Origin: Oxalobacteraceae bacterium OTU3CAMAD1
Lineage (GTDB): Bacteria > Pseudomonadota > Gammaproteobacteria > Burkholderiales > Burkholderiaceae_D
Assembly: GCA_024123915.1 (NCBI GenBank)
Contig: CP099650.1
Coordinates: 3,224,001 to 3,288,000 of the forward strand
Reading direction: 5' to 3'
Length of the DNA: 64,000 nt
The translations under genes were made by a program, and so were the position numbers. Below the pieces are notes generated by a model. The model did not search any database, was not told the DNA's origin, and was given only the letters and a program-made list of their open reading frames with translations. Positions 1 to 64,000 of this stretch are shown here, piece by piece. Numbering within the stretch: the first letter of the stretch is position 1; each line of letters opens with the position of its first letter.

Positions 1-1
1 C

Positions 2-193
2 GAGGATATTTTGACCACGCTGCGCAAGATGGAGCCGTATGGCGCCAAGCTGGGCGCCACGGCGGGCTTGCAGCATCTGATGCAGGTCACGCACGAGGGC
101 AGCGACGCGCATTATCTCCGGCAGCAGTTCGATCGCAGCGGTAGCGCCGAGGGCATGGTCGACGCGGCGATCCACCGGTTCCGTGGGCGATAG
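2..193 (+). CDS. Carboxylate-amine ligase (YbdK/GCS2-like), 3' end only
   Basis: The window opens inside this gene; about 63 C-terminal residues are visible before the TAG stop. The tail contains a 'MEPYGAKLG' segment and ends in 'GSAEGMVDAAIHRFRGR'. I recognise this as the C-terminus of the YbdK family of glutamate-cysteine-ligase-like (GCS2) ATP-dependent carboxylate-amine ligases, where a final GSA-x-x-x-VDAA helix is typical. No catalytic residues are in view, so the call rests on the tail alone. A TTG codon at 11 could be mistaken for a start, but the frame is open to the window edge. The stop is followed by a palindromic repeat and a convergent gene. Confidence 0.55.
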   Translation, partial: EDILTTLRKMEPYGAKLGATAGLQHLMQVTHEGSDAHYLRQQFDRSGSAEGMVDAAIHRFRGR

Positions 194-212
194 TTAGCGG
201 TATTGGCGGACC

Positions 213-320
213 ATGGCGGATTACGGCGTGCCGCCTAATCCGCCCTACGTGTCTCCGTTGTTACGCGGCCGTCGATAAATTCTGAACCACGTAGGGCGGA
301 TTAGCGTAGCGTAATCCGCC
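213..320. repeat. BIME-like palindromic repeat, copy 1
   Basis: Two hairpin units face each other: 213-251 ends in CGCCCTACGTG and 288-320 starts with CACGTAGGGCG. Within each unit GGCGGATTA pairs with TAATCCGCC. This copy has its two units in the outward order opposite to the other five, with a spacer that is not the conserved GCCGCCG core. It lies between convergent genes. The same family occurs at 24265, 30509, 37046, 49702 and 51863. Confidence 0.85.
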
Positions 321-354
321 ACGATCCGCCAGCGGCCCACGCCCAAATCCACGA

Positions 355-1371
355 CTAAAACCGCGTCTCCCGCGCAACGCGCAGGAAGTTATCCAGAATG
401 CCCGTGCAATCGAGCAGCTCCACGCCGCCGGCGCTGTGGAACTCCGGGTGCCACTGCAAGCCCATCACAAACGGCGCCTTGCGATACCTGATCGCTTCCA
501 CCATATTGTCCGGCACCGACAGCGCCTCCACCACCATATCGCGGCCCAGGGTCTTGACGGCCTGATGGTGGATCGAATTGACCAACCCGGTCTGATGCCC
601 CTTGAACAGCTTGCTCAACGACGACCCGGCCGGAAAACTGATCTCATGCCGGTTGCGGTCATACTCGTCATTCACGTGCGCCAGCGAATCGGGCACGTCC
701 GACGCGATGTCCTGATACAAGGTGCCGCCGAAGGCCACATTGATCAGCTGGCATCCACGGCAAATCCCCAGCACCGGCTTGCCGGCCTCGACGAATTCGT
801 GCAACAACTCCAGCTCGTACATGTCGCGCGCGCGGTCGCCGCCCCATTCGGGCCGGGTCGGCGTTTCCGAGTAACTCTGCGGCGAGACGTCGGCGCCGCC
901 CTGCAGCACCAGGCCGTCGAGGTGGCGCGCATAGTCGCGCAGGCGGATGTTGGATGGGTGCAGCAGACCATCGGTATTGACGGTGGGGATCATAAACACC
1001 AGCACGTCGCGCGACATGACCCATTGCGCAATCGATTCCTCCAGGTATTGCAGGTTCTTGCTGCGCAGGCCGGTGGCGCCGGCTTCCGGGTGGAAAATCC
1101 GCGCCGACACGCCGATGTGCAGCGGCCGCTGAATGATGTGGCGCGTGATCGATGCGGCGACCCGGCGGTAGCGTGCCATGACGACCCGGCCCCACAGGCT
1201 GAAGACGTTGTCGCCCGGGTCGAGGTAGCGGGGCGTGCCCACCTCGGGGCGCGTCGAGCGGCGCTCGTGGTCGCTGGCGCGGCGGTGAGGCGTTTCCTGC
1301 ACGTGCACGTCTTCTGGCGGTACGTCTATGATGTCCTTATCGTCCGGCCCGGTGCTCATGCTGTCCCTCAT
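355..1371 (-). CDS. Class I glutamine-amidotransferase-like hydrolase (peptidase C26, PuuD-like)
   Basis: The 338-residue protein carries the gamma-glutamyl-gamma-aminobutyrate hydrolase fold. The nucleophile elbow is 'LGICRGCQLINV' with Cys204, and the catalytic His/Glu lie in 'GLQWHPEF' (His308, Glu310). An oxyanion-type 'LVLQGGADVSP' is near residue 155. PuuD enzymes cleave gamma-glutamyl-GABA in putrescine breakdown, but no other puu gene is nearby, so the substrate is open. The first roughly 85 residues, charged and without a signal peptide, precede the usual domain start, so the protein is longer than PuuD (about 250 residues). An alternative ATG at residue 5 is possible. It is followed on the opposite strand by the YbdK-like gene and has a divergently unrelated LysR regulator upstream in the same orientation. 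Confidence 0.8.
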   Translation of the reverse strand: MRDSMSTGPDDKDIIDVPPEDVHVQETPHRRASDHERRSTRPEVGTPRYLDPGDNVFSLWGRVVMARYRRVAASITRHIIQRPLHIGVSARIFHPEAGATGLRSKNLQYLEESIAQWVMSRDVLVFMIPTVNTDGLLHPSNIRLRDYARHLDGLVLQGGADVSPQSYSETPTRPEWGGDRARDMYELELLHEFVEAGKPVLGICRGCQLINVAFGGTLYQDIASDVPDSLAHVNDEYDRNRHEISFPAGSSLSKLFKGHQTGLVNSIHHQAVKTLGRDMVVEALSVPDNMVEAIRYRKAPFVMGLQWHPEFHSAGGVELLDCTGILDNFLRVARETRF

Positions 1372-1425
1372 TTACTATTGACATGATGCCAGTGTGCCAT
1401 ACACCGGCGTCGACGGTCGCCCGGT

Positions 1426-2337
1426 TCACAAATCCTTACAACTGTCGGTTGTGACCAGGTCGAGCAGACCGTCGGCGAAGCCGGCCACCAGAGGATCGGC
1501 CTCGCGCAGGCAAACCAGACCGACGGCCGACAGTAGCTTGCCGTTTGCCAGTGGCACGAAACACACGCCGTCCGGCGCCATCAACCGCATGCATTCCGGC
1601 ACGATGGCGATGCCCAGGCCGGCCGCGATCAGGCTCAGCTGCGACGATTTGCGCGACAGCGCCCGGGCCGGTGTCGGAAAGAAACCCTGTTCCAGGCACA
1701 GGTTGGCGACCAGGTAGCTCAGGCCGCCCCGGTCCTTGTGCGGTATCGAGATGAACTTTTCCTTGCTCAGGCTGGCCAGTTCGACGTTGTCGAGCGCGGC
1801 CAGCGGCGAGTGGTGCGACACGGCCACCATCAGCCGCTCGGTCGACACTTGCCGCACATGGATGTGCGGATATTTGCGCAAGGTGGGCAGGCGGATCAGG
1901 CCGATGTCGGCGCGGCCTTCCTCGATATCGAGGGTCTGGTTGTCCGACGGCGCCATCGATACTTCCAGGGTCACGCCGGGGGACAGTTCGAGCAGCCGGG
2001 CGATGGCGCCGGTCAGCGTTGGCGTCAGGATCACCGAGCTCGAATGCTGCAGCCGGATCACGCCGCGCGCGCCGAGGCCGACCTGGCGCGCCTGCACCAC
2101 CGTGTCGTCGATATCGTCGAGGATGCGCTTGCCGCGTTCGAAGAACAGCTGGCCGGCCGGCGTCAGCTCGATGTGGCGCGAGTCGCGCGTCAGCAGTTGC
2201 GTTTGCAGCTCGTCTTCCAGTTCCTTGATCTGGCGGCTCAGCGCCGATTGGGCGATGTACAGCTTTTCGGCGGCGCGCGAATAACTTCCCGCCTCGACGA
2301 TTTCAACGAAGTACTTGAACTGTTTAAGCGATATCAC
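1426..2337 (-). CDS. LysR-family transcriptional regulator
   Basis: This 303-residue protein has the standard LysR layout. An N-terminal winged helix-turn-helix spans residues 1-60 ('LKQFKYFVEIVEAGSYSRAAEKL', then 'AQSALSRQIKELE'). A type 2 periplasmic-binding-protein-like effector domain runs from about residue 90 to 295. It is a cytoplasmic DNA-binding regulator whose coinducer cannot be read from sequence. The start at 2337 places the HTH at residue 4, as is usual in the family. It lies upstream of, and co-oriented with, the amidotransferase-like gene, about 55 bp away; regulation of that gene is possible but not shown. Confidence 0.9.
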   Translation of the reverse strand: MISLKQFKYFVEIVEAGSYSRAAEKLYIAQSALSRQIKELEDELQTQLLTRDSRHIELTPAGQLFFERGKRILDDIDDTVVQARQVGLGARGVIRLQHSSSVILTPTLTGAIARLLELSPGVTLEVSMAPSDNQTLDIEEGRADIGLIRLPTLRKYPHIHVRQVSTERLMVAVSHHSPLAALDNVELASLSKEKFISIPHKDRGGLSYLVANLCLEQGFFPTPARALSRKSSQLSLIAAGLGIAIVPECMRLMAPDGVCFVPLANGKLLSAVGLVCLREADPLVAGFADGLLDLVTTDSCKDL

Positions 2338-2439
2338 CGTGTATGCCGTTTCGAGATAGATGGCCGCCGTATTTGATATTGGCCCGAACGGAGCGTCGCC
2401 GTTAAAGTGAAGCGTCTCTTCTTCATTTACGGAACCGCC

Positions 2440-2544
2440 ATGTTGGAGCTTATCGGAATAATCGGCGTGGTATTGAGTATTGCAGTAAAACTGATATGCG
2501 TCCAGATCGGTTGCGGCAGCGGCAAAGACGAACGCGAGGATTGA
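2440..2544 (+). CDS. Possible 34-residue hydrophobic peptide
   Basis: A short frame from ATG 2440 to TGA 2544 encodes one hydrophobic helix ('LIGIIGVVLSIAVKLICVQIG') followed by a charged tail 'SGKDERED'. That pattern fits a small single-pass membrane peptide. It sits 23 bp upstream of the next gene in the same direction. Only a weak ribosome site (GGAAC) precedes it. It could equally be a chance frame in a leader region; no family is recognised. Confidence 0.3.
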   Translation: MLELIGIIGVVLSIAVKLICVQIGCGSGKDERED

Positions 2545-2567
2545 AGCGGCAGCCCATATAATTGGGC

Positions 2568-3554
2568 ATGAATAAAAATAATCTGCTTGTCGGGGCGCGC
2601 GTGCTGGCGTCGGTCGTGCTGTCGATATTGTCCGTCTGGGGTGGCCTGGCGCTGTGGTTTCAGCTGCCGGCCCTGCGCTGGCCGGCGGTGGTGGTGTGGG
2701 GCGTTGGCGCCGTCGTCACGCTGGGGCTGTGGTGGCGCAAGCGCAATGCGCGCGTGGCGCTGCCATGGCTGGCCGCGATGATCGCGCTGATGGCCTGGTG
2801 GAGCACCTTGCAGCCGACGCACAACCGCGTATGGGCCGACGATGTGTCGCGCATGGTCACCGGCCAGGTCCAAGGAGGCGTCGTCACCCTGGACCAGGTG
2901 CGCAATTTCGACTGGCGTAGCGATACCGACTACACGCAGCGATGGGAAGCGCGCAGCTACGACCTGGATCAACTGCGTTCGGTCGATGTGGCGATGTCTT
3001 ATTGGATGGGGCCCGCGATCGCACACACGCTGGTGTCGTTCGGCTTCGCCGATGGACGCTATCTGACGTTCTCCATCGAGATCCGCAAGCAGCGCGGCGA
3101 GAGCTTCGACGCGATCGCCGGGTTCTTCAAGGGTTTCGAGACGGTGCTGATCGCTGCGGACGAGCGTGACATCCTGCGCGTGCGCACCAACGTTCGCGAC
3201 GAGGACATGTATTTGTACCGGTTGAAGATGCCGCCCGAGGCGATGCGCTCCTTGTTCCTGGCGTATCTCGACGAAGGCGCAAAGCTCAAGCGCGAGCCGC
3301 GTTTTTACAATACGCTGACGGCCAACTGCACCACGATCATATTCGAGATGGCGCGACGCATCGATCCGGGATTGCCGCTGGATTGGCGCTTGCTGGCATC
3401 GGGTTATCTGGACCGGTATTTGTTCGACATCGGCGCGTTGGCGGGCGGGCAGGATTTCGAGACGCTGCGCCGGAACGCACACATCACGCAACGCGCCCGC
3501 GCCGCCGACAAGGACGAGGATTTCTCGACCCGTATCCGAACCGTCGCCCGATGA
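2568..3554 (+). CDS. DUF4105 (Lnb-type N-terminal periplasmic domain) membrane protein
   Basis: About 328 residues. Two or three hydrophobic helices occupy residues 8-95, followed by a periplasmic domain with 'MGPAIAHTLVSFGFADGRYLTFSIEIR' and 'FYNTLTANCTTIIFEMAR'. The 'Y-N-x-x-x-x-NCTT' block and 'L.FGF..G..L..SIE.R' are what I associate with DUF4105. The conserved Cys/His suggest a papain-like (NlpC/P60-related) fold, but the activity is unknown. A TTG lies two codons upstream (2562), but ATG 2568 is the natural start. The gene converges on livF across a hairpin repeat. Confidence 0.7.
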   Translation: MNKNNLLVGARVLASVVLSILSVWGGLALWFQLPALRWPAVVVWGVGAVVTLGLWWRKRNARVALPWLAAMIALMAWWSTLQPTHNRVWADDVSRMVTGQVQGGVVTLDQVRNFDWRSDTDYTQRWEARSYDLDQLRSVDVAMSYWMGPAIAHTLVSFGFADGRYLTFSIEIRKQRGESFDAIAGFFKGFETVLIAADERDILRVRTNVRDEDMYLYRLKMPPEAMRSLFLAYLDEGAKLKREPRFYNTLTANCTTIIFEMARRIDPGLPLDWRLLASGYLDRYLFDIGALAGGQDFETLRRNAHITQRARAADKDEDFSTRIRTVAR

Positions 3555-3606
3555 TCCCATTTAAACCCGAACCCCGTACGCTTTTGCCACGACGCTTGCG
3601 CCGTCG

Positions 3607-3659
3607 CTTAGGGGTCGTACCCCAAGGGGTACGACCCCGTCTGGCTGTGCGGGTTAAGC
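3607..3659. repeat. GGGGTCGTACCC hairpin repeat, copy 1
   Basis: GGGGTCGTACCCC at 3611-3623 pairs with GGGGTACGACCCC across a 2-nt loop, followed by a conserved tail ending in CGGGTTAAGC. A second copy, including the flanking CTTA and the tail, lies at 26672-26723. Both copies sit between convergent genes, so a bidirectional terminator role is plausible, although there is no T-run. Confidence 0.8.
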
Positions 3660-3673
3660 TGCCGCGAGCCGCT

Positions 3674-4367
3674 TCAGCGCGCGAAATACAGCGCGTTCAC
3701 CCGATCCAGGCTAACCTCGGCCGCGCGCTGCGACAGCACGACTTTCCCGCTCTGCATCAGATAAACGTGATCGGCGATGCCAATCGCCCGTTCCGTGTTC
3801 TGCTCGACCAGAATAATGGAGCGTCCGCCAGCCTTGAGCCGCTCCAGCGTCTCGAACACCTCGTTGGCGATCACCGGCGCCAATCCCAGCGACGGCTCGT
3901 CGACAAGCAGCAAACGCGGCTCGGACATCAACGCCCGCGCCATCGCCAACATCTGCGCCTCGCCACCCGACAGAGACCCCGCCAACTGCGCGCGCCGTTC
4001 CCGCAGGCGGGGAAACATCAGGTACGACTTCTCCAGCCGCGCCTTGACATGCGCCCGATGCGACGGATGATAAGCCCCCATGATCAGGTTCTCCTCCACG
4101 CTCATGTCACGGAAGGTCAAACGGTCCTCGGTGATCAGCGCCACGCCATGGTTGGCCATATGCCAGGTCGGCGTGCCGTTCAAACGCCCGCCGTCGAGAC
4201 GGATCTCGCCGCCGTTCACCGGCAGCAGTCCCATGATCGTGCGCAGCAGGGTGGTCTTGCCGGCGCCATTCGGACCGATGATGGCCGTCAGCTCGCCGGC
4301 CTGCGCCCGCATCGACACATCCCACAATACGTTGATGGCGCCATAACCGGCGCGCACCCGGTCCAGT

Positions 4368-4375
<8 letters not shown>
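3674..4375 (-). CDS. livF: Branched-chain amino acid-type ABC transporter ATPase LivF
   Basis: The 233-residue ATPase has Walker A 'GPNGAGKTT', the signature 'LSGGEAQMLAMARAL', and Walker B 'LLLVDEPSLGLAP', which is the LivF/UrtE wording. ATP hydrolysis drives import through LivHM at the inner membrane. ATG 4375 is chosen because it starts the family's 'MLELDRVRAGYG'; an upstream TTG in frame would add four residues. Its start overlaps the livG stop by 8 nt (ATGCTTGA), so translation is probably coupled. It is the last gene of the six-gene operon that begins at 9746. Confidence 0.92.
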
Positions 4376-5085
<710 letters not shown>

Positions 5086-5093
<8 letters not shown>

Positions 5094-6078
5094 GGTCGTT
5101 CCTTCCTGGCTTGGAAGCGGGCTTTTGCAGCAGCGGCAGCAGGCCGGTGGGACTGAAGATGATCATCGCGACGAGCAGGCCGCCCAGCACCAGTTGATGC
5201 CCGGTGGGGATCAGCGCCTTGAATACCAGTTGATCGAGCAGATACACCACCAGCGCGCCGATCACCGGTCCGGCGATGGTGCGGTAGCCGCCGAAGATGG
5301 CGGCGACGATGGGCAGCGTCACCCAGACGCCGTTGAAGGCGTAATCCGGTTCGAGGAAATTCAGGTAGTGCGCGTTGAAAGCGCCCGCCACGCCGGCCAT
5401 GAAGGCCGACACCATCAACATCAGCCCCTTGAGCAGCGTGCTGTTGACGCCAACCACGCGGGTGGCGTCCTCGCTGTCGTGCATCGCGCGCAGGGCCAGG
5501 CCGTAGTGGCTGGCGCGGATGGCGCGATAGGCCAGCGCGAACAGCAGTACGATGGTGAGGATGACCAGATAGGCGCCGGTCTTGCCACCCATGTCGACGC
5601 CGAACATGTTCGGTAGCGGCGTGGGTAGCACCGGGATATTGCCGATGCCGCCGGAGCCGCCGGTGACCGACGTCCATTCGGTGGCGACGATGCGGAAGAT
5701 ATGGGCGTACGCCAGGATCGCCAGGGCGAAGTAGGGGCCGCGCAGGCGCAATACCGGCAGCATCGCCAGCGAGGCGACCACCGCGCCGGCGCCGCCCAGC
5801 GCCATCCCGGCCGGCACCGGTAGTCCGGCCTTGAGCGTGACAATGGCCGAGACATACGCGCCGACGCCGAAGAAGGCGCTGTGGCCGAAGCTGACCATGC
5901 CCCCCAGATTGCCCAGCAAGGCCCACGACAGCGCCACGCAGCCGATCACCAGCGCCGCGACGACCATACTCATGATGTACTGGTTTGCGCCGAACAGCAG
6001 CGGTACGGCGCCGTAGCCGGCGGCCAGCAGCGCGACGAAGAGCGGCCAGCCGCGCGACGGCTCGAGGCGGCCGCTCAT
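5086..6078 (-). CDS. livM: Branched-chain amino acid-type ABC transporter permease LivM
   Basis: The 330-residue polytopic permease has about nine to ten hydrophobic segments and the LivM hallmark 'GMVSFGHSAFFGVGAY' near residue 60. 'ALRAMHDSEDATRVVGVN' is the cytoplasmic EAA-like loop. ATG 6078 is chosen because it overlaps the livH stop as ATGA. The frame stays open further upstream, but that part is a shadow of livH. It forms the membrane channel together with LivH. Confidence 0.9.
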
Positions 6079-6947
6079 CCGCGCCTCCGGCTTGCGCCCA
6101 TCAGGCCATTCGGCATCACGAACAGCACCAGCAGGAATAGCATCATGCCGGCCAGCTCCTGCAGGGCGGAACTGGCCAGGGTGACGGTCAGCGCCTCGGC
6201 CACGCCAAGCAGCACGGCGCCGAGCAGCACGCCGGGGATCGAACCGACCCCGGCCAGCACGGTGATGATGAACGCCTTGACGGTCAGCGCGCCGCCGTAC
6301 GCCGGCTGGATCACGCCGTAGCTGTACAGCGCGACGCCGGCGAATCCGGCCAGCATGCCGGCGACGATGAAGGACACCAGTTCCGTGCGCGCCGGCGGAA
6401 TACCCATCAACTTGGCCGCCTCGCGGTTGCTGGAGACGGCGCGCAGCGCGCGGCCATACCAGCTGCGCGACAGCCACCACCACAAGCCGGCCATCAGCAG
6501 CAGGCTGACGATGAAGAACACTGCCTCGCCGCGCATGCTGTACAGCGGCCCGACGACAAACGCCTCCTGCAGCCAGCTGGAACTGGTCGAGCGCACATCG
6601 GCCTTCCAGATCAGCAGGATCAGGTTCGTCATGATCACGCCGATGCCGAAGGTGAGTATCAGCGAGTTGATCTCGCGGTCCTTGCGGATGCGGCTGACGA
6701 TGCCGTACACGCCGGCCGATGTCAGGCTGACGACGATCACGGCGATAGGAATCGCCCACGCGGGATTGAGCCCCAGCCCTGATTCCACCGTGTAGGCGAT
6801 ATAGGCCGCCAGCAGCACCAGCTCTCCGTGGGCGAGGTTAATCACCCGCATGGTGCCGAACACCAGCGCCAGTCCCAGCGCGATCAGCGCGTAGGAGCCG
6901 CCTTGGAGCAGGCCTGAATACAGCGCCTGCAGAATAAGGTCGGTCAT
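6075..6947 (-). CDS. livH: Branched-chain amino acid-type ABC transporter permease LivH
   Basis: This 290-residue membrane protein starts 'MTDLILQALYSGLLQGGSYALIALGLALVFGTMRVINLAHGEL', the typical LivH N-terminus, and has about eight hydrophobic helices. The loop 'ALRAVSSNREAAKLMGI' is the ATPase-contact EAA segment. It follows livK by 16 bp and overlaps livM by 4 nt. The substrate of the system is set by LivK and may not be an amino acid. Confidence 0.9.
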   Translation of the reverse strand: MTDLILQALYSGLLQGGSYALIALGLALVFGTMRVINLAHGELVLLAAYIAYTVESGLGLNPAWAIPIAVIVVSLTSAGVYGIVSRIRKDREINSLILTFGIGVIMTNLILLIWKADVRSTSSSWLQEAFVVGPLYSMRGEAVFFIVSLLLMAGLWWWLSRSWYGRALRAVSSNREAAKLMGIPPARTELVSFIVAGMLAGFAGVALYSYGVIQPAYGGALTVKAFIITVLAGVGSIPGVLLGAVLLGVAEALTVTLASSALQELAGMMLFLLVLFVMPNGLMGASRRRG

Positions 6948-6963
6948 GCGCCGATGCCCGCGC

Positions 6964-8127
6964 TTACCACGGTTTTCCCGGATAGACCATCTTGCCGGTG
7001 GCGTTGGACGCCGGCCAGACGATGACGATGTTCTTGCCCTGGTGCTGGGCCATGCGGTGGACGAAGTTCAGGTTGTCGCCGTTGGCTCCGAACTGCACGC
7101 GGCCGATCAGCGTTTCGCGGTCGGTCTTGCGCAGCTCCTCGGCGACGCCGCCTTTCTTGACCGTGCCCTTGTCGGCGGCGCGGGCGATGGCCTCGAACAG
7201 CAGCATCGATTGCACGTAGCCGAACTGGCCCAGGTAGTCCGGCTCTTTCTTGTACAGCGCCTTGTAGGCGGCGGCGAAAGCCTTGCCGTCGGCAGTGTCG
7301 AAGGTGGCGGGGAAGGGCAGCAGTGCGGTGCCGTACACGTTGGGCATCAGGTCGGGGAATTCGGCCGCCATCTTGGGCGTCGCCAGCGACCACACGCCGA
7401 TCAGCGCCTTGACGGGCGGCTTGAGCACGCGCGCCGCGCGCAGGATGCCGACATAGTCGTTCTCGTAGCCGACCATCAAAATCACTTCGGACTTGTCCTG
7501 CAGCCGGATCTTGTTGACGATCGGCTTGAAGTCCGTGATGGCCGGGTCGAACGAATGCGCCGTCGCTTTTACACCCTTCGCCGCGAGCGCTTTTTGCACC
7601 GAGTTGGCCAGGTCGGAGGTCGCTTCCTTGGTGGAGAAGATGATGGACACGCTCTTCGCGCCCATGTCGGCCAGCGTGCCCAGGACGGCTTTTTCGTAGC
7701 CGGCGGTGTTATTGATGCGGAAGAAATTCTTGCGGCCGCTGTTGACGAGGTTATCGTCGACGCCACCGGAGGTGATATAGGGCAGCGCCAATTTATTGGC
7801 CGCGTCGGAGGCGGGGGAGATGTTGTTGGAGCCGTAGCCGCCGGTGATGGCGATCGCGCCCTCGCTGGCCAGCTTCTCGACCGCCGCCACCGCCTTGGCC
7901 GGCGCCGATTCGTCATCGATGGTAACGATCTTGATTTTGTGTTTGCCGTTGCCCTTGTTGAAGACATCGGCGGCGACCATCACGCCTTCCTGCATGCCCG
8001 CGCCCACCCGCGCCAGGGTCCCGGTCAGCGGCAGCTGCGCGCCCACGATGAATTCCTCCGCGTTAGCGCGGGCCGCCATCACTGTCATCATCACCGCGAG
8101 CGACGCGGCCATCGTTATTTTTCTCAT
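6964..8127 (-). CDS. livK: ABC transporter periplasmic substrate-binding protein, LivK-type
   Basis: A 387-residue secreted binding protein. Residues 1-23 form a signal peptide ending 'ARANA' before 'EEFIVGAQLPLTGTLA', the start of the type I periplasmic-binding fold (peripla_BP_6). A 'GGYGSNNISPASDAANK' segment contacts ligand in this family. ATG 8127 is taken because it begins the signal peptide; the upstream open frame belongs to the ligase shadow. The neighbouring acyl-CoA ligase suggests the cargo may be a carboxylic or aromatic acid rather than leucine, which is an inference. Confidence 0.85.
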   Translation of the reverse strand: MRKITMAASLAVMMTVMAARANAEEFIVGAQLPLTGTLARVGAGMQEGVMVAADVFNKGNGKHKIKIVTIDDESAPAKAVAAVEKLASEGAIAITGGYGSNNISPASDAANKLALPYITSGGVDDNLVNSGRKNFFRINNTAGYEKAVLGTLADMGAKSVSIIFSTKEATSDLANSVQKALAAKGVKATAHSFDPAITDFKPIVNKIRLQDKSEVILMVGYENDYVGILRAARVLKPPVKALIGVWSLATPKMAAEFPDLMPNVYGTALLPFPATFDTADGKAFAAAYKALYKKEPDYLGQFGYVQSMLLFEAIARAADKGTVKKGGVAEELRKTDRETLIGRVQFGANGDNLNFVHRMAQHQGKNIVIVWPASNATGKMVYPGKPW

Positions 8128-8147
8128 GACTGTCTCCACCTTTCGGG

Positions 8148-9746
8148 TTATTTTTGTGCCAGTTGCCGCAGCCGTCCTTTCAGTATCTTGCCGGTCGTTG
8201 CAGCTGGCAGTGTTTGCATCGCGATGATCTCCGACGGGCATTTGTAAGGCGACAGCCGGCCCGCCAGGTACTGCTGTAATTCCATGGTCAACTCCGCAGT
8301 CGAACCGCTGTGGCGAGGATCGAGTTCGACGAAGGCGACCACCTCCTCGTTGCCGTCGCCGGTACCGGCGTCGCGGCCCACCACCGCCGATTGCGTCACC
8401 GCCGGATGGGCGTTGAGCACCGTTTCCACTTCCAGCGGATAGACGTTGAAGCCGGAGCGGATGATCAGCTCCTTGGTGCGGCCGACGATGAACAGCGCGC
8501 CGTCCGCCTCCCGGCGCGCCATGTCGCCGGTGTTGATCCAGCCGCCCGGCCGCATCGCCGCCGCCGTCATCTCCGGCTCGCGGTAGTAGCCCAGCATGAC
8601 GTTCGGACCGCGTACCCATAGTTCGCCGTCCGCGCCCGCCGCCACATCGGCGCCCGCCTGGTCGACCACGCGCACCTCCACACCAGGAATCGCTGTGCCC
8701 ACCGAGGCGTCGCCGCGCGGCGCGTCCAGGCGCGTTTGGCTCACCGTCGGCGAGGTTTCCGTCATGCCGTAGCCGTTGTGCAGCGCGACGCCAAGCAGAT
8801 CCTCGACTTGCGTTTTCAGGCTGGGCGACAGCGGCGAGCCGCCGGCGTAGGCGAAGCGCAGCCGGTTTTCCAGCCGGCGCGGTTGGCCGTTGTCGCCGGT
8901 CCCCAGCTTTTCCAGCAGGCGCGCATACATCGCCGGCACGCCCTGCAGGATGGTCAGGCCGTCGTCGCGGATCGCCGCGATCAGCGCGTCGGGCGTGAAG
9001 CGCGGGCACAGATACAGGCAGGCGCCCGCGTACAGGGTGCCCAGCATGACCGAGGCCAGTCCATAGACGTGCGTGATCGGCAGCACCCCGTAGGCGCGGT
9101 CGTCCGGCGTCAGGCCGCGCAGCGTACTCGAAATGGCGGCGATGAACAAGAGGTTGCGGTGCGTAAGCATCACGCCCTTGGGATTGCCGGTGGTGCCGGT
9201 GGTGTAGATCAGCGCCGCTACCTGGCGGTCGGACGAGGCATGCGGCGCTTCCGGAACGCTGCCGGCGTTCGGCGCGCCGATCATCCACGAGACGTCGTCG
9301 AAAGGAGGCTGCGCCGGCTCGGCGCCATGGCGTTGGCCATGGGCCGCTGTTTCTGGGGAGGCGGCTATCGATGTGTAGATCACGCGCCGCGCGCCGCTGT
9401 GGTCGAGGATCTGGTCCACCTCGGGCGCGGAGAGGCGGCCGTTGACGTGGACGATCCAGGCGTCGATGTCGGCGGCCGCGAAGGTCAGCACCACTTGCGC
9501 GACGCAGTTCTCGCCGACCACCATCAGGCGGTCGCCGGCGCGCACATCGAGCCGGCGCAGCAGCGCGGAAGTTTGATCGACCGCCGCCGCCAGTTGTGCG
9601 TAGTTCCATTGCCGCTGGCCGTCGTGCAGCGCCGGCGCGTCCGGCGCGCGCGCGGACCAGCGGCGCGGAATGCCGCTGATGCGGTCCGGCAGCGATATCA
9701 GCACCTGCTCGACATCGATATCGGCGTTGGCGCCTATCCTGTTCAT
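8148..9746 (-). CDS. AMP-forming acyl-CoA ligase (class I adenylate-forming enzyme)
   Basis: This 532-residue cytoplasmic enzyme activates a carboxylic acid to its acyl-CoA via an acyl-AMP. Motifs in order are the P-loop 'LIYTTGTTGNPKGVMLTH' (about 190-208), 'NGYGMTETSP' (about 335), 'GWINTGDMARREADGALFIVGRTKELIIRSGFNVYPLEVE' (hinge, about 415-455) and the catalytic lysine region 'TTGKILKGRLRQLAQK' at the C-terminus. It is the first gene of the liv-type operon, 20 bp ahead of livK, so the imported acid is probably its substrate. Its ATG overlaps the stop of a 12-codon upstream frame. Confidence 0.88.
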   Translation of the reverse strand: MNRIGANADIDVEQVLISLPDRISGIPRRWSARAPDAPALHDGQRQWNYAQLAAAVDQTSALLRRLDVRAGDRLMVVGENCVAQVVLTFAAADIDAWIVHVNGRLSAPEVDQILDHSGARRVIYTSIAASPETAAHGQRHGAEPAQPPFDDVSWMIGAPNAGSVPEAPHASSDRQVAALIYTTGTTGNPKGVMLTHRNLLFIAAISSTLRGLTPDDRAYGVLPITHVYGLASVMLGTLYAGACLYLCPRFTPDALIAAIRDDGLTILQGVPAMYARLLEKLGTGDNGQPRRLENRLRFAYAGGSPLSPSLKTQVEDLLGVALHNGYGMTETSPTVSQTRLDAPRGDASVGTAIPGVEVRVVDQAGADVAAGADGELWVRGPNVMLGYYREPEMTAAAMRPGGWINTGDMARREADGALFIVGRTKELIIRSGFNVYPLEVETVLNAHPAVTQSAVVGRDAGTGDGNEEVVAFVELDPRHSGSTAELTMELQQYLAGRLSPYKCPSEIIAMQTLPAATTGKILKGRLRQLAQK

Positions 9747-9781
9747 CCGGCCAGCGCCGGGGTTTTCTGGTCTCTTGTCAT
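9743..9781 (-). CDS. 12-residue upstream leader peptide overlapping the acyl-CoA ligase start
   Basis: ATG 9781 is preceded by a good ribosome site (GGGAG) and opens a frame encoding MTRDQKTPALAG. Its TGA shares ATGA with the ligase start codon at 9746. Either this is a translationally coupled leader peptide, or the true ligase start has been lost by a frame change. The adenylate-forming domain is complete from 9746, so I treat it as a leader. No function is recognised. Confidence 0.35.
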   Translation of the reverse strand: MTRDQKTPALAG

Positions 9782-9828
9782 GGTCTCCCTCTCGGAAGTC
9801 CCCAATGTGCCGATTCGGCCAGACCCTG

Positions 9829-10152
9829 TCAAGCTTTGATGTCGATCAGCGTGCCGAGGTTTTCGTCGGCGGCCCGTATCACTTTGGCCGACAGGTCGAA
9901 CTGCGCCTTGTAGACCAGCGAGTTGGTGGCCTCGGTGGCGAAGTCGGTGCCGCTGGCTTCCGACGACTGCATTTGCCGTCCCTGGACCGATAGCGTGACG
10001 CCGCCGCCGGCCGGGGAGGCCTCCTGAAACGTGGCGCGCGCGGGTTGGAAGCCAGCGGTGCTCATGTTGGCGACCGAGTGCGCGCTGTTGGCCAGGGCGC
10101 CGACGCTGGCCTGCAGGCCCGAGGCAGCGGTGTGGAGTGCGGATATCGACAT
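9829..10152 (-). CDS. Orphan flagellar basal-body rod-like mini-protein
   Basis: A 107-residue protein. The N-terminus 'ISALHTAASGLQASVGALANSAHSVANMSTAGF' matches the flagellar rod/hook N-terminal motif (A-N-x-x-T-x-GF/Y). The C-terminus 'NSLVYKAQFDLSAKVIRAADENLGTLIDIKA' matches the rod/hook C-terminal domain. The central region of FlgC or FlgG is missing, so the two coiled-coil ends are nearly directly joined. No other flagellar gene is in the window. It may be a FlgC-like rod component or a stray paralogue. Confidence 0.7.
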   Translation of the reverse strand: MSISALHTAASGLQASVGALANSAHSVANMSTAGFQPARATFQEASPAGGGVTLSVQGRQMQSSEASGTDFATEATNSLVYKAQFDLSAKVIRAADENLGTLIDIKA

Positions 10153-10247
10153 GGTAGTTGGCGGTCCATTATTGCCTTGAGGAAATAGCTTCCAGTTTAG
10201 CTCATTTATTGCCGGGATGTACGTTAACTAGACCGTTAGACAATATA

Positions 10248-10275
10248 TTGGTTTAAAAACCGCTGTATCTATGCT
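10248..10275 (+). promoter_or_regulatory. Candidate sigma-70 promoter for the OFA carrier gene
   Basis: TTGGTT at 10248 and TATGCT at 10270 are separated by 16 bp, giving a short leader before ATG 10326. A GGGGAG ribosome site lies at about 10312. The match is moderate and was read by eye. Confidence 0.35.
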
Positions 10276-10325
10276 ACTCTGCGCCCCTTAGTTGGTTTTA
10301 AGAAATAATCAGGGGAGTAGTAAAC

Positions 10326-11957
10326 ATGGCGTTTTTTGATTTTCTGGAGAAGGACCGCACCATAGCGGGTTCCGGCTTCAACCGCTGGCTGGTTCCGCCG
10401 GCGGCCTTGGCGATCCACCTTTGCATCGGTATGGCCTACGGTTTCTCGGTGTTCTGGCTGCCGCTGTCGCGCGCCGTCGGCGTCACCGAGCCGCTGGCCT
10501 GCGCGGCCGAGATGGATTTGATGGCCCGTATCCTGTCGTCGACCTGCGACTGGCAGATCTCGATGCTCGGCTGGATGTACACGATGTTCTTCGTCTTCCT
10601 CGGCCTGTCCGCATGGCTGTTCGGCGGCTGGCTGGAACACGCCGGTCCGCGCAAAGCGGGCGTCGTGTCGGCGCTGTGCTGGTGCGGTGGTTTGGTGATT
10701 TCGGCGCTGGGCGTCTATCACCACCAGATCTGGCTGATGTGGATCGGTTCCGGCGTGATCGGCGGTATCGGACTCGGTCTGGGCTACATCTCGCCGGTGT
10801 CGACCCTGATCAAATGGTTCCCGGACCGTCGCGGCATGGCGACCGGCATGGCCATCATGGGCTTTGGCGGCGGCGCGATGATCGGCGCACCGCTGGCCGA
10901 CATGCTGATGAAGCACTTCGCCACCGCCGGCGGCGTCGGCGTCTGGCAAACCTTCTTGGCCATGGCGGCGATCTACTTCGTCTTCATGATGGCGGGCGCG
11001 CTGTCGTACCGCGTGCCGGCCACCGGCTGGAAACCGGCCGGCTGGACGCCGCCGGCGACCAACGCCAACGCCATGATCACCACCCGCCACGTCCACGCCA
11101 GCAAAGTGTGGGGCATCCCGCAATTCTGGCTGGTGTGGCTGGTCCTGTGTCTGAACGTGACGGCCGGTATCGGCATCCTGGGCATGGCTTCGCCGCTGCT
11201 GCAGGAGATCTTCGGCGGCCAGTTGCTGGGCGTGACCACCGCGTTCAACGAGTTGACCCTGGCGCAGAAAGGCCAGATCGCCGCCATCGCCGCCGGCTTC
11301 ACCGGCCTGCTGTCGCTGTTTAATATCGGCGGCCGTTTCGTGTGGGCGTCGTGCTCCGACTTCCTGGGCCGTAAAGTCACCTACGGTATCTTCTTCGTGC
11401 TGGGCTTCACGCTGTACGCGTCGATTCCTTCGATGGCGCACGGCGGCCATCTGGCGCTGTTCGTCGGCTTCTTCTGCATCATCCTGTCGATGTACGGCGG
11501 CGGCTTCGCCACCGTGCCGGCCTACCTGGCCGACTTGTTCGGCACGCAGATGGTCGGCGCCATCCACGGCCGCCTGCTGACGGCGTGGGCTGCCGCCGGC
11601 GTGTTCGGCCCGATCCTGGTCAACTACGTGCGCGAGTACCAGATCGCCAACGGCGTGCCGAAGGCGCAGGCCTACGACTTCACGATGTATGTGCTGGCGG
11701 GCCTGCTGCTGGTCGGCCTGGTGTGCAACCTGCTGGTGCGTCCGATCGCCGACAAGCACTTCATGACCGACGCCGAACTGGCGGCCGAGAAGAAGCTGGC
11801 GCACGAGCGCGACGCGGCCGCATCGACCGGCGCGGCCGCTGCGGCGGGCGGCACCACCAGCCCGATCGCGGTCGCTTTCGGCTGGCTGGCGGTGGGCATC
11901 CCGATGGCCATCGGCATCTCGATCACGGTGCAGAAGGCTTCGGTCTTGTTCAAGTAA
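10326..11957 (+). CDS. OFA-family major facilitator (oxalate/formate antiporter-like)
   Basis: This 543-residue inner-membrane carrier has about 12 hydrophobic helices and OFA-type motifs such as 'LCIGMAYGFSVFWLPLSRAVG' near the N-terminus. 'GLGYISPVSTLIKWFPDRRGMATGMAIMGFGGGAMIG' (about 150-185) is the signature of the oxalate/formate/MCT-like group. The C-terminus carries an Ala-rich linker and one additional hydrophobic helix, making it about 100 residues longer than OxlT. No oxalyl-CoA decarboxylase or formyl-CoA transferase is nearby, so the substrate (oxalate, formate or another carboxylate) is not settled. It is monocistronic and ends at a strong terminator. Confidence 0.85.
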   Translation: MAFFDFLEKDRTIAGSGFNRWLVPPAALAIHLCIGMAYGFSVFWLPLSRAVGVTEPLACAAEMDLMARILSSTCDWQISMLGWMYTMFFVFLGLSAWLFGGWLEHAGPRKAGVVSALCWCGGLVISALGVYHHQIWLMWIGSGVIGGIGLGLGYISPVSTLIKWFPDRRGMATGMAIMGFGGGAMIGAPLADMLMKHFATAGGVGVWQTFLAMAAIYFVFMMAGALSYRVPATGWKPAGWTPPATNANAMITTRHVHASKVWGIPQFWLVWLVLCLNVTAGIGILGMASPLLQEIFGGQLLGVTTAFNELTLAQKGQIAAIAAGFTGLLSLFNIGGRFVWASCSDFLGRKVTYGIFFVLGFTLYASIPSMAHGGHLALFVGFFCIILSMYGGGFATVPAYLADLFGTQMVGAIHGRLLTAWAAAGVFGPILVNYVREYQIANGVPKAQAYDFTMYVLAGLLLVGLVCNLLVRPIADKHFMTDAELAAEKKLAHERDAAASTGAAAAAGGTTSPIAVAFGWLAVGIPMAIGISITVQKASVLFK

Positions 11958-11982
11958 GGCCGTAGCCTCCTGGAGGGCGACG

Positions 11983-12020
11983 GGGCCGGTTCAGCTTGTG
12001 CTGGGCCGGCCCTTTTTTTA
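11983..12020 (+). terminator. Rho-independent terminator after the OFA carrier
   Basis: GGGCCGG (11983-11989) pairs with CCGGCCC (12006-12012), followed by seven T residues. It lies 26 bp past the carrier stop. Confidence 0.8.
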
Positions 12021-12118
12021 TCGCCCGGATGTTGCGGCTTGTCATTGGCCGGCAGCATTTTTGCTGACGGAGAGCAAAACAGGCAGTCCGTTTGTCGAGA
12101 AGGCGGTTCGGTGCACCT

Positions 12119-12159
12119 TTGATCTAGATCATATAGCGCGTGTCGGGCTGACGTAGCCT
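12119..12159 (+). promoter_or_regulatory. FNR/Anr-like box and candidate promoter of the phasin gene
   Basis: TTGATCTAGATCAT (12119-12132) matches the FNR/Anr consensus TTGAT-N4-ATCAA at all but the last base. A weak -10-like TAGCCT lies at 12154, about 21 bp past the box, the geometry of a class II FNR promoter. That would leave a leader of roughly 85 nt before ATG 12253. Confidence 0.5.
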
Positions 12160-12252
12160 TGGCATTCGCGCTGCAGACGCGTCGTCGAAGACCGGATCGA
12201 CACCATCGCTAGATTTCAAGGCAACCTTTTACTTTCTTTTCGAGGCATACTT

Positions 12253-12894
12253 ATGTATCCATTTTCCCAGTCAGTCACCCCAGCCGCCAGAACTCATCTG
12301 GAAGCGCAGTTGTCGTTCTTCAACGACATGTCGAAATCCTTGTTCCGTACCGTTCAGCAATACAGCGACCTCAATATCCAACTGGCGCAAACCATGCTGG
12401 AAGAAAGCACGATGAGCGGCCAGAAATTCATCACCGCGAATCGCCCGACCGAAGCGATGGCCGCAGCGGCGGCGCACGCCCAGCCGGCAGCGGAAAAGCT
12501 GCGCGCCTACCAGCAGCACCTGTCGCGTATTGCCGCCGACACCCAGGTTGACCTGTCCAAAGTAGCCGAAGAGCACGTACAGGAAACCAGCCGCACCGCC
12601 CGGGCCCTGGCCGACGAGGTGGCGCGCGTAACGTCGGAAGAAACGGAAAAGAACCTGCGCAGCCAGCAGGACGCGGTCAGCAAGTTCACCGATCCGTTCA
12701 TGAACCAGTTTGACGGTTCGCGCCAGTCGCGCGGCACCGAAGTGCGCGGCAGCCAGTCGCTGCAGAGCGCCGGCCAGAACGGCGCCGAAGGCCAGGCAGG
12801 CAGCATGCAAGGCGGTCAGGCATCACAAGCACAAACGGCGGCGCAGGCGGCCGCCCAGGGCAGCAAGCAAGCCGGAGCCCGCAAGGAAACTTGA
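12253..12894 (+). CDS. Phasin family protein (polyhydroxyalkanoate granule-associated)
   Basis: A 213-residue, largely helical protein. Residues 10-125 carry the phasin_2-type pattern ('SQSVTPAARTHLEAQLSFFNDMSKSLFRTVQQYSDLNIQLAQTMLEE', then 'DEVARVTSEE'). The C-terminal 60 residues are Gln/Ala/Gly-rich and low complexity. Phasins coat polyhydroxyalkanoate granules and control their size. It is alone between two terminators, so it is a monocistronic unit. The FNR/Anr-like box upstream suggests induction when oxygen is low, when reducing equivalents are commonly stored as PHB. Confidence 0.88.
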   Translation: MYPFSQSVTPAARTHLEAQLSFFNDMSKSLFRTVQQYSDLNIQLAQTMLEESTMSGQKFITANRPTEAMAAAAAHAQPAAEKLRAYQQHLSRIAADTQVDLSKVAEEHVQETSRTARALADEVARVTSEETEKNLRSQQDAVSKFTDPFMNQFDGSRQSRGTEVRGSQSLQSAGQNGAEGQAGSMQGGQASQAQTAAQAAAQGSKQAGARKET

Positions 12895-12923
12895 TACCGG
12901 TTGCAGTAAAATAAGACGAGATT

Positions 12924-12966
12924 TGCCGTGTGCGGGATCGAGGATCGCCGCGCGCGGCATTTTTTT
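12924..12966 (+). terminator. Rho-independent terminator after the phasin gene
   Basis: TGCCGTGTGCGG (12924-12935) pairs with CCGCGCGCGGCA (12948-12959), with two G-U pairs, followed by seven T residues. Confidence 0.8.
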
Positions 12967-13012
12967 CGCTCATGCTTTATCATGGCCAGCTTATGCTGTC
13001 TGGAGATAGGGT

Positions 13013-13471
13013 ATGACAACTTCCACCACCGCGCAGCCGGAATCGCTGCATATTGTTTGTCCACATTGCGACGCGGTCAACCGCGTGCCGGCCGCCCGGC
13101 TGTCGGCCGAGCCGGTGTGCGGCAAGTGCCAGCGCGCGCTGTTCACGGGCCAGCCGGTCGATCTGTCGAGCGCGCGCTTCGGCAAGCATATCGAACGCAG
13201 CGATATTCCGGTGCTGGTGGACTTCTGGGCGCCGTGGTGCGGCCCATGCCGCACGATGGCGCCGTTCTACGCACAGGCGACCCAGCGGCTGGAGCCGCAA
13301 TTCCGTGTCGTCAAGGTGAATACCGAAGAGGCGCAGGATTTGTCGGCGCGCTACGCGATCCGCAGCATTCCGACGTTGGCGTTGTTCAGGGGCGGCCGGG
13401 AAATCGCGCGCCAGCCGGGCGCGATGGACGCATCCAACATCGTCGCGTGGGCGACGCAAAATAATCGGTGA
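13013..13471 (+). CDS. trxC: Thioredoxin 2 (TrxC)
   Basis: This 152-residue cytoplasmic dithiol oxidoreductase has an N-terminal zinc-binding domain with two CxxC pairs (Cys16/Cys19 and Cys36/Cys39). The thioredoxin fold follows, with the active site 'WCGPC' at 75-79 and the cis-proline in 'IRSIPTLALF'. This two-domain arrangement separates TrxC from TrxA. A GGAGA ribosome site precedes ATG 13013. It converges on mdcH with only 3 nt between stops; a small AT-rich inverted repeat (AATAATC/GATTATT) spans the junction at 13460-13479. Confidence 0.93.
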   Translation: MTTSTTAQPESLHIVCPHCDAVNRVPAARLSAEPVCGKCQRALFTGQPVDLSSARFGKHIERSDIPVLVDFWAPWCGPCRTMAPFYAQATQRLEPQFRVVKVNTEEAQDLSARYAIRSIPTLALFRGGREIARQPGAMDASNIVAWATQNNR

Positions 13472-13474
13472 TGA

Positions 13475-14398
13475 TTATTCCGCCGCGCGGTCCAGCCATT
13501 TTCGGATGCCGTCCAATGTGCGGAAATCGGCGATCGAACGGGTGTTGATGTGCGGGTGCCGCGCTTGCAGCATCTTCGTTAGCGCCGATCCCGGCCCCAA
13601 TTCCAGCGCGTAGGTGATGCCGGCTTCGGCGCAGGCGTCCATGCAGGCGAGCCAGCGGATCTTTTCCGCCATCTGGCGTGACAGCAGCTCCACCGCTTGC
13701 TCTTTTCTATCGACAGCCGTCGCAGTGATCCCGGCCAACACCGGCGCGGCCATCGGGCCGAACGCTGTTTGCCGCAGCGCGTCGGCGAACGGCCGCACGG
13801 CGTCGCGCATGAATGGCGTGTGCGATGCGACTTCGACCGGCAGCCGCATGCATCGTCCTCCCGCAGCGACGACGGCCGACTCCAACGCCTGCGCTGTTTG
13901 AACCGAACCGCCGGCGATACAGGCGTCGTCGCCCGTTTCTATGCTGATGTGGAAGGCGTGCGCTGTCGCCAGTTCGTCGAGCCGTTTTGAGCTCAAACCA
14001 GATAATGCCAGCAATACCTGGCCCGGATGCATCGCCAGGCACGCGTCCATCAGTCGCGCGCGTTGAGCCGCCAGTTCGGTCGCCGTAGCGGCGGTGAATG
14101 CGCCGGCCACGCCATACGCCGACAATTCGCCGATGCTGTACCCGGCGACCAGCGCCGGTTGCTGCGTGAAGTCCCGGATCGCTTCCCACATGCCCAAGGT
14201 CGCGGCCACGATCAACGGCTGCGCGTTGCTGTTGACGTAAATGTCCTCGCCATCGAAAACCTGCGGCATGGCGGCGCACAGGCGGTCGAGCAGGGCGGCC
14301 GCGCTGGCGCTGGTGCGCGCCAGGTCGAACATCTCCGCGTGCTGCCCACCCTGGCCGGGGCAGAGCAGCAGCAGACGTGATTGGGCGCCATACGACAT
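13475..14398 (-). CDS. mdcH: Malonate decarboxylase epsilon subunit, malonyl transferase MdcH
   Basis: A 307-residue acyltransferase of the FabD fold. It begins 'LLLCPGQGGQ', has the nucleophile motif 'GYSIGELSAYG' with Ser88, and a 'SHTPFM' histidine around residue 190. MdcH loads malonyl from malonyl-CoA onto the MdcC carrier to initiate the decarboxylase cycle. It is the last gene of the operon, starting 3 nt after mdcB ends. Confidence 0.88.
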   Translation of the reverse strand: MSYGAQSRLLLLCPGQGGQHAEMFDLARTSASAAALLDRLCAAMPQVFDGEDIYVNSNAQPLIVAATLGMWEAIRDFTQQPALVAGYSIGELSAYGVAGAFTAATATELAAQRARLMDACLAMHPGQVLLALSGLSSKRLDELATAHAFHISIETGDDACIAGGSVQTAQALESAVVAAGGRCMRLPVEVASHTPFMRDAVRPFADALRQTAFGPMAAPVLAGITATAVDRKEQAVELLSRQMAEKIRWLACMDACAEAGITYALELGPGSALTKMLQARHPHINTRSIADFRTLDGIRKWLDRAAE

Positions 14399-14400
14399 CG

Positions 14401-15333
14401 CTACCGCCTGTCCGCGTCCAGCGCGGCGATGGATTGCACAAGGCAGCTTGCCGCCAGCAGATCGGCGGCGCCACCCGGCGAAAGTCGCCGTTGTACGAAT
14501 ACCTGATGGCTGGCCAGCGCCTGTCCGAGCCAGTCGGCGTTCGCGGTGCCGCCGGCTTCAATAAAGCGCTGCGCGTGCTCCCTCACCGTTTGCGCGCCTT
14601 GCGGGCCGGCGCGGTGATAGACGTTGCTGTCGCTGATGTGTGCCATCAACGCGAACAGCGCGTCGATGCGGGCCATCGTCATCGTGGCGCCGCGTGCGCG
14701 CGAGGCCTGCAAGGCCGGCACGCCGATCTCGAATACCGACGGCAGGCCAAGCGCGCCTTCCTCCCGCGCGCCGCTCGCCGCGTACTGCGCCGCCACGCGC
14801 AGGCCGTTGCTGGTCGCGGCGGCCGGTGTGGGTGGTGCGCTGGCATGCATCGCCAGTTCCTCGCCCCAGCGTATCAGCATGGTGGCGCGCAGCGCGGCCG
14901 GCGTCATCGGCGTACCTTGGGCGCGCGCGCGCCCCGCCGCCGCGCACAGCAGCCCGAGGCTGAAGATGGCGCCGCGATGGGTGTTGATGCCTCGCGTCGC
15001 TTTCAGCATCGCCTTTTCCGCCGCGATGCCAAGTTGCTTCAATTGAGCGAAAGGCGCGTCGGCTAATCCCGCCAGGCAGATGTTCCTGAAATAGTGACGC
15101 AGCGAGAACAGGCTGCGCATGAAGGTGGCGGCGTTCATGTCGCTATGGCTGCCCGAATCGACCAGCGACACCAGCCCCGGTTTCGGATACAGGCATAGTT
15201 CTGTGTACAGGCTGGCGACGGCCAACCGAGCGATCTCGCAGGCGTGGCGTCGTCGCTCATTCGCGCTTAACTGTCTTGGCGCGGCGTGTGGAATGCGCGC
15301 GCGCGGACGGGTTGCAGGGAGGGTGGGGCGCAT
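14401..15333 (-). CDS. mdcB: Triphosphoribosyl-dephospho-CoA synthase MdcB
   Basis: A 310-residue CitG/MdcB-family enzyme that makes the precursor of the MdcC prosthetic group from ATP and dephospho-CoA. Recognisable blocks are 'ELCLYPKPGLVSLVDSGSHSDMN' near residue 45 and 'GINTHRGAIFSLGLLCAAAG' near residue 110. ATG 15333 is chosen because it overlaps the mdcG stop as TGATG; further upstream the open frame overlies mdcG. Its position between mdcG and mdcH fits a cofactor-assembly step. Confidence 0.88.
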   Translation of the reverse strand: MRPTLPATRPRARIPHAAPRQLSANERRRHACEIARLAVASLYTELCLYPKPGLVSLVDSGSHSDMNAATFMRSLFSLRHYFRNICLAGLADAPFAQLKQLGIAAEKAMLKATRGINTHRGAIFSLGLLCAAAGRARAQGTPMTPAALRATMLIRWGEELAMHASAPPTPAAATSNGLRVAAQYAASGAREEGALGLPSVFEIGVPALQASRARGATMTMARIDALFALMAHISDSNVYHRAGPQGAQTVREHAQRFIEAGGTANADWLGQALASHQVFVQRRLSPGGAADLLAASCLVQSIAALDADRR

Positions 15334-16010
15334 CACGACGGTTCCAGTAGCGACAGCAGCGACGCCGTATCCGCCAGGCGCACCGCGCGCAGCTCCTTGA
15401 CTAGCACCTTGGCCGGATGCTCGATCGCCATTTGCCACTCCTTCCACGAAACGGCAGCGCCGCCGGGAAAAACGATTTCGCCGTCGAGCGGCAGCAGCGC
15501 GGCGTGGCGCGACAGCACCGCGATGCCGTCCTCCAATTGACGCCGGCTGGTCGGGTGGAACAGGATGTCGGCGTCCGATGTCGGCGATACGTAGGGCAGA
15601 CCGGTGATGGCTTCCATCGCCAGCGAACCGTAGATGCGTAGATGCATATCGGCGGCATCGTGTTCCAACGCGGCGAGCGGCGCGCGCAGGGGCCCCGACA
15701 TGATGCGTACGACGGACGCCAGCTCAATCGCGGGCGTCGCTTTTTTGATATGTGCCGCAAGCACGCGCAGCGAAATGCGCACCTTCTCGCCGCTGTCTTC
15801 GTCGGGAGGTAAAGGCAATCCGAGACAAATTTCATCCGACGCCGCGTTGGCGTCGGCACGCCGCGCGATGACCGGCCAGGACTGGCTTTGCCACAGCCTG
15901 AAGGCCATCTTCGGCTGCGGCTCCGTAATCGCCTGTGCGGCGTTCCAGCCAGCTTCGTCGAGCCAGACCAGCATGTGCCGCTCCAAGCCGGGAACGGCTG
16001 TCGTGGTCAT
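15333..16010 (-). CDS. mdcG: Phosphoribosyl-dephospho-CoA transferase MdcG (holo-carrier-protein synthase)
   Basis: The protein of about 225 residues attaches the triphosphoribosyl-dephospho-CoA group to the serine of MdcC. It starts 'MTTTAVPGLERHMLVWLDEAGW', has 'LPLPPDEDSGEKVRISLRV', and carries a nucleotidyltransferase-like 'SLAMEAITGLPYVSPTSDADILFHPTS', in which GlyxxTxxSDADL-type acidic residues bind metal. ATG 16010 fits the family start; an ATG nine codons upstream would overlap mdcE. Confidence 0.85.
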   Translation of the reverse strand: MTTTAVPGLERHMLVWLDEAGWNAAQAITEPQPKMAFRLWQSQSWPVIARRADANAASDEICLGLPLPPDEDSGEKVRISLRVLAAHIKKATPAIELASVVRIMSGPLRAPLAALEHDAADMHLRIYGSLAMEAITGLPYVSPTSDADILFHPTSRRQLEDGIAVLSRHAALLPLDGEIVFPGGAAVSWKEWQMAIEHPAKVLVKELRAVRLADTASLLSLLEPS

Positions 16011-16020
16011 GCCTGTTTTC

Positions 16021-16737
16021 TCAGGCGGCGTGTACATCGCTGTCCGTCATGACGGCTTCGATCACCGGCTGCGCCAGGCGTCGCCCGCCGCGTTCCAGCC
16101 CCAGCGCGCTGCGCCGGTCGCCGGTGGTCGGTTCCGCCAGCGCCGCTGTGAGTTGCGCCCCCAGATCACCCTCCCAGATCGCCTGCAGGCCACCCATGCG
16201 CAGGTAGTTCTCCGGTCCGGGCGCGAACACGGGATTACTTTGCGCCAGTTCCGTCAAGCGTTCCTCCGGCACTTTGGTGATCCGCGCCATCGCCGGCAAA
16301 CCCATGACGCGGATGGTGGCGTCGGGCAGGGCGTAGCAGGCGTCGGCCATCAGGCCGCTGGTGATGAACCCACCCGACAAGGCCTGGTCGTACACCAGAC
16401 CGACGATCTTGTGGCCTTTGCGCCGCGCCAGGTCGACGCACTTTCCAAGGTGCGCCATGTAGCTATTGATGCCCAACATTTCGTCGCGATGACGCAAACG
16501 CTGGCCTTGTGTATCGATCAGCATCAGTATCGGCCTGCCGGGCGCTTCGCGCACCGTTTGCAGTATCGCCTTGGCCTGCGCCAGCGCGATCTCCACGCCG
16601 ATCGGTGTGTGGCCGGTGGTGCCGATCACCGCGACCGTTTGGCCGTCCACCTGTCCGCTACCGGAAAGGAAATCGTCCTTCTCCACGATCGTATGACCTT
16701 GCGGGAACAGGGAAGCCGCCAGTTTTTTCCAATCCAT
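16021..16737 (-). CDS. mdcE: Malonate decarboxylase gamma subunit MdcE
   Basis: A 238-residue carboxyltransferase-fold subunit that pairs with MdcD to decarboxylate malonyl-S-carrier. It starts 'MDWKKLAASLFPQGH' and contains 'GTTGHTPIGVEIALAQAKAIL' and 'PILMLIDTQGQRLRHRDEMLGIN', followed by the oxyanion-forming 'DQALSGGFITSGLMADACYALPDATIRVMGLPAMARIT'. It follows mdcD with a 1-nt gap. Confidence 0.9.
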   Translation of the reverse strand: MDWKKLAASLFPQGHTIVEKDDFLSGSGQVDGQTVAVIGTTGHTPIGVEIALAQAKAILQTVREAPGRPILMLIDTQGQRLRHRDEMLGINSYMAHLGKCVDLARRKGHKIVGLVYDQALSGGFITSGLMADACYALPDATIRVMGLPAMARITKVPEERLTELAQSNPVFAPGPENYLRMGGLQAIWEGDLGAQLTAALAEPTTGDRRSALGLERGGRRLAQPVIEAVMTDSDVHAA

Positions 16738-16738
16738 G

Positions 16739-17677
16739 TCAGGCTCCCATGCGGCGCGTTGCGGCTGCCGCGATAAAACTGTCCACTTCCAGCATCGGCA
16801 CGTTGGCCGCGTCGGGTATCTGCATCGCGGTCCAGATGTCGACCGGATCGGGCAGGGCGCCGAAGCGCGTGATGCGCTCGTCGAGCATCCGCTGCTCGGT
16901 TTCCAGCGCCTCCAGCGACAGCTCGGCCGGCTGGCCAGCGTTGGTATACTGCGCCACCGCCTCTTGGGCGGCGGCGCGGAAGGCCGCGATATCGTCGGCG
17001 ACGATGCGCTGGCAGTCGCCCATCAAATAGCGGTGCTTGCCGCCGGTGCTGCGCCAGACCAGCGCGCGGTCGCGCGAATCGAATTCCTCGACGCCGTTGG
17101 CAGTTTCGATCACTTCCGGACCGGACATCGCCAGCCGGCCTTCCTCCGACATCACCACCACATTGGCGCAGCGCGAGACGATGCCCATGCCGCCGAAGGC
17201 GCCGTTGGAACCACCCACCAGCACGATCACCGGCACGCCGGCGGCGCGCGCGTCGAGCAGGGCGCGCATCACTTCCGACACCGCGATCAGGCCGGCGTTG
17301 GCCTCGTGCAGGCGCACGCCGCCCGATTCCACCAGCAGCACCACGGCCGAGACCTTGTCGGCGACGGCGCGGCGCAGCAGGCCGACCAGTTTGGCGCCAT
17401 GGACCTCGCCCACGGCGCCGCCCATGAAACCACCTTCCTGCGCGGCCGTGTAGACCGGCACGCCGCCCAGCAGGGCGCGGCCGACGGCAACGCCGTCGTC
17501 GAAGGCCACCGGCGCGTTGAGCTGACCCAGGTGCGGACTGATGACGCGTTTGGACGGCGGCAGGAATTCCTCGAAGCTGCCTGGATCGAACAACTGGTGG
17601 AGGCGCTCGCGCGCGGTCGCCTCCTGATAGCTGACGGCGCGGATTGGATTCACGTCGGGGTTCAAGGCAGTGGTCAC
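16739..17677 (-). CDS. mdcD: Malonate decarboxylase beta subunit MdcD
   Basis: A 312-residue biotin-independent carboxyltransferase-type subunit. It contains 'PHLGQLNAPVAFDDGVAVGRALLGGVPVYTAAQEGGFMGGAVGEVHGAKLVGLLRRAV' and 'LLVESGGVRLHEANAGLIAVSEVMRALLDARAAGVPVIVLVGGSNGAFGGMGI', the crotonase-like oxyanion hole region of MdcD. The enzyme releases CO2 from malonyl-carrier and leaves acetyl-carrier. The start overlaps the mdcC stop by 4 nt. Confidence 0.92.
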   Translation of the reverse strand: MTTALNPDVNPIRAVSYQEATARERLHQLFDPGSFEEFLPPSKRVISPHLGQLNAPVAFDDGVAVGRALLGGVPVYTAAQEGGFMGGAVGEVHGAKLVGLLRRAVADKVSAVVLLVESGGVRLHEANAGLIAVSEVMRALLDARAAGVPVIVLVGGSNGAFGGMGIVSRCANVVVMSEEGRLAMSGPEVIETANGVEEFDSRDRALVWRSTGGKHRYLMGDCQRIVADDIAAFRAAAQEAVAQYTNAGQPAELSLEALETEQRMLDERITRFGALPDPVDIWTAMQIPDAANVPMLEVDSFIAAAATRRMGA

Positions 17678-17988
17678 GATGCGTCTCCCAGCATGGTTTG
17701 CACGGCCTGGTCGAGCCGCAGGCTGACGACGGCCGGCGTCGCGCCCATGTCGTTGATCGAGATGCGGGTGTCAGCCAGCAGCCAGCGCGCGTGGAAATCG
17801 TTCATCACGGCTTGCCAGATAGGGCCGAAGCCCACCGCCGCCGTGGTGATCTCGATGGTGCAGGCGCCATCGAGCGCCGCCGGCTCGATCAGCACTTCCA
17901 GATTACCGGAACCGACCACGCCGACCACTTGCGGATCGGTCCTGAGGCGGCGGGTTCCTTGCTCGAATCGGTAGTTCAGGGTTTCCAT
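17674..17988 (-). CDS. mdcC: Malonate decarboxylase acyl carrier protein MdcC
   Basis: This 104-residue carrier (delta subunit) has its phosphoribosyl-dephospho-CoA arm attached to the serine in 'GSGNLEVL' (Ser27). The acyl group swings between MdcA and MdcD/E. Length and motif match MdcC. It follows mdcA by 10 bp and overlaps mdcD. Confidence 0.92.
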   Translation of the reverse strand: METLNYRFEQGTRRLRTDPQVVGVVGSGNLEVLIEPAALDGACTIEITTAAVGFGPIWQAVMNDFHARWLLADTRISINDMGATPAVVSLRLDQAVQTMLGDAS

Positions 17989-17998
17989 AGTTATTCCT

Positions 17999-19660
17999 TT
18001 ACCAGTTGCGGAAACGCTTGGGCGGCTGATACAAACCGCCCGATGCGCGCACCAGGTCTTTCATATTGCGGGCGGCCAGCAGGTCGCGTGTGGCAAGGCG
18101 CTTGTCGACGCCGAGGTCCTCCGCACGCTGAATGATGCCACGATCGCGCAGATTTTCCACCATGCGCGCGTCGCGTCCCAGTCCGACCGGTGTGTAGCCG
18201 GCCACGCCGCGTATCGCCTGCTCGCGCTCCTCGTCGGTGCGGCACAGCAGCAGGTTGGCGATGCCTTCCTCGGTCAGGATGTGGGTGACGTCGTCGCCGT
18301 AGATCATCACGGGCGGAATCGCCATTTTGGCCTGTTCCATCAACTCCCAGGCGTCGAGTTTTTCGACAAAGGCCGGCTGCATATGTTCGCGGAAGGTCTC
18401 CACCATCTGCACCACCAGCTTCTGGCCGCGCGGGATCGTGTTGCGGCCTTCGCGCGCCTGCTGGCCCGCCTTCAGCCACGCCGGACTGGCGTGGCGCCGT
18501 CCGCGCGCGTCCGCGCCCATGTTGGAGGCGCCGCCGAAGCCGGAGATGCGGCCCGCCGTCGCCGTCGACGAATTGCCCTGCAAATCGATTTGCAGGGTCG
18601 AGCCGATGAACATGTCGCAGGCGTAGTGTCCGGCGGCCTGGCACATGGCGCGGTTGCTGCGCATCGTGCCGTCGGGGCCGATGGCGAAGACGTCGGGCCG
18701 CGCATGGATGTAGTCCTCCATGCCCAGCTCCGAGCCGAACGAATGGACCGATTGCACGAAGCCTGCTTCGATCGCCGGAATCAGCGCCGGGTGCGGGTTG
18801 AGCGCCCAATGCTTGCCGATCTTGCCGCGCAGGCCGAGCGACTCGGCGTAGGTCGGCAGCAGCAGTTCGATGGCGGCGGTGTCGAAGCCGATGCCGTGGT
18901 TCAGGCGCTGCACGCCGTATTCGGCGTAGATGCCTTTGATGGCCATCATCGCCATCAGCACCTGGATTTCCGAGATCTGCGCCGGATCGCGCGTGAACAG
19001 CGGTTCGATATAGTAGGGACGGGGCGACTGCACGACGAAATCGACCCAGTCGCCCGGCACGTCGACGCGCGGCACGCTGTCGACGATGCGGTTGACCTGG
19101 ACGATGACGATGCCCTGCTTGAAGGCGGTCGCCTCGACGATGGCCGGCGTGTCCTCGGTGTTCGGGCCGGTGTACAGGTTGCCGTGGCGGTCGGCCGCCT
19201 CCGCCGCGATCAGACACACGCGCGGCGGCAGGTCGATGAAGTAGCGGCTGAACAGCTCCAGATAAGTGTGGATCGCGCCGATATTCAGTTTGCCGGCCGA
19301 CGCCAGCCGCGCCACGCGCGCCGCCTGCGGGCCGGAGAACGAAAAGTCCAGCTTGGAGGCGACGCCGCGCTCGAACACATCCAGATGCTCCGGCAGCGCC
19401 AGCACCGACTGCAGCATGTGCAGGTCGTTGACCCTTTCCGGATTCAGATGCGCGAGCGCGTGGCCGAGGAAGTCGGCCTGTTTCTGGTTATTCCCTTCAA
19501 GGCAAACACGGTCGCCGCATTCGATCACCGCGTGCAGCAGATCGGCGATGCGCGCGGCCGGCAGGCTTTTGCCCGTCAGGTCGGTGCCCAGTGCCGTGCC
19601 GGCGCGCTTGAGTCGTGCGGCGCGGTTAAGCTGCAAGGTGTTCCATGCGGCGACTGTCAT
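17999..19660 (-). CDS. mdcA: Malonate decarboxylase alpha subunit (acetyl-S-ACP:malonate ACP transferase) MdcA
   Basis: A 553-residue transferase that exchanges acetyl for malonyl on MdcC. It starts 'MTVAAWNTLQLNRAARLKRAG' and carries MdcA blocks such as 'AEAADRHGNLYTGPNTEDTPAIVEATAFKQGIVIVQVN' and 'GIGFDTAAIELLLPTYAESLGLRGKIGKHWALNPHPALIPAIEAGFV'. It is the first enzymatic gene of the operon and abuts dctM with no spacer. Confidence 0.93.
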   Translation of the reverse strand: MTVAAWNTLQLNRAARLKRAGTALGTDLTGKSLPAARIADLLHAVIECGDRVCLEGNNQKQADFLGHALAHLNPERVNDLHMLQSVLALPEHLDVFERGVASKLDFSFSGPQAARVARLASAGKLNIGAIHTYLELFSRYFIDLPPRVCLIAAEAADRHGNLYTGPNTEDTPAIVEATAFKQGIVIVQVNRIVDSVPRVDVPGDWVDFVVQSPRPYYIEPLFTRDPAQISEIQVLMAMMAIKGIYAEYGVQRLNHGIGFDTAAIELLLPTYAESLGLRGKIGKHWALNPHPALIPAIEAGFVQSVHSFGSELGMEDYIHARPDVFAIGPDGTMRSNRAMCQAAGHYACDMFIGSTLQIDLQGNSSTATAGRISGFGGASNMGADARGRRHASPAWLKAGQQAREGRNTIPRGQKLVVQMVETFREHMQPAFVEKLDAWELMEQAKMAIPPVMIYGDDVTHILTEEGIANLLLCRTDEEREQAIRGVAGYTPVGLGRDARMVENLRDRGIIQRAEDLGVDKRLATRDLLAARNMKDLVRASGGLYQPPKRFRNW

Positions 19661-21010
19661 TTACTTTGCTCCCATAATCATGTCAGGCAGGCCTGTGGCG
19701 ATGGACGGGAACAGGCATAACAAAATCACCGCCACGAACATCAGCACCAGGAAGGGGAACACGCCCCAGATCACATCCTTGAGCGGTATGTCTGGCGCGA
19801 TGTTCTTGATAACGAATATATTGAGCCCCACCGGCGGATGGATCAAGCCCATTTCCATCACCACGGTCATCACCACGCCAAACCAGATCAGGTCGAAACC
19901 CGCGTCTTTCAATGGCGGCAGGATGATCGGCGCCGTCATCAGGATAATCGAAACCGGGGGCAGGAAGAAGCCGAAGACGACCACCATCAGCAAAATCACC
20001 GTCAACAGCAGCCATTTCGACAGGTGCAGGCTGACCACCCAGTTCGCGGCCGACTGGCTGATGTGCAGATAGCTCATCACGTAGGAGTACAGCAGCGACA
20101 TCCCTATGATCAGCAATAGCATCGTCGATTCCTTGATCGATGAGCTGAGGATGGGGGACAGGTCCTTCGGCTTCCACACGCCGTAGATCACGGCCAGCAG
20201 CACCATCGCCAGCAGCGCGCCCAGGCCCGCCGTCTCGGACGGGGTGGCGAAACCGCCGTAGAGCGCGACCATCACGCCGATCAGCAGCACGATGAACGGC
20301 AGCACGCGCGGCAGCATTTCCACTTTTTGCTTCAAGGTGAAATGCTCGTCCTCCAGGTAGGGCGACTTTTCGCCGCCGTTCTGGTAGATGGCCAGCGCCA
20401 TTTTGTATTCCTTCTGCGCGCGGTAGACGGCGTAGCCGGCGAACAGCGCGACCAGCAGGACGCCGGGACCGATACCGGCCAGGAAAAGGCGGCCCAGCGA
20501 TTGCTCGGCGGCGACCGCGTACAGGATCATCGTGATCGACGGCGGCAGCAGGATGCCCAGCGTGCCGCCGGCGGCGATGATGCCGGCCGCGAAACCGGGC
20601 GAGTAGCCGCGTTTGCGCATTTCCGGTATCCCCGCCGAGCCGATGGCCGAGCAGGTGGCCGGCGACGAACCGGCCATGGCGGCGAACAGCGCGCAGGCGA
20701 ACACGTTGGCGATACCCAGGCCGCCGGGAACCTTGTGCATCCACGTGTGGATGGCGGAGTACAGGTCCTTGCCGGCCGGTGATTTGCCGATGGCCGCGCC
20801 CTTCAGGATGAACAGTGGGATCGACAGCAGCGTGATCGACGCCATCTCCTCGTAGACGTTCTGCGTGATCGTGTCGAGCGAGGAGGAGGGCATGAAGAAG
20901 TACATGAAGCCCGTCGCCACCACCCCAAGGGCGAAGGCGATCGGCATCCCGGAGAACATCACCACCAGGGTGACGGCGCCATACAGCGCGCCCAGAGTCA
21001 GTTCGCTCAT
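19661..21010 (-). CDS. TRAP transporter large permease (DctM type), probable malonate uptake
   Basis: A 449-residue membrane protein with about 12 helices and DctM signatures: 'FALGVVATGFMYFF', 'GSSPATCSAIGSAGIPEMRKRGY' and 'GTLGILLPPSITMILYAVAAEQSLGRLFLAGIGPGVLL'. It works with DctQ and DctP as a sodium- or proton-driven secondary importer. It overlaps dctQ by 4 nt and its stop directly precedes the mdcA start, so malonate is the most likely cargo (compare the MatPQM TRAP system of rhizobia). Confidence 0.9.
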   Translation of the reverse strand: MSELTLGALYGAVTLVVMFSGMPIAFALGVVATGFMYFFMPSSSLDTITQNVYEEMASITLLSIPLFILKGAAIGKSPAGKDLYSAIHTWMHKVPGGLGIANVFACALFAAMAGSSPATCSAIGSAGIPEMRKRGYSPGFAAGIIAAGGTLGILLPPSITMILYAVAAEQSLGRLFLAGIGPGVLLVALFAGYAVYRAQKEYKMALAIYQNGGEKSPYLEDEHFTLKQKVEMLPRVLPFIVLLIGVMVALYGGFATPSETAGLGALLAMVLLAVIYGVWKPKDLSPILSSSIKESTMLLLIIGMSLLYSYVMSYLHISQSAANWVVSLHLSKWLLLTVILLMVVVFGFFLPPVSIILMTAPIILPPLKDAGFDLIWFGVVMTVVMEMGLIHPPVGLNIFVIKNIAPDIPLKDVIWGVFPFLVLMFVAVILLCLFPSIATGLPDMIMGAK

Positions 21011-21570
21011 GCCGCACGCTCCACTGTTGGTTTATTGGTCATTCTTGCCAGTGTTTGCAGCACGATCTGGAGGGTCAGCAAGGTCATGCCGGCGGCCATC
21101 ATCGAGTACGGTATCCACAGCGGCGGCGCGAAGGTCGACGACGTGGTCTGGCCATCGACCCAGGCTTCGTGGAACAGCGCCCACGATTTCCACGCGAAGA
21201 AGGCGCAGAACAGCGCCGAGACCAGGTCGACGAACAGCAGGCGCGCCGCGTTGACGCCGCGCGGCAGCAGCGAAGCCACCGCCTCGATGCCGATATGGCC
21301 GCGATGCGACTGCACGAAGGCCGTGCAGAAGAACGTCACGCCGACCAGCATGAACACCGACGCCTCGTCCTGCCAGTCGGTCGGCGCGTTGAAGAAGTAA
21401 CGCGACACCACCGAATAGGTCAGCACGATGGCGGTGAGCACCAGCGCGATCATCGACAGCAGCAGCAACGCGCGGTTCAGGCGGTCGAGCAGCGCGGTCG
21501 CCGCCGCCACGATGGCGTTGTCGGGCGGCGCGGGGCCGCGGCCCGGCTCCAGCTCGAAGCCGTGGCTCAT
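21007..21570 (-). CDS. TRAP transporter small permease (DctQ type)
   Basis: A 187-residue protein with four hydrophobic helices and the DctQ motif 'YFFNAPTDWQDEASVFMLVGVTFFCTAFVQSHRGHIGIE', where the W-x-x-E-x-x-x-F pattern is diagnostic. It bridges the binding protein and the large permease. Its start overlaps the dctP stop by 4 nt. Confidence 0.9.
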   Translation of the reverse strand: MSHGFELEPGRGPAPPDNAIVAAATALLDRLNRALLLLSMIALVLTAIVLTYSVVSRYFFNAPTDWQDEASVFMLVGVTFFCTAFVQSHRGHIGIEAVASLLPRGVNAARLLFVDLVSALFCAFFAWKSWALFHEAWVDGQTTSSTFAPPLWIPYSMMAAGMTLLTLQIVLQTLARMTNKPTVERAA

Positions 21571-22583
21571 AGCGTTTGCTCCGCCAGCTTCAGCAGTTTG
21601 GCGCAGTTATCGTTCTTTTCGCCGTAATCCTTCCAGGCGGTGGTGCGGGCGATGGCCTGCCATTTTTTCACCACGGCCGGGTTCAGGTCGACCACCTTGG
21701 CGCCGACTTTCTGATAGACGGCGGCCACCTGGATGTCGTCGGCCTTGGCCGATTTCATGGCGAAGGCCTCAAGCTCGGCGCCGACGGTCAGGATCAGCTG
21801 CTGCTGGTCCTTCGGCAGCTTGTCGAAGATCGCGCGCGACATCATCAGCGGCTCGAACATGAACCAGTAGGCGCCGTTGCGGCCCGTGGTCAGCGCCTTC
21901 GATACTTCTTCGAGGCGGAACGAGATCAGCGAGGTGGAGGAGGTCAGCGCCGCTTCCATCGCGCCGGTCTGCATGGCGGCGTAGATTTCGTTCGACGGCA
22001 GCGACACCACGGCGGCGCCTGCGGCCTTGAGGATCAGGTCCATCTCGCGCGAGCCGCCGCGTATCTTCATGCCCTTGGCGTCATCCGGATCGACCACCGG
22101 CTTGGTGCGCGAGGCGACGCCGCCGGCCTGCCAGATCCAGCTCACCAGCACGATGCCTTTTTCGTACAGGATGCGACTGAGTTCCTTGCCCACTTCGGCG
22201 TTCTTCCAGCTGTACGCCTGTTCGTATGACGTCACCAGCCCCGGCATCAGGCCGATGTTCACCTCGGGGACTTCGCCGCCGGCATACGACAGCGGCACCA
22301 GCGACAGATCGAGCGCGCCTTTGCGCATGGCCGAGAACTGGGCGTTGGTCTTCATCAGCGAGGAACCCGGATAAATCTCGAATTTCATCGCGCCCTTGGA
22401 GCGTTTTTCCACTTCTGCCGCGAACATGCGGGTCATGCGGTCGCGGAAGTCGCCTTCGTTGATCGTCCCGCCCGGGAACTGATGGGAGATTTTGAGCGTC
22501 TTCGTCTGCGCCCATGCTGGTTGAAACAACAACGGGCTTGTGGCCAGTGCGGCGAGTACGGACCTGCGGGTAAAAGTGGTCAT
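21567..22583 (-). CDS. TRAP transporter periplasmic solute-binding protein (DctP type)
   Basis: A 338-residue secreted binding protein. It begins 'MTTFTRRSVLAALATSPLLFQPAWAQ', a twin-arginine-like or Sec signal with cleavage after AWA. The DctP fold follows, with 'GAMKFEIYPGSSLMKTNAQFSAMRKGALDLSLVP' and the carboxylate-binding arginine in 'GMKIRGGSREMDLILKAAGA'. ATG 22583 is chosen over a TTG four codons upstream because GGAGG sits at the right distance. It is the first gene of the dctPQM-mdcACDEGBH unit, read from the promoter at 22613-22641. Confidence 0.9.
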   Translation of the reverse strand: MTTFTRRSVLAALATSPLLFQPAWAQTKTLKISHQFPGGTINEGDFRDRMTRMFAAEVEKRSKGAMKFEIYPGSSLMKTNAQFSAMRKGALDLSLVPLSYAGGEVPEVNIGLMPGLVTSYEQAYSWKNAEVGKELSRILYEKGIVLVSWIWQAGGVASRTKPVVDPDDAKGMKIRGGSREMDLILKAAGAAVVSLPSNEIYAAMQTGAMEAALTSSTSLISFRLEEVSKALTTGRNGAYWFMFEPLMMSRAIFDKLPKDQQQLILTVGAELEAFAMKSAKADDIQVAAVYQKVGAKVVDLNPAVVKKWQAIARTTAWKDYGEKNDNCAKLLKLAEQTL

Positions 22584-22612
22584 ACATTCCTCCAAGAAAT
22601 TGATGTCTAGAA

Positions 22613-22641
22613 ATATTATCTTTATTGCATACGATATGCAA
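22613..22641 (-). promoter_or_regulatory. Candidate promoter of the dctPQM-mdc operon
   Basis: On the minus strand TTGCAT (22641-22636) and TAATAT (22618-22613) are separated by 17 bp. The palindromic operator at 22624-22642 covers the -35 box and most of the spacer, so a bound regulator would block this promoter. Confidence 0.5.
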
Positions 22642-22642
22642 T
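22624..22642. promoter_or_regulatory. Palindromic operator between the mdc operon and its GntR regulator
   Basis: ATTGCATACGATATGCAAT is a perfect 8-bp inverted repeat with a 3-bp centre. A second near-palindrome, TATGTATACAAG, lies at 22652-22663 and resembles, from memory, the reported MdcY site ATTGTATACAAT of Acinetobacter (9 of 12 positions). Both lie in the divergent intergenic region. Confidence 0.6.
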
Positions 22643-22682
22643 CTTCTTTTTTATGTATACAAGATCGTTCACCGTGGATACA

Positions 22683-22710
22683 TTGTCAAGGTCAAATTCG
22701 CATTTATAAT
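22683..22710 (+). promoter_or_regulatory. Sigma-70 promoter of the GntR regulator gene
   Basis: TTGTCA (22683) and a perfect TATAAT (22705) are separated by 16 bp. Transcription would start near 22717, which rules out the upstream in-frame starts and supports ATG 22742. Confidence 0.6.
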
Positions 22711-22741
22711 GAAGCCTGTATTACGGAGGCATCGCAAACCC

Positions 22742-23404
22742 ATGACTAACCATTCCGCAAGCTTGCGCGAACAAATAGAAGAAATGATCGCGGTCGGCGT
22801 GTTCAAGCCCGGCCAGCATCTGGACGAGACCGAACTGGCGACGCGCTTCGGCGTCTCGCGCACGCCGATCCGCGAAACGCTGATACAGCTGGCGTCAATG
22901 GGGCTGGTGGTGATCCGGCCACGGCGCGGCGCCATCGTGGCCGAATTGGGGCCGCAGCAGCTGGTGGAGATGTTCGAGGTGATGTCGGAACTGGAGTCGA
23001 CCTGCGGCCGGCTGGCGGCGCGGCGCATGACGCCGGAGGAGCAGAAGGCTTTGCTGGCGGCACACGAGGCCTGCCTGGCGGCGATGCAGGCGCACGAGCC
23101 GGATGACTATTACTACAAGAACGAAGTGTTCCACGAGGCGATCTACGCCGGCAGCCATAACCAGTTCTTGATCGAGCAGACGCGCAATCTGTACCGGCGC
23201 CTGCGGCCATATCGCCGCCTGCAGCTGCGCGTGCGCGACCGGCTGGCCAATTCCTATCGGGAGCATGAAGGGGTGGTGCAGGCCATCGTGTCCGGTGACG
23301 GCGACCTGGCGGCGCGGCTGCTGCGCGATCACGTGATGATACAGGGGCAGCGCTTTTCGGACCTGATGGCGTCCCTGCCGCAGTTGACGCAGGACGCGGC
23401 TTAA
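22742..23404 (+). CDS. mdcY: GntR-family (FadR/FCD) transcriptional regulator, MdcY-like
   Basis: About 220 residues from ATG 22742. The winged HTH is at residues 5-70 ('LREQIEEMIAVGVFKPGQHLDETELATRFGVSRTPIRETLIQLASMGLVVIRPRRGAIV'), followed by an all-helical FCD ligand domain with 'EVFHEAIYAGSHNQFLIEQTR', whose histidines typically bind metal. The divergent position and the operator in between make it the probable malonate-responsive repressor of the mdc operon, as MdcY is in Acinetobacter. The open frame extends upstream, but the promoter at 22683-22710 excludes those starts. The symbol is by role and context. Confidence 0.82.
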   Translation: MTNHSASLREQIEEMIAVGVFKPGQHLDETELATRFGVSRTPIRETLIQLASMGLVVIRPRRGAIVAELGPQQLVEMFEVMSELESTCGRLAARRMTPEEQKALLAAHEACLAAMQAHEPDDYYYKNEVFHEAIYAGSHNQFLIEQTRNLYRRLRPYRRLQLRVRDRLANSYREHEGVVQAIVSGDGDLAARLLRDHVMIQGQRFSDLMASLPQLTQDAA

Positions 23405-23419
23405 TTTCGCCGCGCTGGA

Positions 23420-23881
23420 TTACTCCTGGCTGGCTGCGCCGCGCATGATGCGCACCGGTTTGATGTTGGAGCTGGCCGGATCGGCAGGTAGCATGTCGGC
23501 CAGGGTCTGTTTGTCCAACACGTCCAGGAAGGCTTTGGTGGCGTCGTTGAGCGTATGTTTGAGGCGGCAGTCCGGCGTCAGCGGACAGGTATCGTTGGCG
23601 CGGTCGAAGCACTCGGCCATGAAAAAATCCGTCTCGGTTGCCCGCACCAGGGCGCCGATGTTGATGTCCTTCGGCTCCTTACCGAGGCGCAGGCCGCCGT
23701 TGCGGCCGCGTACCGTCTCCACCAGCCCGGACTGGCCCAGCTGATAGACCACTTTCATCAAATGGTTTTTCGAGATCACATGCAGGTCGGCGATATCCTG
23801 GATGGTCACCAGGCGATCCCGATTCGCGCTGAGGAAGAGCAGCGTTCGCAGCGAATAGTCGGTAAAAGAGGTCAGTCGCAT
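23420..23881 (-). CDS. nsrR: Rrf2-family regulator, NsrR-like
   Basis: A 153-residue winged-HTH protein starting 'MRLTSFTDYSLRTLLFLSAN', the NsrR N-terminus, with 'SKNHLMKVVYQLGQSGLVETVRGRNGGLRL' as recognition helix and wing. Cys91, Cys99 and Cys105 are spaced as the iron-sulfur ligands of NsrR, which senses nitric oxide. No hmp or other nitrosative-stress target is in the window. A small inverted repeat (CTTAA/TTAAG, 23891-23906) lies just upstream and may be autoregulatory. Confidence 0.82.
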   Translation of the reverse strand: MRLTSFTDYSLRTLLFLSANRDRLVTIQDIADLHVISKNHLMKVVYQLGQSGLVETVRGRNGGLRLGKEPKDINIGALVRATETDFFMAECFDRANDTCPLTPDCRLKHTLNDATKAFLDVLDKQTLADMLPADPASSNIKPVRIMRGAASQE

Positions 23882-23998
23882 TGATGGGTACTTAAGACAG
23901 TTTAAGGCGCTATTCTAACCGCGGATGTATATTCGTGCGTGGGCGTACGGACAATAGCTTCCAGGGAACGCAGACTTAGTCAACATCAAGGAGGAACC

Positions 23999-24250
23999 AT
24001 GGTTAACGAAGATACGCGCCGCCAGTTCGTCAACGAGCTTTGGCAGCGTTTTGAGGAATTACAGCAGTGGGCGGAAGAGAATTGGCCGGACAAGGAAAAT
24101 CCGCTGTCCAGCGCCGATTTTGTCGAGTCGCGCAAGGAGATACTGGGCTTGCGCAATCCGGCGCAGGCGCCGGGCGGGTTGCCGGCGGACCGCGAGCCGG
24201 AGCAGGGCGGCGCCCAGTATGTGAATGTGAATCCCGCCCCGTGGCCTTAA
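23999..24250 (+). CDS. Small acidic hypothetical protein
   Basis: An 83-residue protein from ATG 23999, preceded by an excellent AGGAGG ribosome site. The N-terminal half is helical and acidic ('NELWQRFEELQQWAEENWPDKENPLSSADFVESRKEI'), and the tail is Pro/Gly-rich. There is no signal or membrane segment. I do not recognise a family. It is divergent from nsrR and precedes a BIME-like repeat. Confidence 0.65.
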   Translation: MVNEDTRRQFVNELWQRFEELQQWAEENWPDKENPLSSADFVESRKEILGLRNPAQAPGGLPADREPEQGGAQYVNVNPAPWP

Positions 24251-24264
24251 GGCAGGTCTAGAGA

Positions 24265-24362
24265 CACGTAGGGCGGATTAGGCGGAACGCCGTAATCGGC
24301 CATCTATGAGCCGCCGACGGCGCATACATGGCGGATTACGCTTCGCTAATCCGCCCTACGTG
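24265..24362. repeat. BIME-like palindromic repeat, copy 2
   Basis: Outer arms CACGTAGGGCGGATTA and TAATCCGCCCTACGTG face each other around a core containing GAGCCGCCGACGG. It lies between convergent genes (small acidic protein and bcr-type pump). Confidence 0.9.
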
Positions 24363-24374
24363 TAACCTCGTAAC

Positions 24375-25556
24375 TCAATGGGTTACGGGCTTGCCCGTTT
24401 GTGCCAGCAACCATGCAATCACGCTCAGCACCAGGCTCGCCAGCACGCCCCACGCCAACTTCAGCGCGCTGTCGAACAGCAGCGGCGCGACCAGCCCCGA
24501 AACCAGCGCAAACAACAGCATCTGAATAAACGACTGCATCGACGACGCCAGCCCGCTATTGTTCGGGAAGTAGTCCAGCGCGATCATCGACAGCGGCGTC
24601 ATGGCCAGCGCCAGTCCGAACGAGTAGATAAACAGCGGCATCACCGCCCAGGGCACCGCCGCCACATAATAGTAGTTGTAGGCGACATTGATCACGCCCG
24701 CTGCGATCATGACGGCAAAGCCCATCCACGCCTGCGTCTTGCGCGCGAACGTATGCGCGAATTTTCCGGACAACGCCGACCCCACCACCATGCCGCCGAT
24801 CAGCGGCACGAACATCCACGCGAACGCCGTCTCCGGCAGATGCAAAATGTTCATGACAAAGTAGGCGGCCGAGCCGATATACAGCGCCACGCCGGCAAAG
24901 CACATGCCCACCGCGATCGACAGCAGCAGGAAGTGGTGGTGACACAGCACCTTCCAGTAGTTTTTTGCGATTGGTGCAAGGTGGAACGGGTGGCGGTCCT
25001 TGACGGCCAGGCTTTCCGGCAGCGCGCGCTGCACGGCGACGAACATCAGGATGCCGAAGGCGGCCAGGAACCAGAACACCGAGCGCCAGCCGAAACCGAC
25101 CTGCAGCCAGCCACCCAGCACCGGCGCGATAGCCGGGGCCAAACCGAACACCATCATGATATGTGCCAAGATCTTCTGCGCCTCGGCGCCGGAGAATCGA
25201 TCCATGACGATAGCGCGGCCAACCACCGAGCCGGCGCCGGCGGCCAGTCCCTGCACCACGCGGCAGGCCAGCAGGACGCCGATCGATGGCGCCATCGCCG
25301 CGCCGATCGAGGCGGCAATATACAGCACCAGCGAAATCAGGATCACCGGACGACGGCCGAAGGAGTCCGACAGGGTGCCGTAGAACAGCATCATGAAGGC
25401 GAAGCAGAACAGGAACATGCTCAGGGTCTGCTGGATGACCAGCGGACTGGCGTCGAAGGTCTGGGCGATGGCCGGGAAGGACGGCAGGTAGGTGTCGATG
25501 GCCAGCGGTCCGACCATGGTCAGCCCGGCCAGCAGCAGTGTCAGCAAAATATTCAT
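24375..25556 (-). CDS. Bcr/CflA-type multidrug efflux MFS transporter
   Basis: A 393-residue, 12-helix carrier. It starts 'LLAGLTMVGPLAIDTYLPSFPAIAQTF', the family's TM1 motif with the conserved Asp. 'FYGTLSDSFGRRPVILISLVLYIAAS' is the MFS loop 2-3 motif, and 'GLAAGAGSVVGRAIVMDRF' motif C lies in TM5. These proteins export drugs (bicyclomycin, chloramphenicol class) or, in some cases, cysteine or dipeptides, by proton antiport. It is divergent from cysE with a palindrome between them. Confidence 0.88.
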   Translation of the reverse strand: MNILLTLLLAGLTMVGPLAIDTYLPSFPAIAQTFDASPLVIQQTLSMFLFCFAFMMLFYGTLSDSFGRRPVILISLVLYIAASIGAAMAPSIGVLLACRVVQGLAAGAGSVVGRAIVMDRFSGAEAQKILAHIMMVFGLAPAIAPVLGGWLQVGFGWRSVFWFLAAFGILMFVAVQRALPESLAVKDRHPFHLAPIAKNYWKVLCHHHFLLLSIAVGMCFAGVALYIGSAAYFVMNILHLPETAFAWMFVPLIGGMVVGSALSGKFAHTFARKTQAWMGFAVMIAAGVINVAYNYYYVAAVPWAVMPLFIYSFGLALAMTPLSMIALDYFPNNSGLASSMQSFIQMLLFALVSGLVAPLLFDSALKLAWGVLASLVLSVIAWLLAQTGKPVTH

Positions 25557-25594
25557 GAAAGGCGTATTGTTCGTCAGACCCGGTATTTTACGCG

Positions 25595-25613
25595 ATATGC
25601 GATTACCGCATAT
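25595..25613. promoter_or_regulatory. Palindrome between the efflux and serine acetyltransferase genes
   Basis: ATATGCG (25595-25601) and CGCATAT (25607-25613) form a perfect inverted repeat with a 5-bp spacer in the 155-bp divergent intergenic region. This is the shape of a dimeric regulator site; the cognate regulator is unknown. Confidence 0.4.
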
Positions 25614-25711
25614 TGAAGGGCAAAAAGCTTCGTTCTTATTTAAAGGCGCGGCGGCTAAGCTATAAAGTGGGTTACTACGCCCTCGTTTTGTATTCCTATA
25701 TTTGAGACATC

Positions 25712-26635
25712 ATGACCATCGATACTTTTGACGGAACCGGCGTGAAGCCGTCGCACTGGAATTTGGACAGCGTTGTAGAGCAACTGCGCGTCTCGCGCGA
25801 GGCGACGCATAATATCCGCCATCACGGCAAGGTCAGGGAGCTGCCGTCGCGGGAGGCGCTGACGATCATCGTCAACGGCCTGTCGGCGGTCTTGTTCCCC
25901 ACCCACTACGGCCGGCCAAACCTGACCGACGAAAGCATCGACTACTTTGTCGGCGATACGCTCAACACCACTTTGAACCGCCTGACCGAGCAGGTTAGGC
26001 GCGGCTTGCAGTTTTCGTGCGAGGAGGCGATCGTTGACGAGGAAAAGCTGACGCGCTGCGCGCACGCCATCACGCGCGAGTTCGCGGCGGGGTTGCCCGC
26101 CATCCGCGCGCTGGTGGTTTCCGACGTGCAGGCGGCGTTTTCCGGCGACCCGGCGGCGACGTCGGTGGCGGAGATCATGCTGTGCTATCCCGGCACGATC
26201 GCGATCCTGTATTATCGTTTGGCGCATAGCCTGCATCGCCTCGGGTCGCCGTTCCTGGCGCGCCTGATCTCCGATATCGGCCATTCGCTGACCGGCATCG
26301 ACATCCATCCGGGTGCGCAGATCGGCGGCAGCTTCTTCATCGACCACGGCACCGGCGTGGTGATCGGCGAGACGGCCATCATCGGCCAGCGCGTGCGCCT
26401 CTACCAGCATGTGACCCTGGGCGCCAAGCGCTTCCCGGCCGACGACAAGGGCATGCTGATCAAGGGCGTGCCGCGCCATCCGGTGGTGGAGGACGACGTG
26501 GTGATCTACGCCGGCGCGACGATCTTGGGCCGCATCACCATCGGCGCCGGTTCCACCATCGGCGGCAATGTGTGGCTCACGCAGAGCGTACCGGCGGGCA
26601 GCAATGTCTCGCAGGCTCAGATGCGCAACGACTAA
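25712..26635 (+). CDS. Serine O-acetyltransferase (CysE/EpsC-like)
   Basis: A 307-residue cytoplasmic enzyme that acetylates L-serine for cysteine synthesis. The first 180 residues are helical with the SAT domain ('YPGTIAILYYRLAHSLHRLGSPFLARLISDIGHSLTGIDIHPGAQIGGSFFIDHGTGVVIGET', including the catalytic Asp/His). A left-handed hexapeptide-repeat beta-helix follows ('VVEDDVVIYAGATILGRITIGAGSTIGGNVWLT'). It is longer at the N-terminus than E. coli CysE (273 residues). It stands next to the organosulfur cluster, supplying the acceptor for released sulfide or sulfite. Confidence 0.88.
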   Translation: MTIDTFDGTGVKPSHWNLDSVVEQLRVSREATHNIRHHGKVRELPSREALTIIVNGLSAVLFPTHYGRPNLTDESIDYFVGDTLNTTLNRLTEQVRRGLQFSCEEAIVDEEKLTRCAHAITREFAAGLPAIRALVVSDVQAAFSGDPAATSVAEIMLCYPGTIAILYYRLAHSLHRLGSPFLARLISDIGHSLTGIDIHPGAQIGGSFFIDHGTGVVIGETAIIGQRVRLYQHVTLGAKRFPADDKGMLIKGVPRHPVVEDDVVIYAGATILGRITIGAGSTIGGNVWLTQSVPAGSNVSQAQMRND

Positions 26636-26671
26636 ACCCCGCCCCCTTTTAGCGATACGCCGGAGCTACCA

Positions 26672-26723
26672 CTTAGGGGTCGTACCCGTCGGGTACGACC
26701 CCGCTTGGCATTGCGGGTTAAGC
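26672..26723. repeat. GGGGTCGTACCC hairpin repeat, copy 2
   Basis: GGGGTCGTACCC pairs with GGGTACGACCCC around a 2-nt loop, with the same CTTA leader and CGGGTTAAGC tail as the copy at 3607. The tail supplies the TAA stop of the convergent monooxygenase gene (26718-26720). Confidence 0.8.
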
Positions 26724-28106
26724 AGCTGATTTTAAGGGCGCCGCGTCAATTCGGACCTGCCGGCCCACGTGCGTCGGCGCCAGTCGCGGCCCCTGTCCGA
26801 ACACCTGTTCGCGCAGGGTGCCTTGCGTGTATTCCTTGCGATAGCGTCCGCGCCGCTGCAATTCCGGCACGATCAGCTCCACCACGTCGCGCATGCTTTC
26901 GTGGGCGACCGCGAAGGCCAGATTGAAACCGTCGATTCCTGTCTCGTCCTGCCATGCTTCCAGTTGATCGGCCACCTGCGCCGGATCGCCGACCAGCACC
27001 GGCCCACGTCCGCCAAGGCCGATGAACTCCGCCGCCTCGCGCACCGTCCACTTGCGGTTCGGGTCCGCCTGGCTGAATGACGCCAGCGCCGAGCGTCCGG
27101 CGTCCGAGTCGATGTATTCGATGGTCGCGTCGAGCGGATAGCGGGCGAAGTCCACGCCGGTCCAGCCGGAGAGTAGCGCCAACGCCGCCTCGATATCGAT
27201 ATGCCCACGGTATTCTTCGTGCTTGGCCCGCGCAAGCGCTTCGGTTGGCGCGGTGACGATCAGCGCCTGCGCGTAAATTTTCAGCTCATCGCCGTCGCGT
27301 CCCGCCGCCCGCACGGCCGCCCGCAGATCGTCGGCATACTTTTTCACCACCTGCTTGCTGGGACCACTGACGAAGGTGCACTCCGCGTGCTTGGCCGCGA
27401 ACGCCGTGCCGCGCGGCGAGGTGCCGGCCTGGTACAGCAGCGGCGTGCGCTGCGGCGATGGCTCGCACAGATGAAACCCCGGCACCTGGTAGTGCCGTCC
27501 CGCGTGGTTGATCGGGTGTACACGCGATGGCTCCGCGTACACGCCGCGCTGTTTGTCGTTGACGACCGCGTCGTCGTCCCAGCTCTTCTCCCACAACTTG
27601 TAGACGACATCCATATATTCGTCCGCCAGATCGTAACGCTCGTCATGGCCCAATTGCTGGTTCAGTCCCAGGTTGCGGGCCGCGCTATCCAGATAGCCGG
27701 TGACGATATTCCAGCCGATACGGCCGCGCGTCAGGTGGTCGAGCGTCGAAATGCGGCGCGCAAAGGTGTATGGATGCTCGTACGTCAGTGCGCACGTCAC
27801 GCCGAAGCCCAGGTGTGTGGTGGCCTGCGCCATCAGCGGCACCAGCGCCAGTGGATCGTTCAGCGGCGCCTGCACGCCGTGGCGCAGGGCCGCGTCGGCG
27901 CTGCCCTGATACACATCGTAAGCGCCCAGCACATCGGCCAGGAAGACCGCATCGAAGCGGCCAGCCTCCAGCAACCGCGCCAGTTCGGTCCAGTGGTCTG
28001 GATCGGTGTAGCGGTGGCCGTTGTCGCGCGGATGCGTCCACAGCCCCGGCGACTGGTGGCTCACCGTGTGCATCTGGAAGGCGTTGAAGCGTATCGGCTT
28101 GCCCAT
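26718..28106 (-). CDS. LLM-class flavin-dependent monooxygenase (NtaA/SnaA/DszA type)
   Basis: A 462-residue FMNH2-dependent monooxygenase. It begins 'MGKPIRFNAFQMHTVSHQSPGLWTHPRDNGHRYTDPDHWTELARLLEAGRFDAVFLADVLG' and contains 'RISTLDHLTRGRIGWNIVTGYLDSAARNLG' (residues 115-145), the diagnostic NtaA/SnaA/DszA block. 'GTSPRGTAFAAKHAECTFV' follows. Members oxidise nitrilotriacetate, dibenzothiophene sulfone and other S- or N-compounds using reduced flavin from a separate reductase, for which ssuE in this cluster is a candidate. The start overlaps the metQ stop (TAATG), so it is the last gene of the metNIQ unit. Substrate unknown. Confidence 0.87.
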   Translation of the reverse strand: MGKPIRFNAFQMHTVSHQSPGLWTHPRDNGHRYTDPDHWTELARLLEAGRFDAVFLADVLGAYDVYQGSADAALRHGVQAPLNDPLALVPLMAQATTHLGFGVTCALTYEHPYTFARRISTLDHLTRGRIGWNIVTGYLDSAARNLGLNQQLGHDERYDLADEYMDVVYKLWEKSWDDDAVVNDKQRGVYAEPSRVHPINHAGRHYQVPGFHLCEPSPQRTPLLYQAGTSPRGTAFAAKHAECTFVSGPSKQVVKKYADDLRAAVRAAGRDGDELKIYAQALIVTAPTEALARAKHEEYRGHIDIEAALALLSGWTGVDFARYPLDATIEYIDSDAGRSALASFSQADPNRKWTVREAAEFIGLGGRGPVLVGDPAQVADQLEAWQDETGIDGFNLAFAVAHESMRDVVELIVPELQRRGRYRKEYTQGTLREQVFGQGPRLAPTHVGRQVRIDAAPLKSAA

Positions 28107-28954
28107 TATTTTCCGGAGGCGGGCTTGCCGCCGGCTTCCAGCGCCAGTTGGTAGTCGGTCTTGGCGTAGTCGGCGAAGTGCTTCTTGGTCACCTCCAGGA
28201 ACTCGCGCGAGCGGTAGGCGGCCGCGATGTCCTTGGCGAACTGCTTGTCCTTGTCGGCGGTGCGCACCGCCACCAGATTGGCGTAGTTGGGCGAGATTTT
28301 CTCGGTCGTCAGCGCGTCCTTCAGCTTCAGGCCGGACGCCAGCGCGTAGTTCCCGTTGACGAAGGAGTAGTCGGTGTCTTGCAGCGAGCGTGGCAACTGC
28401 GCCGCTTCCAGCGGTATCAGCTTGATTTTCTTGATGTTGGCGGCGATGTCCTTTTCCGATGCCCGCACCGGATCGTATTTGTCGCGCAGCTTGATCCAGC
28501 CCAGTTGATCCAGCAGCACCAGCGCGCGCGCCTGGTTGGTCGGGTCGTTCGGTAGCGCCACGGTGGTGCCTTCCTTCACATCGTTGAGCGTCTTGTGCTT
28601 TTTGCTGTAGATGGCGATGGGGGCGGTGGGCACCTTCACCAATTCGCTCAGTTGCAGCTTGTGCTCCGTCGAGAACTTGGTCAGATAGATAATGTGCTGG
28701 AAAATGTTGGCGTCCAGCGAACCCTCGGCGAGCGCGAAGTTGGGCTGGATGTAGTCGTTGAACTCCACCAGCTTGACCTTGTAGCCCTGTTTTTCCAGGA
28801 TAGGCTTGATTCCCAGCTTGACCTGGTCGGCGTATGGACCCGCGCTGGTGCCGATGACCAGTTCCTTCGGATCCTTGGCGTTGGCGATGGTGTTGGCGCC
28901 GGCGGCGATGAGCAGGGCTGCCAGCAGCAGTTGACGGCGATTTGGGGTTTTCAT
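28106..28954 (-). CDS. metQ: MetQ/NlpA-family ABC substrate-binding protein
   Basis: A 282-residue binding protein. The signal peptide ends 'TIANA' before 'KDPKELVIGTSAGPYADQVKLGIKPILEKQGYKVKLVEFNDYIQPNFALAEGSLDANIFQHIIYL', a textbook NlpA domain. Unlike classical MetQ there is no lipobox cysteine, so it should be a soluble periplasmic protein rather than a lipoprotein. It lies 12 bp after metI. The usual ligand is D/L-methionine, but the neighbouring monooxygenase suggests another organosulfur compound could be carried. Confidence 0.85.
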   Translation of the reverse strand: MKTPNRRQLLLAALLIAAGANTIANAKDPKELVIGTSAGPYADQVKLGIKPILEKQGYKVKLVEFNDYIQPNFALAEGSLDANIFQHIIYLTKFSTEHKLQLSELVKVPTAPIAIYSKKHKTLNDVKEGTTVALPNDPTNQARALVLLDQLGWIKLRDKYDPVRASEKDIAANIKKIKLIPLEAAQLPRSLQDTDYSFVNGNYALASGLKLKDALTTEKISPNYANLVAVRTADKDKQFAKDIAAAYRSREFLEVTKKHFADYAKTDYQLALEAGGKPASGK

Positions 28955-28965
28955 ATTGTTTTCCT

Positions 28966-29658
28966 CTAGCGTTTATCGATACGTTTGGCGATGCGGTTGC
29001 CGGTGAACTGGATCAGTTGCACCATGACGATCAGGATGGCGACAGTGGCGACCATGATGTCGGTCTCGAAGCGGTAATAGCCGTAGCGGATCGCCAGGTC
29101 GCCGATGCCGCCGCCGCCCACCACGCCGGCCACGGCGGAATAGGACAGGAAGCTGATCGACAGCACTGTCAGCGCCAGAACGAGCCCGGAGCGCGCTTCG
29201 ACCAGCAGCACCCGCAGTACGATCTGCAGTTCGGATGCGCCCATCGCGTGCGCCGCTTCGACGACGCCACGCGGCACTTCGCGCAGGTTCTGCTCCACCA
29301 TGCGCGCGAAGTAGGGGATGGCTGCGAACGACAGCGGCACGGCGGCCGCCAGCGGTCCGATCGAGGTGCCGGCGATGATGCGAGTGAACGGCACCAGCGC
29401 CACCAGCAGGATAATGAAGGGGAAGGAGCGCACCGTGTTGACGAACCATCCAAGCACCAGCGCGGCGGGACGGTTTTGCAGCGATTGGCCGTCGGCGACC
29501 AGGAACAGCAGGATGCCGAGCGGGCCGCCGATCAACACCGCCGCCGTCAGGCCGATGCCCAGCATAGTCAGGGTTTGGCCCAGGGCGGTCCACATTTCGG
29601 GCAGCATGGCGATGACGTTGACCGCCGAAACGCTGAGGGAGCTGATTGACTCAAACAT
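28966..29658 (-). CDS. metI: MetI-type ABC transporter permease
   Basis: A 230-residue permease with five helices. The cytoplasmic coupling loop is 'VPRGVVEAAHAMGASELQIVLRVLL', with EAA. It also has 'FINTVRSFPFIILLVALVPFTRIIAGTSIGP'-like sequence (here 'WFVNTVRSFPFIILLVALV'), typical of MetI. ATG 29658 is chosen; it overlaps the metN stop by 8 nt. It dimerises to form the channel energised by MetN. Confidence 0.9.
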   Translation of the reverse strand: MFESISSLSVSAVNVIAMLPEMWTALGQTLTMLGIGLTAAVLIGGPLGILLFLVADGQSLQNRPAALVLGWFVNTVRSFPFIILLVALVPFTRIIAGTSIGPLAAAVPLSFAAIPYFARMVEQNLREVPRGVVEAAHAMGASELQIVLRVLLVEARSGLVLALTVLSISFLSYSAVAGVVGGGGIGDLAIRYGYYRFETDIMVATVAILIVMVQLIQFTGNRIAKRIDKR

Positions 29659-30481
29659 GGGCGCTCTCCCGATTGGCCGCGGAGGTGCGCGAGGCGGCAT
29701 CTGCGATGCCCAAGGTGGCCGCGCCATGCTGCGCCAGCTCGCGGCCCAGCGCCGTTTTGCGCGGAACCGTCAGGCTGGCCGCGTCGTCCAGCGCGAATTG
29801 TTCGGCGATGGCGCCGTCCTCGATGACGGCGACGCGGTTGCAGATTTCGCCGATCACTGAGAGCTCGTGACTGACGATCACGATGGTGACGCCGAGCCGG
29901 TGGTTGATGTCGCGAAGCGTGGCGAGCAGGGCGCGCGTGGTTTCGGCGTCCAGCGCGGAAGTCGGCTCGTCGCACAGTAATACGGCCGGTCCGCTGGCCA
30001 GCGCGCGCGCGATGGCGACGCGTTGTTTCTGGCCGCCGGAAAGCTGCGCCGGATAGCTGCCGGACTTACCGCCCAGTTCGACCAGCTCCAGGCATTGGTT
30101 GACGCGCGCGGTGATGCGATCGGCCGTCAGACCGCCGTGGATGCGCAAGGGGAAGGCGACGTTGTCGAACACGTTGGCGTTTTGCAGCAGATTAAACTGC
30201 TGGAAGATCATGCCGATGTTGCGGCGGGCGTCGCGCAGATCGCGTTTGTTCAAGGACGTCAGTTCGCGGCCATCGACTTCGATCAGGCCCTGGTCCGGGC
30301 GCTCGAGCAGGTTGATAAGACGCAGCAGCGTGGATTTACCGGCGCCGCTCTTGCCGATCAGGCCAAAGATGTCGCCCTGGTCGACCGCCAACGAAACGTC
30401 GCGCACGGCGTGGAACGCGCCGCCGCCGGGCAGCGGGAATGTTTTATCCGCATGGGTAATGTTAATCAATGGAGTCGTCAT
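29651..30481 (-). CDS. metN: MetN-type ABC transporter ATPase
   Basis: A 276-residue ATPase starting 'MTTPLINITHADKTFPLPGGGAFHAVRDVSL', with Walker A 'GKSGAGKSTLLRLINLLERPD', the signature 'LSGGQKQRVAIARAL' and Walker B 'VLLCDEPTSALD'. The C-terminal regulatory (NIL/C2) domain of E. coli MetN is absent, since the protein ends about 30 residues after the core. Feedback inhibition by methionine would therefore be missing, which is an inference. ATG 30481 is chosen. The open frame upstream is created by the adjacent palindromic repeat and is not real coding sequence. Confidence 0.9.
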   Translation of the reverse strand: MTTPLINITHADKTFPLPGGGAFHAVRDVSLAVDQGDIFGLIGKSGAGKSTLLRLINLLERPDQGLIEVDGRELTSLNKRDLRDARRNIGMIFQQFNLLQNANVFDNVAFPLRIHGGLTADRITARVNQCLELVELGGKSGSYPAQLSGGQKQRVAIARALASGPAVLLCDEPTSALDAETTRALLATLRDINHRLGVTIVIVSHELSVIGEICNRVAVIEDGAIAEQFALDDAASLTVPRKTALGRELAQHGAATLGIADAASRTSAANRESAHV

Positions 30482-30508
30482 CGGAAGTTTGTATTGGTTT
30501 TGTGATGC

Positions 30509-30607
30509 CACGTAGGGCGGATTAGGCGGAACGCCGTAATCGGCCAATGCATGCGTCACCGGCGGCTCATGGATGGCCGATTACGCTGCGCTAATCCGCC
30601 CTACGTG
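30509..30607. repeat. BIME-like palindromic repeat, copy 3
   Basis: The arms are identical to copy 2. The conserved core is in the opposite orientation (CACCGGCGGCTCAT). It lies between the sfnB-like gene and metN, in the interior of a probable operon. Confidence 0.9.
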
Positions 30608-30635
30608 TTTTAGATAGTCGGTTAATTTAGTGGCA

Positions 30636-31844
30636 TCAGGAATAAGCGGTGGGTTCGGGCACGGTGCCATCGAGCGCGTAGCGTCCGAGATCGCGGATTT
30701 TGTAGTCGACCGGGTCGTGCAGCGTGTGTACGCGGACGTTGCGCCAGAATCTGTCGTAGCCATAGCGGGCGGAGGTCGAGCGCGCGCCGGTCAGTTCGAA
30801 CATCTGGTTGCTGACGTCGATGCCAGCGGTGTGGGCCAGCACCTTGGCCTCGGCCACGGCGACGGCCAGTTCGCCGCGCTGGCGTGCGGTGACCGCGCTA
30901 CCAAGCCTGAACAACCGGTCCAACTCCTGCGCCGCGTGGTCGGCCAGTACGGCGGCGGGGCGCAGCTTGAGCCACAATTGGCCGAAGCGGTGTTGTATCA
31001 GCGGATCGGCGGCGGCCGATGCCGCGCCGGAGGCGAACCATGGCCGCGCCTCGCTCAACGTGTAGGCGCGCGCCGCCTCGAAGGCGCCTTCGCCGATGCC
31101 GAGATAGAGATTGGCCATGATCAGCTGCGCGATCTGTGAGCGCAACGTCGCCCGCGCGGTCGGCGTATGTCCCGGCGCCTGCAGCACTTGCGTCGACGGC
31201 AGCGCGACCTGGTTGAAGTGGACATTGCCGCTGTCGGTCTGGCGCTGGCCGAAGGCATCCCAGTCGGCTTGCACGGACACGCCTTCCTGGCGCGTCGGCA
31301 GCACGCCGATCAAGGCGGTTTCGGTTTCCGCATGCCAGGCCGAGATGGTGAGCCAGTCGGAGCCCACGGAGCCGGACGAAAAACTCTTGACGCCATCGAG
31401 CACGAAGCCATAGTCGGCTTCCACCGCCGTGGTGCGGCGATCCAGCGGGTTAAGGGCGTTACCCCAGAACAGATTCTGTTCCACGGTCTGCGTGAGGAAT
31501 CGGCGCTGCTGCTGCGGCGTGCCGTATAAATCGACGCCCGCCAATTGCAGATAGTGGAAGCCGAGGACGTGTGCCAGCGCGCTGTCGGCACGGGCCACGA
31601 TGCGTATCACCTGGTAGACCGTCGGCCAATCCGCGCCCTGGCCGCCGAAGGCGGTGGGGATCGACAGCGTGAGCAGGCCCGATTCGCGTATCCATTCGCG
31701 CTCCTGCGCCGCATGGCCGCCCGCCTGGTCGCGGGCGTTGGCTGTTTCCGCAAGGCGTTTCGCCAGATCGGTGGCGACGTCCAGCGGATCCGTTGCCGCG
31801 TCCTGTGTTGGATGCGACGCCGTTTTGAGTAAAGCTTTAGACAT
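30636..31844 (-). CDS. SfnB-like acyl-CoA dehydrogenase-fold flavin oxidoreductase (sulfur acquisition)
   Basis: A 402-residue flavoprotein of the acyl-CoA dehydrogenase fold, group of SfnB/DszC. The N-terminal helical part has 'IRESGLLTLSIPTAFGGQGADWPTVYQVIRIVARADSALAHVLGFHYLQL'. The middle beta domain has 'LDGVKSFSSGSVGSDWLTISAW', and the C-terminal helical part has 'FELTGARSTSARYGYDRFWRNVRVHTLHDPVDYKIRDLG'. The last block is typical of monooxygenases of this fold rather than fatty acyl-CoA dehydrogenases. It probably oxygenates an organosulfur compound with reduced flavin. Context with ssu and met genes supports the sulfur role. Confidence 0.83.
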   Translation of the reverse strand: MSKALLKTASHPTQDAATDPLDVATDLAKRLAETANARDQAGGHAAQEREWIRESGLLTLSIPTAFGGQGADWPTVYQVIRIVARADSALAHVLGFHYLQLAGVDLYGTPQQQRRFLTQTVEQNLFWGNALNPLDRRTTAVEADYGFVLDGVKSFSSGSVGSDWLTISAWHAETETALIGVLPTRQEGVSVQADWDAFGQRQTDSGNVHFNQVALPSTQVLQAPGHTPTARATLRSQIAQLIMANLYLGIGEGAFEAARAYTLSEARPWFASGAASAAADPLIQHRFGQLWLKLRPAAVLADHAAQELDRLFRLGSAVTARQRGELAVAVAEAKVLAHTAGIDVSNQMFELTGARSTSARYGYDRFWRNVRVHTLHDPVDYKIRDLGRYALDGTVPEPTAYS

Positions 31845-31922
31845 GGTATGTCCGTTTAAGGGTATCGGTGCCGTCAGTATTGCACCCGCGCCCTTAAGCC
31901 GTACACGAAGAAATCCGGCTTT

Positions 31923-31938
31923 CCTTATGCGGAAAATT
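31923..31938. promoter_or_regulatory. CCTTATnnGGAAAA motif, copy 1
   Basis: CCTTATGCGGAAAATT lies upstream of the sfnB-like gene and matches 13 of 16 positions of the motif at 32504. It may be a regulator half-site shared within the sulfur cluster. Confidence 0.25.
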
Positions 31939-31952
31939 GTCGACGAGTTTCG

Positions 31953-32453
31953 TCAGGAGGTCAACTGCCCTGGGACATCCAGCACGCGCGGCAGATGGCC
32001 GGTGTACTCCAGGAACCGTTCCAAGGTTTCGTGTGTCATGGAAACCGTGGCCGTGTTCCGCAGCGGATGCGCCTGGACGGCGGCAGCGTCCCACACCGCC
32101 TGGTCGATCACCGCTTCCACCGCGCCTTCGCTGTCGTTGATCAGTGCGAGGATGCTGACCGACCCCGGCGCGATGCCCAAATGTTTCATTAGCCGCTCCG
32201 GCGAGGCCATGCCCAGTTTTGTCGATGGCAGCACGCGGGCCAACTCCGACAGGTCGATACGCTTATTGAATGGCACGATGATCAGGAAGTGCCTCTTTCC
32301 GCCGCCATCGCGCGCAAAGATATTCTTGGTCATCAGCCCGGGCATCGACGGCGCGGCGGCAAGCGCCTCCTCGATGGTATGTACCGCAGGGTGCTCGGCA
32401 AGATGGTAGGCGATGTCGGTTTGGTCCAGCCAGTGAAGAAGTGTTCTTTCCAT
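31953..32453 (-). CDS. YbaK/ProX-type aminoacyl-tRNA deacylase domain protein
   Basis: A 166-residue single-domain protein. Motifs 'EHPAVHTIEEALAAAPSMPGLMTKNIFARD' and 'KRHFLIIVPFNKRIDLSELARVLPSTKLGMASPERLMKHLGIAPGSVSILALIND' match the ProXp/PrdX branch (freestanding editing domain related to bacterial ProRS INS), with the catalytic lysine in 'TKN'. Such enzymes hydrolyse Ala- or Cys-charged tRNA-Pro or tRNA-Cys-like errors. Its presence in a sulfur cluster may be incidental. It is divergent from ssuE. Confidence 0.85.
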   Translation of the reverse strand: MERTLLHWLDQTDIAYHLAEHPAVHTIEEALAAAPSMPGLMTKNIFARDGGGKRHFLIIVPFNKRIDLSELARVLPSTKLGMASPERLMKHLGIAPGSVSILALINDSEGAVEAVIDQAVWDAAAVQAHPLRNTATVSMTHETLERFLEYTGHLPRVLDVPGQLTS

Positions 32454-32503
32454 TTCAGGTCCTGAAGCGATGTTTTAGATGGGGGTGGAAGAATTTCAAT
32501 TTA

Positions 32504-32519
32504 CCTTATTTGGAAAAAT
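32504..32519. promoter_or_regulatory. CCTTATnnGGAAAA motif, copy 2
   Basis: CCTTATTTGGAAAAAT lies in the 165-bp divergent region between the deacylase gene and ssuE, 100 bp before the ssuE start. It is similar to the motif at 31923. A CysB/Cbl/SsuR-type regulator is an obvious candidate reader, but I cannot match a known site. Confidence 0.25.
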
Positions 32520-32618
32520 CATGGAACGTAATCCGAATATGAAAGCGTAAAACTATTCGTTTTGATTTCAAAGGTGCGGATTTATTCTGGTCGCCACAAC
32601 ATCAATGGGGACCAGAGC

Positions 32619-33206
32619 ATGAGCATTCTTCTTCTAGGCGGCAGCCCTGCGGCGACATCGAGCACCGGCCGTTTGCTGGATCATGTCGGCGAAAAGCTGG
32701 CCTTACACGGCCATCGCTATACCAAACTGCAGGTGCGGGATTTGCCGCCGCAGGCGCTGCTGCACGCCGATACGTCGGACCTGGCGATCAAGCGCGCGCT
32801 GGCGGCGGTGGCCGCCGCCGACGCCGTGGTGATCGCCACCCCGGTCTATAAAGCTTCGTTCACCGGCATACTGAAGGCATTCCTCGATCTGCTGCCGCAG
32901 GACGGCCTGGCCGGAAAACTGGTGCTGCCGCTGGCGACCGGCGGCAGCCAGTCGCACATGCTGGCGCTGGATTACGCGCTGCGCCCCGTGCTGCACGCGC
33001 TCGATGCGCGCCACGTGCTGACCAGCGTCTACGCCACCTCGCAGCAGATGGTGTGGGTCGAAGGTTCCGGCCTGGCGCTGGATCAGGCGATTTCGTGGCG
33101 TGTGCAGGCCGGTGTCGAGGCATTGGCGGCCGGATTGAACGCCCTGAGTGGCCGCATCGGCGACAGCTATGTGGTACAGGCGGAACCTGTGCGCCTCGCG
33201 AGCTAA
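32619..33206 (+). CDS. ssuE: NAD(P)H-dependent FMN reductase SsuE
   Basis: A 195-residue flavodoxin-fold reductase that supplies FMNH2 to the SsuD monooxygenase. It starts 'MSILLLGGSPAATSSTGRLL', the phosphate-binding loop, and has 'AVVIATPVYKASFTGILKAFLDLLPQDGLAGKLVLPLATGGSQSHMLALDYALRPVL', which is highly characteristic of SsuE. ATG 32619 is chosen because it begins the flavodoxin strand; an upstream in-frame ATC/ATT extension has no support. First gene of the ssu operon. Confidence 0.92.
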   Translation: MSILLLGGSPAATSSTGRLLDHVGEKLALHGHRYTKLQVRDLPPQALLHADTSDLAIKRALAAVAAADAVVIATPVYKASFTGILKAFLDLLPQDGLAGKLVLPLATGGSQSHMLALDYALRPVLHALDARHVLTSVYATSQQMVWVEGSGLALDQAISWRVQAGVEALAAGLNALSGRIGDSYVVQAEPVRLAS

Positions 33207-33228
33207 GTTAATTTTCAAGGAAGAATTC

Positions 33229-34221
33229 ATGAGCATCGAACAAAAACGCGCCGCGCGTCGCTACACATTGGGTCTGTTGTTCGCCGCCGGCGTGCTGGCT
33301 GCTGGAGCACCGACCATCGCGGCCGCGCAGGCCAAGCCGGAGGCGCAGACTCTCCGCATCGGCTATCAGAAATACGGCACCCTGACCCTGCTGAAAGGGC
33401 GCGGCACCCTGGAGCAGCGCCTGGCGACCAAGAACATCACCGTCAAATGGACCGAATTTCCCGCCGGGCCGCAGCTGCTGGAAGGCCTGAATGTCGGCAG
33501 CGTCGATTTCGGCACCGTCGGCGAAGCGCCGCCGATCTTCGCGCAGGCGGCCGGCGCCAACCTGGTTTATGTCGGCAACGAGCCGCCGTCGCCGGCCAGC
33601 GAGGCGATCGTCGTGCCTAAGGATTCCAAGATCCGCAACCTGGCCGACCTGAAAGGCAAGAAGGTTGTACTGAACAAGGGCTCGAACGTACATTACCTGC
33701 TGGTCAAGGCGCTGGAGAAGGCGGGCATCGGCTACAAGGAGATCGATATCGTCTTCCTGCCGCCGGCCGACGCGCGCGCCGCCTTTGAGCGCGGCAGTGT
33801 CGATGCGTGGGCGATCTGGGACCCGTTCCTGGCCGCCGCCGAGAAGCAGCTGGGCGCGCGCGTTCTGGCCGATGGCAAAGGCCTGGTCGCCAACCACCAG
33901 TTCTATCTGGCCGCGCGTCCGTATGCGGAGAAGAACCAGGAAGTGGTCCGCATCGTACTCGAGGAAATCGCCAAGGTCGACGAGTGGGGTGCGAAGAATC
34001 CGAAGGAAGTCGCCACCATCCTGTCCGCGCAAACCGGGCTCGATACGGAAGTGGTGGCGCTGGCCGCGTCCCGCTACGCCTACGGCGTCAAGCCAATCAC
34101 CGCTGACGTGCTGCAACAGCAGCAAAAGCTGGCCGACGCCTTCTCTAATCTCAAATTGATCCCGAAACCGATCGTGGTCAAGGACGCACAACTGCCGGCC
34201 AAACAGCTGGCGGCGCAATAA
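33229..34221 (+). CDS. ssuA: Aliphatic sulfonate ABC transporter binding protein SsuA
   Basis: A 330-residue periplasmic binding protein. The signal peptide ends 'PTIAAAQA', followed by 'LRIGYQKYGTLTLLKGRGTLEQRL', 'WTEFPAGPQLLEGLNVGSVDFGTVGEAPPIFAQAAGANLVYVGNEPPSPASEAIVVP' and 'VDAWAIWDPFLAAAE'. All are hallmarks of SsuA/TauA sulfonate binders. It has a GGAAG ribosome site just before ATG 33229 and sits 22 bp after ssuE. Confidence 0.92.
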   Translation: MSIEQKRAARRYTLGLLFAAGVLAAGAPTIAAAQAKPEAQTLRIGYQKYGTLTLLKGRGTLEQRLATKNITVKWTEFPAGPQLLEGLNVGSVDFGTVGEAPPIFAQAAGANLVYVGNEPPSPASEAIVVPKDSKIRNLADLKGKKVVLNKGSNVHYLLVKALEKAGIGYKEIDIVFLPPADARAAFERGSVDAWAIWDPFLAAAEKQLGARVLADGKGLVANHQFYLAARPYAEKNQEVVRIVLEEIAKVDEWGAKNPKEVATILSAQTGLDTEVVALAASRYAYGVKPITADVLQQQQKLADAFSNLKLIPKPIVVKDAQLPAKQLAAQ

Positions 34222-34230
34222 AGGAACATC

Positions 34231-35379
34231 ATGTCACTGAATATCTTCTGGTTTATCCCGACCCATGGCGACAGCCGTTATCTTGGTACTTCGAAGGGCG
34301 CGCGTCCGGTCGATGCCGACTATCTGAAACAGTGCGCGGTCGCCGCCGACACGCTGGGTTACGACGGCGTGCTGCTGCCGACCGGCCGCTCCTGCGAGGA
34401 CGCCTGGGTGGTCGCCTCTTCGCTGATCAGCGTCACGCAAAAGCTCAAGTTCCTGGTCGCCATCCGCCCCGGATTGACCACACCCGGTCTGGCGGTGCGC
34501 ATGGCCGCCACCTTCGACCGTTTGTCCAACGGCCGGTTGTTGATCAACGTCGTCACCGGCGGCGACCAGGGCGAGTTGGAGGCGGACGGCCTTTACGCCG
34601 ACCACGCCAAACGCTATGAGATCTCGGATGAATTCATCCGCGTCTGGCGCGCGTCGCTGGCGGGCGAGGGCGGCGACGCCGGCTACGATTTCGAGGGCAA
34701 GCATATCAAGGTCAAAGGCGCCAAGACGCTGTATCCGGCGGTGCAGATGCCGTATCCGCCGCTGTACTTCGGCGGCTCTTCGGAACCTGCGCACGAGCTG
34801 GCGGCCGAACAGATGGACGTCTACCTGACCTGGGGCGAGCCGCCGGCCGCCGTGGCCGAAAAGATCGCCGACATCCGTGCGCGCGCCGCCAAGCATGGCC
34901 GCACCGTGAAGTTCGGCATCCGCCTGCACGTGATCGTCCGCGAAACCAACGAGGCCGCGTGGCGCGCGGCCGACGAGTTGATCAGCCATCTGGACGACGA
35001 CATCATCGCCAAGGCGCAGGCGGCGTTCGGCAAAATGGATTCGGTTGGGCAGCAGCGTATGGCCGCCCTGCACGGCGGCCGCCGCGACAAGCTGGAAGTC
35101 TCTCCCAACCTGTGGGCCGGCGTGGGCCTGGTGCGCGGCGGCGCCGGCACGGCGCTGGTCGGCGATCCCGAAACGGTGGTCGCGCGCATCCAGGAATACG
35201 CCGATCTGGGAATCGACACCTTCATCTTCTCCGGCTATCCGCACCTGGAGGAGTCCTACCGCTTCGCCGAATTGGTCTTCCCATTGCTGGGCAAAGGCAA
35301 GGCGGTGGGCGAGCAATCCCTGAGCGGTCCGTTCGGCGAAGTGATGGCCAGCGATATCGTGCCGAAGAAGGCGGCTTGA
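34231..35379 (+). CDS. ssuD: FMNH2-dependent alkanesulfonate monooxygenase SsuD
   Basis: A 382-residue luciferase-like TIM barrel that cleaves C2-C10 alkanesulfonates to aldehyde and sulfite using FMNH2 and O2. It contains '[28 protein letters not shown]', '[16 protein letters not shown]' and '[47 protein letters not shown]', with conserved substrate-loop and flavin residues. Length matches E. coli SsuD (381). It follows ssuA by 9 bp. Confidence 0.95.
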
Positions 35380-35380
35380 G

Positions 35381-36208
35381 ATGGCGGCCGTCTTACCCCA
35401 ACCTTTGGTCAGAAGTACCCGCAAGCCGGCCCGTAAAAGTGCGGGCGGACGGCCGCAGAGCAGCGCGTTCGCGCCATGGATACTGCCGGTGCTGCTGATC
35501 GCCGGCTGGCAGGCGGCCTCGCAACTGGGCTGGCTCTCGAGCCGCATCCTGCCGGAGCCGTGGGCCGTGGCCAAGGCCTTCTGGACGCTCGCGGTATCGG
35601 GCGAATTGTGGGTGCACCTTCGCACCAGCCTGTGGCGGGCCATCAGCGGCTTTGCCATCGGCGCCGGACTCGGTCTGGCGCTTGGCCTGCTGACGGGGAG
35701 CTTCCGCCGCGCTGAAACGCTGCTCGACACCACCTTGCAAATGGTGCGCAACATCCCGGCGCTGGCGTTGATACCGCTGGTGATCCTGTGGTTCGGCATC
35801 GACGAAACGGCCAAGTTGTTCCTGCTGGCGGTGGGCGTATTCTTCCCGGTGTATTTGAACACCTTCCACGGCATCCGTTCGGCCGACCAGGGCTTGATCG
35901 AGATGGCGCGCAGCTATGGCCTGTCCGGCTGGCCGCTGTACCGCGACGTGATCCTGCCGGCCGCGCTGCCGTCGATCCTTGTCGGTGTGCGGTTTTCGCT
36001 GGGTCTCGTATGGGTGCTGCTGATTGTGGCGGAGACGATTTCCGCGCAAGCAGGCATCGGCTACATGACGATGAACGCCCGCGAGTTCCTGCAAACGGAT
36101 GTGGTGCTTGTCGGGATACTGTTATATGCGTTGTTGGGCAAGGCGGCCGACCTGCTGTCGCGCGGCCTGGAAAAGCGCTTCCTGCGCTGGAATCCCGCCT
36201 ACCGCTGA
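35381..36208 (+). CDS. ssuC: Sulfonate ABC transporter permease SsuC
   Basis: A 275-residue permease with about six helices. It contains 'WQAASQLGWLSSRILPEPWAVAKAFWTL' and the cytoplasmic loop 'LIEMARSYGLSGWPLYRDVILPAALPSILVGVRFSLGLVWVLLIVAETI', as in SsuC. A basic N-terminal tail of about 30 residues precedes TM1. ATG is 2 nt after the ssuD stop. Confidence 0.92.
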   Translation: MAAVLPQPLVRSTRKPARKSAGGRPQSSAFAPWILPVLLIAGWQAASQLGWLSSRILPEPWAVAKAFWTLAVSGELWVHLRTSLWRAISGFAIGAGLGLALGLLTGSFRRAETLLDTTLQMVRNIPALALIPLVILWFGIDETAKLFLLAVGVFFPVYLNTFHGIRSADQGLIEMARSYGLSGWPLYRDVILPAALPSILVGVRFSLGLVWVLLIVAETISAQAGIGYMTMNAREFLQTDVVLVGILLYALLGKAADLLSRGLEKRFLRWNPAYR

Positions 36209-36226
36209 TTTGATGGAGTAAATGAG

Positions 36227-37036
36227 ATGAACATTTCGACCGCATTATTCGACGTCCCGGGTCTGTCCAGGGCGAGCAAGCAAAGCACGCCGCCACCGGC
36301 GCCGGCCAAGCGCCAGGGCGTGTCGCTGGCGCTGGACGGTTTGAGCAAATCCTTCGGCGAGCGTGAAGTGTTGAAGGATGTTCGGCTGGAGCTGCATCCC
36401 GGCGAGTTTGTCGCCGTGGTGGGGCGCAGCGGCTGCGGTAAAAGCACCTTGCTGCGGGCGATCGCCGGGTTGGAGACGGCCGACGAGGGCAGTATCGCGA
36501 TCGGCAAGGGAGCCATCGGGGCCAGCATCCGCATCATGTTCCAGGAGGCGCGTCTGCTGCCGTGGAAGACGGTGCTGGAGAATGTGGCGCTTGGGTTGCC
36601 GCGCTCTTTGAACGCGGCGGCGGCGACCTTGTCGACGGTGGGGCTGGCCGAACGCGCCGACGACTGGCCGGCGGAGCTGTCTGGCGGACAGCGGCAGCGC
36701 GTGGCGCTGGCGCGGGCGTTGCTGCATGAGCCGCAGTTGCTGCTGCTCGATGAGCCGCTCGGCGCGCTGGATGCGTTGACGCGCATCGAGATGCAGCAAC
36801 TGATCGAGGCGTTGTGGTTGCAGCGCGGGTTCACGGCAGTACTGGTGACGCACGATGTGCAGGAGGCGCTGGCCCTGGCCGATCGCGTGGTGCTGATCGA
36901 GGATGGGCGCATCACGCTGGATTTGAAGGTGGATTTGCCGCGTCCACGGGCGAGGGGGAATGCGGCCTTCGCGGCGCTTGAGCAGCGGTTGTTGGGTAGT
37001 ATCCTGCATCATCCTTCCGCGCAGGCGGCGGCATAA
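36227..37036 (+). CDS. ssuB: Sulfonate ABC transporter ATPase SsuB
   Basis: A 269-residue ATPase with Walker A '[17 protein letters not shown]', '[20 protein letters not shown]' (Q-loop, SsuB/TauB wording), the signature '[19 protein letters not shown]' and Walker B '[16 protein letters not shown]'. A 25-residue Pro/Ala-rich extension precedes the domain, as in several betaproteobacterial SsuB. Last gene of the ssuEADCB unit; a BIME-like repeat follows 10 bp after the stop. Confidence 0.93.
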
Positions 37037-37045
37037 CTCTGGAGA

Positions 37046-37139
37046 CACGTAGGGCGGATTAGGCGGAACGCCGTAATCCGCCATTTACGAGCCGCCGACG
37101 GAACATGGCGGATTACGCTTCGCTAATCCGCCCTACGTA
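37046..37139. repeat. BIME-like palindromic repeat, copy 4
   Basis: Same arms and core orientation as copy 2; the final base of the right arm has mutated (CTACGTA). The 37.04-37.40 kb gap otherwise holds only the leader and promoter of the YceI gene. Confidence 0.9.
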
Positions 37140-37290
37140 TCCCCTCGAGGGAGCGCAAGACTCCACACGATTTCACGCCATTCCACGATACCCCGGAGAC
37201 CAGTCTCCTACTCCGCCTTTTGGCCGATTCGCCTCCCTCCAAACTCCGCTATGATCGATTTTATCGATAGTAACGCGGTAAATTTTTCGT

Positions 37291-37319
37291 TTTACAACTT
37301 TAGATGTCGCGAGCATAAT
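37291..37319 (+). promoter_or_regulatory. Sigma-70 promoter of the YceI-family gene
   Basis: TTTACA (37291) and CATAAT (37314) are separated by 17 bp, each one mismatch from consensus, giving a leader of about 78 nt before ATG 37404. Confidence 0.55.
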
Positions 37320-37403
37320 CGTTCGCACTCGAGAACATTAACGGGCTGACAAAACCGGCCCCGTCCTGCTCTCATCCGTATGTCAACATTCTGGAGTTCT
37401 ACA

Positions 37404-37970
37404 ATGAAAAAAATCTTTGCCCTGCTCGTCGCCGCTGGTATCTCGATGTCCGCCGTGGCCGCACCGGAGACGTTCTCGTCCGATGCCAACCACACCTTCT
37501 CGAGCTTCACGTATAGCCACTTCGGCTACTCGCTGCAGACGAGCCGCTTCAACAACACCAGCGCCAAGATCACGATCGACCGCGCCGCCAAGACCGGCTC
37601 GGTGGAAGCGACCATCGACACCAAATCGGTCGATACCGGCTCGAAACTGTTCGACCAGCACATCCAGGGCGAGGATTTCCTCGACACCGCCAAGTTCCCG
37701 ACCATCACCTACAAGTCGACCAAGGTCAACTTCAAGGGCGACGCTCCGTCGACCATCGAAGGCAACCTGACCGTCAAGGGCGTCACCAAGCCGGTGACCC
37801 TGACCGTGACCGGCTTCAAGTGCATGGATCACCCGATGATGAAGAAGATGGCTTGCGGCGCCAACGCCACCGCCACCATCAAGCGTACCGAATTTAACGC
37901 AGGCAAATACGCACCGAACGTCGGCGACGACGTAACCCTGACCTTCGCGGTCGAAGCCATCAAGGACTAA
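37404..37970 (+). CDS. YceI-family periplasmic lipid-binding (lipocalin-like) protein
   Basis: A 188-residue secreted protein with the signal peptide 'MKKIFALLVAAGISMSAVAA'. The YceI beta-barrel follows: 'DANHTFSSFTYSHFGYSLQTSRFNNTSAKITID', 'SKLFDQHIQGEDFLDTAKFPTITYKS' and 'GNLTVKGVTKPVTLTVTGF'. YceI proteins bind polyisoprenoids or similar lipids in the periplasm. A Cys-Met-rich loop 'KCMDHPMMKKMACGAN', present in many homologues, may form a disulfide. It has its own promoter and terminator. Confidence 0.92.
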   Translation: MKKIFALLVAAGISMSAVAAPETFSSDANHTFSSFTYSHFGYSLQTSRFNNTSAKITIDRAAKTGSVEATIDTKSVDTGSKLFDQHIQGEDFLDTAKFPTITYKSTKVNFKGDAPSTIEGNLTVKGVTKPVTLTVTGFKCMDHPMMKKMACGANATATIKRTEFNAGKYAPNVGDDVTLTFAVEAIKD

Positions 37971-38007
37971 TCGAACCGGGCTCGCTCGATTCGTTGGCCT
38001 GTGATGT

Positions 38008-38050
38008 GGGCCGGCGCGGTATTCGTTCCGCGCCGGCCCATTATTTTTTA
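38008..38050 (+). terminator. Rho-independent terminator after the YceI gene
   Basis: GGGCCGGCGCGG (38008-38019) pairs perfectly with CCGCGCCGGCCC (38028-38039), followed by a T-rich run. It stops only 12 bp before the next start codon, so the amidohydrolase gene probably depends partly on readthrough. Confidence 0.85.
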
Positions 38051-38061
38051 GGAGTAGTACG

Positions 38062-39837
38062 ATGAAATTGAAGCAGCTCGCTTTTGCAGTCACCCTGATC
38101 CACGCCGCCGGCCTGTCCACCCTGGCGCAGGCGGCCACGGATCTGATCATCACCAATGGCAAGATCGCGACGATGACGAAAGAGGGCGCCTTCGCCCAGG
38201 CGCTGGCCATCAAGGACGGCAAGATCGAGGCCGTCGGCAGCAATGCCAGCATCCTCAAACTCAAATCGGCCAACACCCAGTTGATCGACGCCGGCGGCAA
38301 GACCGTCATTCCCGGCCTTAACGATTCCCACCTGCACATCATCCGTGAGGGCCTGAACTACAACGCCGAGCTGCGCTGGGACGGCGTGACATCGCTGAAG
38401 AAGGCGCTGCAAATGCTCAAGGAGCAGGCCGCGCGCACGCCGGACGGCGCCTGGGTCAAGGTCGTGGGCGGCTGGAACGAATTCCAGTTCGAGGAAAAGC
38501 GCCTGCCGACCCTGGCGGAAATCAACGAGGCGGTGCCGGACAAGCCGGTGTTCCTGCTGTACCTGTATGGCCTGGGCTTCCTCAACCAGAAGGGTATCAC
38601 CACCCTCGGCTACAACGCCGACACCAAGTACAAGGACGGCGTGGTCGAACTGGGCGCGGACGGCAAGCCCACCGGCCTGCTGATCGCCAAGCCGAACGCA
38701 ATGATCCTGTACACCACGCTGGCCAAGACCAACGTGCTGCCGCGCGAGCAACAGATCAATTCCACACAGCAGTACTACAACGAACTGAACCGCCTTGGCG
38801 TGACCAGCGCCATCGATGCCGGCGGCGGTGGGCAGGCGTATCCGGACGATTACGCGGTCAGCCTGGAGCTGGCCAAGAACGGCAAGTTGACGGTGCGCAC
38901 ATCCTATTACCTGTTCGCGCAAAAGCCGGGCAAGGAGCTGGAGGACTACCAGCGCTGGCTGACGCAGACCAAGCCGGACAAGAATGATCACCTGTTCTAC
39001 GCCAATGGTTACAACACCGAGGGCGGTGGCGAGAACCTGGTGTGGAGCGCGGCCGACTTCGAGAACTTCCTGGAGCCGCGTCCGGAGATGCCGGCGCACA
39101 TGGAGAGCGAACTGGAACCGGTGCTGCGCCTGCTGATCAAGAACCGCTGGCCGTTCCGCATCCATGCGACCTATGACGAGAGCATCGACCGCGATCTGGC
39201 CGTGATCGAAAAGGTCAACAAGGATACGCCGCTGAACGGTCTGCGCTGGTTCTTCGACCATGCCGAAACCATCAGCGACAAGCAATTGGCGCGCGTGAAG
39301 GCGCTGGGCGGCGGTATCGCCGTGCAGAACCGCATGTACTTCCAGGGCGAGCTGTACTGGAAGCAGTACGGCGCGCAAACCCGTCAGATGCCGCCGATCA
39401 AGAAGATGCTGGAGATGAAAATTCCGGTGGGGTTGGGCACGGACGGCACGCGCGTCAGCAGCTACGGGCCGTGGCCGTCGATCTACTGGGCGGTGACAGG
39501 CAAGACGGCGGGTGGTCTGAGTCTGTGGCAGCCGGGTGACGTGCTGAGCCGTTATCAGGCGCTCAAGCTGATGACGCAGGGCAGTGCGTGGATGAGTGGC
39601 GAAGAGAAACTCAAGGGCACGCTGGCCAAGGGCCAGTACGCCGATGTAGTGATCTTGCCGCAGGATTATTTCTCGATGGATGTCGAGAAGATCAAGAACC
39701 TGGAGAGCAGCCTGACCATCGTCAACGGCAAGGTGGTGTACGCCGCGCCGGAGTACAAGCAATTGGCGCCAGCCATGCCCGAGGTGCAGCCGGAGTGGAG
39801 CCCTGTCAAGTATTACGGCGGGTACCAGAACAAATAA
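38062..39837 (+). CDS. Periplasmic metal-dependent amidohydrolase (YtcJ-like)
   Basis: A 591-residue protein with a signal peptide (residues 1-24, 'STLAQA'). The amidohydrolase composite domain is 'DLIITNGKIATMTKEGAFAQALAIKDGKIEAVG', followed by the metal motif 'VIPGLNDSHLHI' (HxH, about residue 92). Further ligand blocks are 'FRIHATYDES', 'FDHAETISDKQLARVKALG' and 'VGLGTDGTRVSSYGPWPSIYWAVTGK', and the last is typical of the YtcJ/AAH subtype 'amidohydrolase_3'. It hydrolyses an unknown amide or imide in the periplasm. A GGAG ribosome site lies 8 nt before the start. Confidence 0.87.
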   Translation: MKLKQLAFAVTLIHAAGLSTLAQAATDLIITNGKIATMTKEGAFAQALAIKDGKIEAVGSNASILKLKSANTQLIDAGGKTVIPGLNDSHLHIIREGLNYNAELRWDGVTSLKKALQMLKEQAARTPDGAWVKVVGGWNEFQFEEKRLPTLAEINEAVPDKPVFLLYLYGLGFLNQKGITTLGYNADTKYKDGVVELGADGKPTGLLIAKPNAMILYTTLAKTNVLPREQQINSTQQYYNELNRLGVTSAIDAGGGGQAYPDDYAVSLELAKNGKLTVRTSYYLFAQKPGKELEDYQRWLTQTKPDKNDHLFYANGYNTEGGGENLVWSAADFENFLEPRPEMPAHMESELEPVLRLLIKNRWPFRIHATYDESIDRDLAVIEKVNKDTPLNGLRWFFDHAETISDKQLARVKALGGGIAVQNRMYFQGELYWKQYGAQTRQMPPIKKMLEMKIPVGLGTDGTRVSSYGPWPSIYWAVTGKTAGGLSLWQPGDVLSRYQALKLMTQGSAWMSGEEKLKGTLAKGQYADVVILPQDYFSMDVEKIKNLESSLTIVNGKVVYAAPEYKQLAPAMPEVQPEWSPVKYYGGYQNK

Positions 39838-39969
39838 CCCGTTAGTCGAACTTGGAGCCACCGTAGAGATACATGGAGCGGATCAGCTGTACTGGTTCAG
39901 ACTTGAGCTGGCACAGCTGCCCCACGACCGGCCGCTTCCGCCCCAAGCGGACGTTTTGAAGCAAACTCG

Positions 39970-40332
39970 TCATGTCCGATCGGCGCTTGCCGATCCCATC
40001 AGCAATTTCAGCGCGCCATACCCCAAACCCACAAAAATCGTCGTGAGCAGAGTCATACCCAGGCACTGAACGCCAAGCGACACCGGGTTGGATGACCACG
40101 ATTGACAGCGGTACCGAGGTCTGCATATCTCGCCTTCGACAACAATCGCATACAGATCTTTTCCAACCCAAACCGCAAGCGCGATAGATGCCAATAACAC
40201 AACAACCGACACTACCGCAGGCATGCCGGATGGGACTGGCTGATCCCCCGGCGTCGATCGCGACGGAGCGTTAGCGCTCGGATTGGCTGGCTTGGGCGTG
40301 GACAAGCGATTTCGGTGCTTCTTTCTGGACAT
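39970..40332 (-). CDS. Hypothetical two-helix membrane protein
   Basis: A 120-residue protein. A basic, Pro/Ser-rich N-terminal tail of about 38 residues is followed by 'AVVSVVVLLASIALAVWVG', a Cys-containing loop ('EICRPRYRCQS'), and 'LGVQCLGMTLLTTIFVGLGYGALKLLM'. The hydrophobic pattern supports coding. I do not recognise a family. Base composition is less GC-rich than the neighbours. Confidence 0.55.
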   Translation of the reverse strand: MSRKKHRNRLSTPKPANPSANAPSRSTPGDQPVPSGMPAVVSVVVLLASIALAVWVGKDLYAIVVEGEICRPRYRCQSWSSNPVSLGVQCLGMTLLTTIFVGLGYGALKLLMGSASADRT

Positions 40333-40649
40333 AATCTAGATGGGAACTTGCTCATGCGAAAGGTTCGCGCTTTGTCACTGCGGGGCAAAAGTCGTCCCGA
40401 AGCAGCCGTTACTATAACGGTCAGGTGAGCGGAATAACAACAATAAGACCGGTCGCATCACCTATAAAAACAGGAACTGCTTCGGCCGGGCAGAGATGGG
40501 CGCGCGACAATTCCCCTCATATTCTCGCACGCCGCCTCAGCGGCCGGCAGTTTTCACCCGAATAATTGATGAAACGAGGGCGGCGTGGTACTTTATTGAA
40601 AGTCAGTATCCGGTCATATGTGGCAACTGCCAAGTTTTTCGGAGAGATC
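40333..40649. other. Intergenic leader of the GGDEF gene, no recognisable element
   Basis: This AT-richer 317-bp stretch between divergent genes contains no clear promoter, riboswitch fold or repeat that I can identify. A c-di-GMP riboswitch was looked for and not found. Confidence 0.3.
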
Positions 40650-41723
40650 ATGGCTATGACACCAGCTGCCCATCATCCAGTAGACCAGTCCTCGCTGCAT
40701 GAACTGGTCAAGAACTTACGCTGTCGTGCCGAAAATCTGGAGTTGCTCGATAAGCTGGTGTCATCCCTCAAGCAGGAAGTCGAACAGCATCATCATCTAG
40801 CAGACTCTTTAAAGCATAGTTTGCAGTTGGTTCAGCAAGTAGTAGAAGAGCGCGAAGCTTTCTTCAATCTGTCGTTGGACATGCTGTGCATCGCCACGAC
40901 CAGCGGACATTTTCATCGAGTCAATCAGGCATTCGAGCATACACTCGGGTATGCGCAAGGTGAATTGTTGTCCCGAAGTTTCTTTGACTTGGTGCATCCT
41001 GACGACGTTCAAAAGACCCAGCAAGAAGTGCAAAAGCTGCGGACGGGCATCGATACCATCAGCTTTGACAATCGCTATCGACACAAGAATGGCGAATATC
41101 GCTGGTTAAACTGGACCACACCGGCACCGGCCCCTGGATCTCAATTCCTCTACGCCGTGGCGCGGGATATCACTGTGCAGCGTCAACGCGATGAGCGTAC
41201 GCTGTTTTTGGCATCGCATGATGACCTGACCGGCTTGGCCAATCGCTGGCGCTTTAACGAAGAACTGGAAGCGAGCTTCGCCAGGCTGAGGCGCGATGCG
41301 AGCAGAACGTTCGCGGTGCTGGTGCTGGATCTGGATAAGTTCAAGCCCATCAATGACACCAATGGTCACCAGGCTGGCGATCTCGTGTTGCGAACGGTCG
41401 GCGACCGTCTCAGCGCGATCAAAAGAGAAACGGATATTCTATGTCGCTTGGGCGGTGATGAATTTGCGTTGCTTTCGCCCGATGCCGACGTGGGCGAAGT
41501 TCATTTGATCGCCGAACGAATGCGCGCGGAAGTACTGCGCCCCATCAACATAGGCGACGTCGAGGTGGCCGTTGATGTCAGTATCGGTGTCGCCATGGCC
41601 ACGCAACATTCCGGAGCGGCGAAGGATGTTCTCAAAATGGCCGATGACGCCATGTATGTGAACAAGCGCAGCAAGGCAGAAAGTGGCGTAGCGGCGAACG
41701 CTGGTACGAATGACAAACCCTGA
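40650..41723 (+). CDS. Diguanylate cyclase, coiled coil-PAS-GGDEF
   Basis: A 357-residue cytoplasmic protein. A helical N-terminal coil (about 20-72) precedes a PAS domain (about 70-178, with 'DYR..KNGEYRWLNWTTPA' PAC-type features) and a GGDEF domain (about 185-345). The active site is an intact GGDEF (268-272), so it should make c-di-GMP from two GTP. An I-site RETD (259-262) lies five residues before it, so product inhibition is expected. ATG 40650 is chosen for its GGAGA ribosome site; an in-frame ATG at 40566 lacks one. Base composition differs from neighbours. No EAL domain. Confidence 0.88.
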   Translation: MAMTPAAHHPVDQSSLHELVKNLRCRAENLELLDKLVSSLKQEVEQHHHLADSLKHSLQLVQQVVEEREAFFNLSLDMLCIATTSGHFHRVNQAFEHTLGYAQGELLSRSFFDLVHPDDVQKTQQEVQKLRTGIDTISFDNRYRHKNGEYRWLNWTTPAPAPGSQFLYAVARDITVQRQRDERTLFLASHDDLTGLANRWRFNEELEASFARLRRDASRTFAVLVLDLDKFKPINDTNGHQAGDLVLRTVGDRLSAIKRETDILCRLGGDEFALLSPDADVGEVHLIAERMRAEVLRPINIGDVEVAVDVSIGVAMATQHSGAAKDVLKMADDAMYVNKRSKAESGVAANAGTNDKP

Positions 41724-41774
41724 GAATGTTAGGGTTGGCCAGCGCCCGCGCGTCGGCGATGAAGGCCTGCTAAC

Positions 41775-42362
41775 TCACACCAGTCCATACCATCCGAGCG
41801 CTGCGCCCGCACCCAGCAGCCACAGCAAATGCAGCTTGGTGCGCCAGATGATGACACCAGCGACCACCGACAACAGCCACAACGGCCAGTCGGTGGTCCA
41901 GTCGCTGTTGGCGCTGCCCAAGATGATCCCCACGGACACCATCAATCCCACCACCACCGGCGTCATGCCTTGCTTGAACGCCCGCACACCCAGCAGCTCG
42001 CGATTGCGATGCCCCCAGCGCGCCGCCAGATAAGTCAAGGTGGTGCTCGGCAGCAGAACGCCGAACATCGTTACCGCCACCCCGGCAAACGCCGCCGTAT
42101 AGCTGCCGGCGTTCAACCCCACGTTCCAGCCCATCAACGCGACGAATAGCACGTTCGGCCCCGGCGCGGCCTGGGCGATGGCGATCGAGTCGTTGAATTG
42201 CGATTGCGTCAGCCAATGGTGCTCCTCGACCAGAAACCGGTGCATCTCCGACGTGGTCGAAATCGCGCCGCCGATCGATAGCAGCGACAACAGCATGTAA
42301 TGGCCGAACAGGTTCAGCCAGTCGCTGAAGCTTAAAACGATATGGATAGGCGCCGCGCTCAT
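41775..42362 (-). CDS. Chromate transporter ChrA, short form, second half
   Basis: A 195-residue membrane protein of the CHR family, one of a pair. Motifs are 'LLSLLSIGGAISTTSEMHRFLVEEHHWLTQSQFNDSIAIAQAAPGPNVLFVALMGW', with the CHR signature 'A..PGP', and a later TM bundle. Short-chain CHR proteins act in pairs (chr1/chr2) to export chromate or sulfate-like anions. The start overlaps the upstream partner by 4 nt (ATGA). Confidence 0.88.
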   Translation of the reverse strand: MSAAPIHIVLSFSDWLNLFGHYMLLSLLSIGGAISTTSEMHRFLVEEHHWLTQSQFNDSIAIAQAAPGPNVLFVALMGWNVGLNAGSYTAAFAGVAVTMFGVLLPSTTLTYLAARWGHRNRELLGVRAFKQGMTPVVVGLMVSVGIILGSANSDWTTDWPLWLLSVVAGVIIWRTKLHLLWLLGAGAALGWYGLV

Positions 42363-42937
42363 GGCAACTTTGCTTTCATGGTGCGGTAGGTCAAGGTGAC
42401 GGCGATGCTGCCGAGGATCAGCAAGGTGTAGGCCAGCGGCAAGCGCATGACCACGACAAAGCCGACGCACAGCACGGCGATCAGTCCAGTGAGCCACATC
42501 GGCAGCGGATGCTTGCGCAGCGCCGAGGCCAGTTTCACGCCGGTTGCGGCGATCATGCCCGCCGACACCGCCGCCATGCCGCGCAGCGCGCCGGCCACGC
42601 CCGGATGGTTGGCGTATTGCGCATGCAGCAGCGCCAGGCACAGCACGACCATCAGTGGCACCGTCAGCATGCCCGCCAGCGCCGTCATGGCGCCGCGCAG
42701 GCCGTAGTAGCGGCTGCCGATCATCAGCGACAGGTTGACGACGTTAGGACCCGGCATGATTTGGGCGACCGCCCAGTCCTCGACAAACTCTTCCTGCGTC
42801 AGCCAGCGCTTGCGCTCGACCATCTCGCGCTGAACGACCGCGAGCACGCCGCCGAAGCCTTGCAAGGCCAAGACGGTGAACGATAGGAACAAATCAAACA
42901 GCGAAGTGGGGCGGGCGCGCGGCGTCTCTGGAGTCAT
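42359..42937 (-). CDS. Chromate transporter ChrA, short form, first half
   Basis: A 192-residue partner of the preceding gene. It starts with 'LFDLFLSFTVLALQGFGGVLAVVQREMVERKRWLTQEEFVEDWAVAQIMPGPNVVNLSLMIG', the CHR signature 'Q..PGPN'. The two halves have opposite predicted topology in characterised pairs. It is transcribed first and coupled to the second. Confidence 0.88.
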   Translation of the reverse strand: MTPETPRARPTSLFDLFLSFTVLALQGFGGVLAVVQREMVERKRWLTQEEFVEDWAVAQIMPGPNVVNLSLMIGSRYYGLRGAMTALAGMLTVPLMVVLCLALLHAQYANHPGVAGALRGMAAVSAGMIAATGVKLASALRKHPLPMWLTGLIAVLCVGFVVVMRLPLAYTLLILGSIAVTLTYRTMKAKLP

Positions 42938-43068
42938 CCGTTTATTATCGCCCCGGTTATTGCCTTGTGTCTATTGCGTTCAGTACGAGCAATATTTTAA
43001 TTTCGGAATGATAGGAACCTGACATTGACTTCGGGTCGCCGTCGCTCATACTCTCGTTGCACGTCACT

Positions 43069-43082
43069 TTGATCGGGATCAA
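43069..43082. promoter_or_regulatory. Perfect FNR/Anr consensus box
   Basis: TTGATCGGGATCAA matches TTGAT-N4-ATCAA exactly. It lies between the chr pair (divergent, start 42937) and a small + strand gene (start 43110). It is only 28 bp from the small gene's ATG, too close for class II activation, so repression or action on the leftward unit is more likely. Confidence 0.55.
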
Positions 43083-43109
43083 ATATCCCTCAACCTCTTG
43101 CAAAGGATC

Positions 43110-43337
43110 ATGATGAACGCACTCCTATCCCCCCGCCTGGAATCCGTTCCTAAAGCAGATTTCAACCAGCAGCGACACGACGAACGAAGCAGCGCCGTCG
43201 TCGAACGTGGCATTACCGTGCAAGCGAGTTTTAACACCATTTGCGCGATCGAATACATGAAGTCCCACAACGTCGCCCCGCAAGTGATCGAACGGGTGCT
43301 GCTGCATCCGGAGCAACGTCGCAAGGAGCATCATTGA
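43110..43337 (+). CDS. Small hypothetical protein next to an FNR box
   Basis: A 75-residue soluble, helical, basic protein. It has 'ERGITVQASFNTICAIEYMKSHNVAPQVIERVLLHPEQRRKEHH', and that C-terminal half looks conserved in style. No signal or membrane segment. A weak AAGGA ribosome site precedes ATG 43110; the next ATG at 43113 is equally possible. No family is recognised. Confidence 0.6.
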   Translation: MMNALLSPRLESVPKADFNQQRHDERSSAVVERGITVQASFNTICAIEYMKSHNVAPQVIERVLLHPEQRRKEHH

Positions 43338-43431
43338 CTCAGGGATGAACCAAGTTTGTGTTTAGTTATGCACACATCATGTTGACAAGAATTTTTTTAA
43401 AAGAATTTCGTGTAACAATCGATGTAACCGT

Positions 43432-43563
43432 AAGTCGTTGATTTCCAAGGGCTTTAATTTTGCCTTTTGGATGGGCAGTTTGTAGAAAACCGCGTCGTTA
43501 CAGGCTTCCCGCATTGTCAATGGGGTGTTGTCCACATAGATATCCACAGAGGCTGTGGATATC
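43432..43563. repeat. 132-bp element A with DnaA-box-like motifs
   Basis: It contains TTGTCCACA (43528), ATATCCACA (43540) and inverted TGTGGATAT (43554). The last two are the arms GATATCCACAG and CTGTGGATATC of an 11-bp perfect inverted repeat with a 3-nt spacer. It aligns without gaps to 44671-44802 at about two thirds identity by hand count (87 of 132). An AT-rich flank (43381-43431) lies to its left. It is between convergent gene ends. Confidence 0.65.
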
Positions 43564-43589
43564 CAAAAAAGTGCTTAACAATCCGTAAC

Positions 43590-44483
43590 TTAGAGCGACT
43601 TTTTGAGCGGTTGCAAAACGCTGGCCACCACGATGTATGGCGTGGCCGGCTCTTCGAGCGCGCTGACCGTCACGCGCAGGCGCACCTCCTGGCCGTCGCG
43701 GCGCCAGGCGGTGACAACGTCGGTCCAGCTTTCCCTCTCCTTGACCGCTTGCAAAGCATCGGCCAACTGATCCTGCGGGTAGGGCGGCGGATGCAGCAGA
43801 CGCAAGTCGGCGCCGATCAGCTCGTCGCGCGTGAACTGGAACACGCTGCTGAACTTGTCGTTGACCGTGGCGATTTTGCCGCGCCGGTTCAGGGTCATGA
43901 TGATGGCGTGCTGGTCCACGGCGGCCAGCAGCCGGTGCGCATGATCCAGCTCCGTCTGCAGCGCCACCGTCTGCCGGTGCGCTTCCTCCAAACCATTGTA
44001 GGCGCGCAGCGAAGAGATCACCGTTGTGAACAGTTTGCGCGTGGTCAGGTCGGTCTTGCACCAAAAATCGTTGATGTCGTAGTCGAGGATGATGCTGTGC
44101 TCAAGCGCCTGTCCCGGCTGACCGGTGCGCAGCACGATGCGCACCAGCTGGTTATGCAGCGCGTCGCGGATCTGGCGCGCGACGTTGAGGCCGGCGTCGC
44201 TGGTTTCCATGATGACGTCCAGCAGCACCAGCGCGATGTCGGGCGTGTTGCGCAGGGTATTCAGGGCTTCCTCGCCGCTGTAGGCATGCAGGAAACTGAG
44301 CCGCCGTCCCAGGAAACACACATTACTGAGCGAGAACTTGGTGACCACGTGGACATCGACGTCGTCGTCCACGATCAGTACCCGCCATGGCGGTGGCGCC
44401 GACGACGCTCCCGCCTGCGGCGCGCCGATGGGTGCAACCTCGTCTTCTATCATCCAATCAGTGTCGTCATCATTCTGGTTCAT
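43590..44483 (-). CDS. Response regulator receiver plus PAS protein without output domain
   Basis: A 297-residue protein. A disordered N-terminus (1-32) precedes a receiver (33-155) with the acidic cluster Asp39-Asp41, phospho-acceptor Asp89 ('LLDVIMETSDAG'), 'IVLRTGQPG' and 'YDINDFWCKTDLTTRKLFTTVISSLRAY'. This receiver wording is that of DUF3369-type regulators, usually linked to HD-GYP or GGDEF outputs. Here only a PAS domain (about 180-290, 'RRGKIATVNDKFSSVFQFTRDELIGADLRLLHPP') follows. It may act by protein contact. It is flanked by elements A and B. Confidence 0.85.
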   Translation of the reverse strand: MNQNDDDTDWMIEDEVAPIGAPQAGASSAPPPWRVLIVDDDVDVHVVTKFSLSNVCFLGRRLSFLHAYSGEEALNTLRNTPDIALVLLDVIMETSDAGLNVARQIRDALHNQLVRIVLRTGQPGQALEHSIILDYDINDFWCKTDLTTRKLFTTVISSLRAYNGLEEAHRQTVALQTELDHAHRLLAAVDQHAIIMTLNRRGKIATVNDKFSSVFQFTRDELIGADLRLLHPPPYPQDQLADALQAVKERESWTDVVTAWRRDGQEVRLRVTVSALEEPATPYIVVASVLQPLKKSL

Positions 44484-44670
44484 GCATCAATCCCGAGGCG
44501 AGTCTAAGAAGGCCATGCGTACCTCCAGAGCCACACTATTCCTCACACGTACTTTTGTCAAAGGATTCCCCTGTACGTCGTGACATAGTTGTCTCCGACC
44601 CTACTTATGCACAGAAAAATATTTTTCAAGCAGCCTCAAAAAGCCTGGCCGTCAAAAAATTTGATGTTGT

Positions 44671-44802
44671 AAGTGATTGATTTTATTGGCTAAAAAATCT
44701 GCCTTCGGATTGGGCATTTTATTAAAACCCCCGCCGTTAAAGGCGTTATCGGCTGTCAAGTGGGGGTTATTCACAACCTTATCCACAGTTGGTGTGGATA
44801 TC
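44671..44802. repeat. 132-bp element B with DnaA-box-like motifs
   Basis: It contains TTATTCACA (44767) and TTATCCACA (44779), both matching the DnaA consensus TTATNCACA. An inverted TGTGGATAT follows at 44793, one mismatch from the complement. It is an ungapped, diverged relative of element A. It sits between the end of the membrane-protein gene and the start of the receiver-PAS gene. AT-rich flank at 44600-44670. Confidence 0.65.
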
Positions 44803-44815
44803 TGCGAAATCCGCT

Positions 44816-45205
44816 TTAAATACGCTGGCTTACCGCTGTTTCTTGAGAAACAGCGTAGGCCGCCCCCATCAACACCGCCCAGACCAGAACGGCATGCAGC
44901 GCCAGGGCGCCGCCGACGACTACGTCGGCCTGCTCGGCGGCCAGCGTCATGTAGGCCAGCAGGGCTATCGCCGGTGGCGTGCTGTAGGCTATCAGGCGCT
45001 GAGTGTGGTGAGGCGTACGCCTGGTCAGCATCCGGACCACCGTTCGGCCATCCGCCATCATCCATGTCAGCGCGCCGACCGTGAACAAAGCCCATCCCAG
45101 CATTTCAAAGCCCAGCAGGCCGACGACGTAAGCGAGCACCAATAAAATGCCGCTGAGCGGAAGAGGGCGGACTGCGGTGGCTGGCGTGGACTTTTTCATG
45201 ATCAT
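44816..45205 (-). CDS. Hypothetical small membrane protein
   Basis: A 129-residue protein with about four hydrophobic segments ('GILLVLAYVVGLLGFEMLGWALFTVGALTWMMAD', 'PPAIALLAYMTLAA', 'GGALALHAVLVWAVLMGAAYAVS'). No family is recognised. ATG at 45205 or 45199. It ends 14 bp from element B. Confidence 0.6.
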   Translation of the reverse strand: MIMKKSTPATAVRPLPLSGILLVLAYVVGLLGFEMLGWALFTVGALTWMMADGRTVVRMLTRRTPHHTQRLIAYSTPPAIALLAYMTLAAEQADVVVGGALALHAVLVWAVLMGAAYAVSQETAVSQRI

Positions 45206-45363
45206 ACTCGTTTGGCGGGGCAGGAGTTGTCAGAATACCGGCTCATGGCCTATTGGTATATTTTATTATATCTATGATTTTGATAGCAATTGCCATCGAG
45301 GGTGCCATGTGGCTGCCGGGAAAATCGCCTATGATGGCGCGTTGTTAATTTTTCTCTCGCTGT

Positions 45364-48300
45364 ATGACTTTTATGTTGCTGTCGCTACGTCGGCTAATGG
45401 TGTTGTTTGTGTTCGCGTCGGCAAATGCGATGGCGCTCGATGGCAAAGTTCCCCTGGACGAGCTGCATCACGACATTTGGACCGGCAAGGATGGCGCCCC
45501 GGCCCAGGTGTCGTCGATGGCGCAGTCCACCGACGGCTGGTTGTGGATCGGCAGCGTCGACGGCTTTTACCGTTTTGACGGCATGCGCTTCCGGCGCTTC
45601 GAGGCCTTGAACGGCGAGACCGCGCCCAAGCGTCCGGTGACCGCGCTGACGGCGTTGCGCGACGGCGATCTGCTGATCGGCTATCTGTTCGGCGGGCTCA
45701 GCCGCCTGCATCGCGGCCATATCACCCATTACCCTGGCATGGTGGGCAAGGCGCCGATAGGGCCCGTGACGAGCGCAACGACCGATGAGCGCGGCGAACT
45801 GTGGGTCGCCACCACCAGCGCGCTGCTGCAGCTGCGTGGCGGCGCCTGGCACAACGTCGGTCCCGAACTGGGTTTGCCAGCTGGCGAGGTGTCCAACGTG
45901 GTCGCCGACCAGTACGGACAAGTCTGGGTCGCCGTCGGCCATTCGCTGTATGTCAAGCCGGCCGGCGCCAGGAGCTTCGAGCACGTGCAGCGCCAGGACG
46001 TGCACACCGTCAACCTGATCGAATCGCCGGATGGACGGTTGTGGCAGGACATGCACGACCGGCTGATTCCGGTGCCGGCCCAGCACAGTGGCCCGCTGAA
46101 ACCGCGTCCGGCCTGGCTGGCGCAATCGCAGGGCCAGGAAAACGGCCTGTTCGACCGCGACGGCAATTTTTGGTCGCTGGCCTGTCCGGTCGGCGTCTGC
46201 CGGACCGATGGCGTGGGCGCCATGCCCAGCCGCCTGATGACCCCCAACGCCCGGCCTGGCCACAGGCTGGACCAGCCCTGGCAGCTCAGCAGCCTGACCG
46301 GCAACATCCTGTTCGAGGACCGGGATGGCAGCATCTGGATCGGCACCCAGGCCGGCGTGGAGCGGTTCCGCCACAACCGCCTGGCGCCGGTCAAGCTGGC
46401 CGGCGGCGGGCGCGCGTTCAAACTGGCGCGGGATGACTCCGGCCATGTACTGGCGCTGAGTCTGCCATCGGGGCAAGTGTGGCGCCTGCGGGCCGACGGC
46501 GCGCAAGCCATCGATGAACGCTTCCCGCCTGGCGATGTCGGCGCCATCGGCAACGCCCGCGACGGCGCCTTGCTGCTGGCCCGCCCGGACGCGATCGAGC
46601 GGCGCTATCCGGATCGTTCCGAGCGCATCGCCTATCCGCCCGACCCGCTCGACACCGGCGACCCTGTGGGCGTGGGACGGGTGTTCGACGATGGCGTCGG
46701 CTTGTGGGTGTCGATCTCGCGGCGCGGTATGTTCAGGCTGGTGGACGGCAAATGGACCAGCCAGGCCGATCTGGGCTTGCCGCCGGGCCGCTTCGTGGCC
46801 GATGCGGGCGCCGGCAAGGGAACGCTTTGGCTTTGCTACGATGACGGGACTATCGTGTATTTCGATAATGGCCGCTTCACGCGCTATCGCATGTCGGCCG
46901 ATAACGATATCGGCCCGTCCACCCATTTGCACGTCGCCGGCGACGAAGTCGTGGCCGGCGGCATCGGCGGCCTGGCGGTGTTGCGCGGCGGCGCGTTCCA
47001 TCGGTTGGTCGCCGCCGATCCCGATGTGCTTGCGGGTGTGACGGGCACCGTGGTGGGCGCCAACGGCGACCGCTGGCTCAACGGCAGCAAGGGCGTGGTC
47101 CACGTCAAGGCGGCCGACTGGAAGGCCGCAACGGCCGCGCCCGCGGTGCCGCTGAAATACGTGCTGTATGGCGTGCTGGACGGCTATCCCGGTTTTGCCG
47201 ATACCAGCACCCGCCGGTCCACGGCCCTGGGCGACGTCGACGGCCAGCTATGGTTTGTCGGCGCCACCGGGATGGTCCGGCTGGATACCACCAAATCCTA
47301 TCCGCCGCAGCATGCGCCGGAGGTGGTGGTCGAGACGCTGGTGGCCAAGGACAAGCGTTACCTGGACTTTTCGAAGACCGTGCGACTGGACTCGGGCACG
47401 ACCTCGTTCCGCATCGAGTTCACCGCCCTGAGCTACAGCATGCCGGAGATGGTGCGTTTCCGCTACCAGCTCGAGGGCGTCGACGCCGACTGGCAGGAAT
47501 CCGGCAGCCGGCGCGCCGTGTCGTACACCAACGTGGGACCGGGCGACTACCGCTTCCGCGTCGCCGCTGTCAACGAGGTGGGACAGTGGAACGAGCGGGA
47601 CACGTCGATCGCGCTGACCATTGTGCCGACGTTTAGACAAACGCCGCTGTTCTACGGCCTGTGCGCGCTGGCGGCAGCCGGCTTGCTGTATCTGTTGTAT
47701 CGGCTGTGGCTGCGGCAAGCGACGTTGCGCATCGCCGAGCGCATGGCCGAACGCGAACGCATCGCCCGCACCTTGCACGACACCTTTCTGCAAAGCGTGC
47801 AGGGGCTGGTGCTGGGCTTCCAGAACGCGATGAGCGCACTGCCGGGCGACTCGTCCACCCGCGCCAGGCTGGAGCGCATGCTGCTGCTGGCCGACCGTGT
47901 GATCGAGGAAGGGCGCGACGAGGTGCAGGACCTGCGTTCGAGCGCGATGAGCGACGGCGATCCCGTTCGCGGGCTCACGATCGTCGGCGAGGTGCTGCAG
48001 GAGAGCCACCACAGCGTCTTCAGCCTGCGCCGGGAGGGCGAGCCGGTGGACTTGACGGAAGAGGTGAGCTGCGAGGTCTACAGCATCGGCCGGGAGGCGC
48101 TGATGAACGCATTCCGCCACGCCGGCGCGAAATCGATCCAGGCGACCTTGAGCTACGGCGCCGACCGGTTTGTCCTGCAAGTGGCCGATGATGGCAAGGG
48201 CATTCCCGCCGAGATTCTGGCCAGCGGCAAGCGCGCCGGCCATTGGGGTTTGCCGGGCATGGCGGAGCGTGCCGCGCGCATCGGCGCCACGCTGGCGATC

Positions 48301-48411
48301 GACAGCCCATTGATCGGCACGCGCGTGACGCTGACAATTCCCGCCGCGCTGGCCTATGTCGGCCAGTCGCGGTGGAAGCGGCTCGTGCGGCGGTTGACGC
48401 GGCGCGGTTAA
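45364..48411 (+). CDS. Periplasmic beta-propeller (reg_prop/Y_Y_Y) sensor histidine kinase
   Basis: A 1015-residue membrane sensor. The signal peptide is at 1-25 ('FVFASANAMA'). Two-component propeller repeats ('DGWLWIGSVDGFYRFDGMRF', 'DRDGSIWIGTQAGVERFRHN') span about 35-660. A Y_Y_Y domain follows at about 690-755 ('FRIEFTALSYSMPEMVRFRYQLEGVDADWQESGSRRAVSYTNVGPGDYRFRVAA'), then one TM helix at about 763-783. The HisKA_3 H-box 'RIARTLHDTFLQS' has His805, and the HATPase has Asn915 and 'DDGKGIP'/'GHWGLPGMAERA'. HisKA_3 kinases pair with NarL-type regulators, and none is adjacent. It senses an unknown periplasmic ligand. No HTH-AraC tail, unlike Bacteroidetes hybrids. Confidence 0.9.
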   Translation: MTFMLLSLRRLMVLFVFASANAMALDGKVPLDELHHDIWTGKDGAPAQVSSMAQSTDGWLWIGSVDGFYRFDGMRFRRFEALNGETAPKRPVTALTALRDGDLLIGYLFGGLSRLHRGHITHYPGMVGKAPIGPVTSATTDERGELWVATTSALLQLRGGAWHNVGPELGLPAGEVSNVVADQYGQVWVAVGHSLYVKPAGARSFEHVQRQDVHTVNLIESPDGRLWQDMHDRLIPVPAQHSGPLKPRPAWLAQSQGQENGLFDRDGNFWSLACPVGVCRTDGVGAMPSRLMTPNARPGHRLDQPWQLSSLTGNILFEDRDGSIWIGTQAGVERFRHNRLAPVKLAGGGRAFKLARDDSGHVLALSLPSGQVWRLRADGAQAIDERFPPGDVGAIGNARDGALLLARPDAIERRYPDRSERIAYPPDPLDTGDPVGVGRVFDDGVGLWVSISRRGMFRLVDGKWTSQADLGLPPGRFVADAGAGKGTLWLCYDDGTIVYFDNGRFTRYRMSADNDIGPSTHLHVAGDEVVAGGIGGLAVLRGGAFHRLVAADPDVLAGVTGTVVGANGDRWLNGSKGVVHVKAADWKAATAAPAVPLKYVLYGVLDGYPGFADTSTRRSTALGDVDGQLWFVGATGMVRLDTTKSYPPQHAPEVVVETLVAKDKRYLDFSKTVRLDSGTTSFRIEFTALSYSMPEMVRFRYQLEGVDADWQESGSRRAVSYTNVGPGDYRFRVAAVNEVGQWNERDTSIALTIVPTFRQTPLFYGLCALAAAGLLYLLYRLWLRQATLRIAERMAERERIARTLHDTFLQSVQGLVLGFQNAMSALPGDSSTRARLERMLLLADRVIEEGRDEVQDLRSSAMSDGDPVRGLTIVGEVLQESHHSVFSLRREGEPVDLTEEVSCEVYSIGREALMNAFRHAGAKSIQATLSYGADRFVLQVADDGKGIPAEILASGKRAGHWGLPGMAERAARIGATLAIDSPLIGTRVTLTIPAALAYVGQSRWKRLVRRLTRRG

Positions 48412-48444
48412 GCAAGCGCCGCCGCGCGGTGACGCTGAACGCGG

Positions 48445-48858
48445 CTAAGCGGCCGGCGCCGTGCCGATTGCGGCCAGCAGCTTGCGCACGGCGCCGTGCG
48501 CCATCACCACTTCCGGCGCGTCGTGCAGCAAGGCGTTGTACTTGGCGCGGAAGGCCATGTCGCCTTCCTCGGACGGGCCGATCAGCGCCTCCACCGCGCG
48601 GCGGAACACCAGCGCGTCGGCGGCGGCGATGGATTCGGGTTCGTCGAGCCGCTCATCCATCTGCGCCATCAGGCCGGACAGTTTTTGCAGCCAGGCGAAA
48701 TGCGGATGGTTGGTCACCAGCTGCAACAGCTCGAGCGGACTGCCGACGGCGCCGAAGTACTGGGTTTCAATGTGCAGCAATTGCTTGTGCAGGTCGCGCA
48801 ATCCGCGCGCCAGCGCGGTCAGCTGCGCGCGTTGCGCGGCGTCGTCCGGTGTGGTCAT
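48445..48858 (-). CDS. Conserved-looking hypothetical helical protein
   Basis: A 137-residue, soluble, predicted all-helical protein ('LARGLRDLHKQLLHIETQYFGAVGSPLELLQLVTNHPHFAWLQKLSGLMAQMDERLDEPE...GDMAFRAKYNALLHDAPEVVMAHGAVRKLL'). The pattern suggests a real gene; no function can be assigned. Convergent with the sensor kinase. Confidence 0.65.
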   Translation of the reverse strand: MTTPDDAAQRAQLTALARGLRDLHKQLLHIETQYFGAVGSPLELLQLVTNHPHFAWLQKLSGLMAQMDERLDEPESIAAADALVFRRAVEALIGPSEEGDMAFRAKYNALLHDAPEVVMAHGAVRKLLAAIGTAPAA

Positions 48859-48998
48859 GTCAGGTCCGATATGTTGATGTTCAGCGGCCAGCTTAGCAGA
48901 CTTGCCCCGTCGCCGGAGCCTACATTTAGATAGTGGTGTTCGCCCCGTCCAGCGCCTAACATGACCGTTCTCCTTTACACACTATGGAAGCCATCATG

Positions 48999-49682
48999 AT
49001 GAACCCGAAACTCGAAGTCCTGACCCCGACTAACTGCCAGCTGATCTTCATCGACCAGCAGCCGCAGATGGCTTTCGGTGTGCAGTCGATGGACCGCCAA
49101 GTACTGAAGAACAATACCGTCGCGCTGGCCAAAGCGGCCAAGATCTTCAACATTCCGACCATCCTCACCACCGTCGAAACCGAATCGTTCTCGGGTCATA
49201 CCTATCCGGAACTGCTGGACGTGTTCCCGGGCAAGGATATCCTGGAACGCACGTCGATGAACTCGTGGGACGACCAGAAAGTGCGCGACGCGCTGGCCGC
49301 CAACGGCAAGAAGAAGGTGATCGTTTCGGGTTTGTGGACCGAGGTGTGCAACAACAGTTTCGCGCTGTGCGCGATGCTTGAAGGCGGCTACGAGATTTAC
49401 ATGGTGGCCGATGCGTCGGGCGGCACGACGAAGGACGCGCATGACTTTGCGATGCAGCGCATGATCCAGGCCGGCGTGGTGCCGGTGACCTGGCAACAAG
49501 TCATGCTGGAATGGCAGCGCGATTGGGCGCACCGCGAGACGTATGATGCGGTGATGGCCGTGGTGCGCGAGCACTCGGGCGCGTACGGCATGGGCGTCGA
49601 TTACGCTTACACGATGGTGCACAAGGCGGCGCCACGCACCACCAGCGACCACAAGACGCTGGCGCCAATCGCGGCCAAATAA
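48999..49682 (+). CDS. Isochorismatase-family hydrolase (YcaC-like)
   Basis: A cysteine hydrolase of about 227 residues. It starts 'MNPKLEVLTPTNCQLIFIDQQPQMAF' with the catalytic Asp in 'IDQQ'. The nucleophile region is 'VIVSGLWTEVCNNSFALCAMLEGGYEIYMVADASGG', with Cys in 'TEVC', and the C-terminus fits YcaC relatives. Three ATGs compete (48984, 48996, 48999); the GGAAG at 48986-48990 favours 48996 or 48999. Substrate unknown. Confidence 0.87.
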   Translation: MNPKLEVLTPTNCQLIFIDQQPQMAFGVQSMDRQVLKNNTVALAKAAKIFNIPTILTTVETESFSGHTYPELLDVFPGKDILERTSMNSWDDQKVRDALAANGKKKVIVSGLWTEVCNNSFALCAMLEGGYEIYMVADASGGTTKDAHDFAMQRMIQAGVVPVTWQQVMLEWQRDWAHRETYDAVMAVVREHSGAYGMGVDYAYTMVHKAAPRTTSDHKTLAPIAAK

Positions 49683-49701
49683 GAAGATTTACTGCAGAGG
49701 C

Positions 49702-49796
49702 ACGTAGGGCGGATTAGGCTAAGCCGTAATCCGCCATGCACGCGCCGCCGATTGCTCATGCATGGCGGATTACGCTTCGCTAATCCGCCCTACGTG
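49702..49796. repeat. BIME-like palindromic repeat, copy 5
   Basis: Same arms as copy 2, with core GCGCCGCCGATTGCTCAT. It lies between convergent genes (hydrolase and NarL regulator). Confidence 0.9.
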
Positions 49797-49823
49797 TCTC
49801 CGTTGGAATCTTTGATTTATAGG

Positions 49824-50447
49824 TCAGAAGACGCTCAGCAGGCCACGGCGTGCCGCCACTGTTGCCGCCTCGGTCCGGCTAGCAACATTCAGCTTGGCCA
49901 AAATATTATTGACGTGGAACTTCACCGTGCCCACCTCGATCGCCGCACTACGCGCGATCATCTTGTTGCTCTTGCCGCTAGCCAGATGCGCCAGTATCTC
50001 CAGCTCCCTGCGCGACAACCTGGTCGTCTCGGCACGCTCGGCCAGCTTGCCCGCCACCTCCGCCGGCAAGAACTTCTGTCCCGCAGCCACCGCCTTGATG
50101 CACGTGGCGAGCTGTTCCGAACCGCTATCCTTCAACAGGTAAGCCATCGCCCCTGCCCGCAAGCCGCGAAACACATCCTCATCCCCCTGATAAGTCGTCA
50201 GGATAATAATGCGCGCCTGCGCATCGAATTCGCGGATATGCCCGATGGCGTCGACGCCATGCATTTCCGGCATGCTCAAATCCATGATCACCACGTCCGG
50301 CCGGTGCTGCCGGTACAGCTCCACCGCCTGCAGGCCGTTGGCCGCCTGCGCCACCAGCCGGAACGCCGGCATCGAATTGATCAGGGCGCTAAGCCCGGCG
50401 AGAATGAGCGGATGATCGTCGGCGATCAGGATGGAGATGGTGTCCAT
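49824..50447 (-). CDS. NarL/FixJ-type response regulator
   Basis: A 207-residue regulator. The receiver has Asp10, Asp11, phospho-acceptor Asp56 ('VVIMDLSMPEMHG') and Lys in 'YLLKDSG'. The C-terminal LuxR HTH is 'LSRRELEILAHLASGKSNKMIARSAAIEVGTVKFHVNNILAKLNVASRTEAATVAARRGL'. It overlaps the upstream kinase by 22 nt, so the two are coupled. It is paralogous to the regulator at 62325. Confidence 0.93.
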   Translation of the reverse strand: MDTISILIADDHPLILAGLSALINSMPAFRLVAQAANGLQAVELYRQHRPDVVIMDLSMPEMHGVDAIGHIREFDAQARIIILTTYQGDEDVFRGLRAGAMAYLLKDSGSEQLATCIKAVAAGQKFLPAEVAGKLAERAETTRLSRRELEILAHLASGKSNKMIARSAAIEVGTVKFHVNNILAKLNVASRTEAATVAARRGLLSVF

Positions 50448-51274
50448 GTCGGATTTCCCTTCAGGCTGATGTGAAAAGCGGTGCCGTGCGGCTGGCGCGA
50501 GGTGCTCCAGATGCGCCCGCCGTGCGCGTGGATGATCGTGCGGCAGATCGACAGGCCCAGACCGGTGCCGCCCGGCTTGGTGGAGAACAGCGGATCGAAC
50601 AGCCGCTCGGCCAGCTTGGCGGAGACGCCGACGCCGTTGTCTTCCACGCTGATCCGCAAGGTGCCGGAGATGTCGGCCAGCGCCGAGCGCAGCTCCAGCT
50701 TGCGGGGGCGGTCGTGCACATCCTTCATCGCCTCGATGGCGTTGAGCACCAGATTCATCATCACTTGCTGAAGCTGCACGCGGTCCGCATACAGCTGATG
50801 TTCGCCCAGCGCGAGGCCGTCGCAGACTTCGATACTGTGCTTGTACAATTCCGCCCGCAACAGGCGCAGCACTTCGCGCAGCGCGTCGTCGACGGCGAAC
50901 AAGGTTGGAACGGGACTGGTCTTGCTCGACATGCCGCGAATGCTGCGGATGACGTCGCCGGCGGTCGCGCCGATATGCATGATCAGTTTCAAGGCGTCGC
51001 GCGCCTGCTCGGGCTGCGGCGGCTCTTGCGTCAGGGCGTTGAGGCCGACTTCGGCGTGCAGCACCATCGCCGCCAGCGGCTGGTTGACCTCGTGCGCAAT
51101 CGATGCGGCGAACTCGCCCATGGACGTGATGCGGGCCAGCCGTGCCAGTTCTTCCGTGGCATGCTGCAGCGCTTCCTCCGCTTGCAGCCGGCGCGCCTTC
51201 TCTTCCTGCAGGCGGCGGTACAGTTGCTCGTTATCGAGCGTCAATACCGCCGCGCTATCCATGGGCTTGGGCAT
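50426..51274 (-). CDS. Soluble sensor histidine kinase
   Basis: A 282-residue cytoplasmic kinase with no transmembrane segment. A coiled-coil (14-45) leads into the dimerisation domain with 'SMGEFAASIAHEVNQPLAAMVLHAEV' (His61), the FixL/NtrB-like wording. The HATPase domain has the N-box 'QVMMNLVLNAIEAM', 'EDNGVGVS' and 'PLFSTKPGGTGLGLSICRTIIHAHGG'. It lacks a PAS domain of its own, so signal input is unclear. Partner of the overlapping NarL regulator. Confidence 0.92.
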   Translation of the reverse strand: MPKPMDSAAVLTLDNEQLYRRLQEEKARRLQAEEALQHATEELARLARITSMGEFAASIAHEVNQPLAAMVLHAEVGLNALTQEPPQPEQARDALKLIMHIGATAGDVIRSIRGMSSKTSPVPTLFAVDDALREVLRLLRAELYKHSIEVCDGLALGEHQLYADRVQLQQVMMNLVLNAIEAMKDVHDRPRKLELRSALADISGTLRISVEDNGVGVSAKLAERLFDPLFSTKPGGTGLGLSICRTIIHAHGGRIWSTSRQPHGTAFHISLKGNPTWTPSPS

Positions 51275-51276
51275 CG

Positions 51277-51822
51277 TTACTTGGCGGACTGCGTTTGCGC
51301 CGCCAGGTGCTCGCCGATGAACCAGCTTTGCAGCTCGTTGCTGCGCACCACCTGGCTGACGATCAGGTCGTTGGTGCCGTCATCGCCGGCCTCGGCGGCC
51401 GCGCGCGCCAGCGGACGCGCTTCGACCAGGATGGTTTCGTGCGAGTCCAGCAGGCGGCTCAGTTGGGCCTGGGCCGATTCGCGGCCGCGCGGCGCGGTGC
51501 GCGAGATGGTCGACTCGTCGGCGATGTCCTGCGCCAGCGCGAAGGTCACGCCGCCCAGGGTCTGCACGCGCTCGGCGATGGCGTCCATGATCGCGACCTG
51601 TTCGGTGTAGTGCTTGTCGAACAGCAGGTGCAGCTGATGGAAGGTGGCGCCCGAGGTTTGCCAGTGTGCTTTCTTGTATGCATCACGCATGGCCATGGTG
51701 TGGGCCAGCAGGCGGTTCAGCGCGCGCACGCCTTGCGAGCGCACTTCCGCGCTCAGGCCGATGCGCACGTTGGCCAGCGCGCCGAAGTCTTGCAGGATGT
51801 CGGAGGATTTTTCGTTGCTCAT
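51277..51822 (-). CDS. dps: Dps-family DNA-binding ferritin-like protein
   Basis: A 181-residue four-helix protein. It contains 'NRLLAHTMAMRDAYKKAHWQTSGATFHQLHLLFDKHYTEQVAIMDAIAERVQTLGGV', in which the ferroxidase His and Asp (H-x-x-H-x-x-F-D-x-H) are conserved. Dps stores iron and shields DNA in stationary phase or peroxide stress. It stops 3 nt before the kinase start, so the three genes may form one unit under one promoter. Start ATG 51822. Confidence 0.92.
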   Translation of the reverse strand: MSNEKSSDILQDFGALANVRIGLSAEVRSQGVRALNRLLAHTMAMRDAYKKAHWQTSGATFHQLHLLFDKHYTEQVAIMDAIAERVQTLGGVTFALAQDIADESTISRTAPRGRESAQAQLSRLLDSHETILVEARPLARAAAEAGDDGTNDLIVSQVVRSNELQSWFIGEHLAAQTQSAK

Positions 51823-51862
51823 GATGTGCTTTCAATAGTCTGAATTCTGGCGTCGTCTGAAT

Positions 51863-51960
51863 CACGTAGGGCGGATTAGCGCAGCGTAATCGGCCATGCT
51901 TGCGCCGGCGGTGGCTCATCGATGGCCGATTACGGCGTTCCGCCTAATCCGCCCTACGTG
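51863..51960. repeat. BIME-like palindromic repeat, copy 6
   Basis: Same arms as copy 2, with the core in reverse orientation (GCGCCGGCGGTGGCTCAT). It lies in the roughly 290-bp gap upstream of dps and downstream of the hydrolase gene. Nothing else is recognised there. Confidence 0.9.
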
Positions 51961-52113
51961 TTTACGAGGTCTTTCAGCGGTTTCATTATCCGGCGCATGG
52001 CCGGATCGTCCCATATCCGAAAGGGTGACTCAGAACGTTCATTGGGGAGGGGGATGGATTACCCGATAGGGGTACTGGCGTGGCGCCGGCACCCTTATCG
52101 TCATGCACTACGC

Positions 52114-52956
52114 TCAGGACTTGAGGAAGTCCAGCAGGTCGGCGTTGAGCTTGTCCTTGTGGGTGGTCGGCAAGCCGTGCGGCGCGCCTTCGTAGATCTT
52201 CAGCGTACCGTTCTTGACCAGCTTGACAGCGGCCTTGGCGGCGGCGTCGATCGGCACGATCTGGTCGTCGCTGCCGTGCACGAACAAGGTTGGCACGTCG
52301 ATCTTCTTCAGGTCCTCGGTGAAGTCGGTTTCCGAGAATTGCTTGATGCAGTCATAGGCGTTCTTGATGCCGCACTGCATGCCTTGTGCCCAGAAGGTAT
52401 CGCGCACGCCCTGCGAAGGCTTGGCGCCGTCGCGGTTGTAGCCGTAGAAGGGCAGGGTCAGATCCTTGAAGAACTGCGAGCGGTCGGCCAGCACGGCGCT
52501 GCGGATGCCGTCGAACACCGACATCGGCAGGCCGTTCGGGTTGTTATCCGACTTGACCATCTGCGGCGGCACGGCGCCCACCAGCACCGCCTTGGCGACG
52601 CGTGCGGTGCCGTGGCGGCCGATGTAGCGCGCCACTTCGCCGCCACCGGTGGAGTGGCCCACCAGGGTCGCGTCCTTCAAGTCCAGCGCGTTGATCAGGG
52701 TGGCCAGGTCGTCGGCGTAGGTGTCCATGTCGTTGCCGTTCCATGGCTGGCTCGACAGGCCGTGGCCACGGCGGTCATGGGCGATGACGCGGTAGCCGTT
52801 GCTGGCCAGGAAGATCATCTGGTCTTCCCACGCGTCGCCTTGCAGCGGCCAGCCGTGGCTGAAAACCACGGCCGGGCCGGTGCCCCAGTCCTTGAAATGG
52901 ATGCGGGTGCCGTCTTCGGTGATGACGCTGTCGACTGAGAGTTTGCTGTTGGACAT
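52114..52956 (-). CDS. Alpha/beta hydrolase (non-heme chloroperoxidase-like)
   Basis: A 280-residue enzyme. It has '[47 protein letters not shown]' and the nucleophile motif '[34 protein letters not shown]' with Ser102. Acid and His come from '[14 protein letters not shown]' and '[10 protein letters not shown]'. This is the cofactor-free haloperoxidase/esterase group. In vivo substrate unknown. Confidence 0.88.
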
Positions 52957-53046
52957 TTGAAGCTCCTTGATGGGTTGGGGGATGCTGCCATAGCAGTGTA
53001 GTCAGCCCATCGAAGTAAAGCTCCTGCCAAAAGGCCAGTCCGGGAC

Positions 53047-54036
53047 TCAGCGTTTGGGTGGGCGTTCCTGATTGTTGGCGGCCGGTGCGCCGTCGTAGTT
53101 CACGGGCAACCAGTCGTAGCCGCCGTCGCGTTGGCGGATGTGGCCCAGGCCGGGGAAGGCGATATGTGCCGCGCCGACGATCATGTGCTTGCTGGCGGCC
53201 ATTTGCAGCAGGCGTACGCGTGTACTGTGCGCGTCGTCCTCGCTGCTGTCGTATTTGACGGTTGCTTCAGGATTGGGCAGCTGGATGGCGGAGACGTGGA
53301 CGATGTCGCCCCAGATCAGCAGTTGCTGGTTTTTGTTCTGTACTAGATACATCGCGTGCCCGGGTGTATGGCCGGGCGCGGGCATGGCCTCGATGCCGGG
53401 TTCCAGTTGGCCGAACTTGCCGTAGGGCTGGTAGCGGCCGGCCGCTTGGTAGGGCGCGACGGCTTCCTTGGCGGCGTCGAAGAAGGTCGACAGGAATTCC
53501 GGCGCCTTAGCCTTGTTGGCCGGCGTGAGCCAATAGTCGGCCTCGGCCAGCGACAGCCGCAGCACGGCGTTGGGGAACGCCGTCGCGCCTTGCGCCATGA
53601 TGCCGCCCGCGTGGTCCTTATGCAGGTGGGTGATCAGCAGTTCGTCGACCTGTTCCGGCCGGTAGCCGGCGGCGCGCAGGTTGGCCAGCAGCTTGCCGCA
53701 GCAGTCGCCGTACAGGGCGCCGGCGCCGGCATCGACCAGGATCAGCTTTTTGCCGGTGTTGATCAGGAAGGCGTTAATCGACCCCTGTACCGGCTGCGCC
53801 AGGTCGGCGTTGGCCAGATCCTGCTTGATCGCGGCCGGCGCGATGTTCGTCATCACGGTGTCGATGGGGAAGGCGTGGCTGCCGTCGGAGAGGGCGGTGA
53901 TTTCGTAGTCGCCCAGCATCATGCGGAAGTAGCCGGGGGCCTGGGTGCCGACCAGCGGCGCGGCGGCTTGGCCGGATGGCGCCAGCAGGGCGCAGGCCAC
54001 GGCCAGTGTCGCGGTCAGAAGTGCTTTGCGGTTCAT
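53047..54036 (-). CDS. Secreted metallo-beta-lactamase-fold hydrolase
   Basis: A 329-residue protein. The signal peptide 'MNRKALLTATLAVACALLAPSGQAAA' precedes an MBL fold with the zinc motif 'LLITHLHKDHAGGI' (HxHxDH), and later His/Asp in 'PAPGHTPGHAMY' and 'IWGDIVH'. Similar proteins are lactonases, phosphodiesterases or alkylsulfatase relatives; the substrate is unknown. ATG 54036 is the natural signal-peptide start, with GGAG upstream. Confidence 0.88.
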   Translation of the reverse strand: MNRKALLTATLAVACALLAPSGQAAAPLVGTQAPGYFRMMLGDYEITALSDGSHAFPIDTVMTNIAPAAIKQDLANADLAQPVQGSINAFLINTGKKLILVDAGAGALYGDCCGKLLANLRAAGYRPEQVDELLITHLHKDHAGGIMAQGATAFPNAVLRLSLAEADYWLTPANKAKAPEFLSTFFDAAKEAVAPYQAAGRYQPYGKFGQLEPGIEAMPAPGHTPGHAMYLVQNKNQQLLIWGDIVHVSAIQLPNPEATVKYDSSEDDAHSTRVRLLQMAASKHMIVGAAHIAFPGLGHIRQRDGGYDWLPVNYDGAPAANNQERPPKR

Positions 54037-54152
54037 GGGGAGTGCTCCTGTATCAACGATGGGTGCGTTGATGCTAGCGGAACACAAGCCGCGTGGCCCC
54101 TGTCTTAGGGCCGGGTGTGGTCCCGGTCTTTTCTCAGCCCGGCGCCGGGAGG

Positions 54153-56483
54153 TTACGGGACAATGCCCATCTCCGCAAATTCCGTATCGACATACGCTTT
54201 GGCGGCGCGTGCGGCGTTCAAGTCCGCGTCGCCAGCGGCGGTCTGCCCCGAGCGCCGCTTTGCGATGCCCCGTCCGAACAATGAGGATGGACCGTTAGGA
54301 TCATGTTTTAGTGCCGCATCGTACTGCGCGACCGATTCCTTATAGCGTCCCAGCCTCAATAAGATGAAAGCCTTGCTATCGAGGATGGCATAGTTTTCGG
54401 ACTCCTTGCCGATCGCCTCGTCGACGATCGCCATTGCAGTGGGCAGTGCCAAGTTCCGAGAAGCAAGTTCCCAAGCCACGTTGTTCAGTTGGCCCGGCGT
54501 TTTGGCGGCCGCACGCGCCCGGTCGAAATCCGCTTTGGCCAGCGCTTGGTTGCCCATCTTCATATGGGCGATACCCCGATGCACCAGGACCAACTCCAGC
54601 GACCCGTCTGCCTTGTCGTCGTTAAGCACTTTGGTCAGCGTATTGATAGCGTCGTTGTATTGGCCGCTATCGGACTCGAGTTCGGCGCGCGAAAGGTTTG
54701 CGTAAGTCGCGTGCGGCTCCAGCGCGAGGCCCGAGTCGATATCCTGTTTGCGCCCCTGCTTGTCGGAGCGCGGACGCAATTGGGCGCGGTAGAGGTAAAT
54801 GGAGGCATCCGGGGCGGCCACCACGCCACGGTTAAGTATCGCCATTGCCTGCTGGCGCTGATTTAGTCGCATGTGCAGGTCTGCTGCCATGGTATAGACG
54901 ACGGGGTTCTCCGGGTCCGCCGCCAGCATCGGTTCGATCTGCGCGATTGCCTTGGCATGCTCACTTTGCGTTCTATAAATTCTGATGCGTACCATGTAAG
55001 GGTACGAGCCGGATTTTTTGTTCGTGCTCAGCAGTTTATCGATGTCGGCAAGTGCTTTGTTTAGTTCGCCCTTTTTTTCGTATGCCTGTGCGCGGTGCAT
55101 CAGCACGTAGTCGTTGTTGGCGGCAAGTTCAAGCGATTTTGTGAAGGCGGCGATAGCTTCATCGTAGTGTCCGGTACTCAGCGCCAGCATGCCGCGCCCG
55201 GCATATAGCGCCGGGCTTGACGCATCGAGCGCCGCCAGCTTGTCGAGGTCTTCTGACGCGCGCCGGTACTGATCGGTGTGGATGTACGCCGCCGCGCGAT
55301 TGGCGCGGGCCGCCGCGTCGTTTGGCTTGAGCTCAAGCGCGCGGGTGAAGCTTTCGATCGCACTTTTGGCGTCACCGTGTTCAAGGTGTTCCATGCCGCG
55401 ATTGTAGTAGCCGATCGCCGGGTCCGGCGTGGATGGCGGCTTATTGCCGCTGCCATCGTGCGCGAGGAAGCGGATCAACGCGACCAAGGCCAGCACGATT
55501 ACCCAGCCCCAGTTGACGATGCCTTTCTTCTGGTGCTCGTACGCATGATCGGCCGGTTTCCGCAGGCCGGTGAAGGTTAGCTTGCGCCGCCACGCTGGCA
55601 GCTTGCCGTTTTGCTCGCGCCATCGCACGACATTGTCGACGTCGGTGACCAGTGCCAGCCAGTTCGGGAAGCGGGCGATCAGTGTTTCCAGCGTCGCGCT
55701 GTTGCGCACGATCTCGCGGGTACCGGGATGTTTCGGATCGCGCAAGCGCTCGATCAACTGGCGCTGGGCGTCCCTTTGCGCATCCGGTTGCAGGTCGAAG
55801 GTCGCGCGTTCGTCGATGGCCGCGTCCAGCATCGCACCCGAGCGGCCGAGGCTGAATACCCGACGCCGGTCGTCCGACCATCCGAACGTGTTGACCGCCG
55901 CCACCAGCAGCGACTCATGGCCGGGCCGCCAGCCGGAGACCAGCAAGTCGGCCACATGCCGCTCGAAGGTTTCGCGCGCGATGATGTTGATCAGCCGAGG
56001 GTCGTCCAGGCTGGCGCGCAGTTCGCGTCGCCATGGCACGTCCGGTGTGACAGGGCGCTCGTGCGGAATGGTCGCCGCGCGTTGCAGGAAATCGGCGAAC
56101 ACGGCCTCGGCCAGCGCTTCGTGGTCTGTGTCCAGCTGTTCCTGTTGAGGGAGGGTGGGCGCCGGATCGGCGGCCGGGTGTTCCGGTGGCCGGGGCGAGG
56201 GCACTGGCGGCGGCATTCGCGCCGGTTGCGCCAAGTCCTGTCCGACGGCGGCCCCCAGCTCCGGCTGCGCGAAATAGTCCTCAAGTTCCTCGTCCTCGAA
56301 TTCCTCCTTGTGACGTACCCAGTACAAGGCTGTGTCGTAGGCTTCGCGCAGCGATTGAAAGCCGGCGGGATCGGCTTCCTGGTCGATCAGCTTGAGTTCT
56401 CGGGCATAGGCGCGGCGAATGGCGCGCTCGTCGGCGTCGCCGTCCAGGCTGAGCCGCTGGAGGAAAATGAGGTCAGTCGTCAT
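54153..56483 (-). CDS. J-like domain, transmembrane, TPR-repeat protein
   Basis: A 776-residue protein. Residues 1-55 ('LQRLSLDGDADERAIRRAYARELKLIDQEADPAGFQSLREAYDTAL') have the J-domain helix layout, but the HPD tripeptide is replaced, with IDQ in its place. An acidic segment and Pro-rich linker follow (about 60-115). A TM helix ('WGWVIVLALVALIRFLA') is at about 326-345. At least eight TPR-like repeats fill 360-770 ('PAIGYYNRGMEHLEHGDAKSAIESFTRALELKPND'). It could recruit an Hsp70 partner, with HscC only 4 kb away. Function inferred. Confidence 0.78.
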   Translation of the reverse strand: MTTDLIFLQRLSLDGDADERAIRRAYARELKLIDQEADPAGFQSLREAYDTALYWVRHKEEFEDEELEDYFAQPELGAAVGQDLAQPARMPPPVPSPRPPEHPAADPAPTLPQQEQLDTDHEALAEAVFADFLQRAATIPHERPVTPDVPWRRELRASLDDPRLINIIARETFERHVADLLVSGWRPGHESLLVAAVNTFGWSDDRRRVFSLGRSGAMLDAAIDERATFDLQPDAQRDAQRQLIERLRDPKHPGTREIVRNSATLETLIARFPNWLALVTDVDNVVRWREQNGKLPAWRRKLTFTGLRKPADHAYEHQKKGIVNWGWVIVLALVALIRFLAHDGSGNKPPSTPDPAIGYYNRGMEHLEHGDAKSAIESFTRALELKPNDAAARANRAAAYIHTDQYRRASEDLDKLAALDASSPALYAGRGMLALSTGHYDEAIAAFTKSLELAANNDYVLMHRAQAYEKKGELNKALADIDKLLSTNKKSGSYPYMVRIRIYRTQSEHAKAIAQIEPMLAADPENPVVYTMAADLHMRLNQRQQAMAILNRGVVAAPDASIYLYRAQLRPRSDKQGRKQDIDSGLALEPHATYANLSRAELESDSGQYNDAINTLTKVLNDDKADGSLELVLVHRGIAHMKMGNQALAKADFDRARAAAKTPGQLNNVAWELASRNLALPTAMAIVDEAIGKESENYAILDSKAFILLRLGRYKESVAQYDAALKHDPNGPSSLFGRGIAKRRSGQTAAGDADLNAARAAKAYVDTEFAEMGIVP

Positions 56484-56542
56484 TTTTTGTTATCTATGGA
56501 GATCGGCGGCGCGGGCATCGGTCCGCCGTTACTCGTCATTCG

Positions 56543-57367
56543 TTACTCGCGGGCGGCGCCGGGCGCATCAAGCATGCCCATCACCGCTTCGATAATCGCT
56601 GCCGGCTGAGCGTCTTTCGTCTCGGCCACTTTGATATCGCCGAAAGGCTTGCGGGCGGTCCGCAGTTGGTTGGCGCTGGTCTCCAGGCCGTCCCACTCGG
56701 AGGCGCGGGCGCGCCAGTAGACGGGCTTGGCCGCTTGCGCCGTTTGGGCGACAGCCAGCGCCGGGCCGATGTCTGCGTTGAAGCTGGTGACGGGATAGGT
56801 ACAGGCGGCGTCGGCCTTGCCCTGTTCCGCAGCGGTCAAACAGGCCAGCGCGGTATCGAGCTGGGCTGCACGGTCCGCCGGCAGTGCATCTTCGTGCATG
56901 GGCTGCACCAGCACCAGGCCGGTGACGGCCGCGTTGCGCGAGCGCAGTGCGAAATGCTGCGCCACCATGGCGCCATAGCCGGCGCCCACGACGACGAAGG
57001 GCGCCTCCAGCCGCGCGTTCTTGATCAGAAAGTTCAAATCCTTGCTGGCGTTGGCGACCGTCGAGGCGCGGATGATCGGATCGCTCGAACCCAGCCCGGC
57101 GCGGTCGTAGACGCAGGCGCGGGTGCGCTTGGCGATCTCGGGCAGCACCGCCGACCAATCCCAACCGGCGCGACCGGCGTCGGCTTCGAACAGCACGGTC
57201 GGCGAGCCCTTGCCGACGCAATACATATTCAGTTTGCGTCCGCCGACATCGACCTTGATCTTCGGCCCGGCAAGGGCATCCTGGCCGGCGGGCGGCGCGG
57301 CATGGCTGCCGGCGCTGGCCAGCAGGAGGGCGGTGGCGACGAAGGCCGGAAGAGTGAATTTGGTCAT
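56543..57367 (-). CDS. Secreted alpha/beta hydrolase-fold protein lacking catalytic residues
   Basis: A 274-residue protein. The signal peptide ends 'AGSHAAP', followed by an alpha/beta hydrolase fold ('VLFEADAGRAGWDWSAVLPEIAKRTRACVYDRAGLGSSDP'). At the nucleophile elbow the sequence is 'VVVGAGYGAMVAQHFA' where relatives have G-H-S-x-G, so the Ser is lost. The C-terminal 60 residues hold no His. It is probably a non-catalytic binding or scaffold protein, or decaying. ATG 57367 is chosen. The gene stands next to the IS insertion. Confidence 0.75.
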   Translation of the reverse strand: MTKFTLPAFVATALLLASAGSHAAPPAGQDALAGPKIKVDVGGRKLNMYCVGKGSPTVLFEADAGRAGWDWSAVLPEIAKRTRACVYDRAGLGSSDPIIRASTVANASKDLNFLIKNARLEAPFVVVGAGYGAMVAQHFALRSRNAAVTGLVLVQPMHEDALPADRAAQLDTALACLTAAEQGKADAACTYPVTSFNADIGPALAVAQTAQAAKPVYWRARASEWDGLETSANQLRTARKPFGDIKVAETKDAQPAAIIEAVMGMLDAPGAARE

Positions 57368-57398
57368 AAGCTTCAATATGAATGTTAAAAAAACCGCC

Positions 57399-57468
57399 GG
57401 GGTCAGGTCCGACATTCGGACACGAGCTCAGCAGCCTTATGGTTTAGTTCGTGTCCGAATGTCGGACC
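57399..57468. repeat. Hairpin repeat (GGTCCGACATTCGGAC family), left part interrupted by the IS
   Basis: Arm 57399-57425 (starts GGGGTCAGGTCCGACATTCG) is matched in reverse by 57449-57468 plus TGACCCC at 58782-58788 beyond the IS. The original 27-bp arms are perfect. A further direct repeat of the right arm, with the following CGCTATTG, lies at 58797-58824. Confidence 0.8.
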
Positions 57469-57494
57469 TGAGGTGTTCCGGGTTTCGCGGACAG

Positions 57495-58361
57495 TTAATG
57501 AAGCACACGAAACTGCGCTTCAAAGGATGCAGGCGTTTGATAGCCCAAGGTCTGATGCAAGCGCATCCGATTGTAGTACACCTCGATGTAATCGCGAACC
57601 ACGCCCAGGGCCTCGGCTCTCGTTGAAAAGAGTTGCCTATGCATGGTTTCGTTTTTCAGGTTTGAAAAGAAGCTTTCCGCCACGGCATTGTCCCAACAAT
57701 TGCCTTTGCGACTCATGCTCGGCAGCGCCCCGTGTTTGGCTAGCAGGTTGCGGTAGTCGGCGCAGCCGTACACGGAGCCTTGGTCGCTGTGGAAGATGAT
57801 CCCGGGCGCAGGTCGCCGGTGTTCCATCGCCATGGACAACGCCGCCATCGGTAACGTGGCCGCCTGCCTGGTGTCCGTCGACCAGCCCACCACCCGGCGT
57901 GCGAACAAGTCCAGTACCACGGCCAGATGCAAGAATCCCTCTTTAGTGCGCAGCACTGTCATATCGCCGACCCACACCTGGTTCGGAGCGCCGACCTGAA
58001 AGGCGCGCTTGACCAAGTCCGGCGCTGGTGGCAGCACCCGTTCTTTCGCCTTGCTGGCGCGAAAACGCTTGGCGCGGGTAGTTTGTATGCCCTCCAGCTT
58101 TCTCAGCCTGGCCACGCGGTGTTTTCCACAACAGATGCCTGCGCTATTGAGCAGGCGCCACGTTTTCAATATCCCGGGTGCCGAGCGGTGGCGCATATGG
58201 ATCTTGACGATCTCTTGGCGCATGGCCAGATCTTCCCGGCTTCGCAGGCTCGGCGGTGCCGTCTTGAAGGCGTAGTAGCCGCTGCGGCCCACGTCGAGCG
58301 CCAGACACAGCGCTTTGACTGAAAACTCGCTTCGATGCTCGTCGATGACGGCGTACTTCAC
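57495..58361 (-). CDS. IS3-family transposase catalytic part OrfB (DDE integrase fold)
   Basis: 288 residues with an rve-type integrase core: Asp133 ('VWVGDMT'), Asp193 ('HSDQGSVY') and Glu229 ('DNAVAESFFSNLK'). The spacing D-35-E is exactly as in the IS3 family. It starts with GTG 58361, overlapping the orfA stop (GTGA). It is produced mainly as an OrfAB fusion by -1 frameshifting, where the active enzyme forms the circular or figure-eight intermediate. Confidence 0.93.
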   Translation of the reverse strand: MKYAVIDEHRSEFSVKALCLALDVGRSGYYAFKTAPPSLRSREDLAMRQEIVKIHMRHRSAPGILKTWRLLNSAGICCGKHRVARLRKLEGIQTTRAKRFRASKAKERVLPPAPDLVKRAFQVGAPNQVWVGDMTVLRTKEGFLHLAVVLDLFARRVVGWSTDTRQAATLPMAALSMAMEHRRPAPGIIFHSDQGSVYGCADYRNLLAKHGALPSMSRKGNCWDNAVAESFFSNLKNETMHRQLFSTRAEALGVVRDYIEVYYNRMRLHQTLGYQTPASFEAQFRVLH

Positions 58362-58717
58362 TTCTTGAGGCGAGTTAAGTACGCATCTAACTTTTTTAGG
58401 ATGGCCAGCTCCTGTTCGGCCTTGGCCAGTTGGCGACGCAGTTGCTCGACCTCGCTCAATTCACTGACCGCAGGACGACCTGGCGAGCGCAATTGGCCGC
58501 CAGCTGGCTGCTCTTCGAGCTGCTTGGCCCATTTGTAGAGCTGATTACGACGCAAACCAAGCTCCAACGCCAAGGCCGTCGCGCTCTGCTTGTCATCATG
58601 TAGCCGGGAGATCGCAGCGCGCTTGAATTCATCCGTAAACACGGCCCGCTGCTTCGGCACCGGCTCCGCCGATGTCGGAATGATCTCTCGTTTGGAAGGT
58701 GACTGTTTCTTTTCCAT
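58358..58717 (-). CDS. IS3-family transposase OrfA (helix-turn-helix)
   Basis: 119 residues. A transposase_8-type HTH ('FTDEFKRAAISRLHDDKQSATALALELGLRRNQLYKWAKQLEE', about 28-70) is followed by a leucine-zipper-like C-terminus ('EVEQLRRQLAKAEQELAILKKLDAYLTRLKK'). The slippery heptamer A-AAA-AAG (rc of 58391-58397) lies in the zero frame of this gene, right for -1 frameshifting into orfB. OrfA alone usually represses transposition. Confidence 0.92.
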   Translation of the reverse strand: MEKKQSPSKREIIPTSAEPVPKQRAVFTDEFKRAAISRLHDDKQSATALALELGLRRNQLYKWAKQLEEQPAGGQLRSPGRPAVSELSEVEQLRRQLAKAEQELAILKKLDAYLTRLKK

Positions 58718-58818
58718 GAATATCCTCTCAGGACGTATTGTCCTCTATTTGGATGTCCATGAAACCCGGGCTATCTCAACCTGACCCCCGCTATTGCGAA
58801 TGTCGGACCTGACCCCCG

Positions 58819-59181
58819 CTATTGATGCTGGCGGAGAATTGTTTTAAGTGTGGCGAGCTTAGCGAGCACGTCCGTACATTTGGCTACAAAATCGGTGGTC
58901 TTCTGCGCGTGGGGGATGTGCGCGGGACCTATGTTGCGGTCGCGCTCATTTCTGAGCTCGTATATCTCGGCGGCGATACCCGAAAATTGCCGTTGGATTT
59001 CTGGTCCCCGATCGCTCAGCTCCGCAGTTATTCGTGGGATCAAGACGTCCAACTCGGCTTCCAGGGCTCCTTTCTGCGCCTTCGGGTTTATTGCCGTCAG
59101 CAGGCTGATGAGGTGCACCTTGACACGCTCGTACCGGTAGATGTGGAGGCCGATCATTTCGTATTTTTCAGCGGAGTCCAT
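58819..59181 (-). CDS. Hypothetical protein right of the IS
   Basis: A 120-residue soluble, helical protein ('VKVHLISLLTAINPKAQKGALEAELDVLIPRITAELSDRGPEIQRQFSGIAAEIYELRNERDRNIGPAHIPHAQKTTDFVAKCTDVLAKLATLKTIL'). Base composition is AT-richer than the surroundings, like the next two genes. No family is recognised. Confidence 0.5.
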   Translation of the reverse strand: MDSAEKYEMIGLHIYRYERVKVHLISLLTAINPKAQKGALEAELDVLIPRITAELSDRGPEIQRQFSGIAAEIYELRNERDRNIGPAHIPHAQKTTDFVAKCTDVLAKLATLKTILRQHQ

Positions 59182-59190
59182 TTGCCGTCT

Positions 59191-59688
59191 TTAAGCTTTC
59201 GATTCGGTCGTTACGGTGAAAACCGGCCCGTGCCAGTGTTCGTCACTCATCGTCAATGCGTGCTCCTGGCCCGGCCAGTTGGCTTTGATGATTTTTTGCC
59301 AGAAGGTGAACGCCGCCGGATTCTCCTGTATCACCTTGATCTCCCAGCGGCCGGCATGAGCGTTCAGAATCGCTTGCGCCGCGTACCGGCCGACGCCATG
59401 GTGACGGTATTTTCGCAGCACAAAAAACTCGACGATGGTCGCCGAGTTTTCAGGATTTAAAACCTCGTCGTTTACCAGGACGAATCCGGCCCACTTGTCA
59501 TCGACCTTGATGATGAACGGAGAGAAGTTGGGGTTGATCCAGAAGCAGTCGAGGTCGTAGTAGCCGTACTGGCCGTGCTCGTCCAGGTCGGATCCGTCGA
59601 ATTCCGAGAAATCGTGTTGATACAGTTCCATCATGTGGCGGACCACAAGGCGCTCGCTGGCGTGCGCCAATCGTACTTCGATGTTCAT
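59191..59688 (-). CDS. GNAT-family N-acetyltransferase
   Basis: 165 residues. The acetyl-CoA pyrophosphate loop is 'VLRKYRHHGVGRYAAQAILNAHAG' (Q/R-x-x-G-x-G/A type), preceded by 'ATIVEFFV' and followed by 'VIQENPAAFTFWQKI'. It is coupled to the next gene upstream by a 4-nt overlap. Substrate unknown. Confidence 0.85.
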   Translation of the reverse strand: MNIEVRLAHASERLVVRHMMELYQHDFSEFDGSDLDEHGQYGYYDLDCFWINPNFSPFIIKVDDKWAGFVLVNDEVLNPENSATIVEFFVLRKYRHHGVGRYAAQAILNAHAGRWEIKVIQENPAAFTFWQKIIKANWPGQEHALTMSDEHWHGPVFTVTTESKA

Positions 59689-60248
59689 GACATTTCGATC
59701 GGGTTAATTAAGGACGTCAGGACGTGATCAGCCCAGTGGCCGTTTATCTTGAGATATTTCTTCGCGAAACCCTCTCGTTCGAATCCCAACCGGCACAGTA
59801 TTTTTTCGCTCCGATGGTTATTCGGCTGGTAGCTCGCCATGATACGGTTCAGCTTGTGGATTTCAAAAACATGCGATATGGCCGTCGTGAGCGCTTCGTG
59901 CATAAAGCCCATCCCTTGGTACTCGGCGCCCAGGGAGAAGCCCAGATGGCAGGCTTGAAAAGGCCCTCGAACAATGTTGGTGAAGCCACACGCACCCAGG
60001 CTCTCGTCACCATCCTTTGCATGTATCAGCCAGTGGATTGCCGATTCGTCCCCGATCTGCCTTTGCATGGCGCGCAGTTGCTCCTCGACCGCCTGATGGG
60101 TATAGAACCCATGCCCATGCTCCGGCTCCCATGGTTGAAGGTGCTGACGATTCAGTTGGCGGTAGGCCAGCATGCCCGCACTCATCTCCGCAGTGGGGCA
60201 TCTGAGTATCAGACGTTCTGTTATCAATGGTTCGTTAAAGCGGATCAT
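59685..60248 (-). CDS. GNAT acetyltransferase, RimJ/RimL type
   Basis: 187 residues. It starts 'INEPLITERLILRCPTAEM'-like, with RimJ/RimL blocks 'HWLIHAKDGDESLGACGFTNIVRGPFQACHLGFSLGAEYQGMGFMHEALTTAISHVFEIHKLNRIMASYQPNNHRSEKILCRLGFEREGFAKKYLKINGHWADHVLTSLI'. It likely acetylates an N-terminus or small amine. It overlaps the hscC stop region by 14 nt. Confidence 0.88.
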   Translation of the reverse strand: MIRFNEPLITERLILRCPTAEMSAGMLAYRQLNRQHLQPWEPEHGHGFYTHQAVEEQLRAMQRQIGDESAIHWLIHAKDGDESLGACGFTNIVRGPFQACHLGFSLGAEYQGMGFMHEALTTAISHVFEIHKLNRIMASYQPNNHRSEKILCRLGFEREGFAKKYLKINGHWADHVLTSLINPIEMS

Positions 60249-61956
60249 TGAACGGCAAGGTAAAACTATCGTGCTCGATATCGTTGAGCGTCGCCTCGAA
60301 CCGCGCGCGCACCGGGTCGATCACGCGCTTGTCCTGCGTTTCCAACGCCTGTTCGAAGGCGACGATCTGGCCGCCGAACCATTCCCGGCCCTGTCCGCGC
60401 AGTTGCTGGTACAGGCGTTCCGCGCGGGCCAGCAAGGTGCGGTGTTCGATGCGGTCGCGCGGGTGGATTTTCAGTTCCGACAGCGAGATGAAACGCGCCG
60501 CGATCTCCGCCTCCGATAGCATGCCGGGATTGCCTTCGATCACGAGCGTGTGCGTCTCCTGCGTCCGAACGACGGTGGCCTCGACCTGCAACAAGCCGTT
60601 GACGTCGTAGGTGAAGCGGATATCGATACCGCTATCCTCGATCGCCAAGGCGGGCAGGGGGACCTTCAGGCTGCCGAGCCGGATGTTGTCGCGCGCCATG
60701 CGCGCTTCGCCCTGGTAGACATTCAGTTCCAGATATTTCTGATTGTCGCTGACCGGGTGGTAGCGCTTGACCCGGCTGACCGGCACCGGCGTGTTGCGCT
60801 CGACGACGGGGTCGAAGTGGCCCGATGAATAGCTGCGGTCGCCCAATTGCATCGACACCTCGATGCCGAGCGAGTAGGGCGAGACGTCGGTCATGACGAC
60901 CTCGTCGAGCGCGGCGTCGCGCATCTTCAGGCCAGCCTGCACGGCCGCGCCCAGCGCCACGACCTCGTCCGGATTGATGTCGCAGGCGGGGAAGCGGCCG
61001 AACATGCGCGCGACCAGCCGCCGCACGACCGGCATGCGGGTGGCGCCGCCGGCCAGGATGACGTTGTCCAACTCGGTGATGCGAAGGTTGGCGTCGCGCA
61101 AGGCCCGCTCGACCGGGTCGCGCAGGCGCTGCAGCAGGCCGGCGCAGACGCGCTCGAGCGCCGCTTCGTCGAGCGTCATCGCGTACTCGGTGTCGTTGTG
61201 GACGATCTGGATCGTGGCCGACGGCGCGTCGCTGAGCGCGCGCTTGGCGCGCTCGGTGGCGGCGATGAGGCGCTGCATGAAATGGGCGTCGCTCTTGAGG
61301 CCGAGCGGGATCTTCTGCTGCTCGAAGAAATGGTTGATCAGGCACAGCACGAAATCCTCGCCGCCGAGCATGTTGTCTCCGGCGGAGGCGCGCACTTCCA
61401 TCACGCCCTCGAACAGGTCGAGCACGGAGACGTCGAAGGTGCCGCCGCCCAGGTCGAACACCAGGAAGCGGGTTTCCGCGTCGCGCTGATTGATGCCGTA
61501 GGCCAGCGAGGCAGCCGTCGGTTCGTTCAACAGCCGGTCGACGCGCAGGCCCGCGAGCTGGCCGGCGGCGCGGGTGGCCTTGCGCTGGGCGTCGGAAAAA
61601 TAGGCGGGGACGGTGACGATGGCCTCGGTGACCGGATGGCCGAGGGCGGCTTCGGCGTCTTCTTTGAGCGAGCGCAGGATCAGGGCGGACAGTTCCTCGG
61701 GACGGAACTCGCGGTTGCCGAGGCGGATCTGCTTGTCGCTGCCCATGTAGCGCTTGAACACCGAGGCGGTACGAGCGGGATGGGTCTGCAAGCGCTCGCG
61801 CGCGGCGCGGCCGACCAGGATGCTGCCGTCCTCGTCGATGCTGACACACGACGGCGTCAGCGTCTCGCCCAGGCTGTTTGGAATCAGGCGCGGCGCGCCG
61901 TTCTCCCACACCGCGATCAAACTGTTGGTCGTACCCAGGTCTATCCCGACAATCAT
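60235..61956 (-). CDS. hscC: Hsp70-family chaperone HscC
   Basis: 573 residues. The nucleotide-binding domain starts 'MIVGIDLGTTNSLIAVWENGAPRLIPNSLGETLTPSCVSIDEDGSILVGRAARE', the HscC/DnaK-like phosphate loop 1. 'VPAYFSDAQRKATRAAGQLAGLRVDRLLNEPTAASLAYG' and 'VFDLGGGTFDVSVLDLFEGVMEVRASAGDNMLGGEDF' follow. The substrate domain ('VSRVKRYHPVSDNQKYLELNVYQGEARMARDN') is shorter than in DnaK and lacks the long EEVD-type lid. HscC works with dedicated J proteins (DjlB/DjlC in E. coli); the J-like/TPR gene at 54153 is the local candidate. Confidence 0.92.
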   Translation of the reverse strand: MIVGIDLGTTNSLIAVWENGAPRLIPNSLGETLTPSCVSIDEDGSILVGRAARERLQTHPARTASVFKRYMGSDKQIRLGNREFRPEELSALILRSLKEDAEAALGHPVTEAIVTVPAYFSDAQRKATRAAGQLAGLRVDRLLNEPTAASLAYGINQRDAETRFLVFDLGGGTFDVSVLDLFEGVMEVRASAGDNMLGGEDFVLCLINHFFEQQKIPLGLKSDAHFMQRLIAATERAKRALSDAPSATIQIVHNDTEYAMTLDEAALERVCAGLLQRLRDPVERALRDANLRITELDNVILAGGATRMPVVRRLVARMFGRFPACDINPDEVVALGAAVQAGLKMRDAALDEVVMTDVSPYSLGIEVSMQLGDRSYSSGHFDPVVERNTPVPVSRVKRYHPVSDNQKYLELNVYQGEARMARDNIRLGSLKVPLPALAIEDSGIDIRFTYDVNGLLQVEATVVRTQETHTLVIEGNPGMLSEAEIAARFISLSELKIHPRDRIEHRTLLARAERLYQQLRGQGREWFGGQIVAFEQALETQDKRVIDPVRARFEATLNDIEHDSFTLPFNDPL

Positions 61957-62015
61957 TTTTTCTTCCCGGAAAAATTATTATTTTATCACGGGTGTCGGGG
62001 CATTTCCGCGCCGGC

Positions 62016-62288
62016 TTACAAGTCGGTTTCGGCCTCGGCGATGGTCTCGCGCACTTCGTCGGCGAAGCCGAACTGCACCTCGTGGCCGCCCGGGCCGTCC
62101 TCGTACATGAAGTGCACCGGGCCGTCCTCGTCGGCCACGATCCAGGCGTCAACCTCGGCGCGTTTGTGCGGATCGGCCAGGCTGGCGACATCGATTTTTT
62201 CCCGCATGCCAGGCCGCAATTCCTTGACGACGGCCTTGGTCCGTTCCGTGCTGACCGGGATGTAAGTTGCCGCGTGACGATCTATCAT
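62016..62288 (-). CDS. Hypothetical acidic protein
   Basis: 90 residues, 'MIDRHAATYIPVSTERTKAVVKELRPGMREKIDVASLADPHKRAEVDAWIVADEDGPVHFMYEDGPGGHEVQFGFADEVRETIAEAETDL'-style composition, soluble and acidic, with a GGAGG ribosome site upstream. No family is recognised, and no link to hscC or the regulator is evident. Confidence 0.6.
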   Translation of the reverse strand: MIDRHAATYIPVSTERTKAVVKELRPGMREKIDVASLADPHKRAEVDAWIVADEDGPVHFMYEDGPGGHEVQFGFADEVRETIAEAETDL

Positions 62289-62324
62289 GGTGCCTCCTTG
62301 TTGTTGAATAGTCAGTCTACCCGA

Positions 62325-62951
62325 TCACGCCAAATGCACGAGTCCGCGACGCGCGGCGACCATGGCGGCCTCGGTGCGGGTGCATACGTTGAGCTTGGAC
62401 ATGATGCTTTTGACGTGGAATTTGACGGTGCCGACACCGATGCCGGCGGCGCGCGCGATGACCTTGTTGCTCATGCCGGTGGCCAGGTGGCCGAGGATGT
62501 CGCGTTCGCGCGGCGTGAGCTGGTTGCCGTGGATGCGGCTGGCGAGCTTGAGCGCCAGTTCCGGCATCATGTATTTTTTGCCCGACAGCACGGTGTGGAT
62601 GCAGGCCATCAGGTCGTCGAGCGGGGCGCTTTTGAGCATGTAGGCGCTGGCGCCGGCGCGCATGCCGCGGTCGGCATCCTCCTCGCGCTCGTGGCCGCTG
62701 AGGATGATGATCTTGGCGTCCGGGCGGCGCGCGCTGATGCGGCCGATGGCTTCGATGCCGTCGCAGTCCGGCATGTTCAGGTCGATCAGCAGCAGGTCGG
62801 GCTGCAAGCGTTCGCACATTTCAACGGCCTGGCTGCCGCTGCTGGCTTGGCCCAACAGTTTGAAGTTGTCCTCCGATTCGATCAGCGACGCCATGCCGGC
62901 GCGGATCAAAGGATGGACGTCGGCGATGACGATGGATGCGGAAGTGTTCAT
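62325..62951 (-). CDS. NarL/FixJ-type orphan response regulator
   Basis: A 208-residue regulator closely related to that at 49824. Phospho-acceptor Asp57 ('LLIDLNMPDCDG') and Lys in 'YMLKSAP' are intact, but the acidic pair is reduced to one residue ('IADVHP', Asp11-Val12). The LuxR HTH is 'LTPRERDILGHLATGMSNKVIARAAGIGVGTVKFHVKSIMSKLNVCTRTEAAMVAARRGL'. There is no kinase adjacent; the HisKA_3 sensor at 45364 is a possible distant partner. Confidence 0.9.
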   Translation of the reverse strand: MNTSASIVIADVHPLIRAGMASLIESEDNFKLLGQASSGSQAVEMCERLQPDLLLIDLNMPDCDGIEAIGRISARRPDAKIIILSGHEREEDADRGMRAGASAYMLKSAPLDDLMACIHTVLSGKKYMMPELALKLASRIHGNQLTPRERDILGHLATGMSNKVIARAAGIGVGTVKFHVKSIMSKLNVCTRTEAAMVAARRGLVHLA

Positions 62952-63099
62952 GTCGAGCTCCTCTGTGTTGTTGATGAGCTCATTTTGCGCAACATTGCGC
63001 GGCGCCGATAGTTATACCTTGGTATGGTGCCCGCCAAAAGACCAGGAGGCGTGCGCGGCGCGGCGCGGTAAGATGGACCCATCTTAAGGAGGAGCCACC

Positions 63100-63366
63100 A
63101 TGGGCAACAGCTGTGCACACCTGACTTTGATCCACACACGCGGCGCCAACACGGCCGGCTGCGAGGAATGCCTGAAGCTCGGCGACAGCTGGGTACACCT
63201 GCGGGTGTGCATGATCTGCGGCAAGACCGGTTGCTGCGACGACTCGAAGAACAAGCACGCGAGCAAACACTTCGCAGAGACGGGCCACCCCATCATCCGG
63301 TCGAAGGAACCGGGCGAGACGTGGGGCTGGTGCTATGTCGACCGCAAGATGTTCGACCCGATCTGA
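63100..63366 (+). CDS. UBP-type zinc finger protein
   Basis: 88 residues: 'CAHLTLIHTRGANTAGCEECLKLGDSWVHLRVCMICGKTGCCDDSKNKHASKHFAETGHPIIRSKEPGETWGWCYVDRKMF'. The Cys/His ligand pattern and 'HL..C..CG..GCCD.S...HA..HF..TGHP...S' are the zf-UBP (PF02148) signature, shared with ubiquitin-specific proteases but common as a lone bacterial domain. An AGGAGGAG ribosome site precedes ATG 63100. Bacterial role unknown. Confidence 0.92.
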   Translation: MGNSCAHLTLIHTRGANTAGCEECLKLGDSWVHLRVCMICGKTGCCDDSKNKHASKHFAETGHPIIRSKEPGETWGWCYVDRKMFDPI

Positions 63367-63383
63367 ATTGGGACGTCGCGCCG

Positions 63384-63788
63384 CTATTTGAGCTTGGGCA
63401 CGTTGTCGCGCGACAGCATGGCGCCCTTGGGAACCTGGTCGGCCGAGAAGAACAGCCAGTCATGGTTACCCAGCGTGACGTTCACGCCGGGCACCTGGAA
63501 GTGGCCGCTCAAGGTCGCCGTGAAGAATATCTGCGGGCTGTCGTCGTAACGTGCGTCGAGCAGCACCACGAACAGCGACGAGCCGCCGGCGTCCAAGGTG
63601 AGGCCCGTGTCGCTCAGCGCGACGATGCGTCCGTGTCCCGTTTGCAGCAGGCCGCCCAGGGAGCGCGCATACACGAACGAGAGCAGGGTGCCTGCGCGCT
63701 GCCATTCGCTCAGCTTGGCCTGTGATTCCTCGGCGCGGCTGATGGCCGGAACGGCAGCTAAATTCAATGTCGCAACATTCGAGTTCAT
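63384..63788 (-). CDS. Hypothetical protein
   Basis: 134 residues, a beta-rich protein with 'GRIVALSDTGLTLDAGGSSLFVVLLDARYDDSPQIFFTATLSGHFQVPGVNVTLGNHDWLFFSAD'. No signal or membrane helix. Convergent with the zinc finger gene. No family is recognised; its form suggests a small beta-barrel. Confidence 0.55.
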   Translation of the reverse strand: MNSNVATLNLAAVPAISRAEESQAKLSEWQRAGTLLSFVYARSLGGLLQTGHGRIVALSDTGLTLDAGGSSLFVVLLDARYDDSPQIFFTATLSGHFQVPGVNVTLGNHDWLFFSADQVPKGAMLSRDNVPKLK

Positions 63789-63958
63789 GGTGGGAAAATC
63801 CTTTCACGCGATGGCTCCATTTTGCGCCAAGGATAGCCGCACGGTCCACCAGAATCGGAATGACACGCGGCGCGATACCGAGTTGTCGTATTTCTGGCAA
63901 AGTAGAGGGTGGAGCGGGCGACCGCCGCACTTATTCACCACCTGATTGGAGATTATCA

Positions 63959-64000
63959 ATGACCAACGCAAGCTATCCCGACGTCCGCCTTTTGATCGAC
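63959..64000 (+). CDS. Start of a gene cut by the window edge, possibly an aldehyde dehydrogenase
   Basis: ATG 63959, with GGAG about 8 nt upstream, opens 'MTNASYPDVRLLID'. This resembles the N-terminus of many NAD(P)-dependent aldehyde dehydrogenases ('..YP...L.IDG.W'), but only 14 codons are visible, so the family is a guess. Confidence 0.35.
   Translation, partial: MTNASYPDVRLLID

Follow-up and report, generated by a model that had tools for sequence, protein, structure and literature searches.

Paired intergenic elements of an Oxalobacteraceae bacterium look like compact DnaA re-arming sites and recur in many related bacteria

What is known of how chromosomal DNA sites control the DnaA ATP/ADP switch comes mainly from E. 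coli, where datA is a DnaA-inactivating locus near oriC. For the activating DARS sites, excerpts of PMC5742627 describe a core in which three DnaA boxes, box I being inverted, are spaced alike in DARS1 and DARS2, and report that DARS1 works in vitro without added factors. The DARS2 spacing is described as conserved in E. coli-proximal beta- or gamma-proteobacteria (PMC5742627), the DARS2 core in gamma-proteobacteria related to E. coli (PMC4245941), DARS1- and DARS2-like sequences in many proteobacterial species (PMC10380432), and the relative distance of DARS from oriC among E. coli strains (PMC4585315). DARS-like sites outside E. coli are, in other words, already known in outline. Among comparable systems, Bacillus subtilis and Streptomyces have non-origin DnaA-box clusters that restrain initiation (excerpts of PMC5742627). 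In the MG1655 genome, three-box clusters with a spacing of 14/12 are found at bioD-uvrB (813107+, 813121-, 813133-) and between rppH and mutH (2969135+, 2969149-, 2969161-). Based on gene neighbours and on the description in excerpts of PMC5742627, we take these to be DARS1 and DARS2, and the corresponding sites in the glyY-queG region to be datA.

Here, we describe two elements, A (43366–43563) and B (44605–44802, both on the plus strand), in a window of 64,000 nucleotides from the chromosome of Oxalobacteraceae bacterium OTU3CAMAD1. Judged from their sequence, they look like the three-site plan of the E. coli DnaA re-arming sites joined to a DNA-bending site, a combination that recurs in many related bacteria. 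A first-pass annotation of this DNA had put the identity of the pair at about 66%, and an ungapped alignment of 43432–43563 with 44671–44802 indeed yields 87 identities in 132 positions (65.9%), as compared to 34 on average and at most 51 when B was shuffled 2000 times and to 56 for the next best 132-mer on either strand of the window. The six DnaA-box-like 9-mers that it had listed and, in A, the inverted repeat of 11 bp are likewise in place. Of the extent it proposed, the 132-bp part stands, yet the true left edge lies 66 bp further left, at a TTATGCACA DnaA box; over the extended 198 bp, 115 positions are identical. Its AT-rich block on the left was understated, as this block holds a perfect IHF consensus in both elements (YAANNNNYTGATW, at 43431–43443 and 44670–44682), of which the whole 64-kb window has only four.

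From left to right, A and B follow one plan: a DnaA box (+), an IHF site (-) at offset 65, box III (+) at 162, box II (+) 12 bp further on, and box I (-) another 14 bp on. In A, the left box TTATGCACA (43366–43374, +) is a perfect match to TTWTNCACA, the DnaA box consensus. It is followed by TAAGTCGTTGATT (43431–43443, -), which perfectly matches WATCARNNNNTTR, the IHF consensus, and whose columns are near-invariant, and by a TGCC...GGGCA block (43461–43477), with many near-invariant columns across 34 genomes, between the IHF site and the core. The core comprises the DARS-type boxes III (TTGTCCACA, 43528–43536, +; 97 from the IHF start), II (ATATCCACA, 43540–43548, +) and the inverted I (43554–43562, -), with starts 12 and 14 bp apart and box I pointing the other way, which is the layout of E. 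coli DARS1 and DARS2. B repeats this arrangement with the left box TTATGCACA (44605–44613, +), again perfect, the near-invariant, perfect IHF site TAAGTGATTGATT (44670–44682, -), the TGCC...GGGCA block (44700–44716; conserved columns in the genus alignment), and boxes III (TTATTCACA, 44767–44775, +), II (TTATCCACA, 44779–44787, +) and I (inverted, 44793–44801, -). The gap from IHF site to box III is 84 bp in either element. Between A and B lies a gene for a receiver-PAS protein (43590–44483, -), whose PAS domain scores above and whose Response_reg domain scores below the respective cut-off. Further to the left, 43110–43337 encodes a small protein of 75 aa without a match in a Pfam scan; relatives of it occur in 22 of the at least 119 named element loci listed, and also beside elements in the loci L174, L175 and L200.

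The elements are strongly conserved within the genus. The first-pass annotation had called for a search of relatives, which we carried out by BLAST on 60 genomes (the own genome, 35 relatives of the same genus and 24 genomes of other families): both A and B flank the receiver-PAS gene in 33 of the 35 relatives. A 211-bp query containing A matched with 74–99% identity over at least 200 bp in 22 relatives, more shortly or weakly in 11, and not at this locus in two; the 24 genomes of other families gave short BLAST matches only (best E 0.0097 for A and 3.3e-4 for B). Aligning the 34 genomes that carry both elements (the own and 33 relatives), we find the DnaA boxes and the IHF site to be the most conserved columns: the IHF site plus core boxes have a mean column identity of 0.93, with 30 of 40 columns at 97% or more in A as well as in B, and the spacer between IHF site and core has 0.78 and 0.79. 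The left box of A is similarly constrained (mean 0.97; 8/9 columns at 97% or more), whereas that of B, where short alignment rows may play a part, is not (mean 0.67; 0/9 columns), which counts against a DARS-type reading. The receiver-PAS protein has a tblastn match between A and B in all 34 genomes. This match is partial in some of them: in nine, the alignment covers only the N-terminal 164–196 residues, beyond which the gene seems to be shorter or to differ; in two, about 225–230 residues align.

For wider searches, we used a combined pattern of core boxes III and II plus an exact IHF site, with the gap between IHF site and core fixed to five values. It is present in 60/60 genomes of the genus (own counted), with one to four matches each and none in the control. 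This includes relative G003, where BLAST did not find the A/B locus (lowest E values 0.03 with A and 0.39 with B), and relative G027, where it gave only a 25-base match there; each of the two has two combined-pattern matches, which in G027 lie beside receiver-PAS and between hemE and priA. In a further relative (G012), nine contigs carry a 31-bp piece that matches B around its IHF site at 94%.

A and B are not alone on their chromosome. Two further homologous elements, C1 and C2, are located at 214.4–215.1 kb between priA and hemE, genes named by tblastn agreement with relatives and by reading of the translations. They show the same plan, with a perfect IHF consensus on the box III side and an IHF-to-box III distance of 97 in all four elements. 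The left box is less rigidly placed, lying 56 (C1) and 67 (C2) from the IHF site, as compared to 65 in A and B, and 153 (C1) and 164 (C2) from box III; box I of C1 is degenerate, and the 14/12 core spacing is common to A, B and C2. With one mismatch allowed, the core pattern finds three cores in this genome, at 214.9, 3267.5 and 3268.8 kb. The possibility that the elements might be some common repeat, raised at first sight of the sequence, is countered by the exact IHF-plus-core pattern, which has four matches in the 7.48-Mb genome, namely A, B, C1 and C2. Elsewhere on the chromosome, between an exbD-type and an exonuclease VII gene (6038138–6039194), seven DARS-core-like units are packed into about 1.06 kb, each reading TTGCGCACA-like, 3 bp, TTATCCACA-like, 5 bp and inverted TGTGCAGAA-like, with three perfect IHF consensus sites among them; Tandem Repeats Finder reported no repeat in this array.

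How widely is this arrangement distributed? The 35-mer of the core, with up to one mismatch, occurs in 126 of 300 genomes of the order and its reversed control in none. The exact IHF-plus-core pattern is found in 57/300 genomes of the order and 69/370 of the class (own counted in each; control 0); its absence from the other 243 and 301 genomes, respectively, weighs against DARS-type function. When the gap was left free, 19 of 34 cores in the order (at 30 loci) had a perfect IHF site 96–99 bp upstream of box III on the same strand. The other 15 had no perfect IHF site at that distance, again a point against a DARS-type reading; in one of the 34, the opposite strand carries an IHF consensus no more than 450 bp away. 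Among named genomes, the combined pattern marks at least 119 loci with 126 distinct elements, and the genera among the matches listed include Duganella, Massilia, Janthinobacterium, Collimonas, Caballeronia, Achromobacter, Lysobacter, Methylobacter and Nicoletella. Both priA and hemE accompany 12 of 30 loci in the order sample; in the class sample of 29 loci, priA is found at six and hemE at none. Of the 126 listed elements, 76 carry the left box on the same strand and one carries it on the opposite strand; 50 lack a perfect one within 110 bp. The distance of the left box from the IHF site falls into bands of 56–58, 64–67 and 75–81, which differ by roughly a helical turn; permuting the 14 distinct distances gave p = 0.002, which is indicative only because the sequences are related.

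The excerpts of PMC4245941, PMC5742627, PMC10380432, PMC4585315 and PMC12371093 contain no description of the compact arrangement with an IHF site 97 from the core, of offsets equal to those of datA or of the pairing. Similarly, titles and opening lines of abstracts on Burkholderia, betaproteobacteria, Massilia, Pseudomonas/Vibrio, gammaproteobacteria, hemE-priA, P. aeruginosa and Neisseria name no such elements.

The own genome encodes a DnaA whose box-contact residues are conserved, as well as Hda, the two IHF subunits and a protein of the Fis family. Domain IV of DnaA shares 54 of 94 residues with the E. coli protein, including 10 of 11 checked positions. In the AAA+ domain III, 6 of 9 checked positions are as in E. 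coli and His136, Gln208 and Arg227 are changed, which argues against DARS-type function. IhfA, IhfB and Hda each score above a curated cut-off; the Fis-family protein (77 residues, 40% identity to E. coli Fis) falls just below those of two NCBIfam Fis models (117.6 vs 122; 87.6 vs 99). E. coli DARS2 also requires Fis. Between IHF site and core, the best matches to the Fis consensus have three (A) and four (B) mismatches out of 13, which is no clear site, and we regard a Fis site in A or B as unconvincing; across A, B, C1 and C2, the best matches have 3–4 mismatches. Matches with at most two mismatches are present in 9/32 order and 11/29 class elements, as compared to 4% and 7% of shuffles and to 2/32 and 2/29 of the upstream stretches, and in 21 of the 126 named elements listed vs 2.5% of shuffles.

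As to chromosomal position, a dif-like site (two mismatches to the dif consensus) occurs once in each of seven complete genomes, at 4.20 Mb in the own one. A and B lie 0.53–1.30 Mb from dif, that is, at 65–84% of the way from the dif antipode, itself not a proven oriC, to dif in 7/7 complete genomes; such a constant relative position is what would be expected of DARS. The direction of the boxes relative to the replication fork is the same in all seven, though A and B of the own genome are on the other replichore than those of the six others. The priA-hemE locus is placed 4–7% from the dif antipode in the seven genomes (in G021 by a coordinate from a 25-base match).

We consider A and B to be, probably, DARS-type chromosomal DnaA-switch elements that are activated by IHF, in a compact variant sharing the geometry of datA. 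The first-pass annotation had thought of a DARS- or datA-like module, and this idea gains support from core orientation and 14/12 spacing equal to DARS1/2, from box-IHF-box offsets equal to datA, from the strong conservation, and from the 65–84% position in seven of seven genomes. We put DARS-type activity first because the core geometry is the defining DARS feature that can be tested here and is present in both elements: three boxes at DARS1/2 spacing, with box I in the orientation opposite to that of the other two. Read on the other strand, the A/B core gives (+), 14, (-), 12, (-), as found for DARS1 and DARS2. All three core boxes of A, but only box I of B, deviate by one base from TTWTNCACA, which counts against this assignment; several E. 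coli DARS boxes are one base off as well. In A, B, C1 and C2, the IHF site is on the box III side as in DARS2, which also shares the core spacing, at a distance other than that of DARS2: the only perfect IHF consensus in the DARS2 stretch examined is about 400 bp from the core, as opposed to 84 bp in A and B. For DARS1, the only one in a 6-kb stretch is about 3.3 kb away.

What might such an element do? We infer binding of DnaA and IHF at A and B, release of ADP or nucleotide exchange, and any effect on initiation. On the DARS-type reading, three DnaA molecules, mostly ADP-bound, would load on boxes III, II and I, and the inverted box I would interrupt the head-to-tail run and destabilize ADP binding; apo-DnaA would then depart and reload with ATP. 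IHF would bend the DNA 84 bp from box III, and the bend would allow a fourth DnaA, on the left TTATGCACA box, to fold back onto the core and control the complex. Situated about three quarters along the replichore, A and B would therefore be copied late and raise ATP-DnaA for the next round, and the priA-hemE pair, near oriC, would be copied early.

Alternatively, A and B might act as datA-type sites, i.e., IHF-dependent platforms on which ATP-DnaA hydrolyses its ATP and is switched off, with boxes II and I as accessories; we regard this as possible, if doubtful. The box-IHF-box spacing is that of datA and not of DARS2, which counts against a DARS-type reading: in E. coli datA, the IHF site lies between two boxes of like direction, 2 and 3, and the left box (+), the IHF site (-, offset 65) and box III (+, offset 162) of A and B agree with this trio in offset and strand. 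That box III is 97 from the IHF site in each of the four own elements, and 96–99 from it in 19 of 34 order cores when the gap was not fixed, points the same way, as does the priA-hemE pair, near the probable oriC like E. coli datA. However, datA has an inverted box 12 bp further on and is without the direct box II and inverted box I of A and B, and these boxes, so arranged, are among the most conserved parts here. Moreover, A and B lack datA-like closeness to oriC and are found, at 65–84% of the replichore, where datA moved to the terminus reportedly fails in rich medium (excerpts of PMC5742627). In this case, the core has the geometry of DARS and the IHF site and left box that of datA; the two are indistinguishable by sequence. 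Conceivably, both could be combined in a bifunctional platform, wherein a single DnaA/IHF element with datA geometry and a DARS core switches DnaA off or on depending on IHF occupancy. We deem this rather unlikely; if true, E. coli datA and DARS would be two specialized descendants, or convergent halves, of a compact module.

It is unlikely that the elements are simple DnaA titration sites, or promoters controlled by DnaA and IHF (of receiver-PAS at A and B, of priA or hemE at the second pair), leaving the nucleotide state of DnaA unaffected. B does sit upstream of the receiver-PAS start (44483), and this gene is matched between A and B throughout the 34 genomes. Yet A is downstream of it, the fixed three-box layout with its inverted box is unlike the control region of a single promoter, and the element stands beside differing genes: among the at least 119 loci listed, priA or hemE are within the stretch at 38, a receiver-PAS neighbourhood is found at 25, and neither at 56.

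DnaA boxes, an IHF site and AT-rich DNA also look like parts of an origin, but secondary or remnant replication origins are a highly improbable explanation. The stretches sampled have positive GC skew between 1.0 and 4.1 Mb and, from 4.2 Mb, mostly negative skew interrupted by weakly positive values at 6.6, 7.4 and 7.48 Mb; the sign of the skew does not change around 3.27 Mb, and the cumulative skew over 20–660 kb, sampled with gaps, has its minimum at about 0.37–0.42 Mb; A and B are thus not at a skew switch opposite dif. Near this minimum, a duplicated region at 436.4–437.2 kb with an AT-rich stretch, TAG repeats and DnaA boxes is a candidate oriC, about 436 kb from dnaA, which opens the contig; A and B are about 2.83 Mb and the priA-hemE pair about 0.22 Mb away from it. 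We rejected an oriC directly upstream of dnaA, where 4.3 kb hold a single perfect box, and one at priA-hemE, which is off the sampled skew minimum. Remnants of replicon ends, as suggested in the initial annotation, are not supported either, given that the copies are conserved in place, that the seven neighbouring window proteins scanned include no replication gene, and that sampled skew and dif put oriC and terminus elsewhere. As a separate observation, 423007–423364, downstream of an AsnC-type regulator gene, contains a cluster of 11 DnaA-box-like 9-mers with at most one mismatch, which share the same strand.

A structured RNA or unrelated repeat, which could account for conservation over long intergenic DNA, is hardly credible, since an Rfam scan of 43000–45300 gave one sub-threshold match, overlapping neither A nor B, and since the boxes and the IHF site are the most conserved columns. 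The match itself, to sRNA Xoo5 at 44886–45003, is within an open reading frame and probably due to chance.

If A and B are DARS-type elements, as we favour, then the recurrence of such compact, easily recognized sites in Burkholderiales and elsewhere in Gammaproteobacteria sensu lato would make the DnaA switch testable beyond enterics. These sites would also offer a means of asking how activating (DARS) and inactivating (datA) sites relate to each other, and the presence of near-origin and late-replicating loci within one genus would allow dependence on chromosome position to be tested.
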